A program made the translations under genes and the position numbers. The notes beneath the pieces are model-generated. The model ran no database searches, was not told the DNA's origin, and was given only the letters and a program-made list of their open reading frames with translations. Shown piece after piece: positions 1 through 53,694 of a stretch of 53,694 nt of DNA (positions within the stretch are counted from its first letter, which is position 1; each line of letters opens with the position of its first letter). This stretch comes from Opitutia bacterium (lineage in GTDB: Bacteria; Verrucomicrobiota; Verrucomicrobiia; Opitutales; Seribacteraceae): the NCBI GenBank assembly GCA_018675995.1, contig JABGWZ010000102.1:1-53694 (forward strand), in the 5' to 3' direction.

Positions 1-222
1 AGCACACCTGCCAGTCTATACCGAAATTCTCCCCTCCCCAATGCTTCGACTCCTTTGCTGCTCGGGTCAGTGAAAGGTTTCTCTACTGAACCTGTTGCCT
101 GGGTCCATCAAACGCCAGCGAAAGGGAAAGTTTTTTACACTTCACTCGGTCATGAAGAAGACTTTAAAAAAGGCTCATTTCAAATCCTATTAAAAAATGC
201 TGTTAATTGGTGTTTAAATTAA
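1..222 (+). CDS. ThuA-like domain protein, C-terminal end only
   Basis: Frame 1 is open from the window edge to the TAA at 220-222 and encodes the last 73 residues of a protein. The segment reads PVAWVHQTPAKGKVFYTSLG, then GHEEDFKKGSFQ and a final LLKNAVNWCL. This is the typical end of ThuA-like (trehalose-utilisation, class I glutamine amidotransferase-like fold) proteins, where a 'GRVFYTSLGH..DF' strand precedes the last helix. ThuA relatives act on 3-keto-disaccharides or are fused to sugar-catabolic domains in this phylum. The gene converges on the SMP-30 gene with only 2 bp between the stop codons. The N-terminus lies outside the window, so fusion partners cannot be judged. Confidence 0.7.
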   Translation, partial: STPASLYRNSPLPNASTPLLLGSVKGFSTEPVAWVHQTPAKGKVFYTSLGHEEDFKKGSFQILLKNAVNWCLN

Positions 223-224
223 GC

Positions 225-1100
225 TCAGCCTTCAAAAGCAAACGACGGAACACCCCCTACTTCCAACCCGTCAATCGCAAATACTTTTCCTGCATGTGCT
301 TCATTCAAGCTTTTATGGACTCCCGTTGTAACAAACAAACGATTCAAATTGTGACCGCCAAAAGCACAAGCTGTTGTTTCCACGCATGGAATATCCACCC
401 TTTGAAGCAACTCTCCACTATTCGGGTTAATTCGCACTACCATTCCACCGTGACACATTGCAACCCACAGCATACCCTCTGAATCAATCGTCATTCCATC
501 GGGAGCCCCATCTAAATCGAGAACTCCAGTATCAGCCACCAAGGATGGTTCGATAATAGAACCTAAACTATTATCAAATGGATATGCCATAATTTTCTTA
601 GTTGGTGTGTCTATATAATACATTATGGTTGCATCCGCATTCCAACAAATACCATTTGAATTAGTCACCCCACCAACCTTCAAACAAAGATTCCCTTTTG
701 CATCCAACATGTACAGGTTGGCATCCCCCGTCTTTTTAACCGTGCTAATTGTACCTCCCCAAAACCTTCCGGATGGATCACACTTTCCATCATTGAAGCG
801 ATTATCGGGTCGTTTATCCCCTTCCGGATCAGCCAAATTTTCTTTCTCGCCGCTGACTGGATCAAAGGCATAGATTCCAGAATCACCCGCACACACAAAA
901 CCACCTTTCATACGAGGGACGACGGTTCCAATCCGCTCACCCATTTCCCAAAATTCTTCGTCACCGCTTTCAGGATTCAATCGAATGAGCGTATGCCCTT
1001 CAATATCTACATATAAGAGATGATCATTCCAAAAGATTGGACCTTCACCCCATTTGGAAACACGTGAACCGATTGAACTAATTATAATATCTTTATTCAT
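225..1100 (-). CDS. SMP-30/gluconolaconase/LRE family lactonase
   Basis: This 291-residue six-bladed beta-propeller of the SMP-30/gluconolactonase family probably hydrolyses a sugar lactone to the sugar acid, using one divalent metal. The family's metal ligands are recognisable: Glu19 in WGEGPIFW, Asn149 in TNSNGICWN and Asp201 in DGAPDGMTID. Asn103 in RFNDGKCDPSGRFWGGT is the substrate-pocket Asn. There is no signal peptide, so it should act in the cytoplasm. Its start overlaps the stop of the upstream esterase-like gene by 8 bp, which suggests translational coupling in a sulfatase-esterase-lactonase run. Length is normal for the family. The actual lactone is unknown. Confidence 0.88.
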   Translation of the reverse strand: MNKDIIISSIGSRVSKWGEGPIFWNDHLLYVDIEGHTLIRLNPESGDEEFWEMGERIGTVVPRMKGGFVCAGDSGIYAFDPVSGEKENLADPEGDKRPDNRFNDGKCDPSGRFWGGTISTVKKTGDANLYMLDAKGNLCLKVGGVTNSNGICWNADATIMYYIDTPTKKIMAYPFDNSLGSIIEPSLVADTGVLDLDGAPDGMTIDSEGMLWVAMCHGGMVVRINPNSGELLQRVDIPCVETTACAFGGHNLNRLFVTTGVHKSLNEAHAGKVFAIDGLEVGGVPSFAFEG

Positions 1101-1842
1101 TTTTTTTGGATTTCCAGGACTTCTTAAAAAATTGCATCGCTAAATCATTTACATCTTTGCCCTTAGGCAAAGTTCGTAAGCCTGAACCCTCCACGCCATA
1201 CGCGATACACTCAATTCCCAACTCTATACATTTTTTTTGAAGCATTATCGCAAATCGGGGATGGTGTATCTGATCGTTTAAACCAGAACGATTGTAAACA
1301 AGGATGGGAGGTCCGCCTGCATGAATATGAGGGAGTATTAAAGGTGTGCCCTTGGGTTGCTGTATCGGGTAAATGGATCTGATTCCCAAATTTTGGGCAT
1401 GTCCAAGAAAGCAGGTAATCAAAGCACCGGCTGAATTTCCCATTACTGAAATCCGGTTCTTATCAATATTATATTTACTCGCATTTTTCTGAATGAACCT
1501 GATCGATTTTGCACAATGCTCGAGCAGTTTCCGGTAATTCCCTTCCATTTGATCTATGTATGGATAATTAACACTGGCAAAGGAAACCCCTTTTGGTAAA
1601 TTATTTTGTAACATAGAATTTCTCTGAAAAGATCTTTTGTCCCCAACCCTGAACCCTCCGCCATGAAAATTTACCACCAAAGGGGTTGGCTTCTTTGACT
1701 TTGCAATCCAAAAGTCCAAACTACTTCGGTCATACTCCTCACTGTAACGAATATCAGTATGGGTGGGTTGTTTGGGTTCAGCCAAACCACTTACCCCAAG
1801 GAGGCAAAGAAGTACAAAACTAAATAACATTCGTTTTTTCAT
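1093..1842 (-). CDS. Secreted alpha/beta hydrolase, esterase/BD-FAE-like, shortened
   Basis: This 249-residue protein starts with a signal peptide (MKKRMLFSFVLLCLLGVSGL, cleavage near AEPKQ). It has the hallmarks of the carboxylesterase/acetylxylan-esterase-like hydrolases common in Verrucomicrobiota and Planctomycetota: an oxyanion HGGG at 60-63, nucleophile Ser137 in MGNSAGA, and a late acid region with Asp190 followed by IHHPRF. Two things are odd. The stretch between the nucleophile and Asp190 is short, and no His stands at the usual C-terminal catalytic position, where GVEGSGLRTLPKG is found. It may be a non-canonical or impaired hydrolase, or His193/194 may serve. It sits 66 bp downstream of the sulfatase gene and overlaps the lactonase gene. 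Confidence 0.72.
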   Translation of the reverse strand: MKKRMLFSFVLLCLLGVSGLAEPKQPTHTDIRYSEEYDRSSLDFWIAKSKKPTPLVVNFHGGGFRVGDKRSFQRNSMLQNNLPKGVSFASVNYPYIDQMEGNYRKLLEHCAKSIRFIQKNASKYNIDKNRISVMGNSAGALITCFLGHAQNLGIRSIYPIQQPKGTPLILPHIHAGGPPILVYNRSGLNDQIHHPRFAIMLQKKCIELGIECIAYGVEGSGLRTLPKGKDVNDLAMQFFKKSWKSKKNE

Positions 1843-1908
1843 AATTGAGGGATGGATTCACACCAAAAATCCTGAAAAAATTCACCTATTTTGATAAAGA
1901 TGATCTTT

Positions 1909-3519
1909 TTATCCCCTTTTTCCAATTCCACTCATCCGTAATTCTTTCAGTAATTCTTTGACTTTAAGGGGAAATTCCCCGACCAGATTACGAGTTTCCT
2001 GCGGGTCTTTTTTGTGGTCATATAATTCCAGAAATAATGGCTCCAAATTCACATCTCGGTAGTCCAACCAGGCAACCAACCGGTAGCGATCCGTTCGTAA
2101 GGTATAGCCCATTAAATGATTTTCAAAAAGGGCCCGATTCCAGCGTTTACCCTGCTGTTGCTTGATACGGTGTTCTACTTCCTCAATCAAAGGCCCGAAA
2201 AAGGTCTTCCTCATCCCAAAAGAAAGTGGATTGGCTGCCCACTCTCGTAATGCAGGGTTTGGAAACTGGCTGACCGCATATTGCTTTCTTTTTGCATTTG
2301 GATTTTCCAAAAGTGGAAGCAAGCTCCTTCCTGCCAAATGAACCGGTTTCGCCAAGCCCGCTAGTTCACAAAGGGTTGGATATAGATCCACCAGCTCTAC
2401 TAATGCCTCAGTTCCCTTACCTCGTTGCTTCATTCCCGGCGTCCAAAAAATTAGCGGTACCCGGGTGGCAATTTCATAATTGGTCGCCTTTCCCCAAATT
2501 CCCATTTCACCCAAATGCCAGCCGTGATCACCCCAGACCACAATAATAGTATTTTCCCGGACTCCCTCCTTTTCTAAAGCATCTATCATTAACCCAACTT
2601 GAGCATCAACATAACTGACACAGGCATAATATCCGTGTAAAAGAGTCTTAGCTAGTTCCTCCCCTATCGATCCTTCTTTTGGAATACCGTGCCGGGTTCG
2701 CAACTCAAAGGATGCGTGCAAACCGGTAGTGGCTCCACCTATCGGTCCCTTCTTTTGCTTTGCCAATTGTATATCTTCCCGGTCATACATATCCCAGTAT
2801 TTTTTAGGGGCCACAAAATCAAGATGCGGTTTTTTAAAACCAAGTGCTAAAAAAAGGGGCTTTCCCGGTTTTTTTTTCACATGGTCTTTCAGTGTGGCGA
2901 TTGCCAGCCTCGTGCTATATCCATCCGAATAAGCATGATCGGGAACATCAGCCGACTCATAAGCCGGTCCATGGATCAGTCCCCCCGAGCCTTCTTCCCC
3001 ATACTTGGCAAACCTTTTTTCTTTATTCGATGCCCAAAGTTCCTGATTTTCAGGCAATGCATAACCTCCTGGCAACCATTTCATTTTGACTGAACATTGA
3101 TTATGTGCCGGTTTTCGGCTCCAAGAATGCTCACTATCCGTCATTCGACCATGATAAATTTTCCCACAATACACCGCCTCATATCCATTTTGGATAAAAT
3201 GCTGTGGCAAAGTTACGATATTGGGATTCAAGTCCCGAAAATAAGCAGTGTTTTCAATTACACCAATTTCATCGGGTCTGGCACCTGTCATCAGACTGGC
3301 TCGCGACGGACTGCAAATCGACTGTTGGCAATATGCCCGGTCAAACCGCCTGCCCTCTTCCGCTAGTTTGTCCAAATTGGGTGACTTGGCAATCGGAGAC
3401 CCGTAACATCCGAGCTCGGGTCGTAAATCATCAATCGCAATAAAAAGAATATGGGGCTTACCAATAAGAAATACCTTTATAAAGAAGGGCAATAAAAAGA
3501 TGGGGAATAAATTCTTCAT
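1909..3519 (-). CDS. Sulfatase, iduronate-2-sulfatase-like
   Basis: This 536-residue type I sulfatase hydrolyses sulfate esters, here most likely on an algal polysaccharide or its oligosaccharides. The N-terminus has a hydrophobic signal (residues 2-20), then the metal-binding pair in FIAIDDLRPELGCYG (Asp30, Asp31), which is typical of the iduronate-2-sulfatase branch. Cys69 in ICSPSRASLMTG is the residue matured to formylglycine; CxPSR is the anaerobic- or FGE-type recognition signature. A later WGDHGWHLGEMGIWGK segment supplies the other metal and sulfate ligands. No formylglycine-generating enzyme is present in the window. Substrate cannot be read from sequence alone. It is the first gene of a probable sulfatase-esterase-lactonase unit. 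Confidence 0.93.
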   Translation of the reverse strand: MKNLFPIFLLPFFIKVFLIGKPHILFIAIDDLRPELGCYGSPIAKSPNLDKLAEEGRRFDRAYCQQSICSPSRASLMTGARPDEIGVIENTAYFRDLNPNIVTLPQHFIQNGYEAVYCGKIYHGRMTDSEHSWSRKPAHNQCSVKMKWLPGGYALPENQELWASNKEKRFAKYGEEGSGGLIHGPAYESADVPDHAYSDGYSTRLAIATLKDHVKKKPGKPLFLALGFKKPHLDFVAPKKYWDMYDREDIQLAKQKKGPIGGATTGLHASFELRTRHGIPKEGSIGEELAKTLLHGYYACVSYVDAQVGLMIDALEKEGVRENTIIVVWGDHGWHLGEMGIWGKATNYEIATRVPLIFWTPGMKQRGKGTEALVELVDLYPTLCELAGLAKPVHLAGRSLLPLLENPNAKRKQYAVSQFPNPALREWAANPLSFGMRKTFFGPLIEEVEHRIKQQQGKRWNRALFENHLMGYTLRTDRYRLVAWLDYRDVNLEPLFLELYDHKKDPQETRNLVGEFPLKVKELLKELRMSGIGKRG

Positions 3520-3668
3520 TCACATAGAACATTAATCACTCAATTCTAGGGCAAGCGAATTTATCTGATAATAGGTTAATTTTGAGTAAAAAAGTCTAAT
3601 ATTTTTTTCTTACGCCACTTGAAAAGGGAAAAGAATATCACATTGCTCAGAAATGAATTTTTGGACTC

Positions 3669-3712
3669 ACCGTAATTTACCTTTTTTACAAATAAGTGAT
3701 CTTCATTACGGT
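3669..3712. repeat. 8-bp inverted repeat in sulfatase/phosphatase intergenic region
   Basis: ACCGTAAT at 3669-3676 is exactly repeated in inverse (ATTACGGT) at 3705-3712, separated by 28 bases. CTC just outside the left arm can add pairs with GAG about 4 bases beyond the right arm. On the minus strand it lies about 30 nt after the phosphatase stop codon, so a 3' hairpin is possible. There is no T-run, so it is not a classic intrinsic terminator. The rest of 3520-3742 shows nothing else clear. Confidence 0.3.
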
Positions 3713-3742
3713 AGCTGAGTGTAGATCTGAAAAATCTATTTT

Positions 3743-4360
3743 TTACCATTCAGTTGGTTTTATAAAACCAAGAATCTTAAAAGCACTCTTCCCTTTCGGT
3801 TCCAAAACATAGCATATACCTTGTGGATCAGGATATATTCCTGTCGCTGCCTCAAATGGATCATCGTGAGCGACAAGTGCCGTATTCTTACCTTTTTCAG
3901 GCTTGGTTGAGAGAAAGGGAACGATCCGTTTTTTCATCCTTTCCATTTGCTCCTTGGTAAATTCAGCAAAAGGTAAAAAATTAAGGTCCTCATTTTTTTC
4001 ATATTGCCCAAAGGCAAGCCAGGCAGTCTGCCAAGCCCGAAAATATTCACTACTAACCACTTTTCCGACCGGTATATTGTAAAAGCGAATTGCATTACCA
4101 ATGTGCACAGCTTCGTGCCATCCTTTTTCACTAAGAACCCGCTGAGTGGAACCGTCATTAACATCCGCTTTTACCTGATCAGCATAATCTTTTTCTGTAG
4201 ATGCATGCCTGAAATATAAAATAAGACCACCCTTTTTCATCTTTTTAATCAAAGCTTCCTTGGACATAAAACTTTTTGAAGTTCCCGGATTAGCAATCAC
4301 TAAAGTAGCGAATAGCATTGAACAGAAAATTATTGGTGCAATAAAAGATTTCACAAACAC
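3743..4360 (-). CDS. Secreted histidine phosphatase superfamily protein
   Basis: This 205-residue protein has a signal peptide (hydrophobic residues 5-22, then ANPGTSK). The histidine-phosphatase core is visible: the phosphorylated His in LYFRHAST (Arg51-His52), the phosphate-binding Arg108 in SSEYFRAWQTAW, and the second His in LVAHDDPF (His165). Ser-Glu ahead of the Arg and the QTA after it match the branch-1 pattern SxxxRAxQTA. The family includes phosphatases of sugar phosphates, phytate-like and lipid phosphates, as well as mutases. A periplasmic location argues for a phosphatase. The gene stands alone between two larger catabolic units, 73 bp after the GH81 gene in the same direction. 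Confidence 0.8.
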   Translation of the reverse strand: MFVKSFIAPIIFCSMLFATLVIANPGTSKSFMSKEALIKKMKKGGLILYFRHASTEKDYADQVKADVNDGSTQRVLSEKGWHEAVHIGNAIRFYNIPVGKVVSSEYFRAWQTAWLAFGQYEKNEDLNFLPFAEFTKEQMERMKKRIVPFLSTKPEKGKNTALVAHDDPFEAATGIYPDPQGICYVLEPKGKSAFKILGFIKPTEW

Positions 4361-4433
4361 CCTTCTTAATGAGATTGAGTCTCAGTCGCAAGAAGAAATT
4401 CAGTTTTTGCTAATTAAAAAGTAGAGTTATTAC

Positions 4434-7160
4434 CTATTTGGGAACGGGTACCGCCATTAAAACTTTGGCGGGCAAGCTTCCTTTCAACACTTCTTTACCC
4501 CGAACATAAACTCTTACTGAACGGGGAGTATTTGACATATTATAAACCAATGCAGTTCTCTTCCCGCTCGGTTTTTTGAAAACAACAGATGTCGGCAAGT
4601 CAGTGTAAGATTCTTTATCAATTAAACCATAAGCACGGCTGGCATGAGCCAGATAATAAGGAATACCCGCATGCTTAGTACTGGAAATCTTCCATCTCTT
4701 TTCAATTGCTTCATCTAAGACTTTACAAATTTCATCGGGTTGACAAAAAGCGGCATAGGCAGCTGTGACCTGACCCCAGTCACCGTCAATTTTTTCCCAG
4801 GTCATTTTGCCCTGATCCTTCCCCTGCTTTTCAAGCATTTGATTAAGTTGAAAAACAGAGTGTTCCGCATGAGCCCCAAAATAGTTCATATGAGTCCATG
4901 CAGGAAGCCACTGGATACCATAAATATGAATCGGTTCACCACTGAACCAGGTCCATGCTCCCATATCCCTGTCACGCATAACTGAGCAGATCGTGGGTTT
5001 ATAATTGGGCGACCAGTTGGATTGTTCGGAGTTTTTCCAACCGTAAGCATTGTTCCAGTATTCATGAACTGCTTCAGTTTCAATGGAATAGCCCATAGCA
5101 CCGGTAGCCATCATCTCCTGATTGCCCAGAGCTGCACCGAGAAAGAACATACCTGCCCAGGAACCAACTGCTTCGGAGGAGGATTCCTGATTATTCCCAT
5201 CATATCCACTCGACATTCCCCCCGCGTAGCTATGACCACCCCAGCATTCAAAGGTACGTAGTCGGGGAAATCTTGGAGATTCTCTTTCCCATTCTGCATA
5301 TTGTTTCACAACTTCGGTTACACTCGGCCCGTATTTCTTTAGCCATGCCGGATCATGCATACCAATTAAAGCCGCACTCATAGCAAGGTAACCATAGTGG
5401 AAATGATTATCAGTAAACTGTTCAGATCCGTAAGATGAATTGAATCCGACCAAACCAGACCATGGTAGTGGGTATCGGGCATAATAAAATGCTTTTTCAC
5501 CAGGTTCGTAAGTTAACCAATCCTCCACTACCCTCTTGGCTTCTTGATACAAATCACTGGCAATAGGAAGTTGTAATTGCCAAGCCATATTAAAAGCCTG
5601 ACAAGTTTTAAGCATAGACTTCCCTCCCCAATAGGTATCTCCACCCTGCCGGTTTTCTTCAGGCTTTTTAAGCAGTTCATCTCCCCAACCGTTGATAAAG
5701 TCAGCCAATTTATCTTTTTTGAAATCATCATCTTTAGGTAGAGGAAAAAGGGGAATAATTCCGGTAAAGGGCCAGGAAATTTGAAATTCTTTTCCTTTAG
5801 CCACCACCATCTTACCCCGTCTGGTTTTATATTCCATACCGGTAAGGCTGAAATTGTGCTGCGTGGTCCGGTAATGATGGGGAACCCAACCGTGCAGAGT
5901 GTCTCCCCCTCCTTCAGTTTTCACTTTCCAAGTGGTATTGACCCTTCCCTTATTATTTTCATATTTCCAATCAAATTGAGTATCCCGTGGAATTGCACCC
6001 GCATGACTGGAAAAAAGTTTTGCCTGATTCGGATCATCATTCAGTGCAGCAATAGAAAGCACTGGCCCACTAAACCGAATATGTCCATCCATTGCTTTCA
6101 ACGAACCACCAGGAGCAAAGATCCCAAAAGTACGACCATCCTGTATCAAAATTCCGTTTGCCTCCAACTTGCCGGGGATCTTCAGATCAATTTCCTTGGG
6201 TTCAATCCAGACATAGGGCATTCCCCTGCCAAAGGTGACATCGGCTTTTTTACTCTTGCTCAGATGAAGCCTCATTGAAACATGCCAATCCCCCCAGTTG
6301 AGCGTGGATGAATGAGAAAAAGGACCGGACTTCGGTATGGTGGAGAGTTTAGAAAAAACGAAATGATCCGCTGAGATAAAACCCCAGCCCCCCTTCGATT
6401 CATCCACCAATTGAACTTTTGCCTTTTTTCCACGAAATTTCCTGAGATCCCATGTTCGCCATTCCAGATCATTACTTTTCTTTCCGACCTCCTGAAAAAC
6501 AGATTGGCCATCAATTAATAGATGGACTCCGAGAATTTCTTTTTCACTACCTCCTGCCACTTTGAAATGAAGATAGTCTTTCTCGATCACAAATTCGGGA
6601 GATGTCGCCTTACCAAGAGCTCCATCATGTCCGTAAAAGCTGGCGGCATATCGCTTGCCTACAATTCCCCTGCTTCCGTGTTGACCTTGGGTCATGGGTG
6701 CATCTCCAAAAGCTGTTCCCTCCAATGTCCATCCGAGTGATGCCCAATCCTTTTCAAAATCAAAAAGGATTTGTTCAACCGGATCTGAATCAGGAGTCGG
6801 ATCAATAGGTTCAATCACGAGGGGTTCACCCGCATCCATTTCGGTACCATTTTGATTCCATTCCAATGGATACCAAATCTGCACGCCCTGTGCATTCGCA
6901 CTCACATTAAAGGGATAGGCATAGAGGCGACCAGGGAAACCATCATTGGCCAACAGGGTAGTCCACCAGTCATTTGTGGGTAGAGGCTTGCCTTGGACGC
7001 CAGGCTCTAAATGAACCGTCTTCGCAAAAAGTTTTTGTACGGATTCATTTTCGGGTGGTTTTTCAGCAAATGGAGCGGCACTCACCACCGTTGTAAAAAA
7101 AAAGCATAAAAAGACAGCTAGGGATAATCTCGACCGGGGAAAAAAAGCAACATTTTTCAT
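4434..7160 (-). CDS. GH81 endo-beta-1,3-glucanase with inserted beta-sandwich
   Basis: This is a secreted laminarinase of family GH81. The open frame extends to a TTG at 7200-7202, but the ATG at 7158-7160 gives a textbook signal peptide (MKNVAFFPRSRLSLAVFLCF, ending VVSAAPF), so I start there (908 residues). The N-terminal GH81 signature LPTNDWWTTLLAND and the C-terminal catalytic motifs DNHFHYGY (Asp near residue 584) and NNQESSSEAVGSW (Glu near 659 and 663) are clear. From about residue 132 to 272 the N-terminal beta-sandwich is interrupted by a domain with FDFEKDWASLGW, GTAFGDAP, TSPEFVI and GGWGFISADH. That domain resembles the galactose-binding-like domain of GH32 levanases. The gene follows the DUF1501 gene by 34 bp. 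Confidence 0.9.
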   Translation of the reverse strand: MKNVAFFPRSRLSLAVFLCFFFTTVVSAAPFAEKPPENESVQKLFAKTVHLEPGVQGKPLPTNDWWTTLLANDGFPGRLYAYPFNVSANAQGVQIWYPLEWNQNGTEMDAGEPLVIEPIDPTPDSDPVEQILFDFEKDWASLGWTLEGTAFGDAPMTQGQHGSRGIVGKRYAASFYGHDGALGKATSPEFVIEKDYLHFKVAGGSEKEILGVHLLIDGQSVFQEVGKKSNDLEWRTWDLRKFRGKKAKVQLVDESKGGWGFISADHFVFSKLSTIPKSGPFSHSSTLNWGDWHVSMRLHLSKSKKADVTFGRGMPYVWIEPKEIDLKIPGKLEANGILIQDGRTFGIFAPGGSLKAMDGHIRFSGPVLSIAALNDDPNQAKLFSSHAGAIPRDTQFDWKYENNKGRVNTTWKVKTEGGGDTLHGWVPHHYRTTQHNFSLTGMEYKTRRGKMVVAKGKEFQISWPFTGIIPLFPLPKDDDFKKDKLADFINGWGDELLKKPEENRQGGDTYWGGKSMLKTCQAFNMAWQLQLPIASDLYQEAKRVVEDWLTYEPGEKAFYYARYPLPWSGLVGFNSSYGSEQFTDNHFHYGYLAMSAALIGMHDPAWLKKYGPSVTEVVKQYAEWERESPRFPRLRTFECWGGHSYAGGMSSGYDGNNQESSSEAVGSWAGMFFLGAALGNQEMMATGAMGYSIETEAVHEYWNNAYGWKNSEQSNWSPNYKPTICSVMRDRDMGAWTWFSGEPIHIYGIQWLPAWTHMNYFGAHAEHSVFQLNQMLEKQGKDQGKMTWEKIDGDWGQVTAAYAAFCQPDEICKVLDEAIEKRWKISSTKHAGIPYYLAHASRAYGLIDKESYTDLPTSVVFKKPSGKRTALVYNMSNTPRSVRVYVRGKEVLKGSLPAKVLMAVPVPK

Positions 7161-7194
7161 GGTCAAAGCATTCAAACAAGCGACCGAAAAAAGA

Positions 7195-8703
7195 TCACGC
7201 AAGCACCTGTTTGATTACATGACCATGAACATTGGTCAGCCTTCTTTCAAGTCCGTTATGATAATATGAAAGCCGCTCATGATCCAACCCCATTAAGTGA
7301 AGAATCGTAGCGTTAAAGTCGTATACGCTCGACCTCCCCTTCACGCTCTTGAAACCAAAATTATCACTCTCCCCATAACTATATCCCTTTTTCACTCCGG
7401 CACCGGCGAAGAAACAGGTGAATGCATCCGGATTATGATCCCGACCCGTTCCATTTCCCTGAAGAAAGGGCATTCGGCCAAACTCGGTGCACCAGACAAC
7501 CAAAGTATTTTTTAAAAGTCCGCGGCGTTTCATATCGCTGATAAGGGCCGCGGTCGGCTGATCCATAATCTCCGCCTGCATGGCATGGGTTTTATCGATA
7601 TTGCTATGTGAATCCCAGTTGGTAATTCCATTCCCTCCGGATGGGTCACTTCCATTAAAAAGTTGAACCACACGGACTCCTTTTTCCAGCAAGCGACGGG
7701 CTAATATACAATTCTTCGCATACTCCTTTTTAAGATCAGTCCCGCTTTCCAATCCATACTCCTTTTTAATCGATACAGGCTCGTTTGAAATATCCATCAC
7801 TTCGGGTATCGAAGTCTGCATTTTACCAGCCAATTCATAACTCGCGATACGGGCGGCCAAGTCAGCATCTCCAGGATATTTTTCTAAATGAAAACCGTTC
7901 AAACGCTGAAGCAGACTAACGGTGGAACGATCATCTGCACTGGTGTAGGATGCCGGACGGGCAAGGTTCGCGGGCGGATTCTTAGCATTAAAATCAGTTC
8001 CCTGAAAAGCGGCAGGTAAAAAACCGTTTCCAAAATTATTTTTGCCGGAACGGGCTGGGCCTCGTGGGTCATTGATAGCCACAAAGGCGGGAAGCTCCTC
8101 ATTCTCTGAACCAAGAGCATATGTGGCCCATGAACCAAAAGACGGAAATCCTTCCATCGTAAACCCGGTATTCAAAAAGTTTTCCCCCTGAGGATGAGCA
8201 CTTGTCTGGGTATGAAGAGAGTGAACAAAGCAGAAGTCATCCGCTAATGCACCCAAATGGGGAACAAGCTCAGAAATCATTTTCCCCGACTTTCCGCGAG
8301 GTTTGAAATCCCAGAAAGGTTTGGCAATGTTACCCGAAGGTCCTTCGAAGGTAACTGCAGGCATACCGGGAGGTTTTTGTCCATGGTACTTGGTCAGATC
8401 TGGCTTATAATCAAAGGTATCAACATGACTGACTGCCCCTGGACAAAATATGATTAGAACCTGATTAGCCTCCGTTTCGAAGTGAGGATCACGGGGGGTG
8501 TACGGGTTGTCGGGATCCAAATTTGGACGGATGGGTGATTTTCCGGTAAAATTGGTGGGGTCATCGGAACCAAACAATCCGTCCTTACTCAACAACTGGG
8601 CAAGTCCTAGAGCACCGGTAGAAAATCCGGCATTCTTCATAAAGCCACGACGGTTTAAGAGAGAACGTCCGATTGAGGAAATTTTTTCTTCGTTATTATT
8701 CAT
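7195..8703 (-). CDS. DUF1501 protein (sulfatase-like fold, Tat-type leader)
   Basis: This 502-residue DUF1501 protein belongs to a PVC-enriched family related in fold to sulfatases and alkaline phosphatases. The N-terminus carries a twin-arginine-like leader: NRRGFMKNAGFSTGALGLAQ. Conserved family segments are visible: VLIIFCPGAVSHVDTFDYKP, the metal-region HTQTSAHPQGENFLNTGF, and NTLVVWCTEFGRMPF followed by GRDHNPDAFTCFFAGAG. The gene starts 12 bp after the stop of the DUF1549/DUF1553 gene, the usual partner arrangement in these phyla. The biochemical role of the pair is not settled; proposals involve export-linked polysaccharide degradation. The frame is intact and of typical length. Confidence 0.92.
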   Translation of the reverse strand: MNNNEEKISSIGRSLLNRRGFMKNAGFSTGALGLAQLLSKDGLFGSDDPTNFTGKSPIRPNLDPDNPYTPRDPHFETEANQVLIIFCPGAVSHVDTFDYKPDLTKYHGQKPPGMPAVTFEGPSGNIAKPFWDFKPRGKSGKMISELVPHLGALADDFCFVHSLHTQTSAHPQGENFLNTGFTMEGFPSFGSWATYALGSENEELPAFVAINDPRGPARSGKNNFGNGFLPAAFQGTDFNAKNPPANLARPASYTSADDRSTVSLLQRLNGFHLEKYPGDADLAARIASYELAGKMQTSIPEVMDISNEPVSIKKEYGLESGTDLKKEYAKNCILARRLLEKGVRVVQLFNGSDPSGGNGITNWDSHSNIDKTHAMQAEIMDQPTAALISDMKRRGLLKNTLVVWCTEFGRMPFLQGNGTGRDHNPDAFTCFFAGAGVKKGYSYGESDNFGFKSVKGRSSVYDFNATILHLMGLDHERLSYYHNGLERRLTNVHGHVIKQVLA

Positions 8704-8715
8704 TTTTAAAAACCC

Positions 8716-11469
8716 TCAAGGTAGAAAGGCATACTCGTTAGAGTTGATTAAGGCTCGGCAAACAATCTCAAGTCCACGATCTTTTGCAATCTGCAAAGAA
8801 GCATTTAATTCCTCTTTCATGGGCTTCCGTGAAAAAATTAACTCAAAAACACGAATAACCGAGGCTTTAAGATTTGCATTTGACTCATTCATTGCTCTGG
8901 TCGCGAGATGTTTTGCCTGATCGACTACAAAATCACTATTCATAAGATTAAGGGCCTGTAATGGAGTGGTGGAAACCGGTCTTTTAGCCCGAACTTGCCC
9001 ACAGTCAGGAAAATCAAATGCAGTAAAGATTTGATCGTCCACCCGGCGCATTCTTTCCTGATAGATCATCCTACGCCATGTTTCCGGGCCAAAATTATTG
9101 AGCACTTCCCATTGGGCATAGGTCTTTTTGATATTGTGGATACGATAGCTTCTACCTCCCATTTTTCGGTTTAACTTTCCGGAAGCCAGGAGAATGCCAT
9201 CACGAATAACCTCGGCCTCCACGCGTCTTGGTGGGAAGCGCCAAAGTAAAGAACTGGTGGCATCTTTTTCCAAACCGATATCGGACGGTTGGTTCGATCT
9301 TTGAAATGCATCAGAGGTAACAAATATTCTTATTAATTCTTTCATCGACCAAGGTGTACCCTCAGGGCGGGAAGGATTGGAAAATTCAGTGGCTATCCAG
9401 TCAAGTAGTTCCGGATGACTTGGAGGAGCACCCGCTCGACCAAAATCTCCACCGGTTACAACCAAACCAGCACCGAATACATGCTGCCAAATTCGATTCG
9501 CCATTACCCGGGCGGTTAAGGGATTTTTTTTCCCTACCATCCACTCGGCAAACTCCGCCCGCCTTGCCCGACCACTTGCTGTGTTATCTACTCCCAAATC
9601 ACCTGATAAAATCTTGGGTGCGGCCGGAGGAACTATATCCCTTGGGTTTTCAGGGCTTCCGCGGTGTAAAACATGTGTGATTTTAGGCTGGATAAAATTG
9701 CCCACAAAACTGGGACGGGGGCCCTCCTCAGAAAGCTTGTATGCAAGGTGGTTAATCTCACCAACTGCATCCCCAGCCGATTTTTCACGCTTCATAAAAT
9801 CCCTGATTTTTTGAATGGATGCGATCTCTTCCCAACTTCCGTCAACCAACTTTACATTCACCAAAAATTTATCAAAATTGAATTTGTTTTTCTGTTCGAG
9901 ATAATCGGTTTCAAAATAATATTCCCGATTTGAACTCATTCGTAAACGCCCCACTTTTACCGGCTTTTCAAAAGTGAATTCCAGCCATGGATTCTGTTTT
10001 TTCTCTTTAATATAACTGGCCTGCCAACGCTGGGTTCCATACTTACCGTCGATGACCCTCGTAACAGGAAACCGATCGCCTTGCTGAGCAAATGCAAAAT
10101 CCGTTTTTACTTTTGTCCCGTTGGAAGCGTTAGCCAAATTAATATTCTCCGCGGGTAAGCCAAATATTTCAACTTCATCCAACCCAACATAACCGGACCA
10201 AAAATTAAGCCGTAATCCCACAACCTCCAGAGGTTTCCAGTGAACCTCTTTATATCCACCCCAATCCTCTTCCCATGTTGTAGTTTTTTTCCTTATTTTA
10301 CTGCGATTTCTGGCAATATCCTTCCAAATTTCATTGGCCTTCGTTTTTCTAGGATGCTCCTCTGAAAATTCGGGAAAACGACTACCAAATTCAATATCCT
10401 GAAATACAGCTGTCATGGAATAGTAATCCTGAATAGATATCGGATCAAATTTATGATTATGACAACGGGCACAGCTCATAGTAACCCCCAGCATGGAAGC
10501 ACCCACTGTTTGCATAATCTCATCCATCCGGTCAGCACGGGCCTGCCGTATTGCAGATGGTTCCTGACCGACAGTCGCTGCGGGCACATGCGGGCCGGCT
10601 ACTAAAAACCCAAGTGCTTCCCCCACTCCCATTCCATCACCAGCCAACTGTTGGCGAATAAATTCATCATAGGGGACATCCTGATTAAATACACGAATTA
10701 CATAATCCCGGTACACCCAGGCAAGTTTACGGTACAAATTGGATTCAGACCCATTTGTCTCTGCCCAACGAATCACGTCCAACCAGTGCTGAGCCCATCG
10801 CTCCCCAAAGTGGGGGGATGCCAATAACTCATCAACTAATACTGTGTAAGCTTGCTCCGAATTTTCCTTATAATCAACCAGGAAATCAGCCACTCTTGAT
10901 GGTTGCGGCGGCAGGCCTGTTAATACCATGGATGCACGTCGAATCAAAGATAATGGATCGGTTTTCTTATTTACTGGTATTCCCTCTTCTTCGAGACGTC
11001 GATTAAGAAAAGCATCGATTGGATTATCTGATTTTTGAGGAATAGCTGGACGCTCAACCGATTGGAATGCCCAATGATCAGTCCCCTCCTCAATTTTATC
11101 CTCCATTTGGCCAGGCCACACCGCTCCTTTCGCAATCCATTGTTCTAGTAATTCGACTTCATCGTCAAAAAGCTTACCACCCTTGGGTGGCATACCGATT
11201 TCCGGATCATCACTTTTAATTACTTCAATCATGTAACTTTTACCTGGGTTCATTGGAATAACCGCAGGCAGTCCAGAATCTCCACCTTTTAAGAGATGTA
11301 CCCGTCGATCGACCCGAAATCCTGACTTCTGCTTATCCGGGCCGTGGCAATCAATGCAATAATCCTCAAACAAAGGAAGTATGTCATCCTCAAAATTAAC
11401 ATTTGCGAATGAGAAATCTTGAATAAAAATTACCAAACAAAGTAAGTTAGCGAATTTTTTAAAGGTCAT
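8716..11469 (-). CDS. PSCyt1-DUF1549-DUF1553 protein (planctomycete-type cytochrome c)
   Basis: This 917-residue secreted protein begins with a signal peptide (residues 1-22) and a cytochrome-c-like domain with CIDCHGPDKQKSG (Cys38, Cys41, His42) and the distal GMPPKGGKL segment. DUF1549 follows (from about residue 145 to 360) and holds a second heme-type motif, CARCHNHKFDP (Cys333, Cys336, His337). A galactose-binding F5/8 type C-like segment lies at about 400-560 (VGLRLNFWSGYVGLDEVEIF, WLEFTFEKPVKVGRLRMSS). DUF1553 forms the C-terminus (ANRIWQHVFGAGLV, GDFGRAGAPPSHPELLDWIA). The embedded sugar-binding-like domain and the GH81 gene two genes downstream suggest a link to polysaccharides. Covalent heme attachment is an inference from the CxxCH motifs. 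Confidence 0.92.
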   Translation of the reverse strand: MTFKKFANLLCLVIFIQDFSFANVNFEDDILPLFEDYCIDCHGPDKQKSGFRVDRRVHLLKGGDSGLPAVIPMNPGKSYMIEVIKSDDPEIGMPPKGGKLFDDEVELLEQWIAKGAVWPGQMEDKIEEGTDHWAFQSVERPAIPQKSDNPIDAFLNRRLEEEGIPVNKKTDPLSLIRRASMVLTGLPPQPSRVADFLVDYKENSEQAYTVLVDELLASPHFGERWAQHWLDVIRWAETNGSESNLYRKLAWVYRDYVIRVFNQDVPYDEFIRQQLAGDGMGVGEALGFLVAGPHVPAATVGQEPSAIRQARADRMDEIMQTVGASMLGVTMSCARCHNHKFDPISIQDYYSMTAVFQDIEFGSRFPEFSEEHPRKTKANEIWKDIARNRSKIRKKTTTWEEDWGGYKEVHWKPLEVVGLRLNFWSGYVGLDEVEIFGLPAENINLANASNGTKVKTDFAFAQQGDRFPVTRVIDGKYGTQRWQASYIKEKKQNPWLEFTFEKPVKVGRLRMSSNREYYFETDYLEQKNKFNFDKFLVNVKLVDGSWEEIASIQKIRDFMKREKSAGDAVGEINHLAYKLSEEGPRPSFVGNFIQPKITHVLHRGSPENPRDIVPPAAPKILSGDLGVDNTASGRARRAEFAEWMVGKKNPLTARVMANRIWQHVFGAGLVVTGGDFGRAGAPPSHPELLDWIATEFSNPSRPEGTPWSMKELIRIFVTSDAFQRSNQPSDIGLEKDATSSLLWRFPPRRVEAEVIRDGILLASGKLNRKMGGRSYRIHNIKKTYAQWEVLNNFGPETWRRMIYQERMRRVDDQIFTAFDFPDCGQVRAKRPVSTTPLQALNLMNSDFVVDQAKHLATRAMNESNANLKASVIRVFELIFSRKPMKEELNASLQIAKDRGLEIVCRALINSNEYAFLP

Positions 11470-11622
11470 TTAAAGTAGAAGACAATTTAAGGAAAATCAG
11501 AATAGTATTATATAAAATAAGTTGAGAATAAAAAGCCATACTGGCAATTTTAAAACAAATATGGATTCATTTATACAAAATAACTTAAAGAATAAGAATT
11601 TGGACAACTAATTAATACTACA

Positions 11623-12363
11623 TTATCGAGACTTGATTAAGGGGGCCGTTTGCTCCGAAGAAGTAATTCCATGAGGTAGTTCCATTATCTTTAAATTCCG
11701 AAAGTGAATCTCGGATCCTTCCGACTCCAAGCAAAGGTATCCTTTTTTATACTGTGAATTACGAATACCATTCACGAATTTGCCATTAACAGAAAGTTTA
11801 ACAACACCATCAACGCATACCACATCATATACATTCCATTCTCCCCTACCCATACATCGATTCTCAAGGGATTTACTTCGACTGCCTCGTGGATTGTCAG
11901 GAGTAGCCTTAAGACCTCCTGCTCCGAAGAGTTCACCGTGAACATAAGCGATCGGAGGTGGGGTCTTATCCTTACGGGTATGCAACTTAACCCAATCAAG
12001 CTCCAACATTTGAATTTCAAGACCTTTTGGTAAGCGGTTCCCAAAAGGTTTGGCGTCACTCCAGGCAAAAATTCCAGAATTACCACCCGGTTCCATGTGT
12101 CGCCATTCAACATGTAAAAGGAAATTCTCGTATTGTCTCTCACTCCGCATCACGCCAATCGGCTTCCCTTTACAGATCAAGATACCGTTCTCAACATACC
12201 AAGTTTCAGGTGAGGTGTTTACATCAACCCACCCAGTCAGATCCTTGCCATTAAATAAATCTATCCATTGGGGAACTTCAGTTCCCCAAAGCACAAATTT
12301 AGGTACTATGATTAAGAAGGTTAAAAAAATTTTATTGAGTAAAAAAAATAAGGTTCTTTTCAT
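11623..12363 (-). CDS. DUF1080 (3-keto-disaccharide hydrolase-like) protein
   Basis: This 246-residue secreted protein has an N-terminal hydrophobic signal (residues 6-25) and one DUF1080 domain, a concanavalin-like jelly roll. Typical blocks are [13 protein letters not shown], the [12 protein letters not shown] strand, [12 protein letters not shown] and [20 protein letters not shown]. Members of the family have been shown to hydrolyse 3-keto-glucosides, and many are annotated as 3-keto-disaccharide hydrolases. Together with the ThuA-like end and the lactonase at the start of the window, it supports keto- or oxidised-sugar processing. It is 153 bp upstream of the PSCyt1 gene on the same strand, so co-transcription is possible but not certain. 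Confidence 0.9.
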
Positions 12364-12508
12364 AAAGATTTAGCTTATTTAATACTCTAATTGGTTGGCA
12401 AGACAGGACCTGCATTAACAGCAAAAGCTTTAGTAAAGGGCTTCGCTCATTCGCCAACTAAGGAGTGTGAATTTTTAATCTAACCCTAAACATAATGAAG
12501 GAATAAAC

Positions 12509-13927
12509 TTATTCGGATGATCTTGTAATCTCGAATGTTTCTTTTCCATCCTTCACAACCCAACCAAGTTCAAGAAGTTCATTTCTCAAAAGGTCAGCCA
12601 TTGCCCAATCTTTTGAAAGTTTGGCATTCCAACGCTTTTCAGCCAAGTTTGCTATATCAGCAGGAATTTCCTCTACATCCTCTTTCTTAGCCTCAACAAT
12701 AAGACCTAGGGCATCACAGGTTGCCTGAAACCCTCTGCGAACCTCGCTTAGAGCATCCTGCCTACCTTCATATTCCCCTTTCTCATAAGCTTCGCTCAAT
12801 TCCCTGACCAAACTAAAGCACCTGCCAAGTGCTTCGGGCGTACTTAAATCTGACAACAGGGCCTCTTGAACAGGTTGAAAAGGGCCAAATTCAGTTTCCA
12901 AAGTGCTTCCAGTTGTTGGAATAAAATTAAATCTGGTCGCGAAATCTCTCAATTTTGACATCGCTTTCCGGGATGCTTTCATCGAATCAAAGGTAAAATT
13001 AAGAGGCTGACGATAACTTCCGGATAAAAGTACATATCGTACTTCCTGAGGAGAATAACCCTGCTCGGAAAGTTCTTCCAAAGTGTATAAATTCCCCAGA
13101 GATTTGCTCATTTTTTTTCCCTCAACCATCAAATGAGCAATATGAAACCAATGACGGGCAAAGGTTTTATTAGTGGTCGCTTCCACCTGAGCAATTTCAT
13201 TTTCGTGGTGAGGAAAAACTAAATCCACTCCACCGGAGTGCAAATCAAAGCTTTCTCCGAGATGCTTCATGCAAATAGCACTACACTCGATATGCCAACC
13301 AGGTCGCCCCTGCCCCCAGGGAGATTCCCAATAATTTTCTCCATCCTCAGGTCTTCGTGCTTTCCACAGAGCAAAATCTGCGGCCGAGTCCCTTTCGTAT
13401 TCATCCGAACTTTCACGCTCGGTAACAGAAGTAGTAATTTCCCGATCCGCTAAACGGGATAATCGGCCATAATCTTCAAACGAGCTGACATTAAAATAAA
13501 CCGACCCATCCTCTGCCTTGTACGCTTTTCCCTTCGTTATCAAATTTTCGATTAATACTATCTGTTCAGGAATATGGGCAACTGCCGAAGGTTGAACATG
13601 GGGTGTAAGCAAATTTAAAGCTTCACAATCTTTATCAAAATACTTTGACCAACGATCAGTAAATTCATGTAAAGGAACACCCTCCGCCAGGGACTGCCTT
13701 ATTGTTTTATCATCTACATCTGTTACATTGCGAGCATGGTAAGTTTTTTGACCTGAGGTTTCCAAAACTCTACGAAAAACATCCTGCATGACAAAAGTTC
13801 GAAAGTTTCCGATATGTGCAGGGCCATAAACAGTAGGTCCGCAGCCGTAAAAACGGACACTTTTTCCATCCATAGGAAAAACCTCCCGCACCTCACGGGT
13901 TAAGGTGTCATAGAGTTTGAGTGGCAT
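12509..13927 (-). CDS. cysS: Cysteinyl-tRNA synthetase
   Basis: This 472-residue class I synthetase charges tRNA-Cys with cysteine. Its ATP-binding motifs are intact: HIGN at 38-41 inside [20 protein letters not shown], and KMSKS at 272-276. The zinc ligands typical of CysRS are Cys29, Cys215 in [10 protein letters not shown], and His240 in the LVFPHHENE segment. The C-terminal helical anticodon-binding part ends in [14 protein letters not shown]. The gene lies 4 bp downstream of the TatD-like gene and is the last of a minus-strand run starting near 15832. Length is close to the 461 residues of the E. coli enzyme. Confidence 0.98.
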
Positions 13928-13931
13928 TGAG

Positions 13932-14753
13932 CTACTCTTCGCTGATCGTAATGGGTTTTATATCCCACTTAGGATTTTGGCCAAGAAAACGACACGGATT
14001 GTTATGATAAATTTCCACGGCCTCCTGCAGGCTGTGTCCACGACGACGAAATTCAACAATCGATTCCTGAAGGGTGAATGGATCACTTGGTCCCCAATCT
14101 GCAGATGAATTGACCAGGAGCCGCTCGTTGGAATACTTTTCCAAAATATCGACCGACCTTCTAGGGCTGCATTTGGTAACTGGGTAAAGGGTCATACCTG
14201 CCCAGTATCCGGCATCCAATACTGATTCAATGGTTTGTTCTTCCACATGATCAATCCAGATTTTATCCGGATTAACATCCATTCCTGCCAACACTTCGAG
14301 TACTGTTTTGGTTCCGTGTGCTTTATCTGCCAAATGAGGAGTGTGAATAAGAACCAACTGATCATGCTTTATGGCAATCTCTACATGAGCCTGTAATGCA
14401 TCAATTTCATTTTGGGTTGATTTATGTAATCCCGTCTCACCAACTCCTAAGCAGGTTGGTTTTTCCAAAAACTCGGGCATTTGCCTGAGGACCTCATTGG
14501 TAAGTTCCTTATTCTCTGCCTCCTTCGGGTTCACCGCAACCCAGCAATAATGACGAATGCCAAACTCTGCTGCACGGGTGGGCTCGAATTCGGAAATTTG
14601 AGCGAAGTAATCGATAAATGTTTCTGGATACCTGCGGTCAAAGCCCGCCCAAAAAGCAGGTTCACAGACAGCCACAACGCCGGACATTGCCATCCGTTCA
14701 TAATCCTGAGCGGTTCTAGCAATTGCATGATAATGAGGTTGTATAATTTGCAT
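13932..14753 (-). CDS. TatD-related metal-dependent hydrolase
   Basis: This 273-residue TIM-barrel amidohydrolase-type protein is related to TatD. The metal site can be read directly: His7 and His9 in QPHYHA, Glu106 in CLGVGETGLH, His137 in LIHTPH, His169 in IWIDHVEE and Asp219 in NSSADWG. It is not a canonical TatD nuclease: the first motif is PHYHAIART rather than DTHCHLD. It is closer to the TatD-like hydrolases found beside unknown small genes (and in Ebo clusters) of environmental bacteria. Substrate is unknown. It begins 9 bp after the 78-residue gene and precedes cysS by 4 bp. Confidence 0.82.
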   Translation of the reverse strand: MQIIQPHYHAIARTAQDYERMAMSGVVAVCEPAFWAGFDRRYPETFIDYFAQISEFEPTRAAEFGIRHYCWVAVNPKEAENKELTNEVLRQMPEFLEKPTCLGVGETGLHKSTQNEIDALQAHVEIAIKHDQLVLIHTPHLADKAHGTKTVLEVLAGMDVNPDKIWIDHVEEQTIESVLDAGYWAGMTLYPVTKCSPRRSVDILEKYSNERLLVNSSADWGPSDPFTLQESIVEFRRRGHSLQEAVEIYHNNPCRFLGQNPKWDIKPITISEE

Positions 14754-14762
14754 AACTAAAAC

Positions 14763-14999
14763 TTAGGAAACTTTGGCAAAATGAACCAATAACTGTTCAG
14801 TTCGATTGGATTCTGGGTGTTCTTTTTTCGAAAGTAAGGCAAGGGCTTCAATTAATGAATTTAGCCGCGATTCATCATCTGCTTTTTTTCCTTCTTTTTC
14901 GACCGAACGATCATACCTGTCAAGCATGGCCGCAACTTCAAGTAAGTCACGGCGTGCTTCCAGGAAATAAGTATCTAGATTTTTTTGTGGGGATAACAT
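14763..14999 (-). CDS. Small charged protein of unknown function (78 aa)
   Basis: I do not recognise this 78-residue protein. It is highly charged and predicted largely helical (LEARRDLLEVAAMLDRYDRS, then ESRLNSLIEALALLSKKEHP and TEQLLVHFAKVS). It has no signal peptide and no cysteine. Spacing of 9 bp to the TatD-like gene, on the same strand, argues that it is a real gene and possibly an accessory of that hydrolase. It is too short to be EboA, so an Ebo-type cluster is not supported. Confidence 0.65.
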   Translation of the reverse strand: MLSPQKNLDTYFLEARRDLLEVAAMLDRYDRSVEKEGKKADDESRLNSLIEALALLSKKEHPESNRTEQLLVHFAKVS

Positions 15000-15038
15000 A
15001 ACTGATGTTTTTTGATTTAATCTGATTTAGAAAATGGC

Positions 15039-15410
15039 TCAGGCTGGAATCACCGAAGAATGATGGTGTAAAATAGGTGCTGAACTATCCTGACTAAATA
15101 TAAAGGTAAATCTAGCAGCATGTCGAATGAGTTGACCATCTTCCTTGAAAAAAAATGTGTATAACCCAGTCGAAGAGTAACCGCTATCACCTAGTGCCAC
15201 ATGACGGACAGAGGAAGAATTCAATTCGACTCCAGAACCTTCCTTAGCCAAAAAGCCTTTGAAATATCCTTGGATCAGCAAGGGAGTATCCAGAGGTTGA
15301 CTGTCAAAAGTGGCGAATAATAATGCTTCCGTAGAATACATCGATACAAGGTTATCATATTCCCCAGTGTTTATATATTTGATCCAGTTATCTAATTGAT
15401 TGAAATTCAT
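15039..15410 (-). CDS. NTF2-like/CaMKII-association-domain-like protein
   Basis: From the ATG at 15408-15410 this is a 123-residue protein. Longer frames to 15503 would run into the coding end of the ArsC-like gene, and the family fold begins at NQLDNWIKYINTGEYDNLVS. The pattern of a helix pair, YSTEALLFATF, the GYFKGFL helix and the strands RHVALGDSGYSSTGLYTFFF and IRHAARFTFIFS, ending in a His-rich APILHHHSSVIPA, matches the cone-shaped NTF2/SnoaL-like fold of CaMKII-association-domain proteins. Such proteins are usually small-molecule binding or dimerisation units. It lies between the ArsC-like gene (62 bp gap) and the 78-residue gene. Confidence 0.7.
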   Translation of the reverse strand: MNFNQLDNWIKYINTGEYDNLVSMYSTEALLFATFDSQPLDTPLLIQGYFKGFLAKEGSGVELNSSSVRHVALGDSGYSSTGLYTFFFKEDGQLIRHAARFTFIFSQDSSAPILHHHSSVIPA

Positions 15411-15472
15411 TTTAAGAGATTCATATTTTACAGATTTGAGAAAAAGGCTCAACCCCATTTGGTCTAAAAATA

Positions 15473-15832
15473 TTATTTCTTTGGCTGAAAGGCAGCTTCC
15501 CAAAGATCGGGCTTAAATCCCTGCAAGGCTATTTGATCCCCTACCAAAAAGGGTCTTTTGATCAAATTTCCCCGTTCCTGTAAAAGCGAGATAATTTGTT
15601 CCTGTGAGAGATTGGGAATTCGCTCTTTCACATCAGGATCGCGATAGTCCTTACTCGAAGTGTTAAACAGTTTCTTGAGTTGACCGTCATGACTTTTAAT
15701 CATTTCTAAAAACTCCTTCTTAGAGGGAGTCTTTTCCCTGATAGGAAGAAGTTCGTGCTCGATCCCTTTTTCGCTCAACCATCGAATCGCTTTTTTACAC
15801 GATTCACATTTTTTATACTGATACACTTTCAT
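15473..15832 (-). CDS. ArsC/Spx/MgsR-family thioredoxin-fold protein
   Basis: This 119-residue protein belongs to the ArsC-related family that includes Spx, MgsR and YffB. It has Cys9 and Cys12 in YKKCESCKKAIRWL, a CxxC like that of Spx rather than the single catalytic Cys of arsenate reductases. The remaining blocks are family-typical: LFNTSSKDYRD, and LIKRPFLVGDQIALQGFKPD with the conserved RP pair. It could be a redox-sensing regulator or a glutathione/thioredoxin-linked reductase; sequence alone does not decide. It is the first gene of a minus-strand run and is divergent from the M16 peptidase gene, with a palindrome in the 73-bp gap. Confidence 0.85.
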   Translation of the reverse strand: MKVYQYKKCESCKKAIRWLSEKGIEHELLPIREKTPSKKEFLEMIKSHDGQLKKLFNTSSKDYRDPDVKERIPNLSQEQIISLLQERGNLIKRPFLVGDQIALQGFKPDLWEAAFQPKK

Positions 15833-15854
15833 GTTCGTTTATTTGCAAAATATC

Positions 15855-15877
15855 ATTTAGTTATTATCAAACTAAAT
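15855..15877. promoter_or_regulatory. Perfect 8-bp dyad between divergent genes
   Basis: ATTTAGTT (15855-15862) and AACTAAAT (15870-15877) form a perfect inverted repeat with a 7-base spacer. GCAAA at 15845-15849 and TTTGC at 15877-15881 extend the symmetry. It occupies the middle of the 73-bp region between the ArsC/Spx-like gene and the M16 peptidase gene, the usual place for a shared operator. The AT-rich composition raises the chance of coincidence. Confidence 0.35.
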
Positions 15878-15905
15878 TTGCTTCAATAATCAAACCAAAC
15901 AGAAA

Positions 15906-18839
15906 ATGCCTTACCGAACCACACTCCAAACTTTGAGGATTGTTTCTACCCTTGCCGCTATATTTTCATTTTCCTGCTCCCATAAAAGTAATGATTCAAT
16001 TTCCGATTTAAACTCGAGCCATTCATCATCTTCCATGCAAGTTATAAAACACACCCTAGATAACGGATTGACCGTTTTCCTTAGCCCGAATCATGAAACT
16101 CCCCGCTTTTACGCGGAGATAATAACCCGTGCCGGGAGCAAACATGATCCAAAAACCAACACCGGACTGGCTCATTACCTTGAGCACCTTTTATTCAAAG
16201 GAACTAAGTCTTTTGGTACCGTCGATTTCGAGAAAGAAAAACCGCTTTTGGACAAAATTTCCAACCTTTATGAGCAGAGATCTTCCGAAGAAAATGAAAC
16301 AAAGCGGGACGAGATATATGCGAAAATAAACGAAACATCTATCCAAGCATCTAAATTTGCAGTACCCAATGAAATGGACCGGGCATACGGTAATATTGGC
16401 GGGAAAGGTATAAATGCTCATACATGGCATGAAGAAACCGTCTACAAGGTCGATTTACCTGCAAACCGCTTGGTACATTGGGCAAAAATTGAAAGTGAAC
16501 GTTTTGCGAATCCAGTATTCAGGTTGTTTCATACTGAACTTGAAACCGTCTATGAAGAAAAAAATAGATCGATTGATAATAAAGACAGGTTGCTCCACCG
16601 AGTGGTCAATGAACTCCTTTTTAAAGTTCATCCTTATGGCCAACAATCAACACTTGGTTCAATTGAGCACCTAAAAAACCCTTCAATCAAAGCAATCGAA
16701 GAATTTTACAACACTCATTATGTGCCGGAAAATATGGCGATCTGTATTTCCGGAGACATTGATCCGGAAGAAACAATCAAGGTTATCGAAGAATATTTTT
16801 CTTCCTGGAAATCAGATTCCCCCCTGAGATCAGAACCAAAATGGGAAGAAAAACCTCTCAATGGCCGGGAATTTGTTCAAGTTCAGTATCTTGGTGAAGA
16901 GCAAGTTCTGCTGGGCTTCCGGACAGCACCCCGCCATCACAAAGATTATCATACACTCAGGTTACTGGATATGATAATTGATAATTCGGTTGCTGGGTTA
17001 ATTAACCTCGACCTCGTTGAAAAACAGAAAGTTCGGGCTGCGGGTTGCTTCCCACAAAATTACAACGATCATGGCATACATTTTTTCTACGGAATCCCTA
17101 AAGATGGGCAATCTCTTGAAGATGTCGAAAAACTACTCATCGCACAAATTGAACGCGTAAAGAAAGGTGAATTTGAGGACTGGGTTATACCTGCAGTCAT
17201 TACCGACTTTAAAAAACAAGAGAAAGAAAACCGAGAAAACAATGCTAAACGCGTAGAATTAATGCGGGATACTTTTCTATCTTTTGTAGACTGGGATACA
17301 ACAAATCGCGAGATAGAGGAATTAGAGAAATTAACGAAAGAAGATATTGTTCGCGTAGCTAATTTCTACTACGGCGAAAACTATGTGGTTGGTTTTCGAA
17401 TCGACGCACAGCATAAACTACCGAGTATCGAAAAACCAGAAATTGATCCTCTGCAAATAGATCCGGATAAATCATCCGCTTTCATGAAAGAAGTTGATTC
17501 CATATCCTTCAATCCTTTTCAACCTAAATTTATTTTAGAAAATGAAAATTTTGTTACCAAACAAATTTCCTCAAATGTTTCTTTAATTCATGTCAAAAAT
17601 CCATTAAATGACCTTTTCACCCTTGAACTAAGGATGGATAAAGGTTCAAGGCATGACCCGATGTTACCCTATGCAAAAAGAATGCTCGACCGAGCAGGTG
17701 CGGGAGAAATTTCTTCTAACGACCTAAAAATTGAATGGTATAAACTCGGGACAGACTTTGCATTTGCTGTCCGAGAACAGATGAGTTCCCTTATCCTGAG
17801 TGGTTTAGATGAAAACTTCGAATCCTCTCTCAAGCTTGGCCGAAATCTAATAGAAAATCCGAACATATCGGATCAAACCTGGGGAGAAACTAAAAATATA
17901 ATTATCTCAGAGCGAGATGATGAGGAAAAAGACCCGCGAGCAATTAGTAACGCGCTCGCACACTTCCATCGCTATGGCAAAAGATCGAGGTATTTAGAGC
18001 GGCCGAGTGACTCTGATTTAAATTCTACCACCGTTCAAGAGTTATCTTCCATGCTCTCTGAATTACTTCAGGTAAGAAGAACCGTTCTTTATTACGGACC
18101 TAAGTCACCGGAGGAAGTAATGGAGGCAATCAGCAAGGGTTTTATCGGGAACCTCGACAGTAAAAATCAAACGGAGCCGTTTGAGACTCTTCGTTCGCAC
18201 AAGGCCGCTCAAAATCAAATTTACTTTTTTGAAAAAGAAATGGCACAGGCTCAAGTCCGACTCGAATTCGCTGCTGGGACTTATGACGAGAAAGAAATGC
18301 CTGCTATCCAAATCTTCAATGAGTATTTTGGAGGAGGAATGGCAGGACTTGTATTTCAGGAGCTTAGGGAAGCTAGGGCATTAGCATATTCAGCTTGGGC
18401 AAATTACTTTACTGCTTCCCATCCTGATGAGGAAAACATTCTCGTCGGCTCAATTGGCTGCCAGGCTGATAAAACAATTGAAGCTGTACATGCATTCATG
18501 GATCTTTTGGAAAATATGCCCCTAAACCATACTCGATGGGAATCGACACATTCCTCTATTCTAAGTAGTTACAGAACAAACCCTATTCCTTTCCGAAGTA
18601 CTGGCGGATATGTCTATGATATGAAGATTTTAGGACTTGATAAAGACCCAAGGGAAAATCGCTTTGACATTCTTAAAGGTGCGACAAGTAAAACGTTAAA
18701 GGAGTTTTATGAGCAAACGATTAAACCTAAAGCTAAACTTCTCTCAATTGTGGGAGATTCGACTAAAATCGACCTGGCAGAACTTGAAAAAATTGGCCCT
18801 GTTACTCAAATTAAGTCTGAACAGCTGTTTAATCGCTAA
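15906..18839 (+). CDS. M16 family zinc metallopeptidase, lipoprotein
   Basis: This 977-residue peptidase has two M16 halves. The signal ends in FSFSC (Cys24), a lipobox-like site, so it is probably an envelope lipoprotein. The inverted zinc motif HYLEH (His90, Glu93, His94) in LAHYLEHLLFKGT is intact, followed by the helix TELETVYEEKNRS that supplies the third ligand. An inserted segment between residues about 110 and 150 contains a charged helix, as in pitrilysin-like M16A/B enzymes. The C-terminal half (EMAQAQVRLEFAAGTYDEKE, then FGGGMAGLVFQELREARALA) lacks a second HxxEH, the usual non-catalytic repeat that closes the chamber. It overlaps the end of the convergent 138-residue gene by 11 bp. 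Confidence 0.95.
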   Translation: MPYRTTLQTLRIVSTLAAIFSFSCSHKSNDSISDLNSSHSSSSMQVIKHTLDNGLTVFLSPNHETPRFYAEIITRAGSKHDPKTNTGLAHYLEHLLFKGTKSFGTVDFEKEKPLLDKISNLYEQRSSEENETKRDEIYAKINETSIQASKFAVPNEMDRAYGNIGGKGINAHTWHEETVYKVDLPANRLVHWAKIESERFANPVFRLFHTELETVYEEKNRSIDNKDRLLHRVVNELLFKVHPYGQQSTLGSIEHLKNPSIKAIEEFYNTHYVPENMAICISGDIDPEETIKVIEEYFSSWKSDSPLRSEPKWEEKPLNGREFVQVQYLGEEQVLLGFRTAPRHHKDYHTLRLLDMIIDNSVAGLINLDLVEKQKVRAAGCFPQNYNDHGIHFFYGIPKDGQSLEDVEKLLIAQIERVKKGEFEDWVIPAVITDFKKQEKENRENNAKRVELMRDTFLSFVDWDTTNREIEELEKLTKEDIVRVANFYYGENYVVGFRIDAQHKLPSIEKPEIDPLQIDPDKSSAFMKEVDSISFNPFQPKFILENENFVTKQISSNVSLIHVKNPLNDLFTLELRMDKGSRHDPMLPYAKRMLDRAGAGEISSNDLKIEWYKLGTDFAFAVREQMSSLILSGLDENFESSLKLGRNLIENPNISDQTWGETKNIIISERDDEEKDPRAISNALAHFHRYGKRSRYLERPSDSDLNSTTVQELSSMLSELLQVRRTVLYYGPKSPEEVMEAISKGFIGNLDSKNQTEPFETLRSHKAAQNQIYFFEKEMAQAQVRLEFAAGTYDEKEMPAIQIFNEYFGGGMAGLVFQELREARALAYSAWANYFTASHPDEENILVGSIGCQADKTIEAVHAFMDLLENMPLNHTRWESTHSSILSSYRTNPIPFRSTGGYVYDMKILGLDKDPRENRFDILKGATSKTLKEFYEQTIKPKAKLLSIVGDSTKIDLAELEKIGPVTQIKSEQLFNR

Positions 18840-19245
18840 GAGGGTTCTGGTGTGCTCCACGGGTTGAGGAAAAACCTCCGTCTAATGGCTTGTTATCAGG
18901 TATAGAAAGAACATTACGAAAAAAACTGAACACTTTTTCGCACTCTTTTTCTCGCGCTGTAGCATCTTTTAATCGCAATACAATCCTTTGCTCAACTCCT
19001 GTCTGAATTTCAGTAAGCGTACAATTACAAGTCGACTTTCCATTGCTTGTGGAAATTTCCACGACATCGATGCACCCCATTGGAATACAACCCAATTCAT
19101 CTCCATCGACTTCCATACGCAGAGAAACTCTTTTTTGGGCAAAATTAAACATACGCGTATAGTTAATGCGTAGACCAGCTTGATTTTCCACCATGGACTC
19201 CAGCCCAGACCGTAAAATTTTAAGGATTTCAATAGATCGTTCCAT
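18829..19245 (-). CDS. Hypothetical protein (138 aa)
   Basis: No family is recognised. The protein starts with an amphipathic helix (MERSIEILKILRSGLESMVE), continues as alternating strands (RVSLRMEVDGDELGCIPMGC, VDVVEI-like and TCNCTLTEIQTG) and has four cysteines in its middle third. The C-terminal 20 residues are disordered-looking (GGFSSTRGAHQNPLSD). Its last codons overlap the end of the M16 gene. The frame is open across its whole length and the opposite frames are shorter, so it is probably real, but the alternative is a chance frame. Confidence 0.5.
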   Translation of the reverse strand: MERSIEILKILRSGLESMVENQAGLRINYTRMFNFAQKRVSLRMEVDGDELGCIPMGCIDVVEISTSNGKSTCNCTLTEIQTGVEQRIVLRLKDATAREKECEKVFSFFRNVLSIPDNKPLDGGFSSTRGAHQNPLSD

Positions 19246-19321
19246 TTGAACCGTGCAATCTCGCTTAAATCAGGATAAATAGGCAATAGGAAATTTAAAT
19301 TATTCTAAAATAAATAGTAGC

Positions 19322-19582
19322 TTGAAAAAACTGTCGGGGAAAAAAATAAAAGAAGACCCACTTTATCAAGAATGCCTTGAAAAGGCGGAAGGAAATGAAA
19401 TAAGAGCATTGGCAATCTACCGTTATCGCACATCAGATCAGCAAAAAACGATTGGCGAAGATCTCGATCAAAAAGAAAAATGGCCCATGCTTGCTCCACT
19501 CATCATACTTTATTCTCTCGGAACGATTGGCGTTCTAGCACTCGTTTTTGGTTTTCTAGCAAGCCGTTTGAACTGGTGGTAA
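19322..19582 (+). CDS. Small one-TM membrane protein (86 aa), unknown
   Basis: This starts at TTG, the only usable start. A 50-residue charged N-terminal part includes a helix-like EDPLYQECLEKAEGNEIRAL, a motif of acidic and aromatic residues, and YRYRTSDQQ. It is followed by one strongly hydrophobic stretch (LAPLIILYSLGTIGVLALVF) and a short FLASRLNWW tail. The layout suggests a type II or tail-anchored inner-membrane protein. No family is recognised. It is divergent from the 138-residue gene (76 bp gap). The start codon and lack of a ribosome-binding site leave some doubt. Confidence 0.5.
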   Translation: MKKLSGKKIKEDPLYQECLEKAEGNEIRALAIYRYRTSDQQKTIGEDLDQKEKWPMLAPLIILYSLGTIGVLALVFGFLASRLNWW

Positions 19583-20038
19583 AATATCAATTTACAAACC
19601 CTTATCCTCTTATTTTCTGCTAAAGATTCATAATTTCTGGCAGTCATCGAATAAGAGATTTTTGGAAGGGTAATTATCGGTAGTTTGAAGCTACAGAGAT
19701 TCAGATCTTATCCACGCACCAGCAGAAGAATAATTCGAGCTAAAATATCAAGGTTTTCAATCTGAGTTATGTTTTAAAAATCAAAAATTGAACTAATATA
19801 GCCAAGTATAAGAAAGTAGTAATTGTTAGCTTTTCTACCAAACATAATTAAAAAAATTTAAATCCTGAGATTTTATTAATCCAATTTTTTAATTAAATAT
19901 TTGAATATATATCCTATATTTAGGTCTTCAAAAATTTTTGTAAGTTAAAATACACTACGTCTTTTAATATAGAAACCATTGAGAATATGTTAGGTTTTTT
20001 AACTTGCATTGATATTATTTATCGAACCTAATTATCTT
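19583..20038. other. AT-rich intergenic region upstream of HTH gene
   Basis: These 456 bases have no convincing gene and are clearly more AT-rich than the flanks, especially 19840-20000 with runs such as TTTTTTAATTAAATATTTG. TAGGTT at 19991-19996 is mirrored by AACCTA at 20025-20030, just ahead of the ATG of the HTH gene, and could be an autoregulatory site. I see no hairpin strong enough to call a terminator. Confidence 0.4.
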
Positions 20039-20620
20039 ATGAATTTCTTTTCCGAATACCTGAACACACTCGTTCGTAATCATCCGGACAGTATCTCTAG
20101 GATAGCACATAATGCAGAACTGAGCCGTCCATCGTTTTATGATTTGATCAATGGTAAAAACCTTCCCCGGAAATCAACTTTAACTAGGATAAGCACTGCA
20201 CTTTCATTATCTGAAAGTGCAGGAAAAAAACTTGGGGATTTAAACGAAGCAGAACGGTTGCGCACATCACGCAAAGAACAGAAGTTTTATTATAAAGAGA
20301 AAAAACATCTTGTTTCTGAAATGAGTACCAAACTACTCGCCAAAGGAAATGAAATCTCACGCCCTAAAGGACCTAATCAAGCAGACTTAATACTCCGTCA
20401 AAATACTCACCGATTTCCAATTCTCATTTGCCCTTCCATTCTCGACCCCTCCATAATACTAGGACGATTACTCACATACATGTTTAACCTTTCAGCATCC
20501 AAAGGTTATCTTTGTACTCCTGATATCAAATCATTGGATAAAAAAAACATTCAACTCTTTATTTCACATAGAATAAAAGTTTTATCCGTCAAAGGCCTAC
20601 TCAGAGAATTTAACTTATAG
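20039..20620 (+). CDS. HTH protein with degenerate nuclease-like C-terminal domain
   Basis: The ATG at 20039 gives 193 residues; an upstream TTG would add ten. Residues 10-55 form a helix-turn-helix of the XRE/Cro kind (SISRIAHNAELSRPSFYDLI, NGKNLPRKSTLTRISTALSL). A basic linker follows (SRKEQKFYYKEKKH). The C-terminal half, QADLILRQ, RFPILICPSI, LGRLLTYMFNLSASKGYLCT and PDIKS, has the strand and helix pattern of PD-(D/E)XK folds. ICPS stands where E-x-K would be expected, so it is probably not a nuclease. It may be a transcription regulator with a binding domain. It is isolated, with long empty DNA on both sides, which fits a mobile or recently gained gene. Confidence 0.6.
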   Translation: MNFFSEYLNTLVRNHPDSISRIAHNAELSRPSFYDLINGKNLPRKSTLTRISTALSLSESAGKKLGDLNEAERLRTSRKEQKFYYKEKKHLVSEMSTKLLAKGNEISRPKGPNQADLILRQNTHRFPILICPSILDPSIILGRLLTYMFNLSASKGYLCTPDIKSLDKKNIQLFISHRIKVLSVKGLLREFNL

Positions 20621-21475
20621 AACCAAGCTGCGCAATATCTTAAATCACTGTATATCATGCTCTTAAAATTCAATTAAATATATTACCCTCCCCTACCCTA
20701 CTGATCAGAAATTAAAACTTTCAATTTATAAACTATAATTTCAAATAAATCGTGTTTCAAGGGCACGCATTGAAAATTAGCTAATCTTGGTTAGTTATAA
20801 CGATTTATCGACTTCCTTTTTCTGCTACTTTGATAGTCTTTTCAATTTCTTCAAGAAGGAAGACTTTTAGGTTCACGGGACCAATATTCAGAATTTTAAA
20901 GTTCCAAAGGCAAAGTACCATTATAATCTATTTTTTAAAGAGTACGGAGAATGTCCACTAATGAAAGGACTCCATATCCGGGCAAAACTCGGATTTTATC
21001 ATCATATTTTGCGGGTGGCTCAACCCCCCTTCGGGTAATATGGGAATTGAAAAATAGTTACGAAGTCACCATGGAGATAATTAAAATTCTTGAGATTGGA
21101 CCACCCAAAAACATATAGAAAGTATCGGCTATAATTTGTGCTTTTTGATGATTTACACCAAAGGCTACCTCCGTTACCTCTGCAATGGTTGAAAGAGGCT
21201 GAAAAAAACTTAATGAAAACAACTCCTGCTCCTTTTATTCCGTATTCTCCAATCGCCATATCTAAAATTTCAGACATGACAGCAGACTATGAAATCATGG
21301 AAGGGTTGAAATCCACAGTTTCTCAGAATAATAAAAGTTCTCCTATTCCATAAGTAATATTGCCCGATCTAATACAATAAAAGATCTGAACTGGGTTACC
21401 TTATTTTTTGTGCTTGATAAAAAAATGGCTTAAACAAATCAGACATTTAGTAATCAACACTTCATACCTTGTTTG
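20621..21475. other. Long region without a convincing gene
   Basis: About 855 bases between the HTH gene and the tRNA-Lys promoter. Two opposed open frames of 71-85 codons overlap at 21020-21353. Neither has a recognisable fold, a start context or a neighbour-like composition. A short frame from ATG 20951 to the stop at 21118 (55 codons) is preceded by GGAG at too close a spacing. Small dyads occur, such as ATCCG...CGGAT near 20980. Remnants of a decayed gene are possible but cannot be shown from one sequence. Confidence 0.35.
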
Positions 21476-21502
21476 TTGACGAACCCGCTCATCTTCTATA
21501 AC
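21476..21502 (+). promoter_or_regulatory. Candidate sigma70-type promoter for tRNA-Lys
   Basis: TTGACG at 21476-21481 and TATAAC at 21497-21502 are good -35 and -10 hexamers with a 15-base spacer, slightly short. The expected start near 21508-21510 is about a dozen bases before the tRNA. Position and match support it as the tRNA promoter. Confidence 0.5.
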
Positions 21503-21520
21503 AGTAATAGCCTTTAAAGT

Positions 21521-21596
21521 GGGTCGGTAGCTCAATCGGTAGAGCAGTGGCCTTTTAAGCCATTGGTTCCGGGTTCGAGTCCCGGCCGGCCTACCA
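21521..21596 (+). tRNA. tRNA-Lys (anticodon TTT)
   Basis: This is a full 76-base cloverleaf with encoded CCA. Acceptor GGGTCGG pairs with CCGGCCT, D stem GCTC/GAGC, anticodon stem GTGGC/GCCAT with loop CTTTTAA (anticodon TTT at 34-36), and T stem CCGGG/CCCGG with TTCGAGT loop. The first acceptor pair is a G1-U72 wobble, uncommon for elongator tRNAs. The last six bases (CTACCA) overlap the end of the opposite-strand synthetase gene, whose stop codon TAG is the complement of CTA at 21591-21593. Confidence 0.95.
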
Positions 21597-23153
21597 CTCT
21601 AATTCTTTTTCTAGTTTAAAGATATCAGTCTTACCAGATGGGAGTACTGGAATCTCTTTAATTTTTTTCATCTTTTTCGGAATCCAAAGATTAGGAATTC
21701 CTTTGAGAGTCAAATTTTTTCGTAATTCCGAAAAATTTATTTCCTTATCGATAACCAAAATAAGTTGTTCGCCCTTACTTTCATCTGGCTGTCCAATGAT
21801 GACCAAACCGAAATCTTCATCTCTGTTTGGATCAAGTAACTTCCTAACCTCATCTTCAACCGTTCCATGAGGTACCATTTCTCCTCCAATTTTCGAAAAA
21901 CGAGATAATCGCCCTTCTATATAGAGAAAGCCTTCATTGTCGATATAACCCAAATCTCCGGTAATAAACCATCCGTCATCAGTGAGAACTTCATTTGTTT
22001 TTTGAATTTCATCTAGGTAACCGTTAAAAATATTAGGACCTCGGAAACATAAGAGTCCAGATTCTCCCTGAGATTGCTCACAATTGGTCTCTGGGTGAAT
22101 AGTTTTACATTCAATCGAAGTAAACAATTTACCAACTGAACCTTTCCTCGAACCTTTCCCAGGTAAATTAAAACTTATACCTGGTGATGTTTCAGTTAAG
22201 CCATACCCTTCCAAATAAGCGCAATTGGCAAATTCCTCCCACTTTTCTTTAAATGAATCTGGACTTTTTTCTGCACCTGCTACGACATAGCGAAGGGAAA
22301 TAAAATCGTCTTTTTTTGCACGGTTCAAAAAGCCGCGTAGAAATGTTGGTGTACCCAAAAGAAAAGTTATCTTCTCATTTCTGATTGCCTGTAAACCAAT
22401 TTTCACATCAAGAGGTGAAGGAACTGTAACTATTGGAATATCATAAAGAATAGGAAAGCAGGTAGCCACAGTGAAACCAAAGCTGTGGAAAAGAGGTAGA
22501 TTTGCCAAAATCTTCGCTTCACGATCAAAAAGGTTTAACCGTTCGATCTGCTGGCAATTCGAAAGGATATTGGCATGAGTAAGAACCACTCCTTTTGGCT
22601 CCCCTGAGCTTCCACTGGTAAAAAGAAGCGTTGCTTCCTGTTGAGTAACCCTTACTGGAATTTGCAGAAAATATGCAGAAATCTTTGCAGGCAGAATAAG
22701 CAGAATAAACTCTAAGATTAAACGGTGAGGGCTTTTAACCAAACCTTTCAACCATGAAGAAATTTCAAAAATATCTTTTGTCCATGGAAATTCTGGAAAC
22801 TTCTCCATCATTTTTCCAGCAGTTACAATCGTTGTAATTCCAGCTTTCTCGATAAGCTGTCTGGCAACTTTATTACCAAGGGAAAAATTAAGGTTTACCG
22901 GAACCTTACCAGAAAAAAAAATCGCTAAATTTGCAATAGTTCCTGCCAATCCAGGGGGAAGGACAACACCTACTCTCTTGGAATTAACTTTGTTTCTTAA
23001 GTGTAAACCAAGTTTTACAGATAGAAGTAGTAGTTTATTCCGCTCACAAAAAAAAGGTTTCGGCAACCCGTAATCAACCAAAGGTAATATCTTTGATTTT
23101 TTTCTAAGTGCCAAAAAGAAGGCATGGGCTAAGTGCTCAGAATTTTTTTTCAT
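21591..23153 (-). CDS. AMP-binding acyl-CoA/acyl-ACP synthetase family protein
   Basis: This 520-residue ANL-superfamily adenylating enzyme activates a carboxylic acid, probably a fatty acid, with ATP. The P-loop-like A3 motif LLFTSGSSGEPKG is at 176-188, followed by the YGLTETSP motif near residue 317, ITGDLGYIDNEGFLYIEGR (A7/A8) and the C-terminal PSGKTD lysine. The N-terminal PLVDYG region and the hydrophobic IFFSGKVPVNLNFSLGN segment resemble the synthetase half of Aas (acyl-ACP synthetase). No acyltransferase half is fused or adjacent. It stands alone on the minus strand, with its stop inside tRNA-Lys. Substrate and acceptor (CoA or ACP) are not determined. Confidence 0.87.
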   Translation of the reverse strand: MKKNSEHLAHAFFLALRKKSKILPLVDYGLPKPFFCERNKLLLLSVKLGLHLRNKVNSKRVGVVLPPGLAGTIANLAIFFSGKVPVNLNFSLGNKVARQLIEKAGITTIVTAGKMMEKFPEFPWTKDIFEISSWLKGLVKSPHRLILEFILLILPAKISAYFLQIPVRVTQQEATLLFTSGSSGEPKGVVLTHANILSNCQQIERLNLFDREAKILANLPLFHSFGFTVATCFPILYDIPIVTVPSPLDVKIGLQAIRNEKITFLLGTPTFLRGFLNRAKKDDFISLRYVVAGAEKSPDSFKEKWEEFANCAYLEGYGLTETSPGISFNLPGKGSRKGSVGKLFTSIECKTIHPETNCEQSQGESGLLCFRGPNIFNGYLDEIQKTNEVLTDDGWFITGDLGYIDNEGFLYIEGRLSRFSKIGGEMVPHGTVEDEVRKLLDPNRDEDFGLVIIGQPDESKGEQLILVIDKEINFSELRKNLTLKGIPNLWIPKKMKKIKEIPVLPSGKTDIFKLEKELEW

Positions 23154-23291
23154 TCGTTAAAATTTCAATTTTAAACGATCGCCTTTGTGGTTGCCATAAA
23201 AACCTTGAACAAGATAATAAAAAAATGAATCGTTTCTCTAATATACATTGTTATAAAGGAGCCAGCTTACAAAAATCCATTCGAATTTCGT

Positions 23292-23332
23292 AGCCCGCTT
23301 CTCGGGATATTTGTCTGTTCGAGAATCGGGCT
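23292..23332. promoter_or_regulatory. Hairpin in the cimA leader region
   Basis: AGCCCG-C-TTCTCG (23292-23304) pairs with CGAGAA-T-CGGGCT (23320-23332): 12 pairs around one C/T mismatch, with a 15-base loop. A shorter alternative, CCCG-CTTCT-CGGG (23294-23306), uses the left arm, so two competing structures are possible. It lies 80 bases before the cimA GTG and has no T-run. It could be a leader regulatory element or the 3' hairpin of an unseen transcript. The rest of 23154-23411 shows nothing further. Confidence 0.45.
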
Positions 23333-23411
23333 GTTAAACATTCTGTTACCCATTATTTTATCCTGAGTAACAAATAAAAAATAATCTCAATCCTTTCAAT
23401 TTATATTTACC

Positions 23412-25007
23412 GTGAACAATTCTGAAAATAATCAAACCGTTATATATGACACCACACTGCGAGACGGTTCCCAAGCAGAAGGAGTTTCTTTTACTGTTAC
23501 CGCAAAGCTTCGAGTTGCTGAGAAACTGGATCAGTTCGGAATTGATTACATTGAGGGTGGTTGGCCCGGAAGTAACCCGAGAGATATGGCTTTCTTTGAA
23601 AAAGCTGCAGATCTTTCTCTTAATCATGCTAAAATTGCAGCTTTTGGATCTACCCGAAGAGCATCTGCAGCAGTTGAGGACGATCCACAAATCAAACTTC
23701 TTTTAGATGCAAACACCCCAGTTGTGACTATTTTTGGTAAATCCTGGCTTTTGCATGTGACTGATGTTTTACGGACTACTCCTGAGGAAAACCTCGCCAT
23801 GATTGAAGACTCTGTTCGCTTTTTAAAAGAACAGGGCAAGGAGGTAATTTATGATGCGGAACATTTCTTTGACGGGTATACCGATAATTCAGAATATGCG
23901 TTATCCACTCTAGCCGCTGCGGAAAAAGGTGGTGCCGATTTTTTAGTTCTTTGTGAAACAAATGGTGGGAAGCTTGTTCCAAAGGTCAGGGAAATCACTC
24001 AAACTGTCGTCACAAAATTTCCGAATACATCCATTGGTATGCATTGTCATAATGATGCCGGCGTCGGAGTAGCAGTTAGCCTCACAGGAATAGAGGTCGG
24101 TGCAAAAATGGTACAAGGCACAATGAATGGGTACGGAGAAAGAAATGGAAATGCCAACCTAACGACCATTATACCGAATTTAGAGTTGAAAATGAACCAT
24201 AAGACCAACTGTGGTGTAAACCTTTCAAAACTACGCGATCTTTCCTTCTTTATTGACGATGCAACAAACCTGAGACCTGACATTCGGGCACCTTATGTAG
24301 GAGCTGCTTCTTTTGCTCACAAAGGAGGCGTTCATGCTGATGCAGCGTCCAAGTCGACTAGAAGTTATGAGCATATTGATCCTGCATTGGTAGGGAACCG
24401 AACCCGAGTACTCGTTTCAGATATGTCCGGACGAAGTAGTATCATGATGAAAGCCAAGGAAATGGGAATGGAGGTGGACGGGCGTTCTCCAGAAATGAAA
24501 TCTTTTCTCGAAGAGTTGAAAAGACTTGAATTTCAAGGCTATGAATTCGAAGCAGCTGACGCGTCCTTTGACCTCTTGTTGAAACGTTTTCTTCGAGGGG
24601 AAGACCCAGCTTTTGATGTACTGCGATACCATGTTGGAGTCTCCAGCGAGGAAGGAACAGACAAATCTACTTCTGAAGCAACTGTTAAACTACAAGTAAA
24701 AGAAGAGGTTCGTCATGTCGTGGCAGAGGGAAATGGGCCTGTATCTGCATTGGATCACGCACTAAGAAAGGCTTTGGAGAATGACTACCCATTCATCCAG
24801 AAAGTCCGCCTAGTCGATTTTACGGTCAGAATTCTAGAAAGTAATCTTGGTACGGACGCAATAACCCGGGTACATATTGAATCAACGGACGGACAAAAAA
24901 CTTGGGGCACGGTAGGGGTAAGCGATAATGTGATTACCGCAAGTTGGGAAGCATTGGTCGATTCAGTTTCACACAAAATTCAATTGGAATCCTCTGAAAA
25001 TTCATGA
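23412..25007 (+). CDS. cimA: (R)-citramalate synthase
   Basis: This 531-residue member of the 2-isopropylmalate synthase family condenses acetyl-CoA with pyruvate to citramalate, the first step of the threonine-independent route to 2-ketobutyrate and isoleucine. It starts at GTG. The catalytic barrel has YDTTLRDGSQAEGVSF, EGGWPGSNPRD, the metal-binding GMHCHNDAGVGVA, and NGYGERNGNANL. The subgroup pattern (WPGSNP, HKGGVHADA) matches the CimA-type group of long enzymes rather than LeuA. The C-terminal domain after about residue 420 is the regulatory dimer where isoleucine feedback acts in the family. Its last 28 bp overlap the convergent glycosyltransferase gene. Confidence 0.93.
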   Translation: MNNSENNQTVIYDTTLRDGSQAEGVSFTVTAKLRVAEKLDQFGIDYIEGGWPGSNPRDMAFFEKAADLSLNHAKIAAFGSTRRASAAVEDDPQIKLLLDANTPVVTIFGKSWLLHVTDVLRTTPEENLAMIEDSVRFLKEQGKEVIYDAEHFFDGYTDNSEYALSTLAAAEKGGADFLVLCETNGGKLVPKVREITQTVVTKFPNTSIGMHCHNDAGVGVAVSLTGIEVGAKMVQGTMNGYGERNGNANLTTIIPNLELKMNHKTNCGVNLSKLRDLSFFIDDATNLRPDIRAPYVGAASFAHKGGVHADAASKSTRSYEHIDPALVGNRTRVLVSDMSGRSSIMMKAKEMGMEVDGRSPEMKSFLEELKRLEFQGYEFEAADASFDLLLKRFLRGEDPAFDVLRYHVGVSSEEGTDKSTSEATVKLQVKEEVRHVVAEGNGPVSALDHALRKALENDYPFIQKVRLVDFTVRILESNLGTDAITRVHIESTDGQKTWGTVGVSDNVITASWEALVDSVSHKIQLESSENS

Positions 25008-25819
25008 ATATTTACACGCGGTCCAGTGGGTCTCCAAATAGATGAATTTGTAGAACGAAAGCAAATATTGGTGGGAATTCCTAAATTAGCAGCCAAATGA
25101 CCAGGTCCAGAATCATTTCCCCAAAATTCAAAAACTCCCTCGCTTAAATTGCTTTTGTATTCTTCTACAGAAGAAGGTTGAACATACTTAACTCGTCCTG
25201 AAAAAAGGAATTTCGTCTCTTTAAAAGTTTTGAATATTTTCCAGTCTGCCTCTCCAAAGCAAAATGTAACCAGATTAGAACTCTTCTTTTTCAACCAATT
25301 TTCAGCTAAGTTTTTGTAAAAGGAAAATGGCATATTTTTATATTCTCCACCACTTCCGGGGTGAATCCACATATTTGAATTTTTACTCCAATCGTCCCCT
25401 ATCCATGCATTTGATAAAATGGACGGTAAAAAAGGTGTGTTCATTTTTTCAAACATAACTCTAACAATATGAGAACCTTCCGTAGGTCTTGAAGCTAAAA
25501 TGAAAATCTGATTTGCTCCTAAATTCTGCAATTCATCTTTCCATTCTATATCATCCCAGAATGTAAAAATATCTGCCCCCTCAATTTTTTTTGAAATTTG
25601 AGATAACCCATGATCTAAATCAAATAATTCAGGAAGTCCGTTCCTTTTATTAACTAAAAAAAAATACGCTGGTTTAGTTAAAAAAACAACTTCACGATAA
25701 GAATTTTGGATATGAGAAAGTAAAGGTAGTGTTAAAATAAAATCTCCCAAGCCTCCTCCGCGAAAAACAATAGCTTTATCTCTAAATGTTAATGGCAAAG
25801 AGATTTCTTTACTCATCAA
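24980..25819 (-). CDS. GT9-type (heptosyltransferase-like) glycosyltransferase
   Basis: This 279-residue protein has the GT9 pattern: an N-terminal FRGGGLGDFILTLPLL loop (nucleotide-sugar and acceptor region), IWIHPGSGGEYKNMPFSFY in the middle, and a C-terminal FWGNDSGPGHLAANLGIP. The last matches the ADP-heptose transferase signature N-D-S/T-G-P-x-H-x-A. It is shorter than the roughly 330-350 residues of LPS heptosyltransferases. It probably adds a sugar to lipopolysaccharide or another envelope glycan; donor unknown. It follows thrC by 9 bp, so it appears to ride at the end of the amino-acid operon, and its end overlaps cimA. Confidence 0.78.
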   Translation of the reverse strand: MMSKEISLPLTFRDKAIVFRGGGLGDFILTLPLLSHIQNSYREVVFLTKPAYFFLVNKRNGLPELFDLDHGLSQISKKIEGADIFTFWDDIEWKDELQNLGANQIFILASRPTEGSHIVRVMFEKMNTPFLPSILSNAWIGDDWSKNSNMWIHPGSGGEYKNMPFSFYKNLAENWLKKKSSNLVTFCFGEADWKIFKTFKETKFLFSGRVKYVQPSSVEEYKSNLSEGVFEFWGNDSGPGHLAANLGIPTNICFRSTNSSIWRPTGPRVNIHEFSEDSN

Positions 25820-25828
25820 AGGGTAAAA

Positions 25829-27187
25829 TTAACTGATTTTATCTTCAATAAAAGAGCGAATAGCAACTGCGTCGCAGCAAATTGAAAATTTTACACTCTT
25901 TTTTTCTTTTAATTCTTCTAAAATAGCCGACTTTGGTTGCGGCAATGAAGCTGTTTCATAAACATCAGGAAATTTTGCGGCATGAGCAGTGGCAAGTATA
26001 AGATATTTCTCTGAATTTTTTAAATCCTTAAAAGCACAGGCAGTGTGAGGATCAACTAGATAATCATAATTGTCCTGTACATTCCGAATGATTTCAGGAA
26101 TTTCATCATCGGAAACTGAGGAACTTGAGAATCCATCTACCTGAAAATTGTCAAAGCGATACTTTCCTTCCTTTGCAAAAATTGCCATTATCTGAGTAAG
26201 TTTTTGCGTATCTCCATCAAGAATGAAATAAAGCAATCTTTCAAAATTTGACGCGATCTGTATATCCATAGAAGGAGCAAGGCTTTGCGTGACCTCACTC
26301 AGTGAATATTGGCCGTATTTAAACAGTCGGTGAAGAACATCATTTTGATTGGTTGCCACCTGAAAGCCTTTGATGGGCAATTTCATTTTTGTTAATAACC
26401 AACCCGCAAAGACATTTCCAAAATTTCCGGTTGGAACAACAAAAGTTGTGTTTAAACGATCTTCCTTCTCTAATTTTAACCAAGCAAAAAGATAGTAGAC
26501 AGATTGAGCGAGAATTCGGGCTAAATTAATAGAATTAACAGCAGACAGACCAACTTTTTTCTTAAATTCAAGATCAGAAAATATTTCTTTTACGGCTCGT
26601 TGAGCGTCATCGAACGTACCTTCAATAGCCAAAGGAAAAACATTATCTGATGCGGAGCAAGTCATCTGCCTTTCCTGAAGGGGAGAAACTTTTCCATCAG
26701 GAAATAAAATAAAAACCGTTACCCCTTTTTTTCCCAACAACCCAGCGATTGCAGCTGCTCCCGTATCACCGGAAGTCGCTCCAAGAATCGTTAAATCTCT
26801 ACCGCTTTTTTTAATTTGTTCCTCATACAGATTACCCAGAAGCTGAAGTGCAAAATCTTTAAAAGCCAATGTTGGACCGTGAAAAAGTTCCAATACTTTT
26901 AGGTTTTCATCAAGAGATACGATCGGGGCAATTTCATTATGAGAGAATTGAGAATAAGAATCTTCCACAATTTCACGTAAAGTATTCTCATTGATATCAG
27001 TGGCAAATAAACGGAAATAGGAAAAACAAAGTTCGGAATAGCTCATATTCTCCCATTCGAAAAGAAAAGGGGTTATGTCAGGAAATTCACTTGGCAGGTA
27101 CAAACCGCCGTCAGGTGCCAAGCCCTGGGAAACCGCCTCCGAAAAAGAAACCGAACCCGCCTGTCCTCGGGTACTAACAAATTGCAT
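25829..27187 (-). CDS. thrC: Threonine synthase
   Basis: This 452-residue PLP enzyme converts O-phosphohomoserine to threonine. The N-terminus is typical (MQFVSTRGQAGSVSFSEAVS, LAPDGGLYLP). The PLP lysine is Lys110 in LFHGPTLAFKDFALQLLGNL, and the phosphate-binding GATSGDTGAAAIAGL loop and VPTGNFGNVFAGW follow. Length and motifs place it in the fold-II threonine synthase class of E. coli and yeast type. It starts 4 bp after lysC and forms part of the hom-lysC-thrC run. No homoserine kinase (thrB) is present in the window. Confidence 0.97.
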   Translation of the reverse strand: MQFVSTRGQAGSVSFSEAVSQGLAPDGGLYLPSEFPDITPFLFEWENMSYSELCFSYFRLFATDINENTLREIVEDSYSQFSHNEIAPIVSLDENLKVLELFHGPTLAFKDFALQLLGNLYEEQIKKSGRDLTILGATSGDTGAAAIAGLLGKKGVTVFILFPDGKVSPLQERQMTCSASDNVFPLAIEGTFDDAQRAVKEIFSDLEFKKKVGLSAVNSINLARILAQSVYYLFAWLKLEKEDRLNTTFVVPTGNFGNVFAGWLLTKMKLPIKGFQVATNQNDVLHRLFKYGQYSLSEVTQSLAPSMDIQIASNFERLLYFILDGDTQKLTQIMAIFAKEGKYRFDNFQVDGFSSSSVSDDEIPEIIRNVQDNYDYLVDPHTACAFKDLKNSEKYLILATAHAAKFPDVYETASLPQPKSAILEELKEKKSVKFSICCDAVAIRSFIEDKIS

Positions 27188-27191
27188 TGGA

Positions 27192-28406
27192 TTACTTACC
27201 TAAATCAAATGCTTGGTGAGCAACCCGGGTCGCATCATCACAATTTTCAGGACTAACACCCACTGAAATTTTAATCTCCGATGTACTGATCATCAGCATA
27301 TTAATACCAGCGTTAGCGAGTGCTTCAAAAAATTTCGATGCCACTCCCGAATGCGAGCGCATACCAACACCAACCACTGAAATCTTGGCAATATTGGTAC
27401 TTTTCCCAAGTTTACCTCCAACCTGCCCTTGGAAATGTTCCTTCAATGCTTTTTCTGCACGAAAGGCATCTTCCGACGGAACCGTGAAGGTTAAGTTAGC
27501 TTTCCCATTGCGGGCCACATTTTGAACGATCATGTCAACCACCACGCCGGATTCTGACATAACCTTAAATATGGCAGCAGCAGCACCGGGACGGTCTGGC
27601 AGTTCTGTAATACTTAAGCGTACTTGATTTTTATCCATGGCTACACCACTTACAAGTGTATCCTCGAGAGATTTTACTTTTTTCTTCACGGTCGTTCCTG
27701 TTTTGTTGGAAAATGTTGAGCGAACTTCAAATGAGATATTATGTTTTTGGGCAAATTCAACTGCACGTGTTTGCATGACTTTTGAACCACTGCTTGCGAG
27801 TTCCAACATTTCCTCATAATTGATCGCGGTAATCTTGCATGCATTTGGAACGATACGTGGATCTGCAGTGTAGACACCTTCCACATCAGTAAAAATTTGG
27901 CAGCTTTTTGCTCGTAACCAACCAGCCAGAGCTATGGCACTTAAATCAGAACCACCGCGACCAAATGTCGACAGGTCACCTTGATCACTAACCCCCTGAA
28001 AGCCTGCTACTACTACCACATTTCCCGCTCTCAATTGCTTGCGAATATCCCCACCCCTAACCTCGCGAATTCGAGCTTTGGTATGAATACCCTCAGTTAA
28101 AATTTCTGCCTGCCAACCGGTTCTTGAAATTGCCGGTACCTTTAGCGCATGAAGAGCGAGCGTCATCAAAGCAATCGTTTCCTGCTCTCCGCATGTCATT
28201 AAAACATCCATCTCACGTTCAGTGGGATTTTTCAAAATAGCACTGGCTCGTTCAATCAGTTGATTGGTAACCCCTGCCCTTGCCGAAACAACAACCACTA
28301 CTTGGTGTCCCTCATTAACAGTTTTTTTAACCCGCTTTGCAACCTGCTTGATACGATCAACATCAGCCACCGAAGTACCACCAAATTTTTGAACAACAAT
28401 ACTCAT
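27192..28406 (-). CDS. lysC: Aspartate kinase
   Basis: This 404-residue enzyme phosphorylates aspartate, the entry to lysine, threonine and methionine synthesis. The kinase domain shows [15 protein letters not shown], the [14 protein letters not shown] nucleotide region and [15 protein letters not shown]. Two ACT domains occupy residues about 265-404 ([54 protein letters not shown]). Feedback inhibition by lysine and/or threonine is usual for this layout. A start inside the ORF may also yield a separate ACT subunit in some relatives, but I see no clear evidence for that. Its ATG overlaps the hom stop codon by 4 bp. Confidence 0.97.
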
Positions 28407-29728
28407 TTTTCAATAAAACCATTAGGATCAAACATACGAAATAAAACCGGTTTTTCTTTAACACCATCTAATTTCTCGAGCGAATTTATTGCCAAACCTA
28501 TCGAGTGCTCATTAGTTTGATGTGTTGTTAAAATAATCGACGCAGACTGTTTTTCATCATTCGGGGTTTGGGAAACCGTTGCCAAACTAACATCGTGATC
28601 TGCGAGGCATTCCGCTACTTTCGCAAGCTGACCAGGCCGATCATCCACTGATAATCTTAAATAAAAACTGCCAGAAATTTCCCTTAATGGAGCGGGTTCA
28701 CATTCATCTGGAGTGACATGTAAAAGTTTTGGCGGAGAAGCCTGCCCTTGCATGCCCTTCACCACATCTACAATGTCACTAATAACTGACCCGGCCGTTG
28801 GATCCTGACCGGCACCCCGCCCAGTTAGAACAACAGTACCCACAACCGTTCCAGTTAAACTAATACCATTAAAAACTCCGTCTGTTTGAGCAATTGTTTC
28901 ATTCATTGGCACCAGTGCAGGGTAGACTCCAATCGAAACAAAATTTTTATCAAAGCTTCGTCGAATCACTCCAATTAGCTTTATCTTACAATCCAACTCT
29001 CGTGCAGCAGATAAGTCTTCATTTGAAATTCTACGAATTCCCTCCACAGTGGCATCCTTTAAATTAATCCACATTCCATGAGCTAAATATCCAAGAATAA
29101 CGGCCTTGTGTGCAGCATCAACTCCATCCAAGTCAAGAGACTCATCTGACTCTACATAGCCAAGTTCTCGAGCATCACCAAGTACTTCATCAAACGATGC
29201 TCCCTCGTTCTCCATCCTTGTCAGAATGTAGTTTGAAGTACCATTCATTATTCCGTAAATTAAGGGAAACTCATTGGCAACAAGGCTTTCACGGAGCACT
29301 TTAATTATTGGAATTCCCCCTGCCACACTTGCTTCAAAAGCGTATCGTACTCCAGCTTTTTCGGCTGCCTTAAACAATTCATCACCGTGTTCACATATTA
29401 GAGCTTTATTTGCCGTAATGACGGGTTTACCTTGCTCAAATGAACGAAGAGTCAGTTCTCTCGCTTCCTCTACTCCGCCAATAAGTTCGCATATGATATC
29501 AATATCAGGATCATCTACAATCGAACGAGAATCAACGGTTAAAACATTCGAAGCAACACTCACTGTTCTCTCTTTGTTTAGAGACCGAACAGATGCTCGT
29601 GTTGGAACAAGTCGAATTCCAAGTATTCTCTCCCAAGCACTTTCGTTTTCCGACAAATGCTTCCATGTACCCTGTCCAACAGTTCCAAAACCAAGTATCC
29701 CAACCCGTAATGTCTTTAATTCATTCAT
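28403..29728 (-). CDS. hom: Homoserine dehydrogenase
   Basis: This 441-residue enzyme reduces aspartate semialdehyde to homoserine with NAD(P)H. It has a Rossmann start (LRVGILGFGTVGQGTWKHLS), the catalytic-domain block ANKALICEHG, EASVAGGIPIIKVLRES, MNGTSNYILTRM, and a C-terminal ACT domain (YLRLSVDDRPGQLAKVAECL) that in the family senses threonine. The layout is that of the monofunctional long-form Hom. It lies 22 bp after plsY and overlaps lysC by ATGA, so hom and lysC are almost certainly translationally coupled. Aspartate semialdehyde dehydrogenase is not in the window. Confidence 0.97.
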   Translation of the reverse strand: MNELKTLRVGILGFGTVGQGTWKHLSENESAWERILGIRLVPTRASVRSLNKERTVSVASNVLTVDSRSIVDDPDIDIICELIGGVEEARELTLRSFEQGKPVITANKALICEHGDELFKAAEKAGVRYAFEASVAGGIPIIKVLRESLVANEFPLIYGIMNGTSNYILTRMENEGASFDEVLGDARELGYVESDESLDLDGVDAAHKAVILGYLAHGMWINLKDATVEGIRRISNEDLSAARELDCKIKLIGVIRRSFDKNFVSIGVYPALVPMNETIAQTDGVFNGISLTGTVVGTVVLTGRGAGQDPTAGSVISDIVDVVKGMQGQASPPKLLHVTPDECEPAPLREISGSFYLRLSVDDRPGQLAKVAECLADHDVSLATVSQTPNDEKQSASIILTTHQTNEHSIGLAINSLEKLDGVKEKPVLFRMFDPNGFIEK

Positions 29729-29750
29729 AATATATTTGGATTAGAAAGAT

Positions 29751-30377
29751 TTACTTTTTTTTCTGAAAACGGTTTTCTGTTCCCTGCCTTAATCGAGAAA
29801 TATTTGATCGGTGCCTCCATACAATCCAGGCCATAACTACGAGTGCTAATACAACTTTACCAAGTGCCCCTGGTTGATCAACCATCCACACATTTACGAG
29901 TGCACAAACTGGCAAACTACAGCCAAAACCAATAGAAGCCAGTGCCACATATCGTGTGGAGAAAAAGATAATTAACCAAGTCACCAATCCAATAATTAAG
30001 CAACCAGGCATAACTCCGAGTAGTCCACCCATTGTACTTGCCACTCCTTTGCCCCCACGAAAACCTGAGAAAATTGGGTATGTGTGGCCAAGAACAGCTC
30101 CAGGTAGTCCCCACAAACCCAAACTGGCATCCCCAGAAAAAGATACCATAGGAAATAAAAACCATGTCGTGGCTAGCAATCCTTTTAGGAAATCCAGAAT
30201 AAAAACTGCATATCCAGCAGGTTTCCCAATGGTTCTTAGTACATTTGTAGCACCTGGGTTTCCACTTCCAACTGAAAAAATATCAACCCCATTTCTTTTG
30301 GCAATAATTACTCCAAAAGGAATCGAGCCTAATAAATATCCGACTAGAGTAACACCTACTGTTTCAACCGAAAGCAT
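29751..30377 (-). CDS. plsY: Acyl-phosphate:glycerol-3-phosphate acyltransferase
   Basis: This 208-residue integral membrane protein transfers an acyl group from acyl-phosphate to glycerol-3-phosphate, the first step of phospholipid synthesis. The PlsY signatures are clear: LLGSIPFGVI, VGSGNPGATNVLRTIGK, and HTYPIFSGFRGGKGVASTMG. Five hydrophobic segments fit the family topology. It is placed between serA (32 bp) and hom (22 bp) in an amino-acid run, an unusual position. PlsX is not visible in the window. Confidence 0.96.
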   Translation of the reverse strand: MLSVETVGVTLVGYLLGSIPFGVIIAKRNGVDIFSVGSGNPGATNVLRTIGKPAGYAVFILDFLKGLLATTWFLFPMVSFSGDASLGLWGLPGAVLGHTYPIFSGFRGGKGVASTMGGLLGVMPGCLIIGLVTWLIIFFSTRYVALASIGFGCSLPVCALVNVWMVDQPGALGKVVLALVVMAWIVWRHRSNISRLRQGTENRFQKKK

Positions 30378-30409
30378 GATAAATGGGGGTTAGAGGGCTT
30401 TAGAAATTA

Positions 30410-32005
30410 CTATCCCTGTCGGGAAATTCTCGCTTCCATGATATCGGGGTCAGCCTCAAGCATCCGAAGTGCTTCCTCATCAGGTTCTTCATCTAATTCG
30501 CAAATGGTAAGTGCCAAATCACCACAATCTGCTCTACTCAAAGACATATTGGCAATATTAACACCATGATCGCCCAAAATTGTACCGAGTTTCCCAACAA
30601 TTCCAGGTTTATCAACATTACGCACAACTAACAAAAGGTCTACCGGACGAACCTCAATTGCTTGGGAATCGACTTCAACAATACGAGGATCATTTGCTTT
30701 TCCAAGCAAAGTTCCTTTTACGGATCTTGCCATTCCATCACTCGATAGAGTCTTTACCTCAATAAGTTCGTTATAATCAACAACGGAAGATGATTTTGTA
30801 ACTTCTACCTGAATTCCAAGTGATTTGATTTTATGAGGAGCATTTACATCATTGATCCCACCGTCGCCAGCAATTCCTGCTAACCACCCTTTCTGGACGG
30901 CACGGGTTAGGGGGATGCTGTCAAAGTCTACAATCCCGCCCCAAAAAGTAATATTAATGGAAGAAACATTTTCCTGAGCCGACTGGCGAGCAAAACTTCC
31001 CAAGCGATGACAAAGATCAAGGTAAGGCTGGAGAGTAAGCAAATCCTTGGGATCAATAGAAGGCATGTTAATCGCATTTCGAATGCGCCCCCCCTGCAAC
31101 ACCTCGGCAATTGCTTCTGCAATCTCCACGCCTACGCTTTCCTGTGCTTCTGCTGTGGAAGCTCCCAAATGGGGCGTCAAATTTAAATTTTCCAAACCAC
31201 GAAATGGATGGTCTTCCGGTAGAGGTTCTTGTTCATAAACATCCAATCCTGCTGCAGCAACCTTCCCACTCTTTAAAGCTTCGACAAGGGCAGACTCTTT
31301 TATAATTCCCCCACGGGCACAATTAAATACCCGAACGCCATCTTTCATTTTATCGAAAGCAGCTTCATCAACCATATCCTTTGTATCCTTGGTTAAAGGC
31401 ATATGAACAGTTAAATAGTCAGCCTGAATAAACGCTTCTTCCAATTCAACTTTTTCGACATCAAGTTCTTTTGCCCGCTCTTCAGTAAGATATGGATCAA
31501 AAGCTATTACTTTCATTTCGAATGCTTTTGCCCGTTTAGCAACTTCAACACCAATTCTTCCCAAGCCCAAAACGGCCAGTGTTTTAAATCTTAACTCTGC
31601 ACCTTTTAACTGCTTTCTTTCCCATAATCCATCGCTCATACTTGTTACACCACGAACAACTGGTCGGGTGCCACAAAGCATGTGAGTAAAAGTTAATTCC
31701 GCGGTTGCAATGGTATTTCCACCAGGGGTGTTCATGACAATTACTCCAGCCTCAGTGGCTGCATCTATATCAATATTATCAACCCCCACACCTGCACGAC
31801 CCACTGCTTTCAACTGAGTAGCTCCCGCAATTACTTCTTTTGTAATCTTTGTATCACTACGAACAATAATTGCAGAGGCATCCTTGGAAATATCCAATAG
31901 TTCTTGAGTGGATGATCCGTAGGCTTCAACCACCTCGAAATCATCCTGCTTTTTCAGAAAATCAACTCCAAGTGGGGAGATACGGTCAGCAACGAGAATC
32001 TTCAT
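30410..32005 (-). CDS. serA: D-3-phosphoglycerate dehydrogenase
   Basis: This 531-residue long-form (type 1) enzyme makes 3-phosphohydroxypyruvate, the first step of serine synthesis. Substrate and NAD domains show VGRAGVGVDNIDIDAATEAG, TLAVLGLGRIGVEVAKRAKA, the catalytic Arg in VFNCARGGIIKESALVE, and the Glu and His of LPEDHPFRGLENLNLTPHLG. The intervening ASB domain (about 310-450) and a C-terminal ACT domain (LLVVRNVDKPGIVGKLGTIL) follow, so serine feedback is likely. It is the first gene of the minus-strand operon and is divergent from ffh with a 117-bp gap that should hold both promoters. Confidence 0.97.
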   Translation of the reverse strand: MKILVADRISPLGVDFLKKQDDFEVVEAYGSSTQELLDISKDASAIIVRSDTKITKEVIAGATQLKAVGRAGVGVDNIDIDAATEAGVIVMNTPGGNTIATAELTFTHMLCGTRPVVRGVTSMSDGLWERKQLKGAELRFKTLAVLGLGRIGVEVAKRAKAFEMKVIAFDPYLTEERAKELDVEKVELEEAFIQADYLTVHMPLTKDTKDMVDEAAFDKMKDGVRVFNCARGGIIKESALVEALKSGKVAAAGLDVYEQEPLPEDHPFRGLENLNLTPHLGASTAEAQESVGVEIAEAIAEVLQGGRIRNAINMPSIDPKDLLTLQPYLDLCHRLGSFARQSAQENVSSINITFWGGIVDFDSIPLTRAVQKGWLAGIAGDGGINDVNAPHKIKSLGIQVEVTKSSSVVDYNELIEVKTLSSDGMARSVKGTLLGKANDPRIVEVDSQAIEVRPVDLLLVVRNVDKPGIVGKLGTILGDHGVNIANMSLSRADCGDLALTICELDEEPDEEALRMLEADPDIMEARISRQG

Positions 32006-32122
32006 CGTGTTATAAGTAAAGAGTTTTAAATTGTCAGAATTCGCAAAAAAGGCAATGAGGAAAGATTTTTCATAATTTTTACTTTCCCAAGCGACCTGAT
32101 CAAGGCATTATGATAAGTTATC

Positions 32123-33505
32123 ATGTTCGAATCACTCACAGAAAAATTAAGCCTTACACTTCGCAACTTAAGAGGAGTTGGGAAACTAACCGAAGACAAC
32201 ATTAGCGAAGCTCTTGGTGAAGTCAGGAAAGCACTGCTTTCAGCAGATGTTCACTTTCGTACTGCACGTGAATTTGTAGATGAGGTCAAAGATGCATGCC
32301 TTGGGCAGGAAGTTTTAAAATCAGTTTCTCCCGGTCAGCAGGTTGTTAAAATTATTAACGATGAGTTGATCAAACTACTGGGTGAAGGCTCAACACAAAT
32401 AAAAGAGGATAAACCCCTTCGAGTAATGATGGTGGGTCTACACGGTGCCGGAAAAACAACTACCAGTGCCAAGTTAGCCAAAAGAATGGCAAAAGAAGGA
32501 AGAAAACCAATGCTGGTTGCTTGTGATGTTTATAGGCCAGCCGCTATCGACCAGCTTGAAATTCTCGCAAAGAACGAAGGTTTCCCCTGCTACTTGGACC
32601 GGGAAAATAAAGATGTACCTTCACTTGCGCGCAAGGGGTGGGAGGAATCCAAAAAAAATGGATCTGACCTGATCATTTTTGATACAGCTGGTAGATTGCA
32701 AATTGATGATGATTTAGTTGGCGAATTAGAAGAGTTAAAAAAACAGATTAATCCACACGAAATTCTCTTAGTTGCAGATGCAGCACTTGGACAAGAAGCA
32801 GTCAATGTTGCGAAAACATTTCATGACCGGCTAGATATTACCGGTATTGTTCTGACCAAAATGGACGGAGATGCACGGGCTGGTGCAGCACTGTCGATGA
32901 AAAAAGTTACTGGTGCACCGATCAAATTCATGGGCGTGGGTGAAAAAATTGAGGAATTTGAAGTTTTCCACCCCGACAGGCTTGCATCGCGAATTCTTGG
33001 AATGGGAGATGTGGTTTCCTTGGTCGAAAAAGCTCAGGAGCATTTGGATGAGGAAGAATCCATGCGAATGGCTGAGAAAATGCTCAAAGCTGAGTTCGAT
33101 TTTGAGGATTTTCTTTCCCAAATGAGGCAAATGAAAAAAATGGGGTCAATGGGATCCATTGCAAAGATGATGCCAGGCATGGGAAATATTCAGGTCGGTG
33201 ATAAGGAAGAAAAGGCATTGGCTCGGCATGAGGCAATTATTCTATCAATGACAAAAGAGGAAAGACGACTTCCTCGCATTCTTGCTGGTTCACGAAGAAA
33301 GCGTATTGCAGATGGATCAGGTGTACAAATTCGAGATGTAAATCAATTAATCAAGCAGTTTTCACAAATGCAAAAAATGATGAAAAAGATGAAAGGCGGG
33401 AAAATGAAACAAATGATGAATGCATTTGGTGGTGGTGGTGGGATGCCGGACTTAGGTGATATGGACCCAAAAGAATTAGCAAAGCTAGCCAAGCAATTTA
33501 AATAG
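32123..33505 (+). CDS. ffh: Signal recognition particle protein Ffh
   Basis: This 460-residue SRP54 GTPase binds signal sequences and 4.5S RNA for co-translational targeting to FtsY and SecYEG. The N domain ([20 protein letters not shown]) is followed by the G domain with the P-loop [39 protein letters not shown] and [14 protein letters not shown]. The methionine-rich M domain starts near residue 300 ([40 protein letters not shown]). The P-loop has His-Gly-Ala where Gln-Gly-Ser is usual. The end is 12 bp from the convergent acidic small gene. The 4.5S RNA gene was not found here. Confidence 0.98.
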
Positions 33506-33517
33506 AACAAGTATTTA

Positions 33518-33781
33518 CTATACTGGATCGATTGCCCCCTGCACTCTTTTCATAAATCCATTCAAGGCATCCTTTTGGTTAAGACCTTCTTCACAGATTG
33601 TTTTCTGAACTTCAATAGCACCATATAAATTAGATATGCACTCTCCAATCACATCAATCTCTTCATCCTTAAGCCCCTCGAATTCCGTTATGTGTTCGAG
33701 CACTTCTATGGTTTCATGGATGTAATCCTCATCATTTTCACCGATAAAATTATGGATATGCTTAATCAGTGGCAGCTTCAT
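33518..33781 (-). CDS. Small acidic protein, DUF6952-like, in peroxiredoxin operon
   Basis: This 87-residue acidic helical protein begins MKLPLIKHIHNFIGENDEDY and continues ETIEVLEHITEFEGLKDEEI and VIGECISNLYGAIEVQ. I recall a similar small family (annotated DUF6952) next to peroxiredoxin and thioredoxin genes in Bacteroidetes; this is from memory and needs a database check. Its start lies inside the end of the thioredoxin gene (20 bp overlap), which is strong support for a real, coupled gene. It contains two cysteines (ECISN and TICEE). A function in peroxide defence is an inference from context. Confidence 0.72.
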   Translation of the reverse strand: MKLPLIKHIHNFIGENDEDYIHETIEVLEHITEFEGLKDEEIDVIGECISNLYGAIEVQKTICEEGLNQKDALNGFMKRVQGAIDPV

Positions 33782-34076
33782 CGATAAAAGATATTAGTAA
33801 ATCTGCTTTGTTTGTCTGGATTTGATTGGTGCAAATTCCGTTTTTAAAAACCGCAAATGTTGGAAGATTAGATACATCTGCTAATTTTCTGGATTCAGGA
33901 AACTTTTCAGCATCGGCCAAGACAAATGATAAGTTATCGTATTCGACTGACTTTTTCTTGAACTTAGGCTTCATAATTCTGCAGTTTCCGCACCAACCGG
34001 CAGAATACTGAACAAAAACGGTAGAATTATCTTTTACAATTTGACCTAGGTTATCCTCGGAAAGCTCGTGTACCAT
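33762..34076 (-). CDS. Thioredoxin-family protein
   Basis: From the ATG at 34074-34076 the protein has 104 residues, the standard thioredoxin size. The longer frame to 34163 would add 29 residues of unlikely, Cys- and Trp-rich sequence overlapping the peroxiredoxin gene. The redox motif is WCGNC (Cys29, Cys32) in VQYSAGWCGNCRIMKPKFKK, instead of the classic WCGPC. The cis-Pro loop is SNLPTFAVFKNG. It starts 5 bp after the peroxiredoxin stop, so it is most likely its reductant or a dedicated partner. Confidence 0.88.
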   Translation of the reverse strand: MVHELSEDNLGQIVKDNSTVFVQYSAGWCGNCRIMKPKFKKKSVEYDNLSFVLADAEKFPESRKLADVSNLPTFAVFKNGICTNQIQTNKADLLISFIDEAATD

Positions 34077-34081
34077 AAGGA

Positions 34082-34720
34082 TTAGTGCGAACTCAGGTAG
34101 GACGAAACTCCATCCCGGTTTGCATTCATTGCATCTTTTCCATCCTCCCAATTTGCAGGACAAACCTCGCCTTTTTCTTGAACGTGGGTGTATGCATCAA
34201 TCAGTCTTAAAAATTCGTTAACATTTCTTCCAATTGGCATGTGGTTAATACCTTCATGAAAAACAACACCTTCTTCATCTATCAAATAAGTTGCTCGATA
34301 CGGAACACTGTCACCATCAACTAGAACTACTCCAGTTTCATCATCAACTCTTTCATTGGTTTCATCTAGAATACCAAGTGTATTAGCTAAGTTACGGTTG
34401 CTGTCTGCAAGTAAAGAGTATGTAACGCCTTCAATCCCACCGTTATCCTTGGGAGTATTCAGCCAAGCGAAGTGAACTTCTGCAGTGTCGCATGATGCAC
34501 CAACTACTAAAGTATTCTTTTTTTCGAATTCGCTTAAGGACTCCTGAAATGCATGCAATTCAGTGGGGCATACAAAAGTAAAATCTTTGGGATACCAAAA
34601 AAGGAGAATTTTCTTCTTCTTGTTTACTGCTTGATCGAAAATATTAAGCGAAAATGTGTCGCCCATATCGTTCATGGCATTAACAGTTATATCAGGGAAT
34701 TTTTTTCCAACAGCAGTCAT
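34082..34720 (-). CDS. Typical 2-Cys peroxiredoxin (AhpC/Prx1-like)
   Basis: This 212-residue thiol peroxidase reduces H2O2 and organic peroxides. The peroxidatic Cys51 is in FWYPKDFTFVCPTELHAFQE, and the resolving Cys187 is in EKGEVCPANW near the C-terminus. The active-site Arg is in DDSVPYRATYLID-like sequence (PYRATYLIDEEG). The C-terminal tail after VCPANW is extended by about 20 residues. Transcription order is peroxiredoxin, thioredoxin, small acidic protein, with 5-bp and overlapping junctions. The partner AhpF is absent, so reduction by the neighbouring thioredoxin is likely. Confidence 0.95.
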   Translation of the reverse strand: MTAVGKKFPDITVNAMNDMGDTFSLNIFDQAVNKKKKILLFWYPKDFTFVCPTELHAFQESLSEFEKKNTLVVGASCDTAEVHFAWLNTPKDNGGIEGVTYSLLADSNRNLANTLGILDETNERVDDETGVVLVDGDSVPYRATYLIDEEGVVFHEGINHMPIGRNVNEFLRLIDAYTHVQEKGEVCPANWEDGKDAMNANRDGVSSYLSSH

Positions 34721-34803
34721 TGAATGTATATATTAAGTTAAAATGTATTTTTATATAAGTCTAAGTTGATTAATAAGTCAGACTAGCTTGGTCTAAACTT
34801 TCA

Positions 34804-35442
34804 TCAAGGAATATTTGTAAAAAAATTAGTTATTTTAGTATGATCTTTTACTCCGGGTGATTTTTCCACACCACTGTTCGCATCAACATGCCTTGCATCT
34901 GTTGTATTAACTGCAAACTCAATATTATTTGGAGAAAGACCACCAGCAAGAATCCATTTTTTTGAATTATATTCTCTTTGCCATCTGTAGAAACCATCCC
35001 AATTTGATCTTTCTCCTGTCCCTCCAAACTTATCTTCCGAATAAGCATCTATTAAAAAAGTTTCAGCAAGTGGAAGTATGCTTTCAGGAAAGCCTAGCTC
35101 AGTGGGTAATTTAGGTGCTAACCACAATTTATCAGGGCCAACCATATCGGACCATTCTTTTATAATATCAACTGGAAAATCATATGAAAAATGAAGCTGA
35201 ATGGATCCAAAACCAAAATTTATTATTTCTTTCAACTCCTCTATCTCTGGCTCAACCTGCACGCCAACCATGCAGCATGGTTCAATTTCAAGAGATTTAT
35301 TAATGTTACTAATCTCATGTAATTCAATATTTCTAGGTGACTTTTCATAAAGAATAAAGCCAAGCCTAGATGCACCACACTGAAGGGCAAAATCTGCATC
35401 AACTTCTCGGGTTATTCCACAAACCTTTACAGATACAGACAT
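34804..35442 (-). CDS. trpF: Phosphoribosylanthranilate isomerase
   Basis: This 212-residue TIM-barrel enzyme is the third step of tryptophan synthesis. The general base is Cys8 in VKVCGITREVDADFALQCGA, and the acid Asp is in ETFLIDAYSEDKFGGTGE. The phosphate-binding loops follow (LAGGLSPNNIEFAV and VDANSGVEKSPGVKDHTKI). It starts 7 bp after the cobA-hemD stop codon, far from other trp genes; none is in the window. Confidence 0.95.
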   Translation of the reverse strand: MSVSVKVCGITREVDADFALQCGASRLGFILYEKSPRNIELHEISNINKSLEIEPCCMVGVQVEPEIEELKEIINFGFGSIQLHFSYDFPVDIIKEWSDMVGPDKLWLAPKLPTELGFPESILPLAETFLIDAYSEDKFGGTGERSNWDGFYRWQREYNSKKWILAGGLSPNNIEFAVNTTDARHVDANSGVEKSPGVKDHTKITNFFTNIP

Positions 35443-35449
35443 TTTTAAT

Positions 35450-36994
35450 TTATCCAGTGTAAAATATCTCTAGTGACTTTACCATAGATTCTAAAGTTGA
35501 ATCCTCAGCTTCCAAATCAACAGAAAGATTATTCTCCAGCAGTGTCTTTGAAGTTTGTGGCCCCATACTACAATGAATAGGTTGCTTTGCCCCTTTTTCA
35601 AGGACAATATCTTCTTCCTGTTCTATGTATGAAAGAGCGGCTGAGGAACTTGCAAAAACGATGGCATCTGCTCCATTTTCAATAAATGTAGCACGATCTG
35701 GTGCCTCATTGACATCTGCAAAATCGGTTTGGTAGATGGGTAATGTATCAACAATGGCATGACCAACAGATTCTAATAACCCAACCAAAATATCACTGTT
35801 CCGGTTTCCTACTATTACGAGGATATTAGCACTATCCAGCGATTCTGTTGCCACTAAATCTTTTGCTAGATCCTCAGCGGTTGTTCGTTTTGGAATTAAT
35901 TCAACTTCCAAGTTAAATTTCCTTACCACTTTGGCAGTTGCTTCTCCGACACAAGCTATGCGCATTGGACCGAAGCTACGGATATCCGGGAATGCCTTAA
36001 AGAATACTTTAAAAAATTCCCTCGCACCATTTGCACTTGTAAAAACAACCCATTCATAAGTTGCAATTCCAACAAAAGTTTCAGCAACAAGTTTTCGATC
36101 CTGTTGGGGGACAATTTTAATCAAAGGAAGTTCTATAACTTCGGCTCCTTTTTTTGTTAGCAAGCCCTTCAGGCGGCTCACTTGGCCTTCCGGTCTCGTT
36201 ATTACGATTCTTTTTCCAAATAGTGGACGGTTTTCAAACCAATTTTGTTTGGTCGATAAACCAACTGAATTTCCGACAAAAATAATTGCCGGCGCCACTA
36301 AATTAGCTTTTTTCGCTTCCTTAACTAATTTTCCAAGAGTAGTAACTATTTTATTCTGACTAGGCAGGGTTCCATGACTGACAATAGCTGCTGGCTTATC
36401 AGGTGAAAGTCCACCCGAAAGAAGTTTTGCAGTGATTTCAGAAAGTTTACCCATCCCCATGTAAATACAAAGAGTTCCCCCGATCTCCCCAAATTTTGCA
36501 AAATCAACACGTAAAGATTCTTTTTCAATATCTTCATGACCGGTAAGAAAAGAGATGGAGGAACCATATTCCCGGTGAGACAAAGGTATTCCAGCATATG
36601 CAGCACAGGCGAGAGCAGCAGTTACTCCAGGGACAATCTCGTAGGAAATTTTTGCCTCATCCAATACAATCATTTCCTCGGCACACCGACCAAAAACAAA
36701 AGGATCACCGCCCTTTAAGCGGACTACCATTTTCCCCTCAAGTCCTTTACTAACAAGGATTTCTCCTATTTGCTTCTGATCCATCGTGTGTCGACCCGGG
36801 CTTTTGCCAACATCAATCTGCTCACAATCAACCGATGCATATTTTCGAAATTCAGCATTGGCCAAGTGATCATAGACAAGAGTTTCACAGGAACTTATCA
36901 GAGCAATTGCCTTGCGAGTGATCAGTTCGGGATCCCCCGGACCTGCTCCAACTAGAAATACCTTGCCTTTATTTTTCTGCTCTAACCCAACCAT
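35450..36994 (-). CDS. CobA-HemD fusion: uroporphyrinogen-III methyltransferase/synthase
   Basis: This 514-residue bifunctional protein has an N-terminal SAM-dependent uroporphyrinogen-III methyltransferase (residues about 10-255; VFLVGAGPGDPELITRKAIA, VRLKGGDPFVFGR, GIPLSHREYGSSISFLTGHE), which makes precorrin-2 for siroheme or cobalamin. The C-terminal uroporphyrinogen-III synthase (about 265-514; KRIVITRPEGQVSRLKGLLT, YEWVVFTSANGAREF, ADAIVFASSSAALSYI) closes hydroxymethylbilane to uro'gen III. It overlaps the hemC stop by 13 bp, so product channelling from HemC is plausible. Fusions of this kind are found in several phyla. Confidence 0.95.
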   Translation of the reverse strand: MVGLEQKNKGKVFLVGAGPGDPELITRKAIALISSCETLVYDHLANAEFRKYASVDCEQIDVGKSPGRHTMDQKQIGEILVSKGLEGKMVVRLKGGDPFVFGRCAEEMIVLDEAKISYEIVPGVTAALACAAYAGIPLSHREYGSSISFLTGHEDIEKESLRVDFAKFGEIGGTLCIYMGMGKLSEITAKLLSGGLSPDKPAAIVSHGTLPSQNKIVTTLGKLVKEAKKANLVAPAIIFVGNSVGLSTKQNWFENRPLFGKRIVITRPEGQVSRLKGLLTKKGAEVIELPLIKIVPQQDRKLVAETFVGIATYEWVVFTSANGAREFFKVFFKAFPDIRSFGPMRIACVGEATAKVVRKFNLEVELIPKRTTAEDLAKDLVATESLDSANILVIVGNRNSDILVGLLESVGHAIVDTLPIYQTDFADVNEAPDRATFIENGADAIVFASSSAALSYIEQEEDIVLEKGAKQPIHCSMGPQTSKTLLENNLSVDLEAEDSTLESMVKSLEIFYTG

Positions 36995-37830
36995 GATGAA
37001 ATTATTTTAAATACCTCTTCCTCTGAATCATTTGCTATTTTGAGGTTCCTAATACCGCAGGACTCGTGGAAAAAAAATAGATCATCATTTACAACATGCA
37101 CACCCAGAGCAACCTGACAACCCCCGCCAAGTCTATCGAGAATCGATCGTTCCAAGCGAACTGCACGGCTTGTGGCTAAATGATCCAAAACGACAAACTT
37201 TTCTTTTTCCTGCTTTCTAACCTGAATTGCAATGGCTGCCTGTCCAGGGGCAGGAACCATTTCATTGACTGATATTTTTTCGAAAGTCACACCTGGGTAA
37301 TTCGAAATTCCCAATCGTGAAAGCCCCGCTGCTGCAAGAATAGTTCCATCTGCTTCCCCATTAACAGCAATTTTTCGTAATCGTGTCTCAACATTCCCCC
37401 TCAATTCAATCCATGAAACCGATGGGAAACGCAATTTCAACTGAGCAATCCGGCGAGGACTACCTGAGGCCATTACTCCAGTCTCACCAACCTCTCTTCT
37501 AATCAAAACATCTCTAGCGTCCTCGCGCTCAGTAAACGCGGCAAGGGTTAAACCGGGAGGGTTTTCAGTGGGTAAATCCTTCGCACTATGAACCGCCAAA
37601 TCTGCCCGACCTTCCAGTAAGGCAATTTCAAGTTCTTTAGTGAATAACCCCTTGCCACCTTTTTCCTGAAGAGACCAATTCATCTGCCTATCACCTGTTG
37701 TTGACATAGGCATTAAATCAACTTCGTTCCCCATTTGATTTTTAATCAAATCTGCAACCCACTCAGCCTGCTTAATTGCTAGCGGACTTTTCCGGGTGGC
37801 AAGAACTAATTTATCATTTGAGAGATTCAC
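36982..37830 (-). CDS. hemC: Hydroxymethylbilane synthase (porphobilinogen deaminase)
   Basis: This 282-residue enzyme polymerises four porphobilinogens into hydroxymethylbilane. It shows LVLATRKSPLAIKQAEWVAD, GKGLFTKELEIALLEGRADL, VHSAKDLPTENPPGL (catalytic Asp), GSPRRIAQLKLRFP and the dipyrromethane-cofactor Cys238 in LGGGCQVALGVHV. It is shorter than the roughly 310 residues of E. coli HemC because domain 3 is trimmed after the cofactor loop. It is first in a hemC-cobA/hemD-trpF run, with 66 bp to ilvC upstream on the same strand, so readthrough is possible. Confidence 0.96.
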   Translation of the reverse strand: MNLSNDKLVLATRKSPLAIKQAEWVADLIKNQMGNEVDLMPMSTTGDRQMNWSLQEKGGKGLFTKELEIALLEGRADLAVHSAKDLPTENPPGLTLAAFTEREDARDVLIRREVGETGVMASGSPRRIAQLKLRFPSVSWIELRGNVETRLRKIAVNGEADGTILAAAGLSRLGISNYPGVTFEKISVNEMVPAPGQAAIAIQVRKQEKEKFVVLDHLATSRAVRLERSILDRLGGGCQVALGVHVVNDDLFFFHESCGIRNLKIANDSEEEVFKIISSWLG

Positions 37831-37896
37831 CCAAACGGATCCATTTTAATTGCCCAAGGCAAGAATAATGCCACGGGTGATGCCATTAAATTGATT

Positions 37897-38925
37897 TTAG
37901 GAATAAGAAGCCTGTGCACCCTTGATATTTTTCTTGGGTATCCAGGACATCAACTGGCGCAACCTCTGACCGGTAACCTCGATTGGGTGCTTTTCTCCAT
38001 CTTCCAAAAGTTTGTTGTATTTAGGAAGACCGTCCTGATATTCCTTGATCCACTCTTTAGCAAACTTACCCGATTGAATCTCTTTCAGAATCGACTTCAT
38101 AGACTTCTTAACATTCCCGTTTATAACGCGAGGGCCACGAGTAACATCGCCATACTTGGCTGTTTCTGAGATAGAGAATCTCATACCGGCAACTCCCGAC
38201 TCGATCATCAAGTCAACGATAAGCTTTAATTCATGCAAACATTCAAAGTAGGCCATTTCTGGGGCATACCCAGCTTCGACCAAGGTTTCGAAACCGGCTT
38301 CAACAAGAGCGGATGCACCGCCACATAAAACTGCTTGTTCGCCAAAAAGATCGGTTTCAGTCTCTTCTTTAAAAGTTGTTTCAAGAATACCGGCTTTTGC
38401 TCCACCGATACCTGCTGCCCAACCTAAGGCAATTTTTTTAGAGTCTTTTGAGGAACCCTTTAACACAGCAATAAGAGCGGGTACGCCTTTACCCTCTTTG
38501 TATTGAGATCGGACAACATGACCGGGACCCTTAGGAGCAACCATTATTACACTAACTCCGCGAGGGGCTTTAATTAGACCGAAGTGAATCGCAAATCCAT
38601 GGGTAAAGAGAAGGGTTTTACCTTTAGACAAATTTGGCTTAATTTCGTTTTCGTAAACTTCAGCCTGCTTCATATCAGGAACGCCAATCATAATTACATC
38701 AGCTTTTTCGGTAGCTTCTGCCACAGAAAGAACTTCAAAACCGTGCCTCTTTGCAACCCGAATAGATTTACTTCCTTTGTAAAGACCAATGATAACATTG
38801 CATCCACTTTCCTTAAGATTCAAAGCATGAGCATGCCCTTGTGAACCATAGCCGATAACGGCAAGCGTTTTTTTCTTAATGGCTGTTACTTTAGCCTCTT
38901 TTTGAGTGTATACTTTCGCGGGCAT
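37897..38925 (-). CDS. ilvC: Ketol-acid reductoisomerase (class I)
   Basis: This 342-residue NAD(P)H enzyme rearranges and reduces acetolactate or acetohydroxybutyrate in valine and isoleucine synthesis. The Rossmann motif is [15 protein letters not shown]. The cofactor-specificity loop reads [17 protein letters not shown]. The metal ligands are in [22 protein letters not shown], followed by the KARI knot [14 protein letters not shown] and [13 protein letters not shown]. Length is that of the short class I type. It is 54 bp downstream of ilvN. The large acetolactate synthase subunit (ilvB) is not in the window. Confidence 0.97.
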
Positions 38926-38979
38926 AACCGAATGATTTGATTAATTTAATGATTTTAGTGAGAGAATAAAGTAGATGGA

Positions 38980-39465
38980 TTAACTGACGGATCGCCCTCT
39001 TCGCAGGGAAACTGTTCCAGTTCTGGCAAGTTCGACAATGCCAAAAGGTTCAATCATTTCCAAAAAGGCGGTTATCTTATTTTCGTTGCCTGTAGCTTCA
39101 ACCACTAAGGAATCTTTAGCCACATCAATTATTTTACCTCGGAAAACATCACAAATTTGAGTTACTTCAGATCTGTTGGAAGAATTTGCCTTCACTTTTA
39201 CCATAACTAATTCCCGACCGACACTCTCCGCTCCAATAAAATTCTGAATCTCAATCACATCAATCAATTTATCCAATTGTTTGATACATTGATCCAATGC
39301 CTTTTCGTCACCGTTTAGGGTAGCAGTAATCCGGGAACGACCATCTTGGTGAGTGGGACCAACATTAAGCGTATCTATGTTAAATCCGCGCCCACTGAAC
39401 AATCCGGCTATTCTTGCCAGAACGCCAAACTTGTTTTCGACTAGAACAGAAATTACATGTCGCAT
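38980..39465 (-). CDS. ilvN: Acetolactate synthase small (regulatory) subunit
   Basis: The ATG at 39463-39465 gives 161 residues starting MRHVISVLVENKFGVLARIA, the canonical family start. The longer open frame runs back through tRNA-Val and must be wrong. The N-terminal ACT domain (GLFSGRGFNIDTLNVGPTHQ) binds valine in the family and gives feedback control of the catalytic subunit; the C-terminal domain is VKVKANSSNRSEVTQICDVF onward. It stands 19 bp after the tRNA-Val gene on the same strand and 54 bp before ilvC. Also called ilvH in some species. Confidence 0.95.
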   Translation of the reverse strand: MRHVISVLVENKFGVLARIAGLFSGRGFNIDTLNVGPTHQDGRSRITATLNGDEKALDQCIKQLDKLIDVIEIQNFIGAESVGRELVMVKVKANSSNRSEVTQICDVFRGKIIDVAKDSLVVEATGNENKITAFLEMIEPFGIVELARTGTVSLRRGRSVS

Positions 39466-39484
39466 GTGTATAAAGAGAGGTAAG

Positions 39485-39561
<77 letters not shown>

Positions 39562-39583
39562 AAAGTTAAATGTAAAAGATAAC

Positions 39584-39611
39584 TAAATAATAAATAGTAG
39601 GAAAGTGGCAA
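39584..39611 (-). promoter_or_regulatory. Candidate promoter for tRNA-Val-ilvN-ilvC
   Basis: On the minus strand TTGCCA (39606-39611) and TATTTA (39584-39589) are spaced by 16 bases. A start around 39577 would precede the tRNA by about 16 bases. It lies just after the stop of the upstream unknown gene. The -10 match is only fair. Confidence 0.35.
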
Positions 39612-39626
39612 GCGCGAATGAAAAAC

Positions 39627-40439
39627 TTACTTTACTTGGACCCTTACTTTTTTGGGTCCTAGAACCGGTTTAGGGAAAGCATTGAAGTTCTTTTTTGAAG
39701 GTGCAGTTTTTGCATCTGGTGAACGATTCGAAGAAACTTTTCCATTTGCAGTTGTTGAAACGACTTTTTTGGGCCCCAACCAATAACTGGGCTTACCCAC
39801 TCCGGTACGGTTACTTTGGTTAGGCATCACTCCTCTCACGCTGGGTGAACCAAGATTCTCTCCCGAAGAAGGTATAGGTAAACTTTGGGAACCAGCCTGT
39901 TGAACAGGAAAACCCGGCTCGCTGGGTCGCCCTTTACGAAATTGAAATCGATTAATATCACGTAATGAAATATTGTTGATATTGTTCATCCATTCGTCGA
40001 CTCGTTTATCTAATTGAGCATAGTAAGCATCACGGAATTCAATGGATGCAGCGGCCGGATTTCGGTTTTCGGTTTCTGTGCCCAAAACTCGTTGGTTATT
40101 CTCCACGGCGTAGTTTTGGTTGTAAGGAAACTCAACGGGTAATTTTGTAGTTTCAATCCGTTCGCTTCCCCACTTTTTCTTATTTTGCATTGGAAAACGT
40201 TTTCCCCCAAATGGAGAAAACTTGCTTGGCCATTCCTCAACCGAAAATCGTTGGCTTGATAAGGAATTTATTCTTGATGTCGAAAATCTCTTGGAAGACA
40301 GACTATTTAATTTGCCGTCTAAAGAGCTTATCCTCTTTGTAAAATCATTTTGTCGTTGCTGACAAAAACAAACCGTTACCAATCCAAAAAAGTAAATAAA
40401 GGTAAGAATTTGAATTTTATGTAATGAAATACTCGACAT
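39627..40439 (-). CDS. Secreted protein of unknown function with short repeats
   Basis: I do not recognise this family. I start at the ATG at 40437-40439 (270 residues), which gives a signal peptide (hydrophobic core ILTFIYFFGLVTVCFC, then QQRQND); an upstream ATG adds 11 residues. Short repeats are visible: NSLSSKRFSTSRINSLSSQR contains the NSLSS-K/Q-RFS unit twice with a GGKRFP echo after it, and LGPKKV occurs twice near the C-terminus. The protein is rich in Ser, Lys, Arg and Pro and looks mostly disordered, apart from one helix at EFRDAYYAQLDKRVDEWMNN. It is divergent from thyA. It may be a periplasmic or surface-associated basic protein. Confidence 0.6.
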   Translation of the reverse strand: MSSISLHKIQILTFIYFFGLVTVCFCQQRQNDFTKRISSLDGKLNSLSSKRFSTSRINSLSSQRFSVEEWPSKFSPFGGKRFPMQNKKKWGSERIETTKLPVEFPYNQNYAVENNQRVLGTETENRNPAAASIEFRDAYYAQLDKRVDEWMNNINNISLRDINRFQFRKGRPSEPGFPVQQAGSQSLPIPSSGENLGSPSVRGVMPNQSNRTGVGKPSYWLGPKKVVSTTANGKVSSNRSPDAKTAPSKKNFNAFPKPVLGPKKVRVQVK

Positions 40440-40521
40440 TTTGGAAACTAGGTTAAATATATTCTTTACCATGGATCAAAATTTACAACAACAACCATCT
40501 CTCCTTTTTCTCGATCTGTAA

Positions 40522-41316
40522 ATGAAGAATTATCTAAACCTAGTCTCCCGTGTCATCGAAAATGGCGTTTACCGGGATGACCGAACAGGTACCGGGACAT
40601 GGTCTGTATTCGGTGAGCAAGAACGATTTCGCCTAGATGGCACTTTTCCTCTTCTTACCACCAAAAAGCTTCATCTTCGCTCCATTATTTATGAATTACT
40701 CTGGTTTCTAAAAGGTGAGACTAACATAAAATACCTTCAGGAGAACAAGGTACGAATTTGGGATGACTGGGCAGATGAAAATGGTGATCTCGGTAGAGTT
40801 TATGGTGCCCAATGGATGGATTGGGCAAAGCCTAACGGAGAACACATCAACCAAATTCAAGGGGTAATTGATGCCATAAGGAAAAATCCTGATAGTCGAC
40901 GACATATCGTCTGTGCATGGAATCCCGGAGAACTTGATCAAATGGCATTACCTCCCTGCCACGCTCTATTTCAGTTTTATGTGGCAGATGGAAAGTTAAG
41001 CTGTCAACTATACCAAAGGAGTGCGGACATTTTTCTTGGCGTACCCTTTAATATTGCTTCCTACAGTATTCTTACCTTGATGATCGCGAAAATCTGCAAT
41101 CTTCAGGCATATGAATTCATCCATACTTTTGGGGACTTGCACCTTTATGCAAATCACAAAAAACAAGCTGACATACAGTTATCTCGTGATCCAAAACCTT
41201 CACCCCAAATGCTCATTCATGGTAATCAAAAAGAGATTACCGATTTCAAATTCGAAGATTTTGAACTTATTAATTACGATCCACATCCAAGTATTAAAGC
41301 ACCAATTGCAGTTTGA
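40522..41316 (+). CDS. thyA: Thymidylate synthase
   Basis: This 264-residue enzyme, the same length as E. coli ThyA, methylates dUMP to dTMP using methylene-tetrahydrofolate. The nucleophile is Cys146 in [14 protein letters not shown], Arg126-Arg127 bind phosphate in [14 protein letters not shown], and [20 protein letters not shown] and [12 protein letters not shown] are typical. It starts with [20 protein letters not shown]. It is 3 bp from folA, which recycles the dihydrofolate it makes. No Shine-Dalgarno sequence is seen ahead of the ATG. Confidence 0.98.
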
Positions 41317-41319
41317 GAT

Positions 41320-41790
41320 ATGACTGATATTAAAGCAATTGCTGCAGTTTCACAAAATGGTGTAATCGGAAAAAACGGAGATTTACCATGGCGAATCCCT
41401 GGCGAACTAAAATGGTTCAAGAAAATCACCATGGGACACATTATGGTAATGGGAAGAAAAACCTGGGACTCTCTACCAGGAATTCTACCAGGTCGCGAAA
41501 ATTGGATTCTTTCCTCAACATTAAAAGCAAAGAAAGGGATTAAAATCTTTTCATCCTTTGAAAGTGCTCTAAATGAAGCTGGAGCGAGAACCATTTTCAT
41601 TATTGGCGGTGGTCAAATTTACTCAAGTTTACTTCCTCAATGCAGTGAATTGTACATCACTGAGGTACAACAATTTGTTGAAGAAGGAGATGCATTTTTT
41701 CCCTCATTTGAAAAAGATTTTACCCCAACGGAAACATTGGAGGAAAATAAAGAGTTTATAATCAAAAAATGGAAAAGAATAACTTCGTAA
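41320..41790 (+). CDS. folA: Dihydrofolate reductase
   Basis: This 156-residue enzyme reduces dihydrofolate with NADPH. The core motifs are present: IAAVSQNGVIGKNGDLPWRI, the catalytic acid Glu29 in PGELKWFKKIT, VMGRKTWDSLPGILPGRENW and the FIIGGGQIYSSLLPQC cofactor loop. It begins 3 bp after the thyA stop, a common thyA-folA pair. Downstream (41791-41880) lies a convergent gap of 90 bp with no clear hairpin. Confidence 0.97.
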   Translation: MTDIKAIAAVSQNGVIGKNGDLPWRIPGELKWFKKITMGHIMVMGRKTWDSLPGILPGRENWILSSTLKAKKGIKIFSSFESALNEAGARTIFIIGGGQIYSSLLPQCSELYITEVQQFVEEGDAFFPSFEKDFTPTETLEENKEFIIKKWKRITS

Positions 41791-41880
41791 AAAGTAAGCC
41801 TTAAATTTTCTAGTTTAAATACAGGGTAGTTTGAAATTTATCCTGACAATAATAAACAAAGATTAGCCCAAAATGCCCAA

Positions 41881-42780
41881 TCAAGAACCCACAGTTAGGT
41901 CGAAGGGAATTAAAATCTCGTCTCTAGGTGAAGTTTTAACTTGAGCCCATAACCTGTAAGTGCCTGTTGCAGGAGCTGTAAAACCAAAAGTTAAGTCACC
42001 TCTAAAGGTTTCACTTTCCAATAGAGGTCTTTCATCACCAAGAGGATGGAGATGGGCAAAACCGTTTGCGGTCTTATCAAATGCAACCATGTGAGCAAAA
42101 GCTCCCATCACGGGGTGAAATACAGCTGAATCTCCCTTTTCATTCAACCCACGAAGAGTTAAGTTAAATTCTTTGGGATCAGACCCACTGGCTGCTTTTA
42201 TCAATTCGAACTCGAGATTTTGGAATTTATAAGAAAGTGATTCGTCAATACTCATTGGAGATGATTTCTCACCTGAAACCGAAAAAGAAGAAGAAAGCAA
42301 GACTCTGCGTGGACTTTTCAATGGAATAAAATCAAAAAACACCGAGTATTTACCTGATAATTTCGGGGTAAGTGAAAAATGCCAAACACCATCAAAAAGG
42401 CTATCAGCTGTAGGATGAATATGGTGATAATCATTCAAAGATTCATTCACCGCAAGAAGATGAATTTTTTTTGTATGACTTAAAGCAACATCTTTCGAGC
42501 AAAGCGGGGAACCGTCGGCTTGTTCAATTTTAACTTCAAATTTACATTCTTTACCGATTCTTAATGGATCAAGGGGACGAAACTCAACTTTCATTGGCCA
42601 TTTGCGAACAGATAAATCAACAAACCCTGTTTCATCTGCACCACAATAATCAAGTTCACCTTCAGCATTGTAAGTTTCCTCATGGAGGAAATCACATGGT
42701 TCTACCGGCAGACTTCTAATAATAAAATAGAGGACTAAAAAAGGTATCCCCATTAGCAATGCTTTTACTCCTACTTTCAT
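41881..42780 (-). CDS. His-rich periplasmic protein paired with Sco chaperone
   Basis: This 299-residue protein has an N-terminal anchor or signal (residues 5-23) and a periplasmic part with two beta-sandwich-like halves. Each half carries a His cluster: SHTKKIHLLAV...DYHHIHP in the first, and GAFAHMVAFD...FAHLHPLGDE in the second, a spacing that suggests metal binding. Ten-fold shorter FixH/YtkA-like domains look similar, but the identity is not certain. It starts 8 bp after the sco gene, just upstream of the oxidase operon, so a role in copper handling for cytochrome oxidase is inferred. Confidence 0.65.
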   Translation of the reverse strand: MKVGVKALLMGIPFLVLYFIIRSLPVEPCDFLHEETYNAEGELDYCGADETGFVDLSVRKWPMKVEFRPLDPLRIGKECKFEVKIEQADGSPLCSKDVALSHTKKIHLLAVNESLNDYHHIHPTADSLFDGVWHFSLTPKLSGKYSVFFDFIPLKSPRRVLLSSSFSVSGEKSSPMSIDESLSYKFQNLEFELIKAASGSDPKEFNLTLRGLNEKGDSAVFHPVMGAFAHMVAFDKTANGFAHLHPLGDERPLLESETFRGDLTFGFTAPATGTYRLWAQVKTSPRDEILIPFDLTVGS

Positions 42781-42788
42781 AAAGGACC

Positions 42789-43730
42789 TCAGTACGCAGA
42801 AAGTCCTTCCTGTAAGCGAGCAAGAAAATCATCCACTCTCCAATTTCTTCCAGGAACTTGATATACTATTTGTCTTTTCGAATTCACAATCATTGTACGC
42901 ATGGTGTGATCAAGAGGCTGGTTTTTTTCACTCTGCCTAAGTATGCCAAATTGTCGGGTTAAGTCATCGATAACTGACTTATCTGCGGTACAGACCTTAA
43001 AGTTCTCCTCTTTCAGGTCATATCCTAATGAGTAAGACTTTAAAACTCCTGGAGAATCAAAATCTGGATCAAGCGTAATCGATAAAAAGCGGATGTGTGG
43101 GATCTTTGTTTTATAAGCCAAATCCTGCAGTTTTTTCATTTTCATTGTCGATGCAGGACACATTTCAGCAACGGAACATCGAGAAAATACAAAGTTCATT
43201 ACTGTAACTGAACCATCAAAATAATCTGTAGTAACTACCTCTCCATTCTGGTCGTAAAGAGCAAATGGAGGCAGATTATCCCCAATCGTTCGAATCATGG
43301 ATTCCCCCATTGACAAAGTGTCTCTACGGAGAAGACGGTTAATATTATTAACCCTAATTCTTTCTGCCGGATCATCCGGCCAAATATTGTGCAAAAGAAA
43401 AGTTTTTCCTAACAATGGAGAAAAGGATTCCTGTAAGTTACCCCTAAACACACTCTTATTTCCTAAGAGAGTAAGATCACCAGGCTGTACTTGAAATTTC
43501 ATTTTACTTCCAATTCGTCCGGGGAGTTTTTCTGCTAACTCGTTGCTTCTGGCTAGTAGTTCAATTTGAGCCGTGCTGTTATTGGAGTCCAATAAAATGA
43601 CCTTTCCCCTGATATTGCTTCCAGTTAAATTTACATTTTTTTTGCCAATCTCGCTGTCAGCGCATGAGGTTAGCAAAATAAGGAAACCAAATAAAAACCG
43701 AAACCTGAAAACTAAAAGCCATGAATACAT
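42789..43730 (-). CDS. Sco1/SenC family copper chaperone lipoprotein
   Basis: This 313-residue protein has a lipoprotein signal ending LLTSC. Residues about 40-115 form a small beta domain (GKVILLDSNNSTAQIELL, then MKFQVQPGDLTLL) resembling the CusF-like domain often found before Sco in this group, but the usual Met/His metal ligands look missing. The Sco thioredoxin domain follows (about 150-313): FSRCSVAEMCPASTMK, LSITLDPDFDSPGVLKSY and the copper-ligand His in QPLDHTMRTMIVN. The two cysteines are separated by five residues (CxxxxxC), not three as in classical CxxxC. It should deliver copper to the CuA site of subunit II. It is divergent from ctaB. Confidence 0.9.
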   Translation of the reverse strand: MYSWLLVFRFRFLFGFLILLTSCADSEIGKKNVNLTGSNIRGKVILLDSNNSTAQIELLARSNELAEKLPGRIGSKMKFQVQPGDLTLLGNKSVFRGNLQESFSPLLGKTFLLHNIWPDDPAERIRVNNINRLLRRDTLSMGESMIRTIGDNLPPFALYDQNGEVVTTDYFDGSVTVMNFVFSRCSVAEMCPASTMKMKKLQDLAYKTKIPHIRFLSITLDPDFDSPGVLKSYSLGYDLKEENFKVCTADKSVIDDLTRQFGILRQSEKNQPLDHTMRTMIVNSKRQIVYQVPGRNWRVDDFLARLQEGLSAY

Positions 43731-43757
43731 ACATGAAATTACTTAAACATGGTTGTA

Positions 43758-43791
43758 GCTTAGGCAATTCCAAAGGGAATTTAATCTAAGC
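43758..43791. promoter_or_regulatory. Nested palindrome in the sco/ctaB divergent region
   Basis: GCTTAG (43758-43763), AATTCC (43766-43771), GGAATT (43776-43781) and CTAAGC (43786-43791) form two nested 6-bp perfect stems with a 4-base loop and small internal bulges. The next bases are ATTTTTC. It sits in the 283-bp region between the Sco gene and ctaB, close to the sco start. It could be an operator for both units or an attenuator-like hairpin. No other clear signal was found in 43731-44013. Confidence 0.45.
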
Positions 43792-44013
43792 ATTTTTCAA
43801 AACTTCAGGCTGATTGGAAAGGTTTGTATCATTAAATCGCCAATTCATTTTTCGTCTACAGAATTACCAAATTTAATTTTACTTAACAAAATATCTGTTA
43901 AGGTGTCTGTAGAGATGTATTAGATAAACTAACGATCAATATTTTTAAAGTTATACCCTTGCTTGTCTCTGCTGAAAATATAGATTTATAGTTTACAAAT
44001 AACCCCTTATTTT

Positions 44014-44946
44014 GTGAATAGCATTAAAGACATTTCTGCCAAGACTGACGCCTCGCACATCGAAAGCCCGTCAACTCTTTCTGTGCATGGTCTTTGGGAA
44101 CTGACAAAACCGCGCCTTAGCATGCTTTCTGTATTTACTGCATCCCTTGGTTATTTGGTTCATTATCCGCTCAACCCTGATTTAATTGTCTTTTGTGCAC
44201 TAACTATCGGTACTGCTCTTGCAGCCGGTGGTGCTGCTGCATTAAACCAATGGATGGAGAAAGATGAAGATCTACTCATGCCAAGAACTGCGAATCGACC
44301 TATTCCAGCCAAACTGGTCGAACCTGAGTTTGCTCTCGTTTTTGGAGTTATCCTATCTTCCATCGGCCTTGCTATTCTTTGGATTGGCACAAATCCATGG
44401 GCCTGCGCACTTACTTTACTCACTTTAGTTGTTTATTTGCTTTTCTACACTCCCCTCAAAAAGAAATCACCTTACGCAACAGAAGTTGGTGCTATTTCTG
44501 GTGCCCTCCCACCCCTTATCGGTTGGGTTGCAGCATCTGGTGAACCTTCCACTTACGGTTGGATTTTATTCGGTATCCTCTTCACATGGCAATTACCCCA
44601 TTTCATGGCAATTGCTTGGAATTTTCGTCAAGACTATCAGACCGGCGGGTTCAAATTACAGGATCTAGGAAATCCTAACGGCTTTCACTTGGCCCGTAAA
44701 AGTTTAATATACACTATTTTACTTACTGGATTTGTTTTTTCCCCATACTTTATCCAATCAAGTCAGCCCCAACCAGGTGTTCTTTATTTTGTTTCTGCTT
44801 GCTTATTGTCATTATACATTCTTATCCCGGCTACCAATTTTTTATTATCAAACAATCGGGATAAATCAGCCAGGAAGCTGTTTTTCGTAACTATCATATA
44901 TTTGCCACTTTTACTCGCCATACTCGTCATTGATCGTTTTCTTTGA
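44014..44946 (+). CDS. ctaB: Protoheme IX farnesyltransferase (heme O synthase)
   Basis: This 310-residue UbiA-type membrane enzyme attaches farnesyl to heme b, giving heme O, the precursor of heme a of the oxidase encoded next. It starts at GTG. The first Asp motif region is AAALNQWMEKDEDLLMPRTANRP (N-x-x-x-D-x-x-x-D spacing), then VYLLFYTPLKKKSPYATEVG and the second DxxxD-like QDYQTGGFKLQD. About eight hydrophobic segments are predicted. It leads the oxidase operon (13 bp before coxB). Heme A synthase is not in the window. Confidence 0.96.
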   Translation: MNSIKDISAKTDASHIESPSTLSVHGLWELTKPRLSMLSVFTASLGYLVHYPLNPDLIVFCALTIGTALAAGGAAALNQWMEKDEDLLMPRTANRPIPAKLVEPEFALVFGVILSSIGLAILWIGTNPWACALTLLTLVVYLLFYTPLKKKSPYATEVGAISGALPPLIGWVAASGEPSTYGWILFGILFTWQLPHFMAIAWNFRQDYQTGGFKLQDLGNPNGFHLARKSLIYTILLTGFVFSPYFIQSSQPQPGVLYFVSACLLSLYILIPATNFLLSNNRDKSARKLFFVTIIYLPLLLAILVIDRFL

Positions 44947-44959
44947 TATTTCTTGAACT

Positions 44960-46378
44960 ATGAAAAAATTGCTAACTAAAATATTTAGCCTATCTGTCAA
45001 AATACTCCCTGTACTTCTCATTGCAGTGAGTGGTTGCTCACGAATTGACCACAAGCAGTCAGCACTCGACCCAAAAGGCTTGGTATCACAAAACCAATAC
45101 GATATTTTCATGCTTTCGGTTTGGATTACCATATTCCTTTTCTGTGCAGTTGGTGGATGCCTTCTTTATGTCTTGTGGAAGTATCGTGCCAAATCACCTG
45201 AAGAAGCGATGGAAGTACCTGCCCAATCTCATGGTAATTCAAAAGTTGAAATTTCTCTCATACTTGCATCAACTGTCATTCTTGTCATTCTCGCAATACC
45301 TACGCTTCAAGGAGTTGTCTTAATGAATAGACTTCCGGATCCAAATGATTCTCAAGCATTGGAAAAATATGACCTCAATAAAAGTGCCATTGAAGATGCA
45401 ATTACTGTAAATGTCACTGGTAAACGTTTTTTTTGGGTTTTCGAATATCCTCAGTTTGGAATTGTCACAGCAAACGAGCTTGTTTTTCCTGCATCCAAGG
45501 CAGTTAGAGTTAACCTTCGAACTGAGGATGTTATTCACAGTTTTTGGTTACCTAAACTAGCCGGAAAAATGGATCTTATGCCTGGCCAAGAAAATTTTTT
45601 ATGGTTTGTCGCCGATCAAAACAAGATTCTGACCAAAAAAGATTCTGAAGGTAAAACAATCAAAGTTTCATTAAATGAAGCTATGCCTTCGGTCTATGAC
45701 GGCCAAATGAGAGAGAGAATTTTTGCGAAACAAAAATTCACGGATGAATTTGAAGCAGTTGGCGGCTTGTTCTACGGTCAATGTGCTGAGTACTGCGGAA
45801 ATTCACACGCTTACATGTCTTTTCGTGCTCTCGCACAATCCGACGATGATTTTGATTCATGGGTTAAAAGTTTCCAGAACGCTCAAAATCCAAACAAACA
45901 ACCTTCCGAGTACAACCCCGAAAAAGAATATTCGAAAGGCAGTGTGGTATCATTCCCGGATAATTCACTTGGAGAGTCTAATTCAAGGGAGTACCGAGCT
46001 GCTGTTAAAATAAACAAAGGCCAAGCTCCAAATCTCACCAAAAAAGGTTGGGAAAAAGCCCATTCAGATGATTATGAAATGGGGAAGCAATTATTCGCTT
46101 CTCTCCAGTGCGTTCAGTGCCACGCTATCAACCGAACAGGGCTAGGCTCAAAAGGGCCAAACTTAACTTTATTTGGAATTCGAACTTCCCTTGCTGCAGG
46201 GTGGATGAGAAATGATGAAGAAAACCTTTCTCAATGGCTTAAAAATTCAAACGAAGTTAAATTCGGTAATCTTATGTGGAATGGCGAAGGAGTTGATGAT
46301 GATCACCCTCTACGTAATCTCGAAGATGACGATGTTAAAGTAAATCAATTAGTTGCCTATCTTTTAGGCCTTAAATAA
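44960..46378 (+). CDS. coxB: Cytochrome c oxidase subunit II with CBM5/12-like insert and cyt c domain
   Basis: This 472-residue lipoprotein (signal ending VSGCS) has two transmembrane helices and a periplasmic CuA domain with DVIHSFWLPKLAGKMDLMPG and GGLFYGQCAEYCGNSHAYM. A C-terminal class I cytochrome c domain has CVQCH at 384-388, in LQCVQCHAINRTGLGSKGPN. Between the CuA domain and the cytochrome, residues about 318-366 form an extra module: YNPEKEYSKGSVVSF, EYRAAVKINKGQAPN and GWEKA. Its aromatic/Gly pattern looks like CBM5/12. The cytochrome domain marks a caa3-type oxidase fed by an internal heme. It is followed by coxA after 41 bp. Confidence 0.94.
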   Translation: MKKLLTKIFSLSVKILPVLLIAVSGCSRIDHKQSALDPKGLVSQNQYDIFMLSVWITIFLFCAVGGCLLYVLWKYRAKSPEEAMEVPAQSHGNSKVEISLILASTVILVILAIPTLQGVVLMNRLPDPNDSQALEKYDLNKSAIEDAITVNVTGKRFFWVFEYPQFGIVTANELVFPASKAVRVNLRTEDVIHSFWLPKLAGKMDLMPGQENFLWFVADQNKILTKKDSEGKTIKVSLNEAMPSVYDGQMRERIFAKQKFTDEFEAVGGLFYGQCAEYCGNSHAYMSFRALAQSDDDFDSWVKSFQNAQNPNKQPSEYNPEKEYSKGSVVSFPDNSLGESNSREYRAAVKINKGQAPNLTKKGWEKAHSDDYEMGKQLFASLQCVQCHAINRTGLGSKGPNLTLFGIRTSLAAGWMRNDEENLSQWLKNSNEVKFGNLMWNGEGVDDDHPLRNLEDDDVKVNQLVAYLLGLK

Positions 46379-46419
46379 AACTATACTCAACGACCAGTTC
46401 AATTTAACCAAGAAACACC

Positions 46420-48366
46420 ATGGCAACTGAATCAATCAAATATGTTACCCCTGACTCTGATACCAAGATAGAAACAAAAGCTTTCCCCCGTCCCGGTCAG
46501 CACACAAAAGGAATTGTAAATTGGTTAACCACCATCGACCACAAGAAAATTGGTATTATGTATGGAGTAGCCGCTTTATTTTTCCTCATAATTGGGGGAA
46601 TCGAAGCACTTCTTATTCGTTCTCAACTTTGGGATCATAATATGGATGTGCTTACTAACCGGCAGTACAATCAAATGTTCACTATGCATGGAACCACTAT
46701 GGTCTTCCTTGTTATCATGCCTTTGAGTGCAGCGTTTTTTAATTTTATTATGCCCCTGCAAATCGGTGCTAGAGATGTGGCGTTCCCTCGGATGAACACA
46801 CTTAGTCTTTGGTGCTTTATCGCAGGTGGTATCACCCTTAACCTAAGTTGGTTTTTCACTGGTGGCTCGCCCGCAATTGGTTGGTTTGGTTATGCCCCTC
46901 TAACGGACACGCGTTTTGCAGAAGTACTTGGAGATATGGGGCCCGACTTTTGGATTTTCTCACTTCAAATATTAGGTCTAGCATCCCTACTTGCATCGTT
47001 TAACTTCATCACAACGATCATTAACATGCGTGCTCCAGGAATGACTATGATGAGGTTGCCTGTATTCACCTGGATGACCCTCATAGTCAGTTTTCTTATC
47101 ATTCTTGCCTTCCCAGCAATTACTATTGCCTTGGTAGAACTAATGTTTGATAGGACTTATGGGACCAATTTTTATGACTTTCTTGAAGGTGGTAAACCCC
47201 ACCTTTGGCAGCACCTTTTTTGGATTTTCGGTCATCCAGAGGTTTACATTCTTATCCTACCAGCTATGGGTATTGTTTCAGAAATCATTCCCGTATTTTC
47301 TCGCAAGCCTCTATTTGGTTATGGCTTAATTATTTTTTCAGGGGCGATTATCGGCTTCATGGGGTTTGCAGTTTGGAGCCATCATATGTTCACCACCGGA
47401 ATGGGAATTGTAGCCACATCAGCTTTTTCGATCCTCACTATGCTTATTGCTATACCAACCGGAATTAAAATCTTTAATTGGATCGGCACCATGTGGGGAG
47501 GTCGTATCCGCTTTGAAACTCCGATGCTCTTTGCACTTGGTTTTATAACTATGTTTATGGTCGGAGGATTCACGGGAATAATGCACTCATCCGTTCCTAT
47601 TGATGCACAACATCAGGATTCCTACTTTGTAGTAGCCCACTTTCATTATGTTCTAATTGGGGGTGCCCTTTTTGGACTCTTTGCAGGGTTTTATTTTTGG
47701 CTTCCCAAACTTTCAGGCAAGATGCTAAACGAAAAACTTGGGAAATTTGTTTTCACTCTTATGTTCATCGGATTCAATCTTACCTTCTTTCCCATGCATT
47801 ACTTAGGAATGATAGGCCAACCCCGTAGGACACATAGCTACAATGAGGGTCACGGCTTTGAGACATGGAATCAAATTGCAACTATCGGGGCCTTTATTCT
47901 CGGAGTGGGAATTGCGATTGGGGTTTACCAGTTTGTAACTGCAGCGTTTAACAAAAAACTAAAGCCTGCCGGAAAAAACCCGTGGGATGCCAGAACATTG
48001 GAATGGACCCTTTCCTCTCCGGTTAAAGAGTACAACTTTGCACGCACACCAATCATTAAATCCCGAGATCAAGCATGGGAAAACAATTACGGTCCTAAGG
48101 AAAATCATTCGGATAAAGAACCACTTGATGATCATGGAGTACACATGCCTGACAGATCATGGTACCCACTCGTGACTGCACTCGGTATATTTGGATTGGT
48201 TTTGGGTATGCTCTTCCATCAATCCGTCGATCTTAATACAGGAGAGATTATAAGAGACTACACATACGCCATTGCTGGTGGAGTCGTTGCAATTATTGGA
48301 ATAATTATGTGGTCCATTGAAGGACCAGCCGGTTACCACCTCTTTCCTAAAGAATCTGAAGAATAA
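46420..48366 (+). CDS. coxA: Cytochrome c oxidase subunit I
   Basis: This 648-residue catalytic subunit holds heme a and the heme a3-CuB centre. Signatures are readable: the low-spin heme His region YNQMFTMHGTTMVFLV, the CuB/D-channel segment LFWIFGHPEVYILILPAMG (Glu of the A1 type, cross-linked Tyr), HHMFTTGMG, and VVAHFHYVLIGGALFG for heme a3. A C-terminal extension (after about residue 530) includes a His-rich linker and two further transmembrane segments (WYPLVTALGIFGLVLGMLF, TYAIAGGVVAIIGIIMWSIE), as in long caa3-type subunits. No ribosome-binding site is seen upstream of the ATG. Confidence 0.98.
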   Translation: MATESIKYVTPDSDTKIETKAFPRPGQHTKGIVNWLTTIDHKKIGIMYGVAALFFLIIGGIEALLIRSQLWDHNMDVLTNRQYNQMFTMHGTTMVFLVIMPLSAAFFNFIMPLQIGARDVAFPRMNTLSLWCFIAGGITLNLSWFFTGGSPAIGWFGYAPLTDTRFAEVLGDMGPDFWIFSLQILGLASLLASFNFITTIINMRAPGMTMMRLPVFTWMTLIVSFLIILAFPAITIALVELMFDRTYGTNFYDFLEGGKPHLWQHLFWIFGHPEVYILILPAMGIVSEIIPVFSRKPLFGYGLIIFSGAIIGFMGFAVWSHHMFTTGMGIVATSAFSILTMLIAIPTGIKIFNWIGTMWGGRIRFETPMLFALGFITMFMVGGFTGIMHSSVPIDAQHQDSYFVVAHFHYVLIGGALFGLFAGFYFWLPKLSGKMLNEKLGKFVFTLMFIGFNLTFFPMHYLGMIGQPRRTHSYNEGHGFETWNQIATIGAFILGVGIAIGVYQFVTAAFNKKLKPAGKNPWDARTLEWTLSSPVKEYNFARTPIIKSRDQAWENNYGPKENHSDKEPLDDHGVHMPDRSWYPLVTALGIFGLVLGMLFHQSVDLNTGEIIRDYTYAIAGGVVAIIGIIMWSIEGPAGYHLFPKESEE

Positions 48367-48402
48367 AATTAACACCTCCTTTCCAATTATTTTCGATTTA
48401 TT

Positions 48403-49050
48403 ATGAGTGAAGCATCTGCACACGCCCTTGATCACCACGAACCGGTAACCAGTACTGGGATTCATAACAAAAAAGTTCTTATGTGGGCTTTCCTTGGATC
48501 CGATTGCATGTTTTTTGGTACCCTTATCTCAACGCACTTAATTTACAGGAAGATTTCTGCCACAGTTGGGGGGAATTTTTTGGATATCCGTGATGTTTTT
48601 GATATCGAGCTTACCTCATTCAGTACATTTATCCTGCTTGCAAGTTCGCTATTTATGGCACTTGCCGTTTCTGCCATACATAAAGGCAACCTGACTAGCA
48701 CGAGATGGATGCTTTTTGGTACAATTATTTTTGGGGCAATTTTTCTTGCTTGTCAGGTTTATGAATTTACCCACTTCGTTCACGCTCCGGGTAACGAACT
48801 CACTTTATCCAGTTATAGAGGAGAACCCCATGTATTTGGTTCAACTTTTTATGTCTTAACAGGAACCCATGGCACTCATGTCGCAATTGGAGTGTTTTGG
48901 CTTCTCGGTTGGCTTGCCTATTCCTTCACTGGGAAAATGAGCACTGCTGATGCTATGGATGTAGAATGTTGCGGACTTTATTGGCATTTCGTTGATATTG
49001 TCTGGATCATTATTTTTCCTGTCATTTATTTAATGGAATACGCGTTTTAA
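48403..49050 (+). CDS. coxC: Cytochrome c oxidase subunit III
   Basis: This 215-residue five- or six-helix membrane subunit is typical of the short bacterial form without the first two helices of mitochondrial COX3. Signatures are KVLMWAFLGSDCMFFGTLIS near the start, YVLTGTHGTHVAIGVFWLLG, and CCGLYWHFVDIVWIIIFPVI at the end (Glu/Asp-His-Trp-H pattern). It stabilises subunit I and proton uptake. It begins 36 bp after coxA and precedes subunit IV by 27 bp. Confidence 0.96.
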   Translation: MSEASAHALDHHEPVTSTGIHNKKVLMWAFLGSDCMFFGTLISTHLIYRKISATVGGNFLDIRDVFDIELTSFSTFILLASSLFMALAVSAIHKGNLTSTRWMLFGTIIFGAIFLACQVYEFTHFVHAPGNELTLSSYRGEPHVFGSTFYVLTGTHGTHVAIGVFWLLGWLAYSFTGKMSTADAMDVECCGLYWHFVDIVWIIIFPVIYLMEYAF

Positions 49051-49077
49051 CCCAGACTACACAACAATTATATCATT

Positions 49078-49773
49078 ATGAGCGGACATTCTGAAGACCC
49101 GGTAGCTGAAGAAAGCAAAAGATTTTTTACCTTTTTTAATCTCTCCATGTTGCTGGTTGCTATTACCGGCATTGAAATAGTTATCATTTATGTTCAAACC
49201 TTTGACGGTGCAAGTATCATCGGCGTACTCTTTGCCACATCAATAATCAAATTTGTCGGTGTAATAACTTGGTTTATGCACTTAAGATGGGAGAAAATTT
49301 TAAATACGATCTTATTCCTAATGGGTCTAGTGATTGCAGTCTTTACTTATTTTGCGGTAATTTATATGGCGGATGATCCACCCGTTGTGGAGGAGTTTGT
49401 GGTATCCCCGTTGGAACATGATTGGAAGGCCGATGAAGAGTATCAAAAGGGAGATTATGTGAAGCATAAAAATGTTTTTTATGTTTCCAATATCGAGCAA
49501 AATTCTCCATCTATTGTTCCTGGAGAAAAAGATTCAGCTAACTCTTGGAATAAAGTGGACGGAATTCCCCATCAGTTCACATGGAAAGTCAGTAATGGAG
49601 ATTTAATTGAAATTAACTCGCTTCAACCTGGTAATCCTTTTTTCCATCAATACCATCCATCTGAAATCTATAACATCGAAGGTTCAAAGATTGCTTTGCT
49701 TACTCAAAGTGCTTCTACTGATGACTTCAGGATTAAAGTCCGCTCTGATGCTTTCTGGGTTGAGAATCAATAA
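49078..49773 (+). CDS. Cytochrome c oxidase subunit IV with CBM5/12-like periplasmic extension
   Basis: This 231-residue protein is twice the length of ordinary prokaryotic subunit IV (about 100 residues). Residues 1-100 form three transmembrane helices (FFTFFNLSMLLVAITGIEIV; GVLFATSIIKFVGVITWFMH; TILFLMGLVIAVFTYFAVIY) of the COX4-pro family, with the C-terminus predicted outside. Residues 112-162 are a small module: HDWKADEEYQKGDYVKHKN, VFYVSNIEQNSP and SWNKVDG, a pattern matching CBM5/12-type domains and the insert in subunit II. The last 70 residues (HQFTWKVSNGDLIEINSLQP onward) are not recognised. Length and position between coxC and ctaG support the identity. Confidence 0.87.
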   Translation: MSGHSEDPVAEESKRFFTFFNLSMLLVAITGIEIVIIYVQTFDGASIIGVLFATSIIKFVGVITWFMHLRWEKILNTILFLMGLVIAVFTYFAVIYMADDPPVVEEFVVSPLEHDWKADEEYQKGDYVKHKNVFYVSNIEQNSPSIVPGEKDSANSWNKVDGIPHQFTWKVSNGDLIEINSLQPGNPFFHQYHPSEIYNIEGSKIALLTQSASTDDFRIKVRSDAFWVENQ

Positions 49774-49812
49774 ACCTCATTTCGGTTAACGATTGGCTAC
49801 ATTCATCTGCCG

Positions 49813-50601
49813 TTGAATTCTCCGATCACTCTTAGTCATTGGCATACAGAACCGGCTCTTATAGCGGGGTTATTATTTGTTTGTTGGTGCTACTCCATTA
49901 TTGTTGGACCTTATCGTAAAAGTTTGTCTGCTGGTTTACCTTATTCCCACAAGCATACTTATTGGTTTTATTTAGGAATAATCAGTTTTTACCTGGCGGT
50001 TGGCTCCCCCCTGGATCCATTGGGAGAAAATTTTTTATTTTTCGCCCACATGATTCAACACAACATACTCATGTATGTTAGCCCTTTATTTATTCTTTTA
50101 GGAATTCCATATCAGATTGTAGACGATTACATTGCAAACAAACCATTACTGGAAAGTTTTCTTAAATTTATCTTTCATCCAATAATCGCTGGATTAATGT
50201 TTACCTTAGTTTTTTCTTTTTGGCATATCGGTGCGTTTTATGAAGCTGCAATTAGGGATAAAACACTCCATATGGCAGAGCACTTATCAATGTTTTTTAC
50301 CTCGGTTGCAATGTGGTGGCCAATATGCGGACCATCCAAAAGAATTCCTCCGTCAAGGTATGGTCCCCAAATGCTTTATGTATTAGCAATAATGCTTGGG
50401 CAAACTCCGATATTTGCCATCCTGACCTTCTCTAAAGATGTGCTGTATGATACTTACTTTTACGCGGAACGAATCATTGAATTAACTCCGCTAGAAGACC
50501 AGAAAACAGGGGGAGTTTTAATGAAGCTCGCCAACATGATTGTTTCAGTGAGTGTTCTTTCTTCTATTTTTTACCGTTGGTCTAAAGAACAAAGCAGTTA
50601 A
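49813..50601 (+). CDS. ctaG: CtaG-type (caa3) cytochrome oxidase assembly protein
   Basis: This 262-residue multi-pass membrane protein of the caa3_CtaG family assists assembly of the caa3-type oxidase, probably in CuB insertion. It starts at TTG with MNSPITLSHWHTEPALIAGL. About seven hydrophobic helices contain conserved histidines: FFAHMIQHNILMYVSPLFIL, FSFWHIGAFYEAAIRDKTLH, and MAEHLSMFFTSVAMWWPICG. It ends 10 bp before the convergent pckG gene. It is not homologous to the Cox11-type CtaG of proteobacteria. Confidence 0.93.
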   Translation: MNSPITLSHWHTEPALIAGLLFVCWCYSIIVGPYRKSLSAGLPYSHKHTYWFYLGIISFYLAVGSPLDPLGENFLFFAHMIQHNILMYVSPLFILLGIPYQIVDDYIANKPLLESFLKFIFHPIIAGLMFTLVFSFWHIGAFYEAAIRDKTLHMAEHLSMFFTSVAMWWPICGPSKRIPPSRYGPQMLYVLAIMLGQTPIFAILTFSKDVLYDTYFYAERIIELTPLEDQKTGGVLMKLANMIVSVSVLSSIFYRWSKEQSS

Positions 50602-50611
50602 GTACAAAAAG

Positions 50612-52426
50612 CTAAAGTCGGGAAACCAATAATTCTCTTTCAAAAAGCATTTCCTTGGGCAATGATTCGGAAAGTTGTAAAAACAACTCCTCATGCCGAA
50701 GAGTTTGCATACGAAGGTTCTCCGGATCAATCGACATCAGTTTACTCCAATCCTTGTCATTAAACTCTAATCCTGACCAATCTAAATCGTCTTTATAGGG
50801 AACCCAACCCAATCGTCCTTCATGTGCCCTACCTTGACCGGATGATCTTTCGACAATCCAACGAAGAACCCTCATATTATCACGGAAACCGGGCCATAAA
50901 AACTTACCATCCTCATCTTTGCGGAACCAATTAACATGAAAAATTCGAGGTTTATTTTTAAGCTTTTTTCCCATTTTCATCCAATGCTTAAAGTAATCTC
51001 CCATGTTATAACCACAAAAAGGTAGCATAGCCATTGGGTCCCGTCTTAAATTCCCTAAGGCTCCCTCGGCAGCAGCGGTTGTTTCCGAGGCAAGTGTAGC
51101 CCCGAGGTAGACTCCATGATTCCAATTAAATGATTGATATACCAGCGGGATATCAGACATACGACGCCCGCCAAATATGAAAGCAGATACTGGTACCCCT
51201 TGCGGGTTTTCCCAATCCGGGTCAATTGTTGGACATTGGGATGCCGGAGCAGTAAAGCGGGCATTAGGATGAGCGGCTGGGGATCCCAATTCAGTGGACC
51301 ATTCACGTCCCTGCCAGTCTGTTAAACCAGAAGGTGCTTCTTCGGTTAATCCTTCCCACCACACATCTCCATCTGCAGTTAAGGCTACATTTGTAAACAA
51401 AGTATTTTCCTTCATCGACTCCATCGCATTTGGGTTTGTCTCCCAGGATGTACCAGGAGCCACTCCAAAAAAACCAGCTTCAGGATTAATCGCACGCAAA
51501 CAACCGCTTTCATCAGGTTTCAACCATGCGATATCATCTCCGACCGTTGAAACCTTCCATCCCTTCATTGAATCTGGTGCGACCAACATAGCCATATTGG
51601 TTTTCCCACAGGCACTTGGAAAAGCTCCAGCAACATAGGTCTTTTTACCATCAGGATTTTCAACACCCAGAATCAGCATATGCTCCGCCATCCATTCATT
51701 ATCCCTCGCCATGCACGAAGCAATACGAAGTGCGAGACATTTTTTCCCCAATAAAGCGTTTCCACCGTAGCCGCTTCCATATGATACAATTGTTCTTTGC
51801 TCTGGAAAATGAACAATATGGGTATCTTCCGGATTGCAGGGCCATGGCACATCCTCAGTTCCTTCAGGTAACGGACAACCAACAGAATGGAGACATGGCA
51901 CAAAAAAGTCTTTCTCACCCATAATATCAAGCACCTTGCTTCCCATACGGGTCATGATCTTCAGATTTAAAACCACATAAGGGGAATCGGTTACCTGAAC
52001 TCCAAATTGAGATAAAGGAGAGCCAAGTGGTCCCATACAAAAAGGGATTATATACATGGTGCGCCCCTCCATTGCTCCCTTAAAAAGCCGTTTCAATTTG
52101 GCTCTCATTTTTCGGGGCTCCTCCCAATTATTGGTGGCACCCGCATCTCCCTTTCCGTAACTGCAAATAAAAGTACGACTTTCCACCCGAGCTACATCCC
52201 GTGGATCAGACCTGACTAAAAAACTATTCGGCCTTTTCTCTTGATTCAATTCAATCATTGAACCCTGGCTAATCATAAGCCCACATAGTTCTTCCCATTC
52301 CTGATCTGAACCGTCACACCAACGAACTTCTTTTGGATCACACATCTCGATCATTTTATCCAACCATTTAAGCAAAGCATGGTTATTCGTTTTACTACGA
52401 TCGAAAGTTACTTTTTTTGAATCCAT
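50612..52426 (-). CDS. pckG: Phosphoenolpyruvate carboxykinase (GTP)
   Basis: This 604-residue enzyme converts oxaloacetate and GTP to PEP, CO2 and GDP, the entry to gluconeogenesis. It is the GTP type: [12 protein letters not shown] (P-loop Gly-Lys-Thr) after [45 protein letters not shown], and the metal-binding [17 protein letters not shown]. Length is normal for the class. It is divergent from carA over a 137-bp gap and its end is 10 bp from ctaG. Gluconeogenesis fits growth on amino acids and organic acids, though glycan degradation genes are also present. Confidence 0.98.
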
Positions 52427-52563
52427 AAAATCTACTCGGTAAGGACGAGGAGGAATTTAGTCAAACATTCCCTACTATTTTAGTAAAAATACTCCCTTTT
52501 TCTTTAATTTTACAAATCAAGTTTGCCAATTAGGTCATGAAGTTGTAACTCAGTTATTTGTTT

Positions 52564-53694
52564 ATGCATAAACAAATAAAACAAAGAGATGCCTTGTTAG
52601 CGTTAGAAGATGGAAGCCTTTTCAAAGGGTTTTCCTTTGGAGCAAAAGCAACCGTGGAAGGAGAAGCTGTTTTTAACACGGCAATCACCGGATATCAGGA
52701 AACTTTAACCGACCCTTCCTATTATGGACAGATTGTGACCATGACCACCCCCCAGATTGGTAACTATGGAGTAAATTTGGAAGACGAAGAATCGGACGGG
52801 CCAAAAGTAGCCGGTTTCGTGGTTCGAGACTTGAGCCCAATAGTGAGCAACTGGCGGGCCACCGATTCTCTTGACAATTACCTCAAAACAAACGGAATAC
52901 CCGGAATTTCAGGTGTGGACACCCGGGCTATCACCAAAAGAATTCGTGTGCATGGTGCCCTCAAAGCATGCATAAGCACAGAAAATATTAGTGACGAAGA
53001 GGCACTTCAGAAAGCAAGGGAATGGCAAGGGATTGTAGGTAAAGATTTTGTCAAAGAGGTAACCTGTAAAGAATCCTACACCTGGGATCCCTCCGGCGAA
53101 AAGAGCAAGCCATTTACAGTTGTTGGAACTAACCTTTCCTCTACATTCGAAAAGAACACAACCCATCGCCTTGTTGCCTTTGACTACGGTGCTAAACGAG
53201 CCATTTATAAAAATCTGCGAAGATATGGATTCGAAGTGATTGTTCTTCCCGCAGATGCTTCTGCACAGGAAGCCATCTCTCATAAACCGGATGCGATTTT
53301 TCTCTCAAACGGTCCCGGTGATCCATCCGCTTTGGAATATGCTCATAATACAATCAAATCCCTCCTTTCGGATTATCCAATATTTGGAATATGCCTGGGT
53401 CACCAAATTTTAACCCACGCCATAGGTGCCGGTACATATAAGTTGAAATTTGGTCATCGTGGTGCAAATCAACCGGTGAAAAATATCGAAACTAAGAAAG
53501 TTGCTATTACCTCGCAGAATCATGGTTTTGCAGCAGACAAGGAAAAGCTCGAAGAGATGGGTGCGATCGTAACTGAATATAATTTAAATGATCAAACCGT
53601 ATCTGGAATGAGGATCAAGGATTTGCCTGTTTTCTCAGTTCAATACCACCCCGAAGCATCCCCGGGCCCGAACGATGCAAATCATCTTTTCCAA
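52564..53694 (+). CDS. carA: Carbamoyl-phosphate synthase small subunit, truncated by window end
   Basis: 377 codons from the ATG at 52564 run to the window edge; the family is about 380 residues, so only the last few are missing. It hydrolyses glutamine and passes ammonia to CarB for pyrimidine and arginine synthesis. The N-terminal domain shows LALEDGSLFKGFSFGA, TGYQETLTDPSYYGQI and TRAITKRIRVHGALKACIST. The glutamine amidotransferase domain has LSNGPGDPSALEY, the nucleophile in FGICLGHQILTHAIG, and YHPEASPGP (His, Glu). The 137 bases to pckG hold no clear regulatory hairpin. Confidence 0.97.
   Translation, partial: MHKQIKQRDALLALEDGSLFKGFSFGAKATVEGEAVFNTAITGYQETLTDPSYYGQIVTMTTPQIGNYGVNLEDEESDGPKVAGFVVRDLSPIVSNWRATDSLDNYLKTNGIPGISGVDTRAITKRIRVHGALKACISTENISDEEALQKAREWQGIVGKDFVKEVTCKESYTWDPSGEKSKPFTVVGTNLSSTFEKNTTHRLVAFDYGAKRAIYKNLRRYGFEVIVLPADASAQEAISHKPDAIFLSNGPGDPSALEYAHNTIKSLLSDYPIFGICLGHQILTHAIGAGTYKLKFGHRGANQPVKNIETKKVAITSQNHGFAADKEKLEEMGAIVTEYNLNDQTVSGMRIKDLPVFSVQYHPEASPGPNDANHLFQ

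Follow-up and report, generated by a model that had tools for sequence, protein, structure and literature searches.

Putative CBM5/12-fold accessory modules on subunits II and IV of a caa3-type cytochrome c oxidase in a family of Opitutales

The stretch of DNA considered here (53,694 nucleotides; hereafter the window) is a contig of a 2.6 Mb draft genome; its closest relatives bearing a name are Opitutales (Verrucomicrobiota) that are uncultured and mostly marine, among them single-cell genomes and the entries Verrucomicrobia bacterium TMED40 and TMED56. Between 44.0 and 50.6 kb, its forward strand carries the operon of a caa3-type oxidase in the order ctaB-like, coxB, coxA, coxC, subunit IV and ctaG-like. 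The coxB (ctaC) gene (44960..46378) encodes a caa3-type subunit II of 472 amino acids, recognized by TIGR02866 (CoxB, 7.4e-48) and by the Pfam models COX2 and Cytochrom_C, and coxA (46420..48366) encodes subunit I (PF00115, 7.5e-160). Family knowledge points to a protohaem farnesyltransferase-like protein for the ctaB-like gene (44014..44946) and to a ctaG/caa3 assembly-like protein for the last gene (49813..50601), and coxC (48403..49050), for subunit III, was read by eye from its open reading frame; the identities of these three genes rest on sequence and operon position only. Subunit IV (49078..49773; 231 amino acids) matches COX4_pro over residues 25-90 (1e-8; 35.9 bits against a cut-off of 28.9) and is scored by the TIGR02229 caa3_sub_IV model below that model's own cut-off. 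CoxB consists of a transmembrane part, a CuA domain, an insert and a C-terminal cytochrome c domain with the motif CVQCH, and its predicted structure resembles the caa3 subunit II/c 2yev_B (E 3e-22). Across 37 CoxB sequences, the CuA ligands H193, C275, C279, H283 and M286 are invariant and E277 nearly so, as are, without exception, C384, C387 and H388 of the fused cytochrome c domain. Judged by these sequence features, the operon encodes a caa3-type cytochrome c oxidase, with oxidation of cytochrome c and proton pumping as its predicted activity.

Subunit IV has predicted helices at residues 8-39, 44-68 and 73-97. Basic residues lie at the N-terminus (KR at 14-15) and in the loop between helices 2 and 3 (RWEK), and the acidic stretch DDPPVVEEF follows helix 3; under the positive-inside rule, this arrangement places the remainder of the protein in the periplasm, so that a periplasmic position of the extension is supported by both this reading and the structure prediction. 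Within the extension, residues 112-161 (49411-49560) contain the motif that the first-pass annotation had singled out, namely W116-x5-Y122-x2-G125-D126-x-V128-x-H130, F134-Y135-x-S137 and S156-W157, together with an inexact version of its element N-x-x-x-P, in which the prolines after N142 are P144 and P148. The corresponding structural unit spans residues 113-160 (about 48 residues; 49414..49557).

Profile searches and predicted structures converge on the nature of this unit. The Pfam model CBM_5_12 matches 21 of 21 IV modules (best 1.6e-9), including that of the window, which falls below the Pfam cut-off of 26.2 bits (E 0.0036, 17.7-19.9 bits); the module of one relative, in genome G015, exceeds the curated cut-off. 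Searched against the PDB, the IV-module profile finds the tandem modules of a Vibrio chitin oligosaccharide deacetylase (5e-9) and the chitin-binding domain of ChiA1 (1ed7, 0.014). The module of a single relative (L013) suffices to find the Vibrio deacetylases at 1.2e-5 and aligns at equal length to residues 2-35 of 1ed7, setting its W36 (subunit IV column 147) on residue 33 of the chain, presumably ChiA1 Trp687 if the chain starts at residue 655. In Foldseek comparisons, the predicted model superposes on the chitin-deacetylase module of 4nz4 with 1.5 A over 48 residues and reaches a TM score of 0.72, normalised by target, against 1ed7. The fold-core residues W116, Y122 and W157 are invariant among relatives. 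On profile and predicted fold, the IV module is a diverged member of the CBM5/12 (chitinase-type chitin-binding) fold, in keeping with the carbohydrate-binding-like module proposed at first pass.

This module is set within another beta domain, between its first strand (residues 104-111; 49387..49410), a predicted strand in which F107 and V109 are invariant, and its remainder (residues 162-231; 49561..49770), with predicted strands over residues 163-230 and pLDDT values of 86-92 except in the last 15 or so residues. The tail domain is conserved, with a mean identity of 58%, and evolves more slowly than the module that it holds. Residues 162-231 gave no convincing match in Pfam or, by sequence, in the PDB. 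The possibility that this tail is another cupredoxin, resembling the one in CoxB, was rejected on an hhalign comparison (P 0.087 over 14 columns), and whole-model Foldseek matches over it to a GH29 enzyme, CBM29 and flocculins were discarded, with rmsd values above 10 A. One relative, G001 (L176:889-1815, minus strand), has a subunit IV of 309 residues, the tail domain of which is interrupted by some 75 additional residues.

The insert of CoxB lies between the CuA and cytochrome c domains at about residues 316-368 (about 53 residues; 45905..46063) and occurs only in f1, the Opitutales family of the window genome, which includes genera g1, g2, g3 and g4. The first-pass annotation described subunit IV as repeating the pattern of subunit II. 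The residues that it named are present, but the repetition is loose: relative to IV, the first W of the CoxB insert is Y, G-D is G-S, and the counterpart of N-x-x-x-P is N-K-G-Q-A-P. CBM_5_12 matches 6 of 21 CoxB inserts (best 0.0011) and gives no match to the copy in the window, and the CoxB-insert profile has zero matches among PDB sequences. The predicted model of the insert is all-beta, mostly with high pLDDT (about 88-95), and has a strand order similar to that of the IV module.

How clearly the two segments match depends on the level at which they are compared. The pairwise alignment proposed at first pass is near background for single sequences (BLASTP E 0.069 over 14 amino acids), whereas family profiles of the IV module and the CoxB insert align with hhalign P values of 4e-4 and 2e-5. 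When columns of the CoxB profile were shuffled, none of 500 controls reached the observed score of 22.4 (mean 10.1, SD 2.4, maximum 19.9), and windows slid over both proteins scored best at the modules (25-30 versus about 15 elsewhere). Modules from flagellar proteins of family f1 (n=51) align with CoxB at P 7.6e-7 and with IV at P 1.1e-13, of which only the CoxB link counts as independent, the set having been gathered with the IV profile. It is therefore very improbable that the segments are unrelated beta hairpins that came by chance or convergence to have a few aromatics in common: the single-sequence BLASTP result and the failure of the CoxB profile to match any PDB sequence are what such an origin would predict, but the profile tests with their shuffle and window controls, the independent link between CoxB and the flagellar modules, the inserts that match CBM_5_12 themselves and the similar strand order in the models all favour homology. 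We conclude that the CoxB insert is, as far as its sequence tells, a degenerate relative of the CBM5/12-like IV module, and the central claim of the first-pass annotation, that two unrelated subunits of one complex have related modules, holds at the level of profiles.

The distribution of the modules is sharply bounded. A subunit IV-type match occurs in 149 of 273 genomes of the order; among the matches listed, only the IV proteins of family f1 run through the extension, those of other Opitutales families ending near residue 100-110 or going beyond it only through stop codons. Within f1, the full extension is found in 37 of 42 genomes, a count that leaves out a symporter match in G028 and a flagellar-type match in G024. 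The five others are G002 and G024 (both incomplete, with no caa3-type subunit I found in either), G605 (51% complete), G028 and G031. The last two belong to genus g3 and have a different, aa3-type oxidase (L181, L182) with no module in subunits II or IV; an internal exception in g3 was accordingly ruled out, its oxidase being of another type. Among 388 genomes sampled across the phylum, the full-length extension was found in none except the window's own. CoxB is readable over the insert region in 29 of the 38 named f1 loci with an IV module, and all 29 have the insert; the outgroup loci have neither (IV module in 0 of 16, CoxB insert in 0 of 15). The co-occurrence that the first-pass annotation had suggested examining is complete wherever both genes can be read. 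Both oxidase modules were probably gained before g1, g2 and g4 diverged and were retained in all three. Genome G016 has two caa3 loci (L179 = C1:1-9000; L178 on C19); in the C1 copy, coxA is readable only through stop codons and the IV module is disturbed, and it looks like a decaying copy.

The module is by no means confined to the oxidase, and a reading that singles out this complex is not supported. In the window genome, a CBM_5_12 search also finds FlgL (977 amino acids), FliD (two fragments of 556 and 725 amino acids) and a small secreted protein (368 amino acids), to which reading of the flagellar loci added FlgK (1059 amino acids); the names of flagellar proteins are those suggested by N-terminal sequence read by eye. 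Relatives in f1 have FlgL proteins of 1250-1480 and FliD proteins of about 1260 amino acids, each with several module matches, and flagellin with modules as well, so that hook-junction, cap and filament proteins of the flagellum are all among the hosts. Very large flagellar proteins with modules, and flagellin-like proteins with modules, are encoded at L081 (G000:C233:22000-29540), L083, L084, L151-L159, L169 and L170. In G028 and G015, a symporter-like protein (SSS-type, sodium/solute; 619 and 640 amino acids) has the module in an inter-helix loop (L174:1205-3061, minus strand; L175:821-2740, plus strand). The Pfam model, which is unbiased in this respect, gives CBM_5_12 matches in 9 of 9 f1 genomes versus 8 of 94 others, and in 7 of the 9 when subunit IV copies are left out. 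Flagellar modules occur in two other families (a FlgL-like protein in G046 and a flagellin-like protein in G053), so the flagellar use is wider than the oxidase use. That a single small module recurs in flagellar proteins, in a symporter and in an oxidase of one family is a case of lineage-specific domain spread; the module looks more like a part re-used throughout the lineage than like an established wall anchor for the oxidase. A more ambitious reading, which we consider improbable, is that it serves as a CBM5/12-derived common tag by which envelope proteins of f1, the two core oxidase subunits among them, bind one shared envelope component, be it glycan or protein; were this true, respiration, transport and flagella would share an attachment or organising principle.

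Sequence conservation within the modules bears on what they may do. The ligand face of ChiA1 includes Trp687, and H681, S683 and W687 are its chitin-face positions. In subunit IV, these correspond to H141, S143 and F/W147, which are kept in most relatives, the position of His681 being H in most of them. An aromatic residue, F or W, occupies the Trp687 position in 28 of 30 relatives; the window protein has V147 there instead, and L006 has P. In CoxB, the segment that aligns with it reads K/I-x-K-G-Q-A-P and offers no aromatic at the ligand position. Because the key aromatic is lost in the window's IV and was not found in the aligned CoxB segment, classical chitin-type glycan binding does not appear to be the conserved function of the modules; ligand binding could be retained in some IV relatives, to judge from their residues. 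PMC8449059 cites a study whose title names Trp687 and Gln679 as taking part in chitin binding. The modules also evolve rapidly. Across the family, the IV module averages 0.37 and the II module 0.46 in identity, compared with 0.80-0.82 in the conserved regions of these two subunits, and median dN/dS is 0.45 and 0.34, respectively, compared with 0.03-0.07, these values being rough, with dS near saturation for many pairs. Module dN/dS is nevertheless below 1 in nearly all pairs, and the sequences support a selected fold.

Two readings of these patterns compete with the one that we prefer. In the first, already raised in the first-pass annotation as a role in wall anchoring or sensing, the ligand of the modules would be the peptidoglycan backbone of GlcNAc-MurNAc, or else chitin-like glycans, and binding would tether or position the oxidase at the wall. 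The CBM5/12 fold, the periplasmic location, the H, S and F or W at the ChiA1 positions of most IV relatives and the avidity that two modules per complex could add are all compatible with it. The loss of the aromatic in the window's IV and in L006, its absence from the CoxB segment and the rapid evolution of both modules count against it, as do the weak binding of soluble chitin oligomers by CBM5 modules (Kd about 2 mM; PMC8449059) and the presence of the same module in flagellar proteins outside the cell, where peptidoglycan is absent. Wall anchoring or sensing is thus not supported by the residues and rates found here, and we hold a glycan anchor to be unlikely. Much the same standing, that of a minority possibility, belongs to the second reading, in which a spreading module inserted at permissive surface sites of secreted and membrane proteins and was kept without a specific function. 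It would account for the many unrelated hosts within the same genomes, for the low sequence constraint and for the further insert in the IV tail of G001 (L176), but it sits poorly with the retention of both oxidase copies in every readable locus of three genera, with the invariant fold core, with dN/dS values below 1 and with the small size of many of these genomes.

The best explanation, to which we give roughly even credence, is that subunits II and IV each have a small periplasmic accessory beta module of the CBM5/12 fold, a re-used building block with a spacer or docking role. In CoxB, the module would serve mainly as a folded spacer or docking surface positioned between the CuA and tethered cytochrome c domains; in IV, it may offer a similar surface as a protrusion of the beta domain that follows membrane helix 3. 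We favour a periplasmic spacer or docking role over cell-wall anchoring or sensing, as a retained fold with loose sequence fits such a module better than a conserved sugar-binding anchor; the rapid evolution is also compatible with a module that has no conserved partner at all. Few membrane enzymes are as well studied as the haem-copper oxidases, and none of their subunits is known to us to have a carbohydrate-binding-type fold; a literature search for such an oxidase found none. If the modules matter, they illustrate how periplasmic domains common to flagella and transporters can be added to a core respiratory complex, and the re-purposing of a carbohydrate-binding-type fold for protein contacts becomes testable.

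Among known systems, the closest counterpart of the complex is the caa3 oxidase of Thermus (2yev; TIGR02866 CoxB, COX4_pro), with which it has in common the operon, the CuA ligands, the C-terminal cytochrome c of subunit II and a three-helix subunit IV. Unlike the Thermus enzyme, it has an insert of about 53 residues between the CuA and cytochrome c domains of CoxB and a predicted periplasmic extension of about 130 residues on subunit IV. The modules themselves resemble CBM5/12 modules (PF02839; ChiA1 1ed7; Vibrio 3wx7 and 4nz4) in predicted fold and in the core W-x5-Y-x2-G-D-x-V ... Y ... W; many IV relatives also have the ligand-face positions H-T-S ... W/F. Their setting, the membrane subunits of a respiratory enzyme, distinguishes them from the CBM5/12 modules of chitin-active enzymes, and the window proteins score below the Pfam cut-off. 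Beta modules of phage tail fibres and contractile injection systems (8fqc, 9rkv and 7b5h), a likeness resting on weak sequence or Foldseek matches, appear to use the same small fold in protein scaffolds, albeit in other host proteins and without a link to respiration.
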